A DNA stretch of 32,518 nt, from the NCBI GenBank assembly GCA_945873695.1, contig CAMCDX010000009.1, positions 1-32,518 of the forward strand, given 5' to 3'. This DNA comes from an uncultured Clostridia bacterium. Its GTDB lineage: Bacteria; Bacillota; Clostridia; Oscillospirales; Oscillospiraceae. Positions 1-32,518 of the stretch are shown piece after piece (position 1 is the first letter of the stretch; each line of letters starts with the position of its first letter). Below the pieces are notes generated by a model. The model did no database searches. It was not told the origin of the DNA and saw only the letters and a list, made by a program, of their open reading frames with translations. The position numbers and the translations under genes are program-made.

Positions 1-48
1 GTATTGTGAAGGCGTCGAAAAAGTCCGTCGGACTTTTTCGACAGCCTG
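1..48 (+). repeat. Right end of a MITE-like dispersed repeat (left part lies outside the window)
   Basis: Positions 1-49 are identical to 15815-15863, the right end of the 221-bp element at 15642-15862; base 49 is an A that can equally belong to the flanking hairpin. The segment contains a 14-bp stem with a one-base loop (GTCGAAAAAGTCCG and its complement, 14-42) and ends in CAGCCTG. It is followed at once by a terminator hairpin whose sequence is unrelated to the hairpin beside the second copy. A GTG-started open frame runs through it, but nothing suggests that it is translated. Confidence 0.8.
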
Positions 49-74
49 AAAAGAGCGCGAAGGCGCTCTTTTTT
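49..74 (+). terminator. Intrinsic terminator abutting the repeat end
   Basis: The stem AAAAGAGCGC / GCGCTCTTTT with loop GAAG is followed by a run of T. It terminates rightward transcription from a gene left of the window. By analogy with 15609-15895, a second copy of this hairpin should lie a little over 220 bp further left, outside the window. Confidence 0.75.
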
Positions 75-113
75 CATGCTCATATTACCACAAAACGGCC
101 CAAAATTCAAGTC

Positions 114-142
114 TTGTCCTGCTGCCGCGGCTGCCGTATGCT
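114..142 (+). promoter_or_regulatory. Putative sigma-A promoter for the DUF6323 gene
   Basis: TTGTCC (114-119) and TATGCT (137-142) are separated by 17 bases, ending 21 bases before the start codon. This is a moderate match to the housekeeping consensus and the only candidate between the terminator and the gene. Confidence 0.4.
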
Positions 143-163
143 GGGAGGCGGAGGTGGGTTCAT

Positions 164-589
164 ATGGAATTTTTCATCGTTCCCCAAAGCGGCGGGACGC
201 TGGCGGCCCTGGAGGCCGCCAACCGGGAAACGGCCCGTTACGGCCTGACTCTGACCCGGGAGGAGATGGCGGCTTTGGCGGAGAGCCGGGTCCGGGCCCT
301 CCGGGACACCGGCCGGGTGGAGCTGGGGGAGGGCATCCTGCCCCGGCTCATTGAGGCCTTCTGCGATTCCCCCCACCTGCACCAGGCGGACTACGCCGAG
401 ACCCTGGGGACCTTGCAGGAGATTTTTTACCGCTGGAAGAACGAGGCCGGGGACCGGACCCCCGACGACGAGCTTCTGCCCCTTCTCCGCCGGGCCTTTG
501 ACCGGGCGGGGGGCGGCGTTGGCTATCTGGCGGGCTTCTCCCTGGCGGAGACAGTCCGGCTGCTGCGGGAGGAGGATGGCCGTGGATGA
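164..589 (+). CDS. DUF6323 family protein
   Basis: This is a 141-residue protein of unknown function. The sequence matches what I recall of DUF6323, a Clostridia family: an N-terminal stretch with RYGLTLT, then the run LRDTGRVELGEGILPRLIEAF, the CDSP motif and a Y-A-E-T-L-x-x-L-Q-E-I-F-Y segment before an acidic DDEL stretch. It has no signal peptide or membrane segment, so it is probably cytosolic. GGAGGT lies eight bases before the ATG and fixes the start. The gene overlaps the next one by 14 bp, so the two are translationally coupled. DUF6323 and DUF6179 genes are usually neighbours, which supports both calls. The family assignment is from memory of the motifs, not a search, and no biochemical role is known to me. 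Confidence 0.75.
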   Translation: MEFFIVPQSGGTLAALEAANRETARYGLTLTREEMAALAESRVRALRDTGRVELGEGILPRLIEAFCDSPHLHQADYAETLGTLQEIFYRWKNEAGDRTPDDELLPLLRRAFDRAGGGVGYLAGFSLAETVRLLREEDGRG

Positions 590-1466
590 GAACAGACTGA
601 CTGCCCGGCTGACAGAGTCCGACCGCCTGGCCTGGCAGAAAAAGCTGTGGCAGCTGCTGCGGCTCCAGACGGAGCGGTACACCATGGGACAGAGCACCTC
701 CGTCCATGAAAATACCGCCCGGGCACTGCTTCGGTCCATCTGCTTTTCCCTGGACCAGCTCCATCAGGCCCAGCCGGAGCGGGACCTTCTGGCCCAGCCG
801 CCGGAGGCACTGCTGCGGGAATCGACGGAGACGGTCCGCCGCCAGACCGCCCGGGCCAAGCTGCAGTACCGGCGGGCCTGCCGCTGCCTCTATCAGGAGG
901 AGAGCCTTTCGCTGGCCTCCACCCTCCGGGACATCGGCGGGTTTTTCCGGGCCTACGACCCCCAATTCTTCGCGACGGAGGTGCCCTGCGACATCGACTA
1001 CCAGCTGGCCCGCCCGGTGCCGGAGGACCTGCTGGGAGTGGCCTGGCTCCGGGCGTACCTGGACCGGCTGCTGACGGAGGACGCCATCCTCCGCCGCTTC
1101 CACCCCGACGCCGTCCGCCGGGTGCTGACCGCCGTCTCCCCGGACCACCGGGAGCTGCTGTTGAATCTGTACGAGCCTGTGGCTGCCGCCGCCCTTGGTG
1201 TGACCCTGGGGGAGGGGAACCTGTTCACCCTGGATATCACGGCGGAGGGCCAGGCCCGGCTGACCGGGCGGCTGGCCGCCCTGCCCCTGGCGGAGGACCG
1301 GAGGCGGCTGCTGTGCCGGGCGGGGGAGACCCTGGCCCGCCGCCTGGAGCTGAAGGGCGGGGAGACCCGCTGCCTGTTGACCTCCGCTGCGGACCTGGCG
1401 CCCCGGGTGGAGGCGGTGCTGGCCGCCGGCGGGGGGTGGCAGCCCATCTTCCCGGCCTTCACCTGA
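576..1466 (+). CDS. DUF6179 domain protein
   Basis: This is a 296-residue protein of unknown function, probably soluble and largely helical. The open frame extends upstream to 351, but the ATG at 576 is preceded by GGAGG and lies at the end of the DUF6323 gene, so it is the better start. The C-terminal half (about residues 150-225) has the pattern expected for DUF6179: a short helical LLGVAWLRAYLDRLL region followed by LLLNLYEPVAAAALG. It is paired with DUF6323 and the two probably act together. The stop codon is followed within 3 bp by a bidirectional terminator shared with the convergent flavin reductase gene. The family call rests on motif recall and on the neighbour. Confidence 0.7.
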   Translation: MAVDENRLTARLTESDRLAWQKKLWQLLRLQTERYTMGQSTSVHENTARALLRSICFSLDQLHQAQPERDLLAQPPEALLRESTETVRRQTARAKLQYRRACRCLYQEESLSLASTLRDIGGFFRAYDPQFFATEVPCDIDYQLARPVPEDLLGVAWLRAYLDRLLTEDAILRRFHPDAVRRVLTAVSPDHRELLLNLYEPVAAAALGVTLGEGNLFTLDITAEGQARLTGRLAALPLAEDRRRLLCRAGETLARRLELKGGETRCLLTSAADLAPRVEAVLAAGGGWQPIFPAFT

Positions 1467-1468
1467 AA

Positions 1469-1502
1469 AAAGAGGTCCGGCATGACTGCGCCGGACCTCT
1501 TT
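1469..1502. terminator. Bidirectional intrinsic terminator between convergent genes
   Basis: A 13-bp stem, AAAGAGGTCCGGC with its exact complement, has an 8-base loop and A/T runs on both outer sides. It lies between the DUF6179 gene (+) and the flavin reductase-rubredoxin gene (-) and can serve both. Confidence 0.85.
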
Positions 1503-1514
1503 GTAAACACGGAT

Positions 1515-2141
1515 TTACTTGTCGATCTTTTCGAACTTCTCCGCCGGAGCCTTGCACAGCGGGCAGCGGAAGTCCGCCGGCAGGCCCTCACCTTCGTAGA
1601 CGTAGCCGCAGACAGTGCAGCGGTAGCCGTTGACCTCCACGCTGCGGTAGACCGTGGCGGTGGGCGGGGTGGCCTTGCCCCGGCCGGCAAAATCCTTCAG
1701 GGTCAGCACCGCTCCGCCGGAGAGGACCTCTGCCTCGGCGGCCTGGCCCACAAAGAGGATGTAGCCGCCGATCTCCAGACGGTCCACCACCTTACAGGAG
1801 ATCCGGGACACCATGTGCTCCGTCAGATAGGGGTTCCCGGCGCCGTCAGTCTTGCAGTCGTATTCGGCGAACTTGTCTACCACCCGGCCGGATTTGTAGC
1901 CGAACAGGTTCACCAGGCTGTCGGGGGCGTCCGACGCCAGCAGCGTCACGGAAAAGCTGCCCGCCGCCTGCACGGCCTTGCAGGTCTCATTGTCCTTGTT
2001 GACGGCAATGGTGAATTTGGGAGGATAGGAACTGGTCACCTGATGGAAGGAGTTGATGATACAGCCGTGGCGCTTCCCGTCCGCGGCGGCGGAGAGCAGA
2101 CATAACGCGTAGTTCATGCTGGTGTAAGCTTTGGAATCCAT
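1515..2141 (-). CDS. Flavin reductase-rubredoxin fusion (high molecular weight rubredoxin type)
   Basis: This 208-residue cytosolic redox protein has two parts. Residues 1 to about 160 form a flavin reductase-like FMN-binding split barrel (conserved early NSFHQVTS stretch, then FTIAVNKDNETCKAV). The last 36 residues form a short rubredoxin-like iron site with C175-x2-C178 and C193-x2-C196. Such proteins pass electrons from NAD(P)H to flavodiiron oxygen or NO reductases in anaerobes (known for the Moorella Hrb protein), so a role in oxygen detoxification is inferred. The rubredoxin lacks the usual long middle loop and resembles the short rubrerythrin type. The start at 2141 is preferred because AAAGGATGG lies just upstream; an in-frame extension of 11 residues has no better site. 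It is a single gene with its own promoter. Confidence 0.85.
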   Translation of the reverse strand: MDSKAYTSMNYALCLLSAAADGKRHGCIINSFHQVTSSYPPKFTIAVNKDNETCKAVQAAGSFSVTLLASDAPDSLVNLFGYKSGRVVDKFAEYDCKTDGAGNPYLTEHMVSRISCKVVDRLEIGGYILFVGQAAEAEVLSGGAVLTLKDFAGRGKATPPTATVYRSVEVNGYRCTVCGYVYEGEGLPADFRCPLCKAPAEKFEKIDK

Positions 2142-2162
2142 ATCTGACCATCCTTTCTGACG

Positions 2163-2207
2163 GCGGTACCACAAAGAGATACCGCTTTATTATGATTTTT
2201 TAGTATA
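2163..2207 (-). promoter_or_regulatory. Promoter -10 and leader hairpin of the flavin reductase-rubredoxin gene
   Basis: On the minus strand an extended -10 (TGCTATACT; TATACT at 2202-2207) precedes the gene, with a weak -35 (TAGAAT) 17 bases further up. The leader of about 55 nt contains a 6-bp hairpin, GCGGTA/TACCGC, at 2163-2185, just upstream of the ribosome binding site. Whether the hairpin regulates anything is unknown. Confidence 0.5.
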
Positions 2208-2251
2208 GCAAATTTTTGCAGATTATTCTATGATAAATGCAACAATGAAAC

Positions 2252-2285
2252 AAAAAACCACGGTCCCGAAGGACCGCGGCTTTTT
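2252..2285 (-). terminator. Intrinsic terminator downstream of serA
   Basis: Read on the minus strand, CCGCGGTCC pairs with GGACCGTGG (one G-U pair) around a TTCG tetraloop, followed by TTTTTT. It lies 12 bp past the serA stop codon. Confidence 0.85.
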
Positions 2286-2296
2286 CATTGCGCTTC

Positions 2297-3205
2297 TCAG
2301 AAGTGCTCGATGATGTCCACCAGCTCGGCGCCGATGCGCTTCTGGGCCTCCTTGGTGCCCGCGCCGATGTGGGGGGTGCAGGAGACGGCGGGATGCTGCG
2401 CCAGGGCCCAGTTGGGGTCCTTTTCGCTCATCCACACGTCCAGGCCGGCGGCCTTCACCTTGCCGGAATTCAGGGCGTCCAGCAGGGCGGCCTCGTCCAC
2501 GTTGCTGCCCCGGGAGACGTTGACGATGACCACGCCGTCCTTCATCTTGGCCAGGCTTTCGGCGTCCACCAGGGGCTTGTCGCCGCCGGGGGCGCAGAGG
2601 ATGATGATGTCGGACTGGGTCAGCAGCTCGTCCGTGGAGACGAAGTGCATGGTGTCGCACTCGCAGCCCTCGGGCTTGTTGCGGTGGACCACGGACAGAA
2701 CGTTCATGCCCAGAGCCTGGCCCTTGGCGCCCACCATTTGGCCGATGCGGCCGTAGCCAATGACGCCCATGGTCTTGCCGGAGAGCTCAAAGCCCTTGGA
2801 GTAGGCCTTCTTCTCCCACTTGTTCTCCCGCATGGTGTGGCCGGCGATGGAGATATTCCGGGCACAGGAGAACAGCAGGGCGATGGCCAGCTCCGCCACG
2901 GCGTTGGAGGAGGCGCGGGGGGTGTTCCTCACGGTGATGCCGGCGGCCTCGGCGTACTTGACGGCAATGTTGTCCACGCCTACGCCGGCACGGATGATGA
3001 GCTTCAGGCGGCTGCCCTTGGCGGCGTCGATCTGAGGCTCCTTGATCTTGGTGGCGGAGCGGATGATAACCGCGTCGAAATCCCGCAGGGCCTCGCCCAG
3101 CTGGTCGGGCTCGTAGAACTGCTCCACGACCTCGTAACCGTCCTTGCGCAGCTGCTCCATGGCGCCGGCGTCCATGCCGTCAGTGACCAAAACTCTAAAA
3201 GACAT
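2297..3205 (-). CDS. serA: D-3-phosphoglycerate dehydrogenase (short form)
   Basis: This 302-residue enzyme oxidises 3-phosphoglycerate with NAD+ to 3-phosphohydroxypyruvate, the first step of serine synthesis. Visible features are the RAGVGVDNI substrate-binding segment (72-80), the nucleotide-binding GYGRIG at 150-155, and the catalytic triad of the D-2-hydroxyacid dehydrogenase family: R232 (VSRGSNVDE), E261 and H279 (CTPHIGAGT). It ends soon after H279, so it lacks the C-terminal ACT serine-sensing domain of longer SerA proteins; feedback control by serine through that domain is therefore not expected. It lies downstream of serC in the same orientation across a 219-bp structured gap, so co-transcription is likely but not certain. 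A related 2-hydroxyacid dehydrogenase is the alternative, but the serC neighbour argues for SerA. Confidence 0.92.
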   Translation of the reverse strand: MSFRVLVTDGMDAGAMEQLRKDGYEVVEQFYEPDQLGEALRDFDAVIIRSATKIKEPQIDAAKGSRLKLIIRAGVGVDNIAVKYAEAAGITVRNTPRASSNAVAELAIALLFSCARNISIAGHTMRENKWEKKAYSKGFELSGKTMGVIGYGRIGQMVGAKGQALGMNVLSVVHRNKPEGCECDTMHFVSTDELLTQSDIIILCAPGGDKPLVDAESLAKMKDGVVIVNVSRGSNVDEAALLDALNSGKVKAAGLDVWMSEKDPNWALAQHPAVSCTPHIGAGTKEAQKRIGAELVDIIEHF

Positions 3206-3225
3206 AGTTGATTCCCCTTTTCATA

Positions 3226-3277
3226 AATTTTCCGGTTGTACGCACCCCAGGGGCGTACGCATGACAGCTGGAAAATT
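3226..3277. other. Long inverted repeat in the serC-serA gap
   Basis: AATTTTCC (3226-3233) and GGAAAATT (3270-3277) enclose a second stem in which GTACG and CCCC pair with GGGG and CGTAC around one base. It lies 20 bp upstream of the serA start on the transcribed strand. There is no T-run, so it does not look like a terminator; it may be a processing site or an attenuating structure. Confidence 0.5.
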
Positions 3278-3339
3278 CCCGCGCCCATTGGGGGACAGGC
3301 GCTTGGCAAAAGCCAGGGAGTCAAAGTGAAAGGTTTCGT

Positions 3340-3410
3340 CCACCTTTTCCAAAGGTGGCGGGGTCCAGGGGCAGTGCTCCCTGATGGGTTTAGGCAAATC
3401 CCAGCCCCGC
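3340..3410. repeat. Structured dispersed-repeat remnant with three-way-junction potential
   Basis: CCACCTTT/AAAGGTGG (3340-3358) forms one hairpin. It is followed by an outer stem GCGGGG/CCCCGC (3358-3363 with 3405-3410) that encloses two hairpins, CAGGG...CCCTG (3367-3383) and TGGGTTT...AAATCCCA (3385-3403). The text GGCGGGGTCCAGGGGCAG resembles a repeat that I recall from many clostridial genomes; this copy looks degenerate. It occupies the region between the serC stop and serA, which otherwise contains no gene. Confidence 0.45.
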
Positions 3411-3424
3411 GTGCCTTAAAAATA

Positions 3425-4513
3425 TCAGGCGTGCTCCGCCTCGTACTTCTTCAGGAACTCCACCAGCGCCTCCACGCCCTCCTTGGGCATGGCGTTGTAG
3501 ATGGAAGCCCGCAGGCCGCCCACGCTCTTGTGGCCCTTCAGGTTGTCGAAGCCGGCGGCCTTGGTGGCGGCCACCACGTCGGCATCCTGCTCCTTGCTGG
3601 GGGTCACGAAGGGCACGTTCATCAGGGATCGGTCCTCCTTGCGGACGGCGCCGGTAAACAGCTTGCTCTCGTCCAGGAAGTTGTACAGGATGGCGGCCTT
3701 CTCCTCATTGCGCTTGGCCATAGCCTCCAGACCGCCGTTATCCAGCAGATACTTGAACACCTTGCCGCAGCAGTAGATAGCCCAGCAGTTGGGGGTGTTG
3801 TACATGGAGTCGTTGTCGGCGTGGGTCTTGTAGTTCATGTAGACGGGGGTCTTGGGGTCCAGGTCCTCCCGCAGCAGGTCCTCCCGGATGATGACCACGG
3901 CCATGCCGGCGGGGCCCACGTTCTTCTGCACGCCGGCCCAGATCAGGCCGTACTTGCTCACGTCGCAGGGGCGGGAGAGGAACATGGAGGACTGGTCGGA
4001 GACCAGGATCTTGCCCTTGGTATCGGGCAGGTTGAAGAAAGTGGTGCCGTTGATGGTCTCGTTCTCGCAGATGTAGACGTAGTCGGCGTTCTCGGGGATG
4101 TCCAGATCAGAGCAATCGGGGACATAGGAGAAATTCTCGTCCTTGGAAGAGGCGACGATCTTCACCTCGCCGTACTTCTTGGCCTCGGCGATGGCCTTCT
4201 TGCTCCAGGCGCCGGTCTCCACGTAGCAGGCCACGCCGTTTCTCATCAGGTTCATGGGCACCATGGCGAACTGGACGGTGCCGCCGCCCTGGACGAACAG
4301 GACCTTGTAGTTGTCGGGAACGCCCATCAGCTTCCGCAGGTCGGCCTCGGCCTCGTCCCGGATCTGCTGGAACACCTTGGAGCGGTGGCTCATTTCCATG
4401 ACGCACATGCCGCTGCCCCGGTAGTTCAGCATCTCGGCGGCGATCTCTTCCAGGACCGGCTCCGGCATCATGGCCGGGCCCGCGGAGAAGTTATAAGTAC
4501 GGCCGTATTTCAT
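3425..4513 (-). CDS. serC: Phosphoserine aminotransferase
   Basis: This 362-residue PLP enzyme converts 3-phosphohydroxypyruvate and glutamate to O-phosphoserine, the second step of serine synthesis. The protein begins with the family hallmark YNFSAGPAMMPEPVLEE, has the MSHRSK phosphate-binding region near residue 41 and the PLP lysine K197 in AGVQKNVGPAG, and ends with GGLRASIYNAMP. The length is typical. I set the start at 4513 because TCCTCC on the plus strand (a Shine-Dalgarno site, 4521-4526) is correctly spaced for it; the longer frame from 4531 would place that site inside the gene. It is the first gene of a serC-serA unit. No serB-type phosphatase is visible in the window. Confidence 0.95.
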   Translation of the reverse strand: MKYGRTYNFSAGPAMMPEPVLEEIAAEMLNYRGSGMCVMEMSHRSKVFQQIRDEAEADLRKLMGVPDNYKVLFVQGGGTVQFAMVPMNLMRNGVACYVETGAWSKKAIAEAKKYGEVKIVASSKDENFSYVPDCSDLDIPENADYVYICENETINGTTFFNLPDTKGKILVSDQSSMFLSRPCDVSKYGLIWAGVQKNVGPAGMAVVIIREDLLREDLDPKTPVYMNYKTHADNDSMYNTPNCWAIYCCGKVFKYLLDNGGLEAMAKRNEEKAAILYNFLDESKLFTGAVRKEDRSLMNVPFVTPSKEQDADVVAATKAAGFDNLKGHKSVGGLRASIYNAMPKEGVEALVEFLKKYEAEHA

Positions 4514-4551
4514 CTTCTTTTCCTCCATCACAATATAAAAATATGTGCCAA

Positions 4552-4629
4552 GCCGGTACCGGACACGGTATCCGGCCCGCTGGCTCGCTGGCTTGACTTC
4601 AGTATACGACAGCGGTTTGGAAGAATCAA
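4552..4629 (-). promoter_or_regulatory. serC promoter and leader hairpin
   Basis: On the minus strand TTGATT (4624-4629) and TATACT (4601-4606) are separated by 17 bases, a good sigma-A promoter. The leader of roughly 80 nt carries a hairpin at 4552-4576 (GCCGGATACC paired with GGTACCGGC, one bulge). I see no T-box or serine-responsive motif. Confidence 0.65.
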
Positions 4630-4775
4630 CCGGCTTAGAAAAGTTTTTCAGAGCGTCTAATTTTTTGTTAGGTTTTTGTGCAAAATAGCTAAATTAAGAA
4701 AACGATTACGTATGATGTGAACAAAATTTGTCCAAACAAGAGGCCGGTGATGAAAGCCGCCCATGACACTTTCTC

Positions 4776-4804
4776 TTGAAATCTTAACGGATTTTTTATA
4801 TAAT
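4776..4804 (+). promoter_or_regulatory. Promoter of the acyltransferase-CLC operon
   Basis: TTGAAA (4776-4781), a 17-base spacer and a perfect TATAAT (4799-4804) lie about 60 bp before the start codon. A GC-rich hairpin (CCGGGGC/GCCCCGG, near 4822-4838) lies in the leader. The wider gap 4514-4865 contains no gene; apart from this promoter and the divergent serC promoter it shows a partial direct repeat, ATTACGTATG followed by GTGA, at 4705 and 4806. Confidence 0.75.
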
Positions 4805-4865
4805 TATTACGTATGTGACCCACCGGGGCGGCGGCCCCGGAAACCAGAAAGAGTGAGGGATACGT

Positions 4866-5723
4866 ATGAGACCGGACGGGACCCGGGTCAAGGGCCTGAC
4901 ACCCATCGTGCAGGCGCTGCCCTATATCATGCCCAAGCGCTACGATGCCCAGAACTGGGCCAGCGACTATGTGGACGAGGAAACCATGAAGGCTTACATC
5001 CGGCGCAAGCGCCGGGAGGGCCGCCATGTTACCCATATGAGCGTTCTGGTGGCCGCCTACTACAAGGCGGCCCTGGAGAATCCAAAGGTGAACTACTTCA
5101 TCATGAACCGGAAGGTGTACAAGCGGAACCACTTCTGCTTCAGCTTCGTCATTTTGAAGACCCGGGCCGACGGCACTCCCGACGAGACCACCCTGAAGGT
5201 CTACCTGGAGCCGGAGGACGATGTGTTCACCATCAGTCAGAAGATCAAGGAGCACATCGAGCGCAACACGGAGACCACCCACAACAACAATACGGATAAG
5301 TTCGCCAACTTTGCCTTCTCGGTGCCCCTGCTGCCCCGGATGGTGTTTTGGCTGGCCTATCATCTGGACCTCCACGGCCTGCTGCCCAGGAAGGTCATCG
5401 AGCTGAGCCCCTTCCACACCAGCCTGTTCATCACGAACCTGGCCTCCATCAACACCCAGTACATCTTCCACCACTGCTATGAGTTCGGCACCACCAGCGT
5501 GTTCATCTGCATGGGCAAGCCGGAGCCGGACCCCCTGGCTCCCGCAGGCACCCACAAAAAGCGGATGCCCCTGGGCGTGGTGATGGACGAGCGCATCGCC
5601 ACCGGCATCGAGTACTCCCGCTTCTTCGCCGCCTTCCGCCGCTACCTGAAGGACCCGGAGGTGTTGGAGCACCGGCTGGATGGCAGGGAGCCGGCTGCCG
5701 CCGCGGTGGCGGCGGAAGTCTGA
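4866..5723 (+). CDS. 2-oxoacid dehydrogenase E2 / chloramphenicol acetyltransferase-fold protein without the catalytic His
   Basis: This 285-residue protein has the CoA-dependent acyltransferase fold: a long first half with VTHMSVLVAAYYKAALENP, a middle SLFITNLASINTQYIFHH segment, and a C-terminal block MPLGVVMDERIATG followed by SRFFAAFRRYLKDPEVLE, which aligns with the E2 active-site block. E2 enzymes carry DHRxxDG there. Here the His position is E242 and the Asp position is T246, so classical acyl transfer is doubtful. There is no lipoyl or subunit-binding domain, and no E1 or E3 gene nearby. Its CDS is 16 bp upstream of a CLC transporter gene, so the two are co-transcribed. The ribosome binding site is weak (GTGAGGGA). 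The superfamily call is firm; the activity is unknown. Confidence 0.7.
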   Translation: MRPDGTRVKGLTPIVQALPYIMPKRYDAQNWASDYVDEETMKAYIRRKRREGRHVTHMSVLVAAYYKAALENPKVNYFIMNRKVYKRNHFCFSFVILKTRADGTPDETTLKVYLEPEDDVFTISQKIKEHIERNTETTHNNNTDKFANFAFSVPLLPRMVFWLAYHLDLHGLLPRKVIELSPFHTSLFITNLASINTQYIFHHCYEFGTTSVFICMGKPEPDPLAPAGTHKKRMPLGVVMDERIATGIEYSRFFAAFRRYLKDPEVLEHRLDGREPAAAAVAAEV

Positions 5724-5739
5724 ACGGAGGCGAAGCGCA

Positions 5740-7062
5740 ATGGAGAACGGACCCACCGGCCGGGCGCTGGCCTGGCTGGTCCACACCCGGCTGTATATCC
5801 AGGCGCTGGCCAAATGGCTGCTGCTGGCGGCGGTGACCGGCGTCTGCTGCGGCGTCATCGGCGCCCTGTTCCATATCGGCGTCCACCACGCCGCAACGCT
5901 GCGGGGAGAATTTCCCTGGCTGCTGTGGTGCCTGCCCCTGGCGGGCCTGGTCATCGTGGGCTTTTATAAGCTGACGAAGACCGAGGGCATGGGCACCAAT
6001 AACATCCTGGACGTGGTCCGCCTGGGCAAGCCCCTTTCCATCTGGCTGCTGCCGGCCATCTTTCTGGGCACGGTGCTGACCCACCTGTGCGGCGGCTCCG
6101 CCGGCCGGGAGGGCGCCGCCCTCCAGATGGGCGGCACCATCGGATTCCACACCGGGCGGCTGTTCCGCCTGGACGACCGGGACATGCGCACCGCCACCAT
6201 GGCGGGCATGGCCGCCTTCTTCACCGCCCTGTTCGGCACGCCTCTCACCGCCACGGTGTTCGCCATCGTGGTCATCAGCATCGGCGTCATGTACCACGCC
6301 GCCTTCATCCCCTGTCTGGCCGCCTCCCTGGTGGCCTACTGGGTCTCCCTGGCCATGGGGGTGGAGCCCACCCGCTTCACCGTGGAGATGATGGCGCCGG
6401 ACGGCGTGATGATGCTGCGGGTGGCGGTGCTGGGGGTCCTGTGCGCCCTGGTGTCGGTGCTGTTCTGCGGCGTGATCCACCTGGCGGAGCACCAGCTGAA
6501 GCGGTATATCCCCAACGCCTGGCTCCGGGCGGCGCTGGGCGGCTTTGCCGTCGTGGCCCTGACGTACCTGGTGGGCAGCGGAGACTACAACGGCGCCGGC
6601 ATGGAGGCCATCACCGCCGCCGTGGAGCGGGGCACCGCTCATCCGGCGGCCTTTGTGCTGAAGCTGCTGTTCACCGCCGTCACCCTGGGGGCCGGCTTCA
6701 AGGGCGGCGAGGTGGTGCCCTCCTTCTTCGTGGGAGCCACCTTCGGCTGCGTGATGGGCCCCCTGCTGGGCATCCCGGCGGGGCCGGCGGCGGCCCTGGG
6801 CCTGGCGGCGGTGTTCTGCGGCGCAACCAACTGCCCCATCGCCTCCATCTTCCTGTCCATCGAGCTGTTCGGGGACGGGGGACTGCTGTACTTCGCCATC
6901 GCCTGCGGCATCAGCTACATGCTCTCCGGGTACAGCGGCCTGTACTCCAGCCAGACCATCCTGTACTCCAAGCTGAAGGCCCAGTACATCAACGTCCACA
7001 CCAACGCCCACCACGCCGGCCAGTCCACCCAGGTGCCGGAGAAGACGGGCGCCAAGGAATAA
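5740..7062 (+). CDS. CLC-family anion channel/antiporter
   Basis: This 440-residue polytopic membrane protein has roughly ten or more hydrophobic segments. CLC marks are THLCGGSAGREGAALQMGG with the gating glutamate E124 in GREGA, and LGAGFKGGEVVPSFFVGATFG in the second half. The usual first-filter GSGIP is replaced by GTNNI, and the GGSAGREG / GFKGGE wording resembles the CLC-F (fluoride) lineage rather than E. coli ClcA; the transported ion cannot be read from the sequence. The ATG at 5740 follows GGAGG; the frame is open upstream to 5680, but that part overlaps the preceding gene. No regulatory (CBS or TrkA-C) domain is present. A terminator follows directly. I found no full fluoride riboswitch upstream. 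Confidence 0.88.
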   Translation: MENGPTGRALAWLVHTRLYIQALAKWLLLAAVTGVCCGVIGALFHIGVHHAATLRGEFPWLLWCLPLAGLVIVGFYKLTKTEGMGTNNILDVVRLGKPLSIWLLPAIFLGTVLTHLCGGSAGREGAALQMGGTIGFHTGRLFRLDDRDMRTATMAGMAAFFTALFGTPLTATVFAIVVISIGVMYHAAFIPCLAASLVAYWVSLAMGVEPTRFTVEMMAPDGVMMLRVAVLGVLCALVSVLFCGVIHLAEHQLKRYIPNAWLRAALGGFAVVALTYLVGSGDYNGAGMEAITAAVERGTAHPAAFVLKLLFTAVTLGAGFKGGEVVPSFFVGATFGCVMGPLLGIPAGPAAALGLAAVFCGATNCPIASIFLSIELFGDGGLLYFAIACGISYMLSGYSGLYSSQTILYSKLKAQYINVHTNAHHAGQSTQVPEKTGAKE

Positions 7063-7068
7063 AAGCGG

Positions 7069-7114
7069 ACCTCCTGTGAGACCCTAGGCAAAAGTGGTTT
7101 CACAGGAGGTTTTT
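7069..7114 (+). terminator. Terminator hairpin whose 3' arm is the Shine-Dalgarno site of the next gene
   Basis: ACCTCCTGTGA (7069-7079) pairs with TCACAGGAGGT (7100-7110), extended by ACC/GGT (7081-7083 with 7096-7098), and is followed by TTTTTG. It ends the CLC operon. The AGGAGGT of the 3' arm is also the only good ribosome binding site for the ATG at 7117. Confidence 0.8.
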
Positions 7115-7116
7115 GT

Positions 7117-7818
7117 ATGCAGATCTTAGCGGAGAGCGGCAGCGTGGTACTGACCACGGTGCTGTCCATCGTGGCGCTGTTCCTGCTGACCAAGCTGATG
7201 GGTGCCAAGCAGGTGTCCCAGATGACCATGTTCGACTACGCGGTGGGCATCACCATCGGCTCCATCGCGGCGGAGCTGGCCACGGAGCTGGAGTCCCCCC
7301 ACAAGCCCCTGACGGCCCTGGTGCTCTACGGCCTCATCTCCGTGGGCATCTCCCTGCTCACCAACAAGTCCCTGAAGGCACGGGCCCTCCTCACCGGAAA
7401 GCCCCTGGTGCTGCTGGAGGACGGCGTGATCTACCGGGAGAACCTGAAAAAGGCCCGGCTGGACCTCAGCGAGTTTTTGACCTACTGCCGCATGAGCGGC
7501 TGGTTCGACCTGAGCCAGGTCCAGACGGCGGTGCTGGAGCACAACGGCGTCATCAGCTTTCTGCCCAAAGAGGCAGACCGCCCCGCCACTCCGGCGGACC
7601 TGGGTCACCAGCCCAAACAGTCCCGGGTCCAGGTGCCCTTGGTCATGGATGGGAAGCTGATGACGGACAACATCCGCCGGGCGGGGAAGGAGGAGTCCTG
7701 GGTCCACCGGGGGCTGCTGCGGCAGGGCTATCAGGACGAGAGCGACGTCCTCCTGGCCCTGTGGGGCGGGGGAGAGCAGCTGACGGTGTTCCCCATGGCC
7801 CCTGAGAGAAAAGGCTGA
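7117..7818 (+). CDS. YetF/DUF421 family membrane protein
   Basis: This 233-residue protein has an N-terminal membrane part (segments near residues 9-27, 41-57 and 67-82) and a C-terminal cytosolic domain. Family marks are the LMGAKQVSQMTMFDYAVGITIGSIAAE block and the later RKxLRLDLSEFL-like stretch (here KKARLDLSEFLTYCR), followed by a second small domain with the VPLVMDGKL motif. YetF-type proteins are widespread in Firmicutes; B. subtilis relatives are tied to spore coats and membrane proteins, but the molecular role is unsettled. The start is fixed by AGGAGGT, which is buried in the upstream terminator stem, so expression may depend on whether that hairpin opens. The gene is probably co-transcribed with the DUF6774 mini-gene 43 bp downstream. 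Confidence 0.85.
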   Translation: MQILAESGSVVLTTVLSIVALFLLTKLMGAKQVSQMTMFDYAVGITIGSIAAELATELESPHKPLTALVLYGLISVGISLLTNKSLKARALLTGKPLVLLEDGVIYRENLKKARLDLSEFLTYCRMSGWFDLSQVQTAVLEHNGVISFLPKEADRPATPADLGHQPKQSRVQVPLVMDGKLMTDNIRRAGKEESWVHRGLLRQGYQDESDVLLALWGGGEQLTVFPMAPERKG

Positions 7819-7861
7819 ACCGCCCCCGGTTCCGGCGCATAGGCTGGCGGGGGGTGATGCC

Positions 7862-8044
7862 ATGCAGAACTGCGACTGTGACCCGCTGGCCCTGACCACA
7901 GCCGTCAACACCCTGGCGGTGGCCATCGCTGCCCAGCTGGACGACAGCGACCTGCCCCTGGCGGCGGCGGTCCTGACCCAGCTGGGGGACACCCTGGCCA
8001 CCATCGCCGTCCAGCGGGAGCGGTGCGAGGGAGAAGTGAAATGA
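7862..8044 (+). CDS. DUF6774-like mini-protein
   Basis: This 60-residue soluble protein has a Cys-rich start (MQNCDCD), two predicted helices, and the LAAAVLTQLGDTLATIAVQRERCE ending that I associate with DUF6774, a Clostridia family of 55-70 residues. A GGGGGTGAT site precedes the ATG. It lies between the YetF gene and a strong terminator, which supports its being a real gene and the last of this unit. The function is unknown. Confidence 0.65.
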   Translation: MQNCDCDPLALTTAVNTLAVAIAAQLDDSDLPLAAAVLTQLGDTLATIAVQRERCEGEVK

Positions 8045-8082
8045 ACAAGGCCCGTCCGCACCGGCGGACGGGCCTTGTTTTG
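8044..8082. terminator. Bidirectional intrinsic terminator
   Basis: A 16-bp perfect stem, AACAAGGCCCGTCCGC with its complement, has a four-base loop (ACCG) followed by TTTTG. It separates the DUF6774 gene (+) from the convergent YoaK-type gene (-), and overlaps the last base of the former. Confidence 0.85.
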
Positions 8083-8088
8083 TCATCA

Positions 8089-8736
8089 TCATGCCGGGGC
8101 CCGGCGGATGGAGCAGCGGACCATCCGGTACGCCGCCAGGATGGGCGCCAGGCAGAACCAGGCGGCCCGGGGCCCCGCCGCCTGCCACAGCAGGCAGGAG
8201 ACGGCCACCCCGGTGTGAAAGGAGAGCAGCGTCAGGCCGAAGAACCGGGCCTTGGGCCGGTAGGTGGGGTCGCGATTCAGGTATACCTCCGTCATGGCGC
8301 TGGTGAACTGGCGCAGGTTGTTGGTGGAGAAGATGGTGGCGCTGACGAAGCCGTGGGCCCCGGGAAAGCAGCACCACTGGAAGGCCATGGCGAAGAACAG
8401 AGGGTAGAGGCCCAGCACCGGCGGGGTGCTTGCGGGCAGGAGGCCCAGGATGAGGGCCGCCGCCCCGTCGATCCAAAGGCTGATCAGCCGCGGGTCCACG
8501 GTCAGGCGGTGGGGCAGCCAGGCGGCCAGGCCCACGGCCACCATGTACAGCACCATGCCGCCCACCCGCTGGCCGAACTCCGCCCAATCGCCGCCCAGCA
8601 GGCAGGTGACAATGGCGATCAGGTTGGAGGTCTGGGCACTGCCGAACAGGTTGGCGAAATGCAGCAGGGCGTAGACGCCCAGCCAGCCGCCGATGAATGC
8701 CATGATGAAATGGAGCCGTTCCGTTTGCTTCTCCAT
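8089..8736 (-). CDS. YoaK/DUF1275 family membrane protein
   Basis: This 215-residue protein has about six hydrophobic segments. The N-terminal block FIGGWLGVYALLHFANLFGSAQTSNLI is the DUF1275 signature (usually GG..D.Y......F...QTGN), here with Asp replaced by V and Gly by S. A second family block, NLRQFTSAMTEV, appears near residue 140. The function of the family is unknown; it is often described as a putative transporter. AGGGACC in front of the ATG gives a usable ribosome binding site. The upstream neighbour is the csaB fusion 56 bp away on the same strand, so read-through transcription is possible despite a hairpin between them. Confidence 0.82.
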   Translation of the reverse strand: MEKQTERLHFIMAFIGGWLGVYALLHFANLFGSAQTSNLIAIVTCLLGGDWAEFGQRVGGMVLYMVAVGLAAWLPHRLTVDPRLISLWIDGAAALILGLLPASTPPVLGLYPLFFAMAFQWCCFPGAHGFVSATIFSTNNLRQFTSAMTEVYLNRDPTYRPKARFFGLTLLSFHTGVAVSCLLWQAAGPRAAWFCLAPILAAYRMVRCSIRRAPA

Positions 8737-8755
8737 AAGGTCCCTCCGGTTTGAC

Positions 8756-8779
8756 GCCCGCCGTCTTCAGACGGCGGGC
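8756..8779. other. GC-rich hairpin between the csaB fusion and the YoaK-type gene
   Basis: A 10-bp perfect stem, GCCCGCCGTC with its complement, has the loop TTCA. On the strand of the flanking genes it lacks a clear T-run; the T-rich side (GGTTTTGGCTTTTTT) lies on the plus strand. It may be a weak terminator or a processing stem. Confidence 0.55.
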
Positions 8780-8792
8780 GGTTTTGGCTTTT

Positions 8793-11018
8793 TTACATGT
8801 CCAGCAGCCGCCGGGCAACCTCCACGTTCTTCCGCTCCATGTCCTGGAGCCGCAGCACCGCGGCGGCCTGGGCCTCGGGATGACTGGCCTGGGCCACGGC
8901 CCGGTCGATCATCTCCCGCAGGTTCTCCTCCGTCAGAGCGTCCAGATCCGTGAACAGCTCCTGGCCGATGTACCGCAGGAAGGCGGACACCTTGGGGTCA
9001 TACACCACCCCCGCCAGGGGGATGCCCTGGCCCGCGGCGAAGATGAGGGCGTGGAGCCGCATGGATACCACCGCCTCCATCCGGGAGAGGGCACCGATGA
9101 TGGTGCCGCTGGTCCCGGCGTCGTCCAGGAAGTAGTGGGGGGCCGTCAGCCCCCGGGCCGCCAGCTGGTTGGCGATGGGGTCCTGGTGCTTCTCCACCGC
9201 CGTGAACACGGCCGTCAGGCCGTAGGTGTCGTAGGCGTACTGGGCGGCGGCGGCGAACAGGGGGGCCTTTTCCTCAAAGCCCCGCCACTTCCGCAGGGCA
9301 AAGCACAGGTACTTCCCGTGGGGCGGGATGCCCGCACGGAGCAGCACGCTGTCCGTCTCGTCCTCGCCGGCCCGGCGCAGGGTCAGGGCCGGGTCCGCCG
9401 TCAGCAGGATCTCCGGCTTTGTCACGCCCATGGCCCGCAGCTCCTCCAGGGAGTCCGGCTCCCGGAGGGTGATGACGTCCACGTTGGCGTTCAGCACCCG
9501 GGCCGCCAGCTTCCGGTGGCTCTCCCGGGTGACGGGGCCGATGCCGCAGCCGTACATCTGGACCTTGCAGCCCCGGCGCTTGGCGGTCTGGATATTGTGG
9601 AGGTAGAACCACAAAGACCGCCGGGAGGTCACGTCTTGGATGAGGCTGCCGCCGCCGTTGATATAGAGCTTGGCATGGCCCATGGCCCGGCGCCAGGCCA
9701 GGATGTTGGACCGATGGACCGCCCGGACCCGGTAGCTGAGCCGGGTGCTCCTGGGGTCCTTGGAGAGGACCGTCACCGGCATATCCGGGTCGATGGACCG
9801 CATCTCCTGCAAAATGGCCTCCAGGATGGCGTCGTCCCCGGCGTTGCCCCGGCCGTAGGCGCCGCAGATCACCACGCCGTCCCGGTCCCGCTTGGGGCGG
9901 CTGTGGCGGCGGAGGATCTCCTCATAGATATGCAGCTGGGTGTCCACCGTCTTCTGGATGGAGAACTGGGTGGAGGCCTTCTCATACAGCTTCTCGCCCA
10001 AAGAATGGCGCAGCTGGTCGTCGTTGCCCATGACCGCCAGGTGCTCCCCCAGAGCCTCCCAGTCGCCGGGGGAGAACAGGTAGCCGTTTACGTCCTGGTC
10101 AATGAGGTAGGGGATGCCGCCCACGGCTGTGCTGACTGTGGCCAGGTGGAACCGGGCGCCCTCCGTCAGGGCGTAGGGGAAGGTCTCGGACAGAGAGGTG
10201 AGGGCGTTGATGTCCAGGGCGGAATAGAACCGGTCCATGCCGCCGCTGATCCACCCGGCGAAGGTCACCTGACGCTCCACCCCCAGCTCTTTCGCAAGGG
10301 CGGTGAGCTTGTCCTTCTCCTCGCCGTCGCCGGCGATGACCAGCCGCAGCCGGCGGCACTTCTGATAGCCCGCGGCGAAGCCCCGGATGAGGGTGGACAT
10401 GTCCTTGACGGGGTTCAGCCGGGCGGCGATGCCCACCACCACGGATGTTTCGTCCACATCCGCCCCCAGGCCCCGCAGGTAACTGAGCCGGTCTCCCTGG
10501 GGCGGGGCGGGAGTGAAGTCCAGTCCATTGTAAATGGCGTAGAAGGTGTCCGGCGGAAAACCCCGGTCGATGAGCAGGTCCACCATGGCGTCGGACACGC
10601 CGATGCGGTAGTCCAGCTGCCGCAATGCCCAGGCGTTGATGTTGCCGAAGGTCAGGCGGCTGAGGGGACGGCCCATGTAGTCCAGCTTATAGTCGCTGTG
10701 GACGGTGGTGACCACCGGCAGCCCGGTGGGCCGGCGCAGCAGGGCGCCCACCATGTTGGCCCGGGAGCCGTGGCAGTGGATGACCTGATAGCCCCCCTGG
10801 CGGATGTAGTCCGCCAGCTCCCGCCGCAGCCGGGGGATGTTGTTGCCCCCCATAATGACCGTGGGGATGCCCAGAGCCCGGGCCTCCTCGGCGAAGGGGC
10901 CGTCCCGGAAGCACACCAGCTGGGCGGTGATGGTCTTGTTCAGATTTTGCAGCAGGCTCAGCACGTGGGTCTTGGCCCCGCCGGAGTCGCCGCCGCTGAT
11001 GAGATGGATGACTTTCAT
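8793..11018 (-). CDS. csaB: Family 4 glycosyltransferase-CsaB polysaccharide pyruvyl transferase fusion
   Basis: This 741-residue bifunctional protein has two domains. Residues 1 to about 375 are a GT-B family 4 glycosyltransferase: N-terminal HLISGGDSGGAKTHVLSLL, VVGIAARLNPVKD, VIAGDGEEK and the EX7E motif in LSETFPYALTEG. From about residue 385 to the end is a CsaB-type pyruvyl transferase: GAYGRGNAGDDAIL, the INGGGSLIQD motif, YGCGIGPV, SMRLHALIFA and VYDPKVSAFL. CsaB adds ketal-linked pyruvate to the secondary cell-wall polymer, creating the ligand of SLH domains; the fused transferase may act on the same glycan (inference). The frame is open to 11282, but the ATG at 11018 begins the GT4 fold, has AGAAAGG upstream and lies about 42 nt after the promoter. 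The symbol applies to the second domain. An SLH protein is encoded at 13387. Confidence 0.9.
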   Translation of the reverse strand: MKVIHLISGGDSGGAKTHVLSLLQNLNKTITAQLVCFRDGPFAEEARALGIPTVIMGGNNIPRLRRELADYIRQGGYQVIHCHGSRANMVGALLRRPTGLPVVTTVHSDYKLDYMGRPLSRLTFGNINAWALRQLDYRIGVSDAMVDLLIDRGFPPDTFYAIYNGLDFTPAPPQGDRLSYLRGLGADVDETSVVVGIAARLNPVKDMSTLIRGFAAGYQKCRRLRLVIAGDGEEKDKLTALAKELGVERQVTFAGWISGGMDRFYSALDINALTSLSETFPYALTEGARFHLATVSTAVGGIPYLIDQDVNGYLFSPGDWEALGEHLAVMGNDDQLRHSLGEKLYEKASTQFSIQKTVDTQLHIYEEILRRHSRPKRDRDGVVICGAYGRGNAGDDAILEAILQEMRSIDPDMPVTVLSKDPRSTRLSYRVRAVHRSNILAWRRAMGHAKLYINGGGSLIQDVTSRRSLWFYLHNIQTAKRRGCKVQMYGCGIGPVTRESHRKLAARVLNANVDVITLREPDSLEELRAMGVTKPEILLTADPALTLRRAGEDETDSVLLRAGIPPHGKYLCFALRKWRGFEEKAPLFAAAAQYAYDTYGLTAVFTAVEKHQDPIANQLAARGLTAPHYFLDDAGTSGTIIGALSRMEAVVSMRLHALIFAAGQGIPLAGVVYDPKVSAFLRYIGQELFTDLDALTEENLREMIDRAVAQASHPEAQAAAVLRLQDMERKNVEVARRLLDM

Positions 11019-11047
11019 GAAAGGACCTTTCTTTCTTGAAAATAGAC

Positions 11048-11076
11048 TTGAGAAATGATGAAAAATATTATACAAT
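11048..11076 (+). promoter_or_regulatory. DUF4330 gene promoter, overlapping the csaB promoter
   Basis: TTGAGA (11048-11053), 17 bases, then TACAAT (11071-11076). The two promoters occupy the same 48 bp on opposite strands, so polymerase can probably occupy only one at a time. Confidence 0.6.
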
Positions 11077-11095
11077 GTTTCCTGAACGTTGTCCA
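11067..11095 (-). promoter_or_regulatory. csaB promoter
   Basis: On the minus strand TGGACA (11090-11095), 17 bases, then a perfect TATAAT (11067-11072). Its -10 shares bases with the -10 of the opposing promoter. Confidence 0.7.
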
Positions 11096-11096
11096 T

Positions 11097-11121
11097 AAAA
11101 AAACCGGGCACCCGCCCGTTT
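11097..11121 (-). terminator. Minus-strand terminator-like hairpin upstream of csaB
   Basis: On the minus strand AAACGGGC pairs with GCCCGGTTT (one bulge, loop GGGT), followed by a run of seven T. It would stop antisense transcription coming from the DUF4330 gene before it reaches the csaB promoter; on the plus strand it forms a leader hairpin just before the DUF4330 ribosome binding site. Confidence 0.5.
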
Positions 11122-11133
11122 ACGGAGGAAATC

Positions 11134-11622
11134 ATGGAACAAAAAGCGAAACGCGTTGGAAAGTTCAACATCATCGACATCATCGCCGTGCTGCTGATCC
11201 TGGCGGTGGTGGTGTTTGCCGGGTACAAGCTGATGAACCGGGGCGGCGGCAGCGCCGGTGAGGTGGAAAAGGTGAAGGTCACCTACGTGGTCCGGGTGGA
11301 GAACGTGGCCAAAGAGCTGTACGACACCTGTCAGGCCCACCTGCCCTCCCCGCTGATGGCCTCCGGCTCCCTGGTGGGCGGCGAGATCGTGTCCGTGGAG
11401 AAGACCCCCTTCTACGTGCTGGGCCCCGACGGGCAGTGGGTGGAGGACCCGGACCATGTAAACCTCTACCTCACCGCCACCACGGAGGTGGCCGGCGGCG
11501 CCGTCATGACCACCAAGGTGGGCGACCAGGAGGTCCGCATCGGCAAGAAGGACTATATTCTCAAGAGTGAGTACGTGGAGTTCCAGGGCGGCACCGTGGT
11601 GGACGTCCAGTGGGGCGAGTAA
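11134..11622 (+). CDS. DUF4330 family single-pass membrane protein
   Basis: This 162-residue protein has a short basic N-terminus, one membrane segment (about residues 14-30, FNIIDIIAVLLILAVVVFAGY) and a C-terminal extracytoplasmic domain of beta character. The KFNIIDIIAVLL..AV..GYK start is typical of DUF4330, a family found near surface-polysaccharide genes in Firmicutes; the divergent csaB fusion fits this pattern. The molecular function is unknown. ACGGAGGAA lies six bases before the ATG at 11134; an open upstream extension to 11089 has no ribosome binding site and crosses the leader hairpin. Transcription ends at a duplicated terminator. Confidence 0.78.
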   Translation: MEQKAKRVGKFNIIDIIAVLLILAVVVFAGYKLMNRGGGSAGEVEKVKVTYVVRVENVAKELYDTCQAHLPSPLMASGSLVGGEIVSVEKTPFYVLGPDGQWVEDPDHVNLYLTATTEVAGGAVMTTKVGDQEVRIGKKDYILKSEYVEFQGGTVVDVQWGE

Positions 11623-11634
11623 ACCAAACAGAAA

Positions 11635-11664
11635 AAACAGGCTGTGCAGCTGCACAGCCTGTTT
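11635..11664. terminator. Left copy of a duplicated bidirectional terminator hairpin
   Basis: This is a perfect 30-bp palindrome (AAACAGGCTGTGCAG and its complement). On the minus strand it is followed by TTTTTT; on the plus strand only TTT remains before the insert begins. The sister copy is at 11750-11778. Confidence 0.8.
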
Positions 11665-11749
11665 CTGCCTTTCGAGAAACTCGAAAACTTAGCGCGACGG
11701 GAAGGAAGATAGTTACGAAAGAAACCCAGGAAGGGTGTCTTTCGTTTTG
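11665..11749. repeat. 85-bp structured insert between two copies of a terminator hairpin
   Basis: This is a non-coding spacer with two hairpins of its own: TTTCGAG AAA CTCGAAA at its left end, and CGAAAGA-ACCC paired with GGGT-TCTTTCG near its right end. Both ends contain CTTTCG. It lies between the convergent DUF4330 and dihydropyrimidinase genes. It shows only slight textual likeness (CGAAA / TTTCG) to the 221-bp element at 15642-15862. Confidence 0.55.
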
Positions 11750-11778
11750 AAACAGGCTGTGCATCGCACAGCCTGTTT
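11750..11778. terminator. Right copy of the duplicated terminator hairpin
   Basis: AAACAGGCTGTGC, loop ATC, then the complement and TTTTTTT (T-run from 11776). The stem arms are identical to the left copy (11635-11664); only the loop differs. On the minus strand the T-run is just TTT. Confidence 0.8.
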
Positions 11779-11784
11779 TTTTGC

Positions 11785-13164
11785 TTACAGGGAGTTCTTG
11801 CCCCGGGCCATGTACCTGCCTTGGGGCGCCTCGTGGAGGACCTTGCCGTCCTCCACGGCCAGGTGTCCCCGGAGCCACACCTGCCGGATGGAGCCGGCGG
11901 TGACGAAGCCCTCATAGGGGTTGTAGTCCACATTGGCCACGCAGTCCTCCGCCCGGATGACATGGCTGGCCTTGGGGTCGTAGACCACGATGTCGGCGTC
12001 GCTGCCCCGGCGGAGGAGGCCCTTCCGGGGATAGAGGCCGTAGAGCCGGGCCGGGTTCTCGCAAAGGCAGCGGCACATCTGGGCGGCGGTGATACGCCGT
12101 TTGGCAACGCCGTAGGAGTAAATGAGCTCACCCCGGGTCTCCACGCCAGGGAGGCCGCCGGGGATCTTGGTGAAGTCCTCCCGGCCCATGTCCTTCTGAG
12201 CCAGGGTGAAGGAGCAGTGGTCCGTGGAGACGGTCTGGATGTCGCCCCGGCGCAGGGCCTTCCAAAGATGGTCCTGCTCCGCCTTCTCCCGGATGGGAGG
12301 CGCGCAGACGTACCGGGCGGCGGAGGAGTAGTCCTCGTTGAAGTATACGCTCTCGTCCAGCAGCAGATACTGGGGGCAGGTCTCCACATAGACAATCTGG
12401 CCCCGCTTCCGGGCGTGCTCCACCTCTTTCAGGGCCTCGTGGTTGGTCAGATGCACGATGACGATGGGGCATTCCGCCGCCTGGGCGATGCGCAGCAGCC
12501 GGCTGACGGCCTCCGCCTCCAGGTAGGGCGGGCGGGTGACGGGATGGGAGGAGGGACCCAGCTTGCCGCCGTTCTTCCGCTCGGCGATCATGCCGTCGAT
12601 GACCCCGGCGTTCTCGCAGTGGACGCCGCAGATGCCGCCCAGCCGCCGCAGCTCCTTCAAAGCCCAGTACATGTCCCGGTCACCGATCATCATGGCGGGG
12701 TAGGTCATGTACATTTTAAAGGAGGACACGCCCTGGGCGAACATGTCCGGCAGCTCCGAGCGGATGGACTCGTTCCAGTCGTCGATGGTCATGTGGAAGC
12801 CGTAGTCGCAGAAGGTCCTGCCGTCGGCCTTTTGGTGCCACAGCTCCAGACCGTGGTGCAGGGTCTCCCCCTTGTTGGGGCAGGCGAAGTCGATGACCGT
12901 GGTAGTGCCGCCCTTCAAAGCGGCCCGGCTGCCGGTCCAGAAGTCGTCCGCCGTGGTGGTGCCCGCCACATCCAGGTCAAAGTGGGTGTGGGCGTCGATG
13001 AAGCCGGGGAACAGGAAGCACCCGGTCACGTCCACCACCTGGGTGTCGCCGTCCGCTTCCAGCTTCCGGCCAATGCGGGCGATCTTCTCGCCGTCCATGA
13101 GCACGTCGGCCCGCTTCATCCCCTCGCCGGAGACCACGGTGCCGCCCTTGAGCAGTTTTTTCAT
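11785..13164 (-). CDS. hydA: Dihydropyrimidinase / D-hydantoinase
   Basis: This 459-residue cytosolic amidohydrolase opens the ring of dihydrouracil, dihydrothymine or hydantoins, the second step of reductive pyrimidine breakdown. All metal ligands of the family are visible: H59 and H61 (DAHTHFDLD), the carboxylated lysine K150 (SSFKMYMTYP), H182 (GVHCENAG), H238 (VIVHLTNHEA) and D315 (VSTDHCSFT). The length is typical. The start at 13164 has GGAGG seven bases upstream; the frame extends 21 codons further without a ribosome binding site. No dihydropyrimidine dehydrogenase or beta-ureidopropionase gene is in the window. It is transcribed divergently from a nucleotidase, which fits nucleotide or pyrimidine use. 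A hydantoinase acting on other substrates cannot be excluded. Confidence 0.92.
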   Translation of the reverse strand: MKKLLKGGTVVSGEGMKRADVLMDGEKIARIGRKLEADGDTQVVDVTGCFLFPGFIDAHTHFDLDVAGTTTADDFWTGSRAALKGGTTTVIDFACPNKGETLHHGLELWHQKADGRTFCDYGFHMTIDDWNESIRSELPDMFAQGVSSFKMYMTYPAMMIGDRDMYWALKELRRLGGICGVHCENAGVIDGMIAERKNGGKLGPSSHPVTRPPYLEAEAVSRLLRIAQAAECPIVIVHLTNHEALKEVEHARKRGQIVYVETCPQYLLLDESVYFNEDYSSAARYVCAPPIREKAEQDHLWKALRRGDIQTVSTDHCSFTLAQKDMGREDFTKIPGGLPGVETRGELIYSYGVAKRRITAAQMCRCLCENPARLYGLYPRKGLLRRGSDADIVVYDPKASHVIRAEDCVANVDYNPYEGFVTAGSIRQVWLRGHLAVEDGKVLHEAPQGRYMARGKNSL

Positions 13165-13217
13165 CCTGCACCCTCCATTTCCGCGGCCTGCGGCCGCCTG
13201 TTTTTCATATCGTATGC

Positions 13218-13246
13218 AGTATATCATGCCCGTTTTCGGATTTCCA
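13218..13246 (-). promoter_or_regulatory. Putative promoter of the dihydropyrimidinase gene
   Basis: On the minus strand an extended -10, TGATATACT (TATACT at 13218-13223), with a weak -35 (TGGAAA, 13241-13246) 17 bases upstream. About 50 nt of leader follows. Confidence 0.5.
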
Positions 13247-13309
13247 GTGGGCAGCAGAGGAGGATTTGAAAAATTTACGCCAGGAGCAGGAAAAAATTAT
13301 GAATTAGGA

Positions 13310-13338
13310 CTGCCCATTTGGTAAAGATGTGCTATACT
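13310..13338 (+). promoter_or_regulatory. Putative promoter of the SLH nucleotidase gene
   Basis: Extended -10 TGCTATACT (TATACT at 13333-13338); the -35 position is poor. The leader carries a near-perfect AAGGAGGT seven bases before the ATG, which suggests strong translation. Confidence 0.5.
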
Positions 13339-13386
13339 GATGGTACATAGGCAGCCGCCTGCCTGAAATTTGAAGGAGGTAAAAGA

Positions 13387-15570
13387 ATGAAGACGAAGAA
13401 ACTGTTGTCTCTGCTGCTGGCTCTGGTCATGATGTTCTCCCTGACCGTCACCGCCACCGCCGCGGAGACCGACGAGGACGACCTGAACGGCGCCATCGTG
13501 ATCCTGCATACCAATGACGTCCACGGCGCCATCTCCGAGTATGCCAAGGTGGCCGCTCTGAAGGAGACCTATGAGAAAATGGGCGCCTACGTCCTGCTGA
13601 TGGACGCTGGCGACTTCAGCCAGGGTGACCCCGTTGTCAGCATTTCCGAGGGCGCTACCGCTGTGGAACTGATGAACCTGGCCGGCTACGACGTGGCCAC
13701 CACCGGCAACCATGAGTTCGACTACGGCTACGCCAATCTGGCAAAGCTGGCCGGTGAGGCCAAGTTCCCCATCACCGCCGCCAATGTGCTCTACAAGGGC
13801 AAGACCGCCTTTGAGGAGAACGTGACCTTCACCAGCCCCACCGGCGTGAAGATCGGCGTCTTCGGTCTGGCTACCCCTGAGACCGCCACCAAGGCCAATC
13901 CCGCCAAGATCAAGGACGTGAAGATCCTGGCCGGCCAGTCCATGTTCGACTGCGCCCAGGCGCAGGTGGACGCCCTGAAGGCCGACGGCTGTGACGTCAT
14001 CATCTGCCTGGGCCACCTGGGCATCGACGCGGAATCCACCGGCAACCGCTCCATCGACCTGCTGGAGAAGGTGGAGGGCATCGACATTTTCATCGACGGC
14101 CACTCCCACTCTGACCTGAATGCCATCATGGCGGCTACCAACGACACCGGCATGGTGGGCGACACCCTGCTGACCTCCACCGGCACCAAGCTGGCCAACG
14201 TGGGCGTGGTGGTCATCGCCGCCGACGGCGCCGTCACCATGCAGTTCGCCACCGACGACCTGATCGTCACCCCTGACAAGACCGTTTCCGACCGCGCCGC
14301 CGCCATCCAGAAGGAGATCAACGACGATTACGGTACCGTGTTCGCCAAGACCGAGGTGGACCTGAACGGCGTGAAGGGTGAGGTCCGCACCGGCGAGACC
14401 AACCTGGGCGACCTGATCACCGACGCCCTGGTCTGGGGCGCCAAGGACGCCGGCATCAAGGTGGACGCGGCTGTCACCAACGGCGGCGGTATCCGCGCCT
14501 CCATCGCCAAGGGCGACATCACCAAGAAGGACATCAACACCGTCCTGCCCTTCGGCAATACTTTGAGCATCGTGAAGCTCACCGGCGCGGAGCTGCTGGA
14601 AGCCCTGGAGGCCTCCACCTACTGCACGCCTGAGAGCATCGGCGGCTTCCCCCATGTCTCCGGCATCGTGTTCACCGTGGATACCACCAAGGCCTTTGAC
14701 GCCGGTGACCTGTATCCCGGTTCCACCTATCACGCTCCCAAGAGCATCAACCGTGTGACGATCCAGTCCGTGGGCGGCAAGGCCTTCAATCCCAAGACCA
14801 CCTACACCATCGCCACCAATGACTTCATGGCCGCCGGCGGCGACACCTATTATGCCTTCAAGGCTGCTTCTGTCAACTACGACCTGGGTATCCCCATGGA
14901 TGAAGTGGTGATGGACTACATCAAGGAGTATCTGGACGGCAAGGTCACCTATGAGAACTATGCATATCCCGAGGGCCGCATTACCATCATTAAGGGCCTG
15001 CCCTTCACCGATGTGGCTGTGGACGCTCCTTACTATGACGCCGTGAAGTACGTCTACGAGAACGACATCTTCAAGGGCTTCACCGAGACCACCTTCGGCC
15101 CCGACAGCACCATGACCCGGGGTCAGATGGTCACCGTTCTGTGGCGGATGAACGGCTCTCCCGAGCCCAAGGCCGACTGCCCCTTCGGTGACGTGGCCGC
15201 CAATTCTCCCTTCCGCAAGGCCATCGCCTGGGCTGCTGAGAACGGCCTGACCAACGGCTACACCCCCACCACCTTCGTGCCGGGCCAGGCCATCTCCCGT
15301 CAGCAGTTCCTGACCATCCTGTACCGCTACGCCCAGTTCAAGGGCTATGACGTCTCCGTGGGCGAGAACACCAACATCCTCTCCTATGAGGACGCGGCCC
15401 AGGTGAGCGAGGTCTTCATCCCCGCTATGCAGTGGGCCTGCGGTTCCGGCGTGCTGGTGGCTGAAAAGACCCTGACCCCCACCGCCCCCGCCCTGCGCTA
15501 TCAGGTGGCGGAGTTCCTGGCGAACTTCTGCCAGAAGGTAGTCCCTGCTGAGACCGCCAAGGCTGCCTGA
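13387..15570 (+). CDS. Secreted, SLH-anchored 5'-nucleotidase / 2',3'-cyclic phosphodiesterase family protein
   Basis: This is a 727-residue surface enzyme. Residues 1-26 are a signal peptide (two Lys, then a Leu-rich core ending ATA-A). Residues 37 to about 290 are a metallophosphatase domain with the metal-site blocks LHTNDVHG, DAGDFSQGD, TTGNHEFDYG, CLGHLGID and DGHSHSD. Residues about 320-500 form the 5'-nucleotidase C-terminal domain (NGGGIRASIAKGD, LPFGNTL, YTIATNDFMAAGGD). From residue 540 there are three SLH repeats starting FTDVAVDAPYYD, FGDVAANSPFRK and YEDAAQVSEVFI, with TRGQ, SRQQ and LRYQ in the TRAE position. SLH repeats bind pyruvylated secondary cell-wall polymer, so the enzyme is probably held on the wall, where it releases nucleosides and phosphate. 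The exact substrate is not determined. Confidence 0.93.
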   Translation: MKTKKLLSLLLALVMMFSLTVTATAAETDEDDLNGAIVILHTNDVHGAISEYAKVAALKETYEKMGAYVLLMDAGDFSQGDPVVSISEGATAVELMNLAGYDVATTGNHEFDYGYANLAKLAGEAKFPITAANVLYKGKTAFEENVTFTSPTGVKIGVFGLATPETATKANPAKIKDVKILAGQSMFDCAQAQVDALKADGCDVIICLGHLGIDAESTGNRSIDLLEKVEGIDIFIDGHSHSDLNAIMAATNDTGMVGDTLLTSTGTKLANVGVVVIAADGAVTMQFATDDLIVTPDKTVSDRAAAIQKEINDDYGTVFAKTEVDLNGVKGEVRTGETNLGDLITDALVWGAKDAGIKVDAAVTNGGGIRASIAKGDITKKDINTVLPFGNTLSIVKLTGAELLEALEASTYCTPESIGGFPHVSGIVFTVDTTKAFDAGDLYPGSTYHAPKSINRVTIQSVGGKAFNPKTTYTIATNDFMAAGGDTYYAFKAASVNYDLGIPMDEVVMDYIKEYLDGKVTYENYAYPEGRITIIKGLPFTDVAVDAPYYDAVKYVYENDIFKGFTETTFGPDSTMTRGQMVTVLWRMNGSPEPKADCPFGDVAANSPFRKAIAWAAENGLTNGYTPTTFVPGQAISRQQFLTILYRYAQFKGYDVSVGENTNILSYEDAAQVSEVFIPAMQWACGSGVLVAEKTLTPTAPALRYQVAEFLANFCQKVVPAETAKAA

Positions 15571-15608
15571 GCCTTCGTCAAAACCCGGAACGGAACCTAT
15601 ATGAGAAA

Positions 15609-15641
15609 AGGAGACTCGGAGCATTGCTCCGAGTCTCCTTT
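15609..15641. terminator. Left copy of a duplicated terminator hairpin
   Basis: A 13-bp stem, GGAGACTCGGAGC, with loop ATT and its complement. This 33-bp stretch is repeated exactly at 15863-15895. On the plus strand only three T follow before the inserted element; on the minus strand TTTT follows. Confidence 0.85.
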
Positions 15642-15862
15642 CAGCTTGTCGAAAAACGTCTGCTTAAAGCAACTGGGTTGCATTTTGCAGGGGGAGTACG
15701 AGGGGGCGGGAGCCCCTTCGTGTGGAATCAAATGCCTGCAAAAAGCCTGCGCCAGCAGGCGTTTGCGCCGCGCAGCGGCAGATTTTCGGGCAGCAGAGCG
15801 GCCAGAAAATCGAGGTATTGTGAAGGCGTCGAAAAAGTCCGTCGGACTTTTTCGACAGCCTG
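15642..15862. mobile_element. 221-bp MITE-like element inserted at a terminator hairpin
   Basis: This non-coding element begins CAGCTTGTCGAAAAA; its right end read in reverse complement begins CAGGCTGTCGAAAAA (13 of 15 match). It is flanked by exact 33-bp duplications of the local terminator. The interior is a chain of hairpins: GCAAC/GTTGC (15669-15681), GGGGC/GCCCC (15703-15716), GCCTGC/GCAGGC (15745-15760), GCCGC/GCGGC (15767-15779), GATTTTC/GAAAATC (15781-15811) and a 14-bp stem at 15828-15856. The last 49 bp, counting the first duplicated base, recur at position 1. No open frame looks real, so a transposase would have to act in trans. The gap 15571-15905 holds nothing else. Confidence 0.65.
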
Positions 15863-15898
15863 AGGAGACTCGGAGCATTGCTCCGAGTCTCCTTTTTT
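15863..15898. terminator. Right copy of the duplicated terminator hairpin
   Basis: The same 13-bp stem and ATT loop as the left copy, followed on the plus strand by TTTTTT. On the minus strand it runs straight into the element end (TCAGGCTG), without a T-run. Before the insertion it presumably served both the nucleotidase gene (+) and proC (-). Confidence 0.85.
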
Positions 15899-15905
15899 AT
15901 GAGAT

Positions 15906-16703
15906 TTACATGCCTTGACTTTTCTCCCAGGCGGCGATGACGGCGTCCATGACGGCGCCCCGGAAGCCCGCCTCCTCCAGAGCCCGGATGCCCTGGATGG
16001 TGGCGCCGCCGGGGGAGCAGACGGCGTCCTTCAGCTGACCGGGATGCTTGCCGGTCTCCAGCATCAGCTTCGCCGTTCCCAGCATCATCTGGGCGGCGCT
16101 CTCCAGCGCCAGGGCCCGGGGCAGGCCGCAGGCCACGCCGCCGTCGGCCAGGGCCTCGATGAACAGGTCCGCGAAGGCGGGACCGCAGCCCGCCACGGCG
16201 CTGCCGGCGTCCATCAGTTTGTCCGCCAGGGGGGCCAGCCGGCCGGCGCCGGCCAGGGACTCCAGGAAGACCTTCTCCTCCGTCTTGGTGACATTCTCGC
16301 TGCAGTCATAGAACACCATGCCCTCGCCGATGGCGGCAGGGGTGTTGGGCATGATGCGGATGACGGGGTAATCCTTACCGGCCAGTTCCCGGATGCGGGG
16401 GATGGTCAGGCCCGCCGCCATGGACACCAGGATGAAGCGGCTCTCCCGCTTTTCCAGGATGGGGCAGATCTCCGCCATGACCTCCGCCATGTACTGGGGC
16501 TTCACCCCCAGGAAGATGAGGTTCGCGCTCTGGGCAATGGCCTCGTTGTCCGCCACCCGGCAGTCCAGCTCCTCCGCCAGGGCCTTTGCCTTCTCCACCG
16601 TCCGGTTGGCCAGGAACACCTGGTCGCTGGGCACGCTTTTGCAGGCCGCCCGGGCCAGGGCTCCGCCCATGTTGCCGGTGCCGATAAAACCTAAAGTTGC
16701 CAT
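15906..16703 (-). CDS. proC: Pyrroline-5-carboxylate reductase
   Basis: This 265-residue cytosolic enzyme reduces pyrroline-5-carboxylate to proline with NAD(P)H, the last step of proline synthesis. Visible marks are the N-terminal dinucleotide motif GFIGTGNMGGAL, the FLGVKPQ block near residue 64, RIMPNTPAAIGEG near residue 115, and the C-terminal signature region AGCGPAFADLFIEALADGGVACGL and SPGGATIQGI. The length is typical. AAAGGTGAT precedes the ATG. It is the last gene of a five-gene minus-strand operon that starts with proB. Its transcripts run into the duplicated terminator and element at 15609-15898. Confidence 0.95.
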   Translation of the reverse strand: MATLGFIGTGNMGGALARAACKSVPSDQVFLANRTVEKAKALAEELDCRVADNEAIAQSANLIFLGVKPQYMAEVMAEICPILEKRESRFILVSMAAGLTIPRIRELAGKDYPVIRIMPNTPAAIGEGMVFYDCSENVTKTEEKVFLESLAGAGRLAPLADKLMDAGSAVAGCGPAFADLFIEALADGGVACGLPRALALESAAQMMLGTAKLMLETGKHPGQLKDAVCSPGGATIQGIRALEEAGFRGAVMDAVIAAWEKSQGM

Positions 16704-16729
16704 AAAGAATCACCTTTCTTTTATTGAAT

Positions 16730-17575
16730 TCATCCGCATTGCAGGATCAGCCACACCCGGTCGAACCGCCGGGCCGCCAGATCTTCTTTTCGGATGTAAA
16801 AATAGATACGTCCGCAGTCGCCGAACATCAACTCAAAGCCGTCGCCCTCCACGGTGTCCAGCTGAAACAGCAGCCGCCAGTCCTCTGTGGAGGTCCGCCG
16901 GGCCTCCTCCAAAGCGTCCTGGGGGATGGGCCTGGTGCCGCCCATGCAGACGCCCCGGCTCACCAGTTCGCACTCTACGGTCATGTTATCCTGGATGGTG
17001 TCCGGCCAGCCCAGCAGGCAGGAGCGGTTCCCGTCCTCCAGGGTGTCCGCGTCGGTGCCCAGGGCCTGGTAATAGGCGTCGGAGCTGTCCCAGTTTCCGA
17101 TGGGAGCGAGGAAGTCCTCCATGCCGGGCAGGGAGGACTCCGCCGCCATGGCGATGCCCAGGGAGGGGAGACGGTATCCCACCTCCAGGGACTCCGGCAC
17201 CTCCGCCGGATGAAGGGCGGCGGTGTCCGGGAACCAGAACACCCGGGCGCAGCCCGCGTCCGCCGGGTCGAAGCCCCACCGCTGGGACCCCAGCTCGTAG
17301 AAGAAGGACAGCACGCCGGCGTGGGGCAGCAGGCTGTCTTTGTCGTGAGATGCCAGCGCCCCGCAGTCGAACTGGGCCAGGAAGGCCAGGGGACGTTTTT
17401 TCACCTCGTCGTCATCAAAGGTGGCCGTCTCAAAGACCGGCCAGACGAAGTCCGCCGGCACATCCGGCACGCCGCCGAACCGGCTGGCGCCGGTTTGGCT
17501 GTCCGCCGGGCCGCCGATGGTCAGCCGGACGCTGTTTCTCTCCATGGCCCGGATGGCCTGGATCAAGTCCGCCAC
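16730..17575 (-). CDS. YwqG-like DUF1963 protein
   Basis: This 281-residue protein is predicted soluble. Family marks of DUF1963 are the early SRFGGVPDVPADFVWP block (residues about 31-46), the RPLAFLAQFDC stretch, the GVLSFFYE stretch and the late LLFQLDT...MFGDCGRIYFYI segment, where the dense aromatic and acidic residues are typical. The function of the family is unknown. The CDS begins one base past the stop codon of the preceding small membrane protein gene and ends 26 bp before proC, so it is part of the proline operon by position; no role in proline synthesis is known to me. Confidence 0.85.
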   Translation of the reverse strand: MADLIQAIRAMERNSVRLTIGGPADSQTGASRFGGVPDVPADFVWPVFETATFDDDEVKKRPLAFLAQFDCGALASHDKDSLLPHAGVLSFFYELGSQRWGFDPADAGCARVFWFPDTAALHPAEVPESLEVGYRLPSLGIAMAAESSLPGMEDFLAPIGNWDSSDAYYQALGTDADTLEDGNRSCLLGWPDTIQDNMTVECELVSRGVCMGGTRPIPQDALEEARRTSTEDWRLLFQLDTVEGDGFELMFGDCGRIYFYIRKEDLAARRFDRVWLILQCG

Positions 17576-17576
17576 G

Positions 17577-17936
17577 TCACGTCTCCTGTTCCGGCTTGGC
17601 GGCGGCCTTTTCCGCCGTCTTCTCCGCCTTTGCCGCCGCCTTGGCGGCCTTGTCCTGCCGCAGCTTCCGGCGGCTGAGGGCCGCCACCGCCAGGCAGAAC
17701 AGCGCGATCAGGACGTAGATGCCGCAGGGAGCGTAGACCTGCAGCAGGTCCTGTCCGGCGTCCGGGTTGCCGCTGGAGCGCCGCATCAGGATGAAGAACA
17801 CCATGGACACGATGGAGGCCACCGCCGACAGCAGCGCCAGCAGCAGCTTGATGTGCCCGGGCTTCCGGGTCAGGGTCAGAAGGAGCAGCAGTACCGTGAT
17901 GACGCTGAGGGCGATCGTTTCGAATACCATTTCCAT
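17577..17936 (-). CDS. Small membrane protein of unknown function in the proline operon
   Basis: This 119-residue protein has three hydrophobic segments (about residues 5-22, 31-50 and 68-86) and a highly charged, Ala-Lys-Glu-rich C-terminal tail from residue 88 that should form a cytosolic helix. I do not recognise the family. It lies between proA (19 bp upstream) and the DUF1963 gene on the same strand, so it is co-transcribed with both. GGAGG lies about seven bases before its ATG. Confidence 0.7.
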   Translation of the reverse strand: MEMVFETIALSVITVLLLLLTLTRKPGHIKLLLALLSAVASIVSMVFFILMRRSSGNPDAGQDLLQVYAPCGIYVLIALFCLAVAALSRRKLRQDKAAKAAAKAEKTAEKAAAKPEQET

Positions 17937-17955
17937 ATCCTCCCTTTTTTGCGGC

Positions 17956-19203
17956 TCAGCGCACCTGGCCCTCGCCGTAGATGACGTATTTGCAGCTGGT
18001 CAGCTCCTCCAGGCCCATGGGGCCCCGGGCGTGCATCTTCTGGGTGGAGATGCCGATCTCCGCCCCCAGGCCGAACTCGCCGCCGTCGGTGAACCGGGTG
18101 GAGGCGTTGACGTACACCGCCGCCGCGTCCACCGCGTCCAGGAAGTGCTGGGCCTTGAAGTAGTTCTTGGTGATGATGCTCTCGGAGTGGCCGGTGCCGT
18201 GCTGGTTGATGAAGCCGATGGCCTCCTCCATGCCGCTCACGGTGCGGATGGCCAGGATGTAGTCGTCGTACTCCGCGTCCCAGTCGGCCTCCGACGCCGG
18301 CAGGGCCCGGGTGCCCAGAATGTTCAGGGCCGCCTCGTCCGCCCGCAGCTCCACGCCCTTCTCGTCCAGCAGGGGCAGGGCCTTTTTCCAGAAGTCCTTG
18401 GCGATGTCCTTTTGTACCAGCACACACTCCACGGCGTTGCACACCGAGGGGCGGGAGCACTTGGCGTTGTAAAGAATGCTGGCGGCCATGTCCAGATCCG
18501 CTTCGTCGTCCACGTAGATATGGCACACGCCCTCGCCGGTACGGATGACGGGCACGCTGGCCTCCTTGGCCACCGCCCGGATGAGGCCCGCACCGCCCCG
18601 GGGGATCAGCACATCCACGTACCCGTCCAGGTGCATCAGCTGGTTGGCCGTTTCGTGGCTGGTGTCCTGGACCAGGGAGATGCAGTCCTCCGGCAGGCCC
18701 ACGGAGGCCAGCGCCTCCCGCATCAGCTTCGTCACGGTGCGGTTGGACCGGATGGCCTCCTTGCCGCCCCGCAAAATGCACACGTTGCCGCTTTTCAGAC
18801 ACAGTGCCGCCGCGTCCACGGTGACGTTGGGGCGGGCCTCGAAGATGATGGCGATGACCCCCAGAGGAACCCTTCTTTTGCCGATGATGAGGCCGTTGGG
18901 CCGGGTTTCCATCTTTGTCACCTGTCCGATGGGATCGGGCAGGGCGGCAACCTGCCGTACCCCCTCCACAATGCCGGTAATCCGGTCCCGGCTCAGGGTC
19001 AGCCGGTCCAGCATGGCGGGCCGCATCCCCGCCTCCTTGGCCGCAGCCACATCGGCGGCGTTGGCGGACAGCCACTCCTCCTGACGCTCTGTCAGAATGT
19101 CGGCGATGGCGGTCAGAGCGGCGTTTTTCTTTGCCGTCCCGGCGGTGGCCAAAACGTAGGTGGCGGCCTTCGCCGCCGCGCCTTGCTGCTGCAATACTGT
19201 CAT
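17956..19203 (-). CDS. proA: Gamma-glutamyl phosphate reductase
   Basis: This 415-residue cytosolic enzyme reduces gamma-glutamyl phosphate to glutamate semialdehyde with NADPH, the second step of proline synthesis. It has the aldehyde dehydrogenase fold with the ProA blocks VPLGVIAIIFEARPNVTVD, LILRGGKEA (here CILRGGKEA), IPRGGAGLI and TGEGVCHIYVD, and the catalytic C255 in SRPSVCNAVE. The length is typical. AAGGAGGA just before 19203 fixes the start; the frame is open 14 codons upstream, into the end of proB. It follows proB by 13 bp, so the two are coupled. Confidence 0.96.
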   Translation of the reverse strand: MTVLQQQGAAAKAATYVLATAGTAKKNAALTAIADILTERQEEWLSANAADVAAAKEAGMRPAMLDRLTLSRDRITGIVEGVRQVAALPDPIGQVTKMETRPNGLIIGKRRVPLGVIAIIFEARPNVTVDAAALCLKSGNVCILRGGKEAIRSNRTVTKLMREALASVGLPEDCISLVQDTSHETANQLMHLDGYVDVLIPRGGAGLIRAVAKEASVPVIRTGEGVCHIYVDDEADLDMAASILYNAKCSRPSVCNAVECVLVQKDIAKDFWKKALPLLDEKGVELRADEAALNILGTRALPASEADWDAEYDDYILAIRTVSGMEEAIGFINQHGTGHSESIITKNYFKAQHFLDAVDAAAVYVNASTRFTDGGEFGLGAEIGISTQKMHARGPMGLEELTSCKYVIYGEGQVR

Positions 19204-19216
19204 ATCCGTATCCTCC

Positions 19217-20017
19217 TTATCTGGAAGCGATGAACCGTGTGCCAATGTCCTGTCCCTCCACGATGCCGTAGAGGTCCTCCACCCTGGCGCCGTTGGTGAT
19301 GACCATGTCGCATCCGGCGTTCATGGCGATGCGGGCGGCGGAGAGCTTGGTGGCCATGCCGCCGGTGCCCCGCCAGCTGCCGGCGCCGCCGGCCATCTCC
19401 AGGATCTCCGGCGTCAGCTCCGTGACACGGTGGAGCAGCCGGGCGCCAGGATAGCGCTTGGGGTCGGCGTTGTACAGCCCGTCGATGTCGCTGAGCAGCA
19501 CCAGCAGGTCCGCCCGGCACAGCTCCGCCACGATGGCGGAGAGGGTGTCGTTGTCGCCCAGCACCTTGTGGCGGCCGGTTTCGATCTCGGCGGAGGAGAC
19601 GGAGTCGTTCTCGTTCACCACCGGGATGACCCCCATCTCCAGCAGGGCGGAAAAGGTATTGGACAGGTGCTCCGCCCGCTCCGGGTCCTCCACGTCGTCG
19701 CCGGTCAGCAGGATCTGGGCCATGGTGCGGTTGTACTCGGAGAAGAGCTTGTCGTAAATATGCATCATGCGGCACTGGCCCACGGCGGCGGCCGCCTGCT
19801 TCATCCGCAGCTCCTTTGGCCGCTCCGGCAGTCCCAGCTTGGCGGTGCCCACGGCGATGGCGCCGGAGGTCACCAGGATGACCTCGTGGCCCATGCCGCT
19901 GAGGTCCGCCAGGGTCCGGACCAGGTGCTCCATGCTTCGCAGGTCCACCGCCCCGGAGTCATGGGTGAGGGTGGAGGTGCCCACCTTCACCACGATGCGC
20001 TGTTTTGTCTGTTCCAT
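19217..20017 (-). CDS. proB: Glutamate 5-kinase, short form without PUA domain
   Basis: This 266-residue kinase phosphorylates glutamate to gamma-glutamyl phosphate, the committed step of proline synthesis. It shows the amino acid kinase fold: IVVKVGTSTLT at the start, VILVTSGAIAVG, VPVVNENDSVS (here IPVVNENDSVS), FGDNDTLSA-like LGDNDTLSAIVA, LLSDIDGLYNADP and GTGGMATKLSAARIA. It ends right after the kinase domain, so the C-terminal PUA domain of the roughly 370-residue E. coli type is missing; short forms occur in some bacteria. GGAGG lies nine bases before the ATG at 20017; the upstream open frame to 20254 overlaps the divergent gene and is not supported. It is the first gene of the operon proB-proA-X-DUF1963-proC. 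Confidence 0.95.
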   Translation of the reverse strand: MEQTKQRIVVKVGTSTLTHDSGAVDLRSMEHLVRTLADLSGMGHEVILVTSGAIAVGTAKLGLPERPKELRMKQAAAAVGQCRMMHIYDKLFSEYNRTMAQILLTGDDVEDPERAEHLSNTFSALLEMGVIPVVNENDSVSSAEIETGRHKVLGDNDTLSAIVAELCRADLLVLLSDIDGLYNADPKRYPGARLLHRVTELTPEILEMAGGAGSWRGTGGMATKLSAARIAMNAGCDMVITNGARVEDLYGIVEGQDIGTRFIASR

Positions 20018-20048
20018 GGTTCCAGCCCTCCCGGAAAAATGATAAAAC

Positions 20049-20054
20049 AGTATA
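20049..20054 (-). promoter_or_regulatory. Putative -10 of the proB operon
   Basis: On the minus strand TATACT is preceded by GG and a T-rich stretch; no good -35 is visible 17 bases upstream. The leader is short (about 25 nt), so there is no room for a T-box or other riboswitch. Confidence 0.4.
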
Positions 20055-20138
20055 CCATATCCATGAAAAAAAAGGAACCCCGCCCACCGTGTAGATTTCA
20101 CAAAAATGCGGATAATACCGGGGAAAAGGAGGGTTATC

Positions 20139-20861
20139 ATGACTGAAACCACAAGACCCACGGAGCCCGACAAAGAGAAGGGCTCCGATGATCGCGAGAC
20201 CGCCCAGTCCATCCTGGACTTCGGATCCGCCATGACGAGAACGCCCCACGGCAATGTCTACTGCCTGACCATCATTGGCCAGATCGAGGGCCACTCCGCC
20301 GCCCCTTCCGGCGCCAAGACCACGAAATACGAGCACGTGCTGCCGCTGCTGGCCAAGCTGGAGGAGAGTGAGGAGGTGGACGGCGTGCTGTTCCTGCTGA
20401 ACACCGTGGGCGGCGATGTGGAGGCGGGCCTTGCCATCGCGGAGCTGATCGCCGGCATGACAAAGCCCACCGTCTCCATCGTCCTGGGGGGCAGCCACTC
20501 CATCGGCGTACCTCTGGCGGTGGCGGCGAAGCGGAGCTTCGCCGTGCCCTCCGCCGCCATGACCATCCACCCGGTCCGTATGAGCGGCACCGTCATCGCC
20601 GCGCCCCAGACGTACAGCTACTTCCAGCGGCTCCAGGACCGCATCGTGGCCTTCGTGTCCGGCCACAGCCGGATCGGCGCCCGGGACTTCGAGGCCCTCA
20701 TGCTGAAAAAGGACGACATGGCCGCTGACGTGGGCAGCGTCCTCTACGGCGAGGAGGCGGTCCAAAAAGGCATCATCGACCATGTGGGCGGCCTGGCCGA
20801 CGGCCTTGCCTGCCTGTACCGGCAGATCGACCAGAGAAAGGGGAACCCGGCGGCACAGTGA
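20139..20861 (+). CDS. tepA: ClpP-fold serine protease, TepA (translocation-enhancing protein) type
   Basis: This 240-residue protein has a charged N-terminal tail of about 35 residues and then a ClpP/crotonase-fold domain. Marks are the LTIIGQIEGH start, FLLNTVGGDVEAGLAIAELI, the nucleophile region VLGGSHSIGVPLAVA with S121 in the expected serine position, and AMTIHPVR with H144. This pattern matches Bacillus TepA (YmfB), described as helping secretion, rather than housekeeping ClpP, which is about 195 residues and has GQAASM at the serine. Cytosolic or membrane-peripheral placement is likely, as no signal peptide is seen. GGAGGG precedes the ATG at 20139. It is a single gene, divergent from proB. 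Confidence 0.8.
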   Translation: MTETTRPTEPDKEKGSDDRETAQSILDFGSAMTRTPHGNVYCLTIIGQIEGHSAAPSGAKTTKYEHVLPLLAKLEESEEVDGVLFLLNTVGGDVEAGLAIAELIAGMTKPTVSIVLGGSHSIGVPLAVAAKRSFAVPSAAMTIHPVRMSGTVIAAPQTYSYFQRLQDRIVAFVSGHSRIGARDFEALMLKKDDMAADVGSVLYGEEAVQKGIIDHVGGLADGLACLYRQIDQRKGNPAAQ

Positions 20862-20902
20862 TGTGCTGCCGGAAAATTTTTACGTCAAAAAGTAAAATAT
20901 AC

Positions 20903-20931
20903 TTGACAAATTGACTGTTTGGCATTACACT
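20903..20931 (+). promoter_or_regulatory. Strong sigma-A promoter of the membrane protein/XRE pair
   Basis: A perfect TTGACA (20903-20908), 17 bases, then TACACT (20926-20931), inside an AT-rich island. Just upstream the imperfect palindrome AGTAAAATATACT (20891-20903) could be an operator for the regulator encoded in the same unit; this is inference. Confidence 0.75.
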
Positions 20932-20972
20932 GGCCTCACAACAACGAGAGAGCAAAACAGGAGGAACGACAT

Positions 20973-21503
20973 ATGGAACATTCTATGGGATATAACTTCG
21001 GCATGCTGGCAGGGGTGCTGGTAGGGGCGCTGGTAGGCATTGGCATCGTGGTACTGCTGTTCAAGCTGAAAGTGATGGACCTGACCTTTGACGAGCGCCA
21101 GCAGCTGGCCCGGGGCCAGGCATACAAATACGGCTTCTGGACCCTGCTGGGCTGCCTGCTGCTGTACGGCTTTTCCGATGCGGCGTTGGGCCGGTGGTGC
21201 GATGTCCTCACCGGCGTCATGCTGTGTGTTGCTGTAGCACTGGTGGTGTTCGCCTCTATCTGCATCGTGAAGGACGCCTACCTGAGTTTGAAGGAGAAGC
21301 CCCGGACAATCATGACGCTGCTGACCGTTGTTGCGGCGCTGAACCTGGTCATCGGTGGGATGAACCTGAAATGCGGCCAGGTGGTGAAGGACGGCGTCCT
21401 GACCTACGGCGCGGTGAACCTGATTTGCGGCGCCATGGTGCTGGTGCTCCTGGTGATCTACGTGGTGAATTACCTGATGGCGAAGCGGGAGGAAGCGGAA
21501 TGA
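20973..21503 (+). CDS. Five-pass membrane protein paired with an XRE regulator
   Basis: This 176-residue protein has five clear hydrophobic segments (about residues 9-30, 51-68, 76-97, 110-130 and 144-167). There is a cytosolic-type loop, KVMDLTFDERQQLARGQAYKYG, between the first two. I recognise no named family, though small membrane proteins of this layout are common partners of YozG-like regulators in Firmicutes. GGAGGAACGAC precedes the ATG at 20973. The last four bases overlap the regulator start as ATGA, so translation is coupled. Possible roles are a sensor or a sequestering partner of the regulator; neither is shown by the sequence. Confidence 0.75.
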   Translation: MEHSMGYNFGMLAGVLVGALVGIGIVVLLFKLKVMDLTFDERQQLARGQAYKYGFWTLLGCLLLYGFSDAALGRWCDVLTGVMLCVAVALVVFASICIVKDAYLSLKEKPRTIMTLLTVVAALNLVIGGMNLKCGQVVKDGVLTYGAVNLICGAMVLVLLVIYVVNYLMAKREEAE

Positions 21504-21691
21504 AGAACCTGCGCCTGAAATCCGCCCGGGCGGCGCTGGACATGAGTCAGCAGCAGCTGGCGGATGCGGTAGGCGTCTCCCGCCAGACCATCAACGCCAT
21601 CGAAAAGGGGGACTACAACCCTACCATCAAGCTGTGCCTCGCCATCTGCAAGACGCTGCACAAGACCCTGGACGATTTGTTTTGGGAATGA
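21500..21691 (+). CDS. Minimal XRE-family (YozG-like) transcriptional regulator
   Basis: This 63-residue protein is essentially one helix-turn-helix domain: LRLKSARAALDMSQQQLADA forms helices 1-2, VGVSRQTINAIEKGDYNP the recognition helix and turn, and the rest closes the five-helix bundle, ending LDDLFWE. It has no ligand or dimerisation domain. The ATG overlaps the TGA of the membrane protein. Such small regulators usually repress their own promoter; the AT-rich promoter at 20903-20931 is the natural candidate. The stop codon is followed at once by a bidirectional terminator. Confidence 0.9.
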   Translation: MKNLRLKSARAALDMSQQQLADAVGVSRQTINAIEKGDYNPTIKLCLAICKTLHKTLDDLFWE

Positions 21692-21728
21692 GAAAAAGCC
21701 TGACCCCTGGGGCCAGGCTTTTTCTCAT
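21688..21728. terminator. Bidirectional intrinsic terminator
   Basis: A 15-bp stem, ATGAGAAAAAGCCTG with its complement, with inner CCC/GGG pairing. The A- and T-rich arms provide T-runs on both strands. It includes the stop codons of the XRE gene (+) and of the convergent gene (-). Confidence 0.85.
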
Positions 21729-22753
21729 GTTTCGATGCCCGCCCGGCGGAGCAGCCATTGCCCGCCGCCGCGGGTCATCTCCAGGGTCAGGCGGTCGTAC
21801 CCCTCCTCGGTGCTCAGCCGCAGCCGGACGGACACCAGGGCTTCGCCCGGGTCCTGGCTGTCATCCACGGAGAAGTCCAGCCCGGCGACGGCGGCCTCCG
21901 CCGACACATCCCGGCCGTAGCCGCTGACGCTGGCGCCCTCCGCCAGCAGGGCTTCTGCCGCCTCTGTCCACTGGTCGGAGAGGATGGCGGGGACCAGGGT
22001 CCCGGCGGCCTGCCGCAGGGCGGTCATCCACTCCGGCTGGGCCACGTCCGGCGCCAGGGGCTCAAAGGTGGCCGCTATGTCGGAGAACCGGACGCCGTGA
22101 CCCTCCTCCGCCTCCAGGAAGAACCGGGCGGTGAGGATGTAGGTCCCCCCCTGGCGGTCATCCACACACCAGACCAGGGCCTGCTTGGCATCCCAGGCGG
22201 TGCCGTCGCCGCACCGGAAGGAGTACCTGCCGGTGTCCAGGTCCGCGCAGATGCCGCCGTTCTCACTGTATTCCGCCGCCATGGCCTGGCTGCGCTGTTC
22301 GATGGCCTCGGAAGGGGAGCGCCCCTTCCGGTGCTCCACCGTCATCTCGCAGGCCGGCAGGTCCTCCGGCGGGGGATTGATGGGCCGGATGGTGTATACT
22401 CCGTTCTCCCAGGCGCCCTGGTACATCTCCTGGTTGAAATAGAGGATGAACTCCCGCTCCAACCTCTGGGGCGCCGCGTCGGAGCGCACTGACAGCAGGT
22501 GCAGTGTCCCGCCCTCCTGGCCGGAAAGCCGCAGCGGTGTGGTCCGAACCTCCTCCGGCGGGCCCTGAATGTCCGGCTCCGGCCCGGTGACAGGGGCGTC
22601 CGCCGGCCTCAGCGCCAGGGCCATCGCGGCGCAGGCCGCCAGGGCTCCCGCCGCGATGTACCAGTTCCGCCGGCTCTTGCGGCGGCGTTCGCTCCGCTCC
22701 AGCAGCGCCGGTTCGGCGGCGCCGATGGCCTTGAATAGCCGCTCCTGCTTCAT
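21725..22753 (-). CDS. Putative membrane-anchored partner (anti-sigma-like) of the ECF sigma factor
   Basis: This 342-residue protein has a basic cytosolic N-terminus of about 30 residues (RRRKSRRN), one membrane segment at about residues 31-49, and a large extracytoplasmic part with no domain that I recognise. The ATG overlaps the stop codon of the upstream ECF sigma gene (ATGA), the usual arrangement for a sigma factor and its membrane-bound regulator. The cytosolic part is short compared with classical zinc anti-sigma domains and lacks the HxxxCxxC motif, so the anti-sigma role is an inference from position and topology. A lipoprotein or sensor role is possible. Confidence 0.65.
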   Translation of the reverse strand: MKQERLFKAIGAAEPALLERSERRRKSRRNWYIAAGALAACAAMALALRPADAPVTGPEPDIQGPPEEVRTTPLRLSGQEGGTLHLLSVRSDAAPQRLEREFILYFNQEMYQGAWENGVYTIRPINPPPEDLPACEMTVEHRKGRSPSEAIEQRSQAMAAEYSENGGICADLDTGRYSFRCGDGTAWDAKQALVWCVDDRQGGTYILTARFFLEAEEGHGVRFSDIAATFEPLAPDVAQPEWMTALRQAAGTLVPAILSDQWTEAAEALLAEGASVSGYGRDVSAEAAVAGLDFSVDDSQDPGEALVSVRLRLSTEEGYDRLTLEMTRGGGQWLLRRAGIET

Positions 22754-23310
22754 ACGGTGATGTCCTCCTTTTCCAGAAACCGCCGCAGCTTTTCCCGGCT
22801 GCGGTACAGGCTGCTTTTCACGGTGCTGGCCTTCAGCCCGTACCGGGCACCGATGTCCGCCACCGGCTCCACGTACCAGTACCGGCGGAGAAAAATGTCA
22901 CAGTCCCGGGGCGGCAGGCTGTGGAGAAAGCGGTCCACCGCCCGCTCCAGCTCCCGGTCCTCCGCCGCCTGGGCGGCGCTGGGAGCCGCGGGGACGCAGT
23001 CGCCCAGCTCCTCCAGCGCCAGGGCCAGCTGGCCGCCGCCCCGCTTCTCCGCCTGCCGGGCCTGATAGCGGTTGAAAGCCAGGCTCCGGGTGATCTTCCC
23101 CAGAAAGGGCGCCAGCCGCTCCGGCCGGTGGACGGGCATGGCGTTCCAGGCCCCCAGCCAGGTGTCGTTGACGCACTCCTCGGCGTCCATGGCGTCGGAC
23201 AGCAGGCGGAAGGCGATGGCGTAGCAGTAGTTTCCGTATTTGTCCCGGACCTGGGTGATGGCGTCGCCGCTGCGCTGCCAGAACAGGTCCACGATGCGGT
23301 GGTCTTCCAT
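22750..23310 (-). CDS. ECF-type RNA polymerase sigma factor
   Basis: This 186-residue protein has sigma region 2 at about residues 20-90 (YCYAIAFRLLSDAMDAEECVNDTWLGAWNAMP, then FLGKITRSLAFNRYQARQA) and region 4 at about 130-182 (LPPRDCDIFLRRYWY, IGARYGLKASTVKSSLYRSREKLRRFLE). The linker of about 40 residues is of normal length. AAAGGAGA lies upstream of the ATG at 23310; the frame extends 11 codons further without need. It is co-transcribed and coupled with the membrane protein that follows. The signal and the target genes are unknown. Two GGTAAAA repeats lie upstream on its strand (near 23377-23395) and could belong to its promoter. Confidence 0.9.
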   Translation of the reverse strand: MEDHRIVDLFWQRSGDAITQVRDKYGNYCYAIAFRLLSDAMDAEECVNDTWLGAWNAMPVHRPERLAPFLGKITRSLAFNRYQARQAEKRGGGQLALALEELGDCVPAAPSAAQAAEDRELERAVDRFLHSLPPRDCDIFLRRYWYVEPVADIGARYGLKASTVKSSLYRSREKLRRFLEKEDITV

Positions 23311-23457
23311 AGGGCGGTCTCCTTTCTTTGCGGGGCCTTTCATCTATCCAGTCAGGAAAAACCGAAAAAGGTTTTACCCATTTTACCATAAAACATGAAA
23401 AAAAATGAGACGGGCGGGAGACTCTTTCCCGATTCCGCATACTTTGCGGATTTTGCC

Positions 23458-23486
23458 TTGAAATACGGGCGCTTCTCTGCTATATT
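23458..23486 (+). promoter_or_regulatory. smc promoter
   Basis: TTGAAA (23458-23463), 17 bases, then TATATT (23481-23486), about 40 bp before the GTG start. The rest of the gap 23311-23525 shows only short weak hairpins and the sigma-gene leader. Confidence 0.7.
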
Positions 23487-23525
23487 ATTCTAGTTATAGT
23501 ATGTTGATTTCACAGAGGTGAGCGT

Positions 23526-26500
23526 GTGTATTTAAAAGCATTGGAGATCCAGGGTTTCAAGTCCTTCCCGGATAAGACGGTCCTGAACTTCGGAGAGGAC
23601 ATCACCGCTATCGTGGGCCCCAACGGCTCCGGCAAGTCCAACATCTCCGACGCCATCCGCTGGGTCATGGGCGAGCAGAGCGCCAAGGGCCTCCGGGGCG
23701 CCAAGATGGAGGACGTCATCTTCGGCGGCACTGAGAAGCGGGGGCAGGTGGGCTTCGCCCAGGTGACGCTGGTCATCGACAACACGGAGCACATCTTCCC
23801 CACCATGGAGGAGAGCGAGGTCTCCGTCACCCGCCGCTACTACCGCAGCGGCGAAAGCGAATATTACATCAACCGCCAGTCCGTCCGCCTCAAGGACCTG
23901 ACGGAGCTGTTCATGGACACCGGCATGGGCCGTGAGGGCTACTCCATCATCGGCCAGGGCAAGATCGATGAGATCCTCTCCGCCAAGAGCGGCGAGCGCC
24001 GGGAGATCTTCGAGGAGGCCGCCGGCATCTCCAAGTTCCGCCACCGGAAGGAGGAGGCGGAGCGGAAGCTGGAGCGGACGGAGGAGAACCTGGTCCGCGT
24101 CAACGACAAGATCGCCGAGCTGGAGCTCCAGGTGGAGCCCCTGCGGGACCAGGCGGAGCGGGCAAAGAAGTACCTGGTCCTCCGGGACGAACTGCGGCTT
24201 TTGGAGGTCTCCGTGTGGCTGGAGAATCTGGACGCCCTGAAGGCCGGCGCCCGGAAGCTGGAGGCGGACTTCCATACCGCCGAGGCTGCCCGGGACGAGG
24301 CCCGTGCCGCCCTGGACGCCCTCTACGCCGAAAACGAGGAGATCGGTGAGCGGATGCGGCAGAAGGACATGGAGGCTGAGCAGGTCCGCCGCCAGGCCGC
24401 CGAGCTGGACGGCCGGATCAAGGAGCGGGAGTCCGCCGTGGCGGTGCTGGAGAGCACCATCTCCCACAACGAGGAGAATATCCGACGTGCCCAGTCGGAG
24501 CTGGCGGAGACGGACAGCCGCAACCGGGGCCTGGAGCAGCAGGCGGCGGACCAGGAGGCCCGCGTCGCCGAGATCGATAGGGAGATCAAGGAACTGAACG
24601 CCCAGCTGGATGCCCTGCTGGAGCAGGCCCGGGCCGCCTCGGAGCAGGCCGGCGGGGCCCAGTCCCAGGCGGAGGCCCTCCGGGGAAAAGAGGCCATGGC
24701 CGCCGCCACGGCTGCCGACGCCAGAGCGGAAGCCGCCGCCATCGCGGCGGAGAACGGCCAGATCAAAGAGCGGAAGGAAGCCGTGGAGCGGGACAAGGCC
24801 GACGCCGAGGCACAGCTTGGCCAGACGGAGAAGGAGGCCAAGGCCAACCGCCGTGCCCTGGAGGACGCCCGGGACGAGGCGGAGGCCGCCGCCAACATCA
24901 TTGCCGGCCACAGCCTGCGGATGGAGGAGCGGCAGAAGAAGGCCGCCGCCGCCGGGGAAAACCGGGTGAAGCTGACCATGGACGTGGGTGCCCTGGACAA
25001 CCGCATCCGCCTGCTGACGGAGATGGAGAAGGAGTACGAGGGCTTTTCCAAGGCAGTGAAGGTGGTCATGCAGGCCAAAGGGAGCCTCCGGGGCATTCAC
25101 GGCCCGGTGGCCAACCTGATGAAGACGGACCAGAAGTACAGCCTGGCCATCGAGATCGCCCTGGGCGGAGGTCTCCAGAACATCGTGGTGGACCGGGAGG
25201 AGGACGCCAAGGCGGCCATCAACTTCCTGAAGCAGCGGGACGGCGGCCGGGCCACCTTCCTGCCTCTCACCGCCATCCGTGGCGACGAGCTGCGCCAGAG
25301 CGGGGTGGAGAACGAATACGGCTTCGTGGGCCTGGCCTCCCGGCTGGTGGCCTTCGATGGAAAATATACCAACATCTTCCAGAACCTCCTGGGCCGCACG
25401 GTCATCGTGGAGGACATGGACTGCGGCATCGCCATGGCCCGGAAGTACCGCAACGCCTTCCGCATCGTGACGCTGGACGGCCAGGTCATCAACCGGGGCG
25501 GCTCCATGACCGGCGGTTCCACCAACCGCGGCGCCGGCGTATTGAGCCGTGCCGCCGAGCTGGAAAAGCTGAACAGCCGCGCCGCCGCCATGCATGAGAA
25601 GCTCTCCGCCGCCCAGGCGGCGGAGGAGGCGGCAAACCGGGAGCTGGCCGCCGCCCGGTACGAGCTGGAGACCGCCGAGGCCCAGCGCCGCCAGGCCGAG
25701 GACGAGGTCCTGCGGCTGGAGGGCGCCAAGAACCACTTCGACATCCTGATGCGCTCCCTGGGGGAGAACCTGGAGAACCTGGAAGGGGAGCTTGCCAGTC
25801 TCGCTGGCCGGCTGGAGGACAACGCCCGCCGTGCCGCCGAAGCGGAAAAGGCTGTGGCGGAGCAGGAGGCCCTGGCGGAGAGCCTGCGGGCTCAGGCCGA
25901 GGAGGTTCTCTCCGGCCAGACGGAGCTGCTGGCCAAGTCCGGCGCCCTGACGGAGGAGATCACAGAAAAGAAGACGGGCCTGGCCGCCCTCACCGCCGAG
26001 CGGGAGACCACCTGCCGCCGTGCCGCCGACCTGCGGCAGCTGGCCGCGGACCTGGCCGGCGACCGGGCGCAGAAGGAGCGGACCGTCCGAACCTACCAAC
26101 AGAATATCGACGACGCCAACGGGGAGATCAGCCGGTGCCGGGAGGCTCTGGCGGAGCTGAACGGCCAGGGGCAGTCCTTCCGGGACCGTCTGGCGGCCCT
26201 CAGCGAGGAGAAGCTGGCCCTGGAGGCGGAGCGCACCGCGCAGAACAAGCGGAGCCAGGACATGAACGAGGACCTGCTGAACCTGGAGCGGGCGGTCAGC
26301 CGTCTGGAGCAGAAGAAGGCCACCTCCGCCATGGAGGAAAAGCAGATCCTGGACCGGCTGTGGGAGCACTACGAGCTGAGCCACTCCGACGCCCAGGCAC
26401 AGCGGATCGAACTGGAAAGCGTCCCCAAGGCCACCCGCCGCATCGGTGAGCTGAACCGGGAGATCAAGGGCCTGGGCGCCATCAACATCGGCGCCATCGA

Positions 26501-27092
26501 GGAGTTCGACCGGGTCAACGGCCGGTACACCTACCTGACGGACCAGCGCAACGACGTGGAGAAGGCCAAGGAGGAGCTGAGCGGCATTATCGAGGAGATC
26601 ACCAGCCAGATGACGGTGATCTTCGCCGAGCAGTTCAAGCTTATCAACGAGAGCTTCCAGACCACCTTCACCGACCTCTTCGGCGGCGGTGCGGCCCGGC
26701 TGGAGCTGGAGGACGAGAGCGACATCCTGGGCTGCGGCATCGAGATCAAGGCCCAGCCGCCCGGAAAGACGTTGAAGACCATCTCCCTCCTCTCCGGCGG
26801 CGAGAAGGCCTTCGTGGCCATCGCGCTGTACTTCGCCATTTTGAAGGTACATCCCACGCCCTTCTGCGTCATGGACGAGATTGAGGCGGCTCTGGACGAG
26901 CCCAACGTCATCCGGGTGGCCCGGTATATGCGGCGGCTTTCGGACCGGACCCAGTTCATCGTCATCACCCACCGCCGGGGCACCATGGAGGAGGCCGACG
27001 TCCTCTACGGCGTCACCATGCAGGAGCAGGGTGTTTCCAAGATCCTGACCATCAACCTGAACGACATGGCAAAGGAACTGAAGATCAAGTAG
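23526..27092 (+). CDS. smc: Chromosome segregation protein SMC
   Basis: This 1188-residue ATPase of the condensin complex (SMC-ScpAB) compacts and separates daughter chromosomes. The N-terminal head has IVGPNGSGKSNISDAI (Walker A, residues 31-38); two long Ala/Glu-rich coiled coils (about 170-510 and 680-1010) flank the hinge (about 520-670, with LMKTDQKYSLAIEIALGGGLQ and GGSMTGGS); the C-terminal head has the signature LLSGGEKAFVAIAL near 1090 and Walker B FCVMDEIEAALDE near 1115. The length is normal. It starts with GTG behind AGAGGTGA. The smc-ftsY order is common in Firmicutes. Its last codons are duplicated 161 bp downstream (see the repeat entries). Confidence 0.98.
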   Translation: MYLKALEIQGFKSFPDKTVLNFGEDITAIVGPNGSGKSNISDAIRWVMGEQSAKGLRGAKMEDVIFGGTEKRGQVGFAQVTLVIDNTEHIFPTMEESEVSVTRRYYRSGESEYYINRQSVRLKDLTELFMDTGMGREGYSIIGQGKIDEILSAKSGERREIFEEAAGISKFRHRKEEAERKLERTEENLVRVNDKIAELELQVEPLRDQAERAKKYLVLRDELRLLEVSVWLENLDALKAGARKLEADFHTAEAARDEARAALDALYAENEEIGERMRQKDMEAEQVRRQAAELDGRIKERESAVAVLESTISHNEENIRRAQSELAETDSRNRGLEQQAADQEARVAEIDREIKELNAQLDALLEQARAASEQAGGAQSQAEALRGKEAMAAATAADARAEAAAIAAENGQIKERKEAVERDKADAEAQLGQTEKEAKANRRALEDARDEAEAAANIIAGHSLRMEERQKKAAAAGENRVKLTMDVGALDNRIRLLTEMEKEYEGFSKAVKVVMQAKGSLRGIHGPVANLMKTDQKYSLAIEIALGGGLQNIVVDREEDAKAAINFLKQRDGGRATFLPLTAIRGDELRQSGVENEYGFVGLASRLVAFDGKYTNIFQNLLGRTVIVEDMDCGIAMARKYRNAFRIVTLDGQVINRGGSMTGGSTNRGAGVLSRAAELEKLNSRAAAMHEKLSAAQAAEEAANRELAAARYELETAEAQRRQAEDEVLRLEGAKNHFDILMRSLGENLENLEGELASLAGRLEDNARRAAEAEKAVAEQEALAESLRAQAEEVLSGQTELLAKSGALTEEITEKKTGLAALTAERETTCRRAADLRQLAADLAGDRAQKERTVRTYQQNIDDANGEISRCREALAELNGQGQSFRDRLAALSEEKLALEAERTAQNKRSQDMNEDLLNLERAVSRLEQKKATSAMEEKQILDRLWEHYELSHSDAQAQRIELESVPKATRRIGELNREIKGLGAINIGAIEEFDRVNGRYTYLTDQRNDVEKAKEELSGIIEEITSQMTVIFAEQFKLINESFQTTFTDLFGGGAARLELEDESDILGCGIEIKAQPPGKTLKTISLLSGGEKAFVAIALYFAILKVHPTPFCVMDEIEAALDEPNVIRVARYMRRLSDRTQFIVITHRRGTMEEADVLYGVTMQEQGVSKILTINLNDMAKELKIK

Positions 27093-27094
27093 GG
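27061..27094 (+). repeat. Direct repeat, copy 1: 3' end of smc
   Basis: This 34-bp stretch, which encodes the last smc residues (DMAKELKIK) and the stop codon, recurs at 27222-27255 with 32 of 34 bases identical. Both differences fall in third codon positions and leave the peptide unchanged. Confidence 0.9.
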
Positions 27095-27221
27095 CATGGT
27101 GACGTCCCCACAGGGCTCCCGCCGCGACCCAGCGGAGCGGTTGCGGTGGGAAGAGGAGGAGCAAGGGAGCGGGCGCGGTTTTCACGGTCAGCGGAAACGG
27201 AGCTCAGTGGACTTTGGGACG
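27095..27221. other. 127-bp GC-rich insert between the two copies of the smc 3' end
   Basis: It lies after the smc stop codon, has no credible gene, and contains short inverted ends (GACGTCCCCA near the left, TGGGACG at the right). Its origin is unknown; it lengthens the smc to zinc-ribbon gene gap to 172 bp. Confidence 0.6.
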
Positions 27222-27255
27222 ACGACATGGCGAAGGAACTGAAGATCAAATAGGG
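27222..27255 (+). repeat. Direct repeat, copy 2: displaced smc 3' end
   Basis: It reads DMAKELKIK-stop in frame with a short upstream open stretch, then runs on into the leader of the zinc-ribbon gene. It may be the original smc end, with copy 1 the newer one, or the reverse. Confidence 0.9.
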
Positions 27256-27264
27256 AGACAGAAT

Positions 27265-27516
27265 ATGAGCAACGAAAGAAAGAACACGATCATCTGGTTC
27301 ATGATCGTCATTGGACTTCTCCTGTGCGTGCTGGGCGGCCGGCTGGGAGGAGGCGCATCCGGGTACAGCCTGCTGCAAAAGGGCGGAGCCATTCTCGTCA
27401 TCATCGGTGGGGTGCTGGAATTTACGCTGTTCCGCTGCCCCCACTGCGGACGGTCTCTGGGAAGAAAACGGATCACTAGGGACACCTGCCCTTACTGCGG
27501 CGAGAAGCTGGACTGA
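27265..27516 (+). CDS. Small membrane protein with C-terminal zinc ribbon
   Basis: This 83-residue protein has two hydrophobic segments (about residues 9-24 and 36-53) and then a cytosolic tail with CPHCG and CPYCG pairs 18 residues apart, a likely zinc ribbon. I recognise no named family. GGGAGA lies eight bases before the ATG. It is flanked by smc and ftsY and follows the displaced smc 3' end; it is probably co-transcribed with ftsY, 36 bp downstream. Confidence 0.75.
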   Translation: MSNERKNTIIWFMIVIGLLLCVLGGRLGGGASGYSLLQKGGAILVIIGGVLEFTLFRCPHCGRSLGRKRITRDTCPYCGEKLD

Positions 27517-27552
27517 CAGCGCAGACATTTATTTCCTGATTGGGAGGAAGCT

Positions 27553-28425
27553 ATGGGCTTTTTTAACAAACTGAAGAAGATCACCACCAACCTGTTCTCC
27601 GGCTTCACCGAGGCCGACGAGGCCTTTTTCGAGGAGCTGGAGGAGACTCTGATCCTGGCGGACCTGGGAATGGACACCGCCCTGGAGGCGGTGGAACAGC
27701 TGCGCCAGCGGGTGCGCAAAGAGAAGCTCCACGACCAGGAGGAGGTCAAGGCCGCCCTCCGGGACATCCTGGTGGAGGAGATGTCCGTGGGGGACACCGC
27801 TCTGGATACCTCCACCAAGCCCGCTGTGGTGCTGTTCATCGGCGTCAACGGCGTGGGCAAGACCACGTCCATCGGCAAGCTGGGCAGCCAGCTGAAAAGC
27901 GAGGGCAAGCGGGTCCTCTTCTGCGCGGCGGACACCTTCCGGGCCGCCGCCGCCGACCAGCTGGAGATCTGGGCGGAGCGGGCCGGCTGTGAGATCGTCC
28001 GCCAGCACGAGGGCGCCGACCCCGGCGCGGTCCTCTTCGACGCCCTCCAGGCCGCCAAGGCCCGGGGCGTGGACGTGGTGCTGTGCGACACCGCCGGCCG
28101 CCTCCACAACAAGGCCAACCTGATGGCGGAGCTCTCCAAGCTCTCCAAGATCATCGACCGGGAGTGCCCCGGCTGCGCCCGGGAGACGCTGCTGGTGCTG
28201 GACGCCACCACCGGCCAGAACGGCCTGATCCAGGCCCGGACCTTCAAGGAGACGGCAGGGCTCACCGGCATCGTCCTCACCAAGCTGGACGGTACCGCCA
28301 AGGGCGGCATCGTGGTGGCCATCGCCAAGGAGCTGGGAGTGCCTGTGAAATTCGCCGGCGTGGGCGAGGGCATCGACGACCTGCGGCCCTTCGACGCCAG
28401 AAGCTATGTGGAGGCTATCATCTAA
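27553..28425 (+). CDS. ftsY: Signal recognition particle receptor FtsY
   Basis: This 290-residue GTPase receives SRP-ribosome complexes at the membrane for co-translational insertion of membrane proteins. The N domain (residues 1 to about 85) starts MGFFNKLKKITTNLFSGF, an amphipathic membrane-binding helix; the acidic A domain of E. coli is absent, as is usual in Firmicutes. The G domain shows GVNGVGKTTSIGKL (G1), DTFRAAAADQL, CDTAGR (G3), the TKLDGTAKGG motif (G4) and GVGEGIDDLRPFD (G5/closing). GGGAGGAAGCT precedes the ATG. It follows smc and the zinc-ribbon gene in one direction. Confidence 0.97.
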   Translation: MGFFNKLKKITTNLFSGFTEADEAFFEELEETLILADLGMDTALEAVEQLRQRVRKEKLHDQEEVKAALRDILVEEMSVGDTALDTSTKPAVVLFIGVNGVGKTTSIGKLGSQLKSEGKRVLFCAADTFRAAAADQLEIWAERAGCEIVRQHEGADPGAVLFDALQAAKARGVDVVLCDTAGRLHNKANLMAELSKLSKIIDRECPGCARETLLVLDATTGQNGLIQARTFKETAGLTGIVLTKLDGTAKGGIVVAIAKELGVPVKFAGVGEGIDDLRPFDARSYVEAII

Positions 28426-28453
28426 AATACCGGGATCGAAAGGGAGGCCCGCC

Positions 28454-28711
28454 ATGCTGACCATCTTCAACCGCCGGGAACTCATCACCATTTCCTCCCG
28501 GCAGAGGTTTTTCCATGTCCGGGAGGCCCTTTCCGCCGCGGGCATTGCCAGCACGGTGAAGCTCCGCGGCGCTGCCCGGGCCGCGGAGCGGGCCCGGTAC
28601 GGCACCGCCGGCCTCTGCCAGGACGCACTGTATACCTATGTTATTTATGTCCACAAAAACGACTATGACCGCGCCATGGCGGCCATCCGGTCCGCCCTGA
28701 GAAACCACTGA
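28454..28711 (+). CDS. Small DUF2007-like protein
   Basis: This 85-residue soluble protein has the pattern FNRRELITISSRQRFFHVREAL, then a beta stretch (GIASTVKLRG), and ends YTYVIYVHKNDYDRAMAAIRSAL. It resembles the small ferredoxin-like fold proteins that I associate with DUF2007 (putative signal-transducing proteins), but the match is loose. AGGGAGG precedes the ATG at 28454; earlier in-frame codons overlap ftsY. It is the second gene after the ftsY stop (28 bp) in a long co-directional run. Confidence 0.6.
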   Translation: MLTIFNRRELITISSRQRFFHVREALSAAGIASTVKLRGAARAAERARYGTAGLCQDALYTYVIYVHKNDYDRAMAAIRSALRNH

Positions 28712-28731
28712 CAAAGGAGTATCCAAGTACC

Positions 28732-29142
28732 ATGATCGTTACCTGTCCCTACTGCAATAAAATGATGCGCGTCGGTCTCGGGCAGCTGCTGTTCCGGGGG
28801 CGGCTCAGCGTGGCCTGTCCCGCCTGCAAGCGCCAGGTGTACGCCGCTTTGAGGGCACAGCTGGTTACTGTCAGGATCATCGTGAGCGTCTTTACCATCC
28901 TGGCTTTCTTCCTGGCGGCCCAGGCGGAGCTGAGCCTGTGGCCCAAGATCGGTCTGCTGACGCTGGTGCTGGTGCTGGTCCTGGCGGTGTCGGAGGCGCT
29001 CAGCCGCTATGTCTCCCGGGATGAGATTCTCCGCAGTAAAACCGAGGAATACATGAAGCTGCAAAGGGAGCTGGAGGCGTCCCGGGAAAAGGCGGAGCGC
29101 CTGGCCCAACAGAAGGCCAGCCGGCACCCCCGGAAGAAATAA
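28732..29142 (+). CDS. Zinc-ribbon, two-pass membrane protein with coiled-coil tail
   Basis: This 136-residue protein has an N-terminal zinc ribbon with CPYC and CPAC pairs (residues 5-8 and 29-32), two hydrophobic segments (about 45-62 and 68-86), and a charged helical tail rich in Glu, Lys and Arg (EEYMKLQRELEASREKAERL) that should form a coiled coil. The family is not recognised. The AAAGGAG upstream is somewhat distant (about 14 bases), so translation may be modest. The next gene, rph, begins 13 bp downstream. Confidence 0.7.
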   Translation: MIVTCPYCNKMMRVGLGQLLFRGRLSVACPACKRQVYAALRAQLVTVRIIVSVFTILAFFLAAQAELSLWPKIGLLTLVLVLVLAVSEALSRYVSRDEILRSKTEEYMKLQRELEASREKAERLAQQKASRHPRKK

Positions 29143-29155
29143 GGAGGAACGAACC

Positions 29156-29878
29156 GTGACAAGACAGGACGGACGGGCGCCGGATGAGCTGCGCCCCATC
29201 AAGATCACCACTGATTTCGTGAAATTCGCCGAGGGCAGCTGCCTCATCGAGTGCGGTGATACCAAGGTCCTCTGCTGCGCCAGCGTGGAGGACCGCACCC
29301 CGCCCCACGTGCCCGAGGGCACCGGCTGGGTGACAGCGGAGTACTCCATGCTGCCCCGGGCCAACCGGGAGCGGAGCCGCCGGGACGTTTCCAAGCTGAA
29401 GCTCAGCCCCCGCAGCGCCGAAATCCAAAGACTGGTGGGCCGGTCCCTCCGGGCCGCCGTGGATATGGAAAAGCTGGGCGAACACACCATCACCATCGAC
29501 TGCGACGTGCTCCAGGGGGACGGCGGCACCCGGACTGCCTCCGTCACCGGCGGCTTCATCGCCCTGGCTTTGGCCTGCCGCAGGCTGGTGGCCGACGGCG
29601 AACTGGCCACCAGTCCCATCCGCCATTACGTCACCGGCGTCTCCGCCGGCATCGTGGAGGAGCAGGCCATGCTGGACCTGCAGTACAGCGAGGACAGCCG
29701 TGCCCAGGTGGACCTGAACTGCGTCATGAACGAGCTGGGGGAGATCATCGAGCTCCAGGGCACCGGCGAGGGCCGGGCCTTCACCCTGGCGGAGCAGCAG
29801 GAGCTGGTGCGGCTGTGCGCCAAGGGCAACCGGGAGCTGCTGGCTATCCAGAGAGAAGTGCTGGGAGGAAAATTCTGA
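29156..29878 (+). CDS. rph: Ribonuclease PH
   Basis: This 240-residue phosphorolytic exoribonuclease trims the 3' ends of tRNA precursors and other RNAs and forms a hexamer. Family blocks are GRAPDELRPIKI at the start, GSCLIECGDTKVLC, GWVTAEYSMLPRA, QRLVGRSLRAAVD, the catalytic region ITIDCDVLQGDGGTRTASVTGG and VDLNCVMN. The length is normal. It begins with GTG behind AAGGAGGAAC. It overlaps rdgB by one base (TGATG), an arrangement shared with many Firmicutes. Confidence 0.97.
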   Translation: MTRQDGRAPDELRPIKITTDFVKFAEGSCLIECGDTKVLCCASVEDRTPPHVPEGTGWVTAEYSMLPRANRERSRRDVSKLKLSPRSAEIQRLVGRSLRAAVDMEKLGEHTITIDCDVLQGDGGTRTASVTGGFIALALACRRLVADGELATSPIRHYVTGVSAGIVEEQAMLDLQYSEDSRAQVDLNCVMNELGEIIELQGTGEGRAFTLAEQQELVRLCAKGNRELLAIQREVLGGKF

Positions 29879-30474
29879 TGTCTGAAAAGTTTGTGCTTGC
29901 CACCCACAATCCGGGCAAACTGAAGGAGATGAGCGCCATTTTGGCGGAATTCGGCGTGGAGGTGGTGAGCCCCAGGGAGCTGGGGATCACCGTGGACGTG
30001 GAGGAGACTGGCACCACGTTTGCCGAGAATGCCATGCTGAAGGCCAAGGCCATCTGCGCCGCTTCCGGCCTGCCCGCCATCGCTGACGACTCCGGCCTCT
30101 GCGTGGACGCCCTCAACGGCGGCCCCGGCGTCTACTCCGGCCGCTACGGCGGCGAGGGCCTGGACGACAAGGGCCGTTACCAGCTGCTGCTGAACAGTAT
30201 GCGGGGCCAGACCACCCGGGCGGCCCACTTCACCTGCTCCATCGCCTGCGCCTTCCCCAATGGGGACACGCTGACCGCCGAAGGACAGGTCCAGGGTACC
30301 ATCGCCTTCGCGCCCATGGGGGAGGGAGGCTTCGGCTATGACCCGGTGTTCTTCTACCCGCCCCTGGCCAAGACCTTCGGCCAGCTGGCGGCAGAGGAGA
30401 AGAGCGCCATTTCCCACCGTGGGAACGCGTTGAAGGAATTTTCCGAGAAACTTGAAACTTATTTGAAGAAATAA
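29878..30474 (+). CDS. rdgB: XTP/dITP diphosphatase (non-canonical purine NTPase)
   Basis: This 198-residue house-cleaning enzyme hydrolyses ITP, dITP and XTP to monophosphates. Marks are the nucleotide-binding start VLATHNPGKLKEM, TGTTFAENAMLKA, the metal-site AIADDSGLCVDAL, GVYSGRYGGEG, and the end block GGFGYDPVFFYPP with SHRGNAL. ATG at 29878 overlaps the rph stop, so the open frame upstream is disregarded. The length is typical. Confidence 0.97.
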   Translation: MSEKFVLATHNPGKLKEMSAILAEFGVEVVSPRELGITVDVEETGTTFAENAMLKAKAICAASGLPAIADDSGLCVDALNGGPGVYSGRYGGEGLDDKGRYQLLLNSMRGQTTRAAHFTCSIACAFPNGDTLTAEGQVQGTIAFAPMGEGGFGYDPVFFYPPLAKTFGQLAAEEKSAISHRGNALKEFSEKLETYLKK

Positions 30475-30503
30475 ACGTCTATCATCATAATTAGGAGAAA
30501 GCT

Positions 30504-30833
30504 ATGGAATTGACGAGCAAACAGCGGGCCCAGCTGCGGGGGCTGGCCAACACCATCGACACCATCCTCCAGATCGGCAAGGAAGGCATCGGCGAGAACC
30601 TCATCAAGCAGGCCGACGACGCCCTGGAGGCCCGGGAGCTGATCAAGGGCCGGGTGCTGGACAACAATATCGAATACGACGCCCGCCTGGCGGCGGAGGA
30701 GCTGGCGAAGGCCACCCGCAGCGAGGTGGTCCAGGTCATCGGCACCAAGTTCGTGCTGTACCGGGAGAGCCACTCCAAGCCCAAGGACAAGCGCATCCAG
30801 CTGGTGAAGGACAAGAAGAAGGCGAAGCCATGA
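30504..30833 (+). CDS. yhbY: YhbY/CRS1 family RNA-binding protein
   Basis: This 109-residue protein has a KH-like CRM domain over residues 1 to about 92: LTSKQRAQLRGLAN, the IGKEGI loop (family GKxG), LIKGRVLDNN and the late VVQVIGTKFVLYRES strand. The C-terminus is Lys-rich. YhbY associates with pre-50S ribosomes, so a role in ribosome assembly is likely. AGGAGAAAGCT precedes the ATG. Its stop overlaps the next start (ATGA). Confidence 0.93.
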   Translation: MELTSKQRAQLRGLANTIDTILQIGKEGIGENLIKQADDALEARELIKGRVLDNNIEYDARLAAEELAKATRSEVVQVIGTKFVLYRESHSKPKDKRIQLVKDKKKAKP

Positions 30834-32020
30834 AGATCGGCGTTTACGGTGGCACCTTCAATCCGCCCCATCTGGGCCATGTCACGGCGGCCCGGGCGGT
30901 GTTCGAGCTGCTGAAGCTGGACAAGCTGCTGCTGATCCCCGCGGGGCTGCCCCCCCACAAGGCCCTGCCCGCCGGGTCCCCCACGCCGGAGCAGCGGCTG
31001 GAGATGACCCGCCTGGCGGGGGAGCAGCTGGGCCTCAGCGACAAGGTCCGGGTCCTGGACCTGGAGCTCCGCCGGGAGGGCCGCAGCTACACCTCCGACA
31101 CTCTGGCCCAATTGAAGGCGCAGTACCCGGACGACGAGCTGTGGCTGCTGATGGGCACGGACATGTTCCTGACCCTTCAGACCTGGCACGAGCCGGAGAA
31201 GATCCTCTCCCTGGCGGGTATTGCCGCCTTCGGCCGCACGGAGGAGGACACGGAGGAGCTGTTCTCCATCCAGCGGGACTACCTGTACCGCACCTATCCC
31301 CAGGCCCGGCTGTTCACCCTCACCATCCCCGGCGTCATCGATATTAGCTCTACAGAGCTGCGGGACCAGCTGGCAAAAGGGGAGGGCGGTCGCCTGCTGC
31401 CGCCGGCGGTGTACGGCTACATCCTCCGGGAGGGCCTGTACAACACCGGCGCGGACCTGAAGCATCTGCCCCTCTCCCGGCTGCGGCCGGCGGCGCTGAG
31501 CTATCTGAAGTATAAGCGCATTCCCCACGTGCTGGGCACGGAGCAGGAGGCCATCCGCCTGGCGGAGCGGTACGGCGCTGACGTGGAAAAGGCCCGGAGG
31601 GCGGCCCTGCTCCACGATATCACGAAAAAACTGGACATGGCGGACCAGCTGGCATTGTGCCAGAGGTACGGCATCCGCCTGGATGACTTGGAGCAGAAGG
31701 CACTGAAGCTGCTCCACGCCAAGACCGGCGCCGTCATCGCCCGGGATGTGTTCGGCGTGGACGACGAGATCTACAACGCCATCTGGTATCACACCACCGG
31801 CCACGCCGGTATGACGCTGCTGGAGAAGATCATTTACATCGCGGACTATATCGAGCCTTCCCGGGACTTCCCCGGGGTGGACAGGCTGCGGAAGGTCTGC
31901 TATGAGAACTTGGACGCGGGGGTGCTGCTGGGCCTGGAGATGACCGTGGAGGAAATGACCGCCATGGGGAACCCGGTCCACCGCGCCACCCTGGAGGCCA
32001 GGGATTTCCTGAAAGGATAG
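30830..32020 (+). CDS. nadD-yqeK: NadD-YqeK fusion: nicotinate-nucleotide adenylyltransferase plus HD-domain Ap4A hydrolase
   Basis: This 396-residue protein fuses two enzymes that are separate in B. subtilis. Residues 1 to about 203 are NadD: GVYGGTFNPPHLGH with H14 and H17 of the HxGH type nucleotidyl transfer site, LLMGTDMF, and the ISSTELR motif. From about residue 215 the YqeK HD domain follows: KYKRIPHVLGTEQEA, ALLHDITKKL with H262-D263, LHAKTGAVIARD and IIYIADYIEPSRDF. NadD forms deamido-NAD from NaMN and ATP; YqeK cleaves Ap4A symmetrically. There is no stop or frame change in the linker, so the fusion is real in this sequence. It overlaps yhbY by four bases. Confidence 0.95.
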   Translation: MKIGVYGGTFNPPHLGHVTAARAVFELLKLDKLLLIPAGLPPHKALPAGSPTPEQRLEMTRLAGEQLGLSDKVRVLDLELRREGRSYTSDTLAQLKAQYPDDELWLLMGTDMFLTLQTWHEPEKILSLAGIAAFGRTEEDTEELFSIQRDYLYRTYPQARLFTLTIPGVIDISSTELRDQLAKGEGGRLLPPAVYGYILREGLYNTGADLKHLPLSRLRPAALSYLKYKRIPHVLGTEQEAIRLAERYGADVEKARRAALLHDITKKLDMADQLALCQRYGIRLDDLEQKALKLLHAKTGAVIARDVFGVDDEIYNAIWYHTTGHAGMTLLEKIIYIADYIEPSRDFPGVDRLRKVCYENLDAGVLLGLEMTVEEMTAMGNPVHRATLEARDFLKG

Positions 32021-32027
32021 AGCGACA

Positions 32028-32518
32028 GTGGAGAGACACAGAGAAGAGCGGCCCACGGGTGGGAGCCGTCTGGAAAAGAAAGCAAAAAAGAAAAGCCACT
32101 TTACCCGGCAGCAGAAGGCGCTGATCGCCGTGGCGGCGGTCCTGGCCGTTGTCCTGGCGGGGGTACTGGCCTGGCAGAGCCTGTTCGTCAAGCCCCAGGT
32201 GCCCACCGGCACCCAGGACCCGGAGAAGGAGACCACCATCGACTACGGTGAGGGCAACCGCCCCAAGGCCGGCGGCGAGCGGAAGAGCAAGGACTGGTAC
32301 ACGGTCCTCATCCTGGGCCGGGACACCGGCGGCGGCGGGAATACGGACACCATGCTCCTGGCAAGCTATGACGTGACCAATCAGAAGGCCACCGTCATGT
32401 CCATCCCCCGGGATACCATGGTGAATGTCCCCTGGGACATCAAGCGCATCAACTCCGTGTATAATTACTACGGCGGCGACCAGAAGGGCATCGACGCCCT
32501 GTACAAGGAGATCGCCCA
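32028..32518 (+). CDS. LytR-CpsA-Psr (LCP) family protein, 5' part only
   Basis: At least 163 residues are present and the frame is open to the window edge. It begins with GTG behind AAAGGATAG. A basic cytosolic tail (EKKAKKKSHFTRQQK) is followed by one membrane segment (about residues 32-51) and the start of the LCP catalytic domain: YTVLILGRDTGGGGNTDTMLLASYD, then VMSIPRDTMV and the INSVYNYYGG motif. LCP enzymes attach wall teichoic acids or other glycopolymers to peptidoglycan from undecaprenyl carriers. In related genomes this gene usually stands between yqeK and rsfS, so rsfS is expected beyond the window. Confidence 0.92.
   Translation, partial: MERHREERPTGGSRLEKKAKKKSHFTRQQKALIAVAAVLAVVLAGVLAWQSLFVKPQVPTGTQDPEKETTIDYGEGNRPKAGGERKSKDWYTVLILGRDTGGGGNTDTMLLASYDVTNQKATVMSIPRDTMVNVPWDIKRINSVYNYYGGDQKGIDALYKEIA

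Follow-up and report, generated by a model that had tools for sequence, protein, structure and literature searches.

A MITE-like element in an Oscillospiraceae genome and its transposase-bearing IS1182-family relatives mostly lie between duplicated target hairpins

Target duplications are usually a short constant fixed by the transposase, which makes the surroundings of one small segment in the window (the whole 32,518-nucleotide stretch of DNA analysed here, from an uncultured Oscillospiraceae bacterium) difficult to explain: how does a complete terminator hairpin come to stand on both sides of an insertion? Comparison of the window with itself finds an exact 33-nt direct repeat at 15609-15641 and 15863-15895, and inside each copy a perfect inverted repeat with a one-base centre. 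The segment between them, 15642-15862, is 221 bp long and non-coding, and its terminal 15 bases match at 13 positions (CAGCTTGTCGAAAAA against the reverse complement CAGGCTGTCGAAAAA). This re-reading agrees with the initial annotation, which had described the segment, its ends and its exact flanking hairpins in the same terms. The features of the locus, and of a second copy at the start of the contig, are as follows.

15609-15641, no strand: left hairpin copy, a 33-bp target-site duplication of terminator type (exact direct and inverted repeat)
15642-15862, + strand: MITE-like element of 221 bp (35 distinct full-length copies in its own genome)
15642-15656, + strand: left terminal inverted repeat, CAGCTTGTCGAAAAA, closest to the IS right-end type
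15828-15856, no strand: subterminal hairpin GTCGAAAAAGTCCGTCGGACTTTTTCGAC, overlapping the right end (inverted repeat; terminator-like score on the - strand)
15848-15862, - strand: right terminal inverted repeat, CAGGCTGTCGAAAAA as read on the - strand, equal to the start of the left end of congeneric IS copies in genome G025
15863-15895, no strand: right hairpin copy, with its T-run kept for + strand transcripts (terminator-like score on the + strand)
1-48, + strand: second copy of the element, right end only, cut by the contig start (sequence reading; end match C9:34-48)
49-72, no strand: a different hairpin, AAAAGAGCGCGAAGGCGCTCTTTT, with a stem of 10 pairs, adjoining the second copy

The IS right-end type referred to here has AAAAACC, as do other copies of the 221-bp element and the IS right end at L198. 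Folded as a single strand, 15600-15900 is much more stable than its shuffled versions (z = -15, 100 shuffles), and the two duplicated hairpins are also able to pair with one another. An Rfam scan of 15400-16100 returned just two matches, both so far under their family thresholds that no known RNA family is indicated in this interval.

The genome of the window (138 contigs, 1.77 Mb, 78% complete) is rich in this element. BLAST gave 79 matches from 40 scored among 180 candidates, and at least 35 distinct full-length copies were recognised at 97-100% identity, one of them matched from base 3; since many contigs start or stop within the element, the true number exceeds 35. The end pattern CAGNYTGTCGAAAAA gave 189 matches, 92 forward and 97 reverse, as against 0 and 1 for the reversed control; one of the 189, at C10:8465, is probably due to chance, as it is neither followed by the element nor adjoined by a stem. 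Being short and non-coding, with many copies and with terminal inverted repeats in common with insertion sequences, the element has the properties of a MITE.

At 27 of the 35 full-length copies, the element lies between in-register duplicates of a terminator-like hairpin that is specific to the locus, whereas mismatched pairings of left and right flanks gave such a result once in 1190. A strong stem ends at the element in 32/35 left flanks and 33/35 right flanks, compared with 12 of 1000 random positions in the fetched loci. Together these figures exclude chance. They also bear out the suggestion made from the window that this is a mobile element with a whole stem-loop as its target duplication, and that the hairpin is no fixed part of it: the hairpin differs from locus to locus, as does the one at 49-72 beside the copy at 1-48. 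The check that the initial annotation had named, on the flanks of other copies and on empty sites, thus found site-specific hairpins duplicated at 27/35 copies, and neither a general lack of duplication nor a single hairpin accompanying every copy.

Eight of the 35 copies lack a clean in-register duplication. The loop is the sole difference between the two hairpins at L017, a two-base insertion in the loop sets the copies apart at L034, and at L006 they differ at three loop positions and one arm position; the right hairpin copy is truncated at L012, left and right hairpins are different at L002, L004 and L029, and one copy (L022/L033) has no left hairpin. Pairs with near-identical arms and unlike loops were seen at L021, L017, L006 and L034, the loop at L021 being exactly inverted (CTT versus AAG). 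At L031 (G000:C122, 1001-1276) two tandem copies of the element are preceded and separated by one and the same hairpin, and the contig ends within the second copy; this is probably a second insertion into a hairpin that had already been duplicated.

Half copies at contig ends, that at window 1-48 included, adjoin a strong stem in 16 of 17 cases (13/13 and 3/4), the one half copy with no hairpin at its end being L037. Assembly breaks within the element (window 1-48; L204, L206-L216, L037-L040) leave the genome fragmented and copies hidden. They fall 48-54 bases into the element at 13 ends and 89-114 bases in at four, and the element explains the contig breaks at terminators in this assembly.

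Outside its own genome, the element appears to be confined to close relatives: matches were found in 20 of 99 genomes, its own included, all of one genus (with at most eight candidates scored per genome). Most of the full or long congeneric copies that were read lie, again, between two copies of a locus-specific hairpin (e.g. L041, L043, L044, L045, L062); at L060 the two hairpins differ from each other, and the right end is missing from L046 and L064. Other repeats of the genus (L052-L055, L058, L059) carry positions ~49-95 of the element (GGGGGAGTACGAGGGGG...) joined to a different tail, which ends near AAAAGTAACGGCAT or a close variant.

The same genus provides a candidate source of transposase. 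The IS1182 transposase model NF033551 matched in 39 of 86 congeneric genomes, above its cut-off in 6, and contigs of G025 and G029 present a hairpin, then CAGGCTGTCGAAAAAGTC (or CAGACTG...), then an IS1182-type frame; the first 18 bases of the right end of the window element are those of the IS left end in G025. Those congeneric IS copies whose ends come nearest are truncated where their contigs stop, and one of them contains an in-frame stop; the partial frame L081, from the G025 copy with ends nearest those of the window element, scores 138.6 bits with NF033551 over 136 aa and matches PF05598 only. In the window's own genome (78% complete, 138 contigs) there were 0 matches to NF033551 and 0 to PF13751, and no autonomous copy with the same ends was found there, those with nearly the same ends being the contig-cut copies of congeners. 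The 221-bp element is related to insertion sequences of the IS1182 family and is MITE-like and non-autonomous, a kinship that goes beyond the initial annotation; it would be mobilised in trans by an IS transposase, though none was matched in its own 78%-complete genome. The congeneric IS left end has a hairpin similar to 15828-15856, upstream of the transposase frame. This left-end hairpin (window 15828-15856; L114, L115, L116) has A and T runs and overlaps the IS end; perhaps it shields the transposase frame against transcription from outside.

Hairpin duplication reaches beyond the 221-bp element to transposase-bearing members of the family, as is supported by a transposase scan of named genomes, from which the best 80 of 534 loci were kept (ten from one O. 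valericigenes record). CAG/CTG ends were required; 11 loci without a recognisable end pair, 16 cut at a contig edge and one with an N-run (L135) were dropped, leaving 52 evaluable loci among these best 80. Of these, 39 have a hairpin duplication, exact or near-exact and 20-36 bp long, compared with 0 of 2652 mismatched flank pairs; six have two different hairpins, five have one hairpin and two have none. It is important to note that the sites are independent but the IS types are not, since several loci share one genome. Loci without a clean duplication (8/35 copies of the MITE, 13/52 IS loci), which mostly adjoin hairpins, may be recombinants. In G123, where 15 IS1182-type loci were read, six show a complete or nearly complete duplication of a locus-specific hairpin (L100, L101, L102, L105, L107, L108), L111 is partly flanked by a duplicated hairpin, and the others have no clear duplication.

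Among the scanned loci, duplications occur in Bacillus, Lacrimispora, Butyrivibrio, Thermoflavimicrobium, Oscillibacter and a Chloroflexota MAG, and at 5 of the 16 plasmid IS loci read they occur on plasmids of Lactococcus, Peribacillus, Sutcliffiella, Staphylococcus arlettae and Aminobacter. The first five plasmid loci comprise three with a duplication (L217, L219, L220), one with two different hairpins (L218) and one without convincing ends (L221); the further eleven comprise two with a duplication (L237, L239), seven with short repeats, and L238 (ISEfa7) and L245, without clear ends. The record of L221, NZ_CP154629.1, is filed as an Acetoanaerobium noterae plasmid; a size of 2.6 Mb seems excessive for a plasmid, and the record may represent a chromosome. 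Full-length transposases at L099, L163, L190 and L217 exceed the 270-bit cut-off of NF033551 (443.8, 458.2, 399.4 and 433.3 bits, respectively), and in all four PF05598 (DUF772), PF13751 and PF01609 (DDE) are above cut-off.

A tree was built from 52 selected transposases, namely those of 36 of the 80 loci, of 15 plasmid loci and of L248. In it, all rows with duplicated or flanking hairpins fall to the same side of a branch with support of 98/97, a side of 43 rows that includes one row without ends, one without hairpins and one that is unclear. On the other side are the seven short-repeat members, the unclear L245, and L248, an IS1182-like frame beside fabI that is taken to be IS1272; the tree program warned that long branches (L239, L244, L246, L248 and others) may join falsely. 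Hairpin duplication was absent in the seven distant IS1182 elements examined (L240-L244, L246, L247), which have short repeats; the behaviour is therefore not a property of the whole family, and what the initial annotation described at one locus is common to a clade.

Empty sites give a view of the target before insertion. Joined flanks of the insertion on Lactococcus plasmid pUCCL626B matched 36 plasmid records, 34 of them over at least 80% of the query, and among the three empty plasmid sites that were read, two have exactly one 20-bp hairpin and the third has one copy with a changed loop base. We also read 17 congeneric loci, namely 5 of the 11 fetched for the window site and 4 for each of three other sites. 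At 15 of the 17, all but L255 and L259, a hairpin follows the orthologous gene and there is no element. At the place orthologous to the window site, L223 and L224 have a single hairpin and no element, and the hairpin of G039 has nearly the duplicated sequence. At most of these congeneric loci the hairpin sequence has diverged, so this evidence is positional.

The geometry of the duplication follows that of the hairpin. Its length averages 28.0 bp in 27 MITE copies (15-40) and 25.8 bp in 39 IS copies (20-36), and at IS sites it rises with the span of the hairpin (r = 0.94, n = 38). The cuts are symmetric about the hairpin axis, with a foot offset of zero, at 22/27 MITE sites and 35/39 IS sites (L135 removed). 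Across 66 reconstructed sites, bases at symmetric positions are complementary in 50-61 sites at each of ten positions inside the cut; outside it the figures are 44 and 42 at the two nearest positions and 19-30 further away. Shape is not the sole signal, since the same sites favour A at -2, -1 and +1 and either A or G at +2, a bias to be expected where the cut lies in the A/T tract at a terminator's foot; A and T tracts are both absent from 4 of the 66, a hint that the hairpin outweighs the tract. Locus-specific hairpins, paired arms and the length correlation thus point to a target recognised by pairing, but only in part, given the A/R preference at the feet. Apparently, the duplication arises because the enzyme reads the folded shape of the DNA and not its sequence.

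We consider it probable that the 221-bp element is a non-autonomous member of an IS1182 clade whose DDE transposase inserts at folded hairpins by way of the 5' feet of a cruciform. The transposase would recognise folded DNA, with near-perfect and mostly terminator-like hairpins as targets; the two 3' ends of the element would be joined to the two 5' feet of the extruded cruciform, one per strand; and repair of the long 5' single strands would leave a direct copy of the whole hairpin on each side. Extrusion is the best-fitting route, since duplication length tracks the hairpin, the cuts are mostly symmetric and the outcome is the one drawn by Wan et al. (2017); the unusual route by an extruded hairpin that the initial annotation had suggested is in this respect favoured. 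Template switching, which it had named as an alternative, was considered together with a fixed-stagger model and is not favoured given the length correlation and the symmetry of the sites; nothing was found that calls for it.

Rather unlikely, in our estimate, is a version in which no cruciform forms and a transposase dimer sits on the two A/T-tract feet of a linear palindrome, cutting with a very wide and variable stagger. Such a dimer would account for the symmetric preference for AA^AR at both cuts, and it dispenses with the extrusion that the cruciform model has to suppose. However, cut spacing varies between 15 and 40 bp and, in IS sites, tracks hairpin length, and sequence bias in the arms is low once the A/G-rich first bases are passed (no more than 0.23 bits from +4 to +10).

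Single strands readily form hairpins. The element might then insert into a hairpin on single-stranded DNA, for example on the lagging-strand template, with the second copy arising by replication or template switching, and the loop differences in a few hairpin pairs, the exactly inverted loop in L021 and a mild skew in orientation (T-tract side longer in 12, A-tract side in 8 and ties in 7 for the MITE; 23, 11 and 5 for the IS) would all be in keeping with this. Yet an attack on both strands would predict a direct, complete and symmetric duplication, which is what is seen, and we hold the single-stranded route to be improbable. It is hardly credible that the flanking hairpins belong to the element itself or arose by recombination between terminators that were already there: two different hairpins do occur at 6/52 IS loci and 3/35 MITE copies (L002, L004, L029), but elsewhere the hairpin varies between loci while left equals right within a locus (mismatched flanks, 1/1190 and 0/2652), and empty sites with a single hairpin contradict it.

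Insertion by the cruciform route may have consequences for the genes upstream. In the window the left hairpin copy has lost most of its T-run and the right copy has kept its own, and the reverse is expected on the opposite strand. Since the distal copy retains its run of T (or of A, for the other direction), transcripts of both strands could still be terminated. A terminator scan scored the right hairpin copy on the + strand; on the - strand it scored two sites inside the element and not the left hairpin copy, so that termination preserved in both directions is not borne out by the scan and is put forward as a proposal.

The closest precedent is IS1272/TnSha1, which likewise has an IS1182-family transposase and selects hairpins, those of terminators among them, by their structure, the target sequences being little conserved (in the parts of PMC4923244 and PMC5678879 consulted). 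In the same parts of these papers, some IS1182 members are stated to target palindromes, by Furi et al. citing Siguier 2015 and by Wan et al. citing Siguier. The two systems differ in outcome. The hairpin is duplicated here, whereas IS1272/TnSha1 is described as partially deleting it with no target duplication (Furi 2016, PMC4923244, in part); for IS1272 a hairpin-deleting route was proposed, and duplication of the hairpin via the 5' feet was drawn as a hypothetical pathway b (Wan 2017, PMC5678879, in part). Replacement of that kind, with the hairpin lost and no duplication, does not describe the present elements, which duplicate it at 27/35 MITE and 39/52 IS loci. L248, taken to be IS1272, has different ends (GAGTCTGGGACATAAA) and lies outside the hairpin-duplicating group of the tree. 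ISCfr1 and rhizobial and Azospirillum relatives have an IS1182-named or IS1182-like transposase and a similar size; unlike the hairpin-duplicating group, outside which they fall, they have repeats of ~4-6 bp by our own end assignment.

Insertion at palindromic DNA is also known for IS elements at REP palindromes or attC (IS110/IS1111 and others). Their targets are particular repeat sequences, in contrast to the present elements, for which the hairpin sequence changes from one locus to the next. Long direct repeats are given for IS1182 in tables of the ISfinder type, so that the long duplications may not have escaped curators. Bacterial MITEs share shortness, lack of coding sequence, terminal inverted repeats and high copy number with the 221-bp element; terminator-like ones are mentioned in the parts of the account consulted (PMC10969869), and duplication of a whole target hairpin is not. 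A search for reports of such duplication in the open-licence literature, which leaves most subscription journals outside, found only pathway b, in the sections of Wan et al. consulted.

The elements described here are a counterpart to the stem-loop replacement of IS1272, and provide many sequence-level cases of a pathway that, in the parts of that source consulted, had been drawn as a possibility. The length of the duplication is set by the folded target. More tentatively, and with somewhat less confidence than we would need to expect it, a large DDE clade, mostly in Bacillota with a Chloroflexota MAG and an alphaproteobacterial plasmid, may use DNA shape as an address, attacking both 5' feet of extruded terminator cruciforms and copying the whole hairpin such that the upstream gene on either strand keeps a complete terminator. 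This would suggest a mild lifestyle in a gene-dense genome, with insertion at terminators and one terminator left per direction. The clade can serve to test whether cruciforms are read by transposases in vivo and, if the proposed route is true, such insertions would be natural records of the sites at which hairpins are extruded in living cells.
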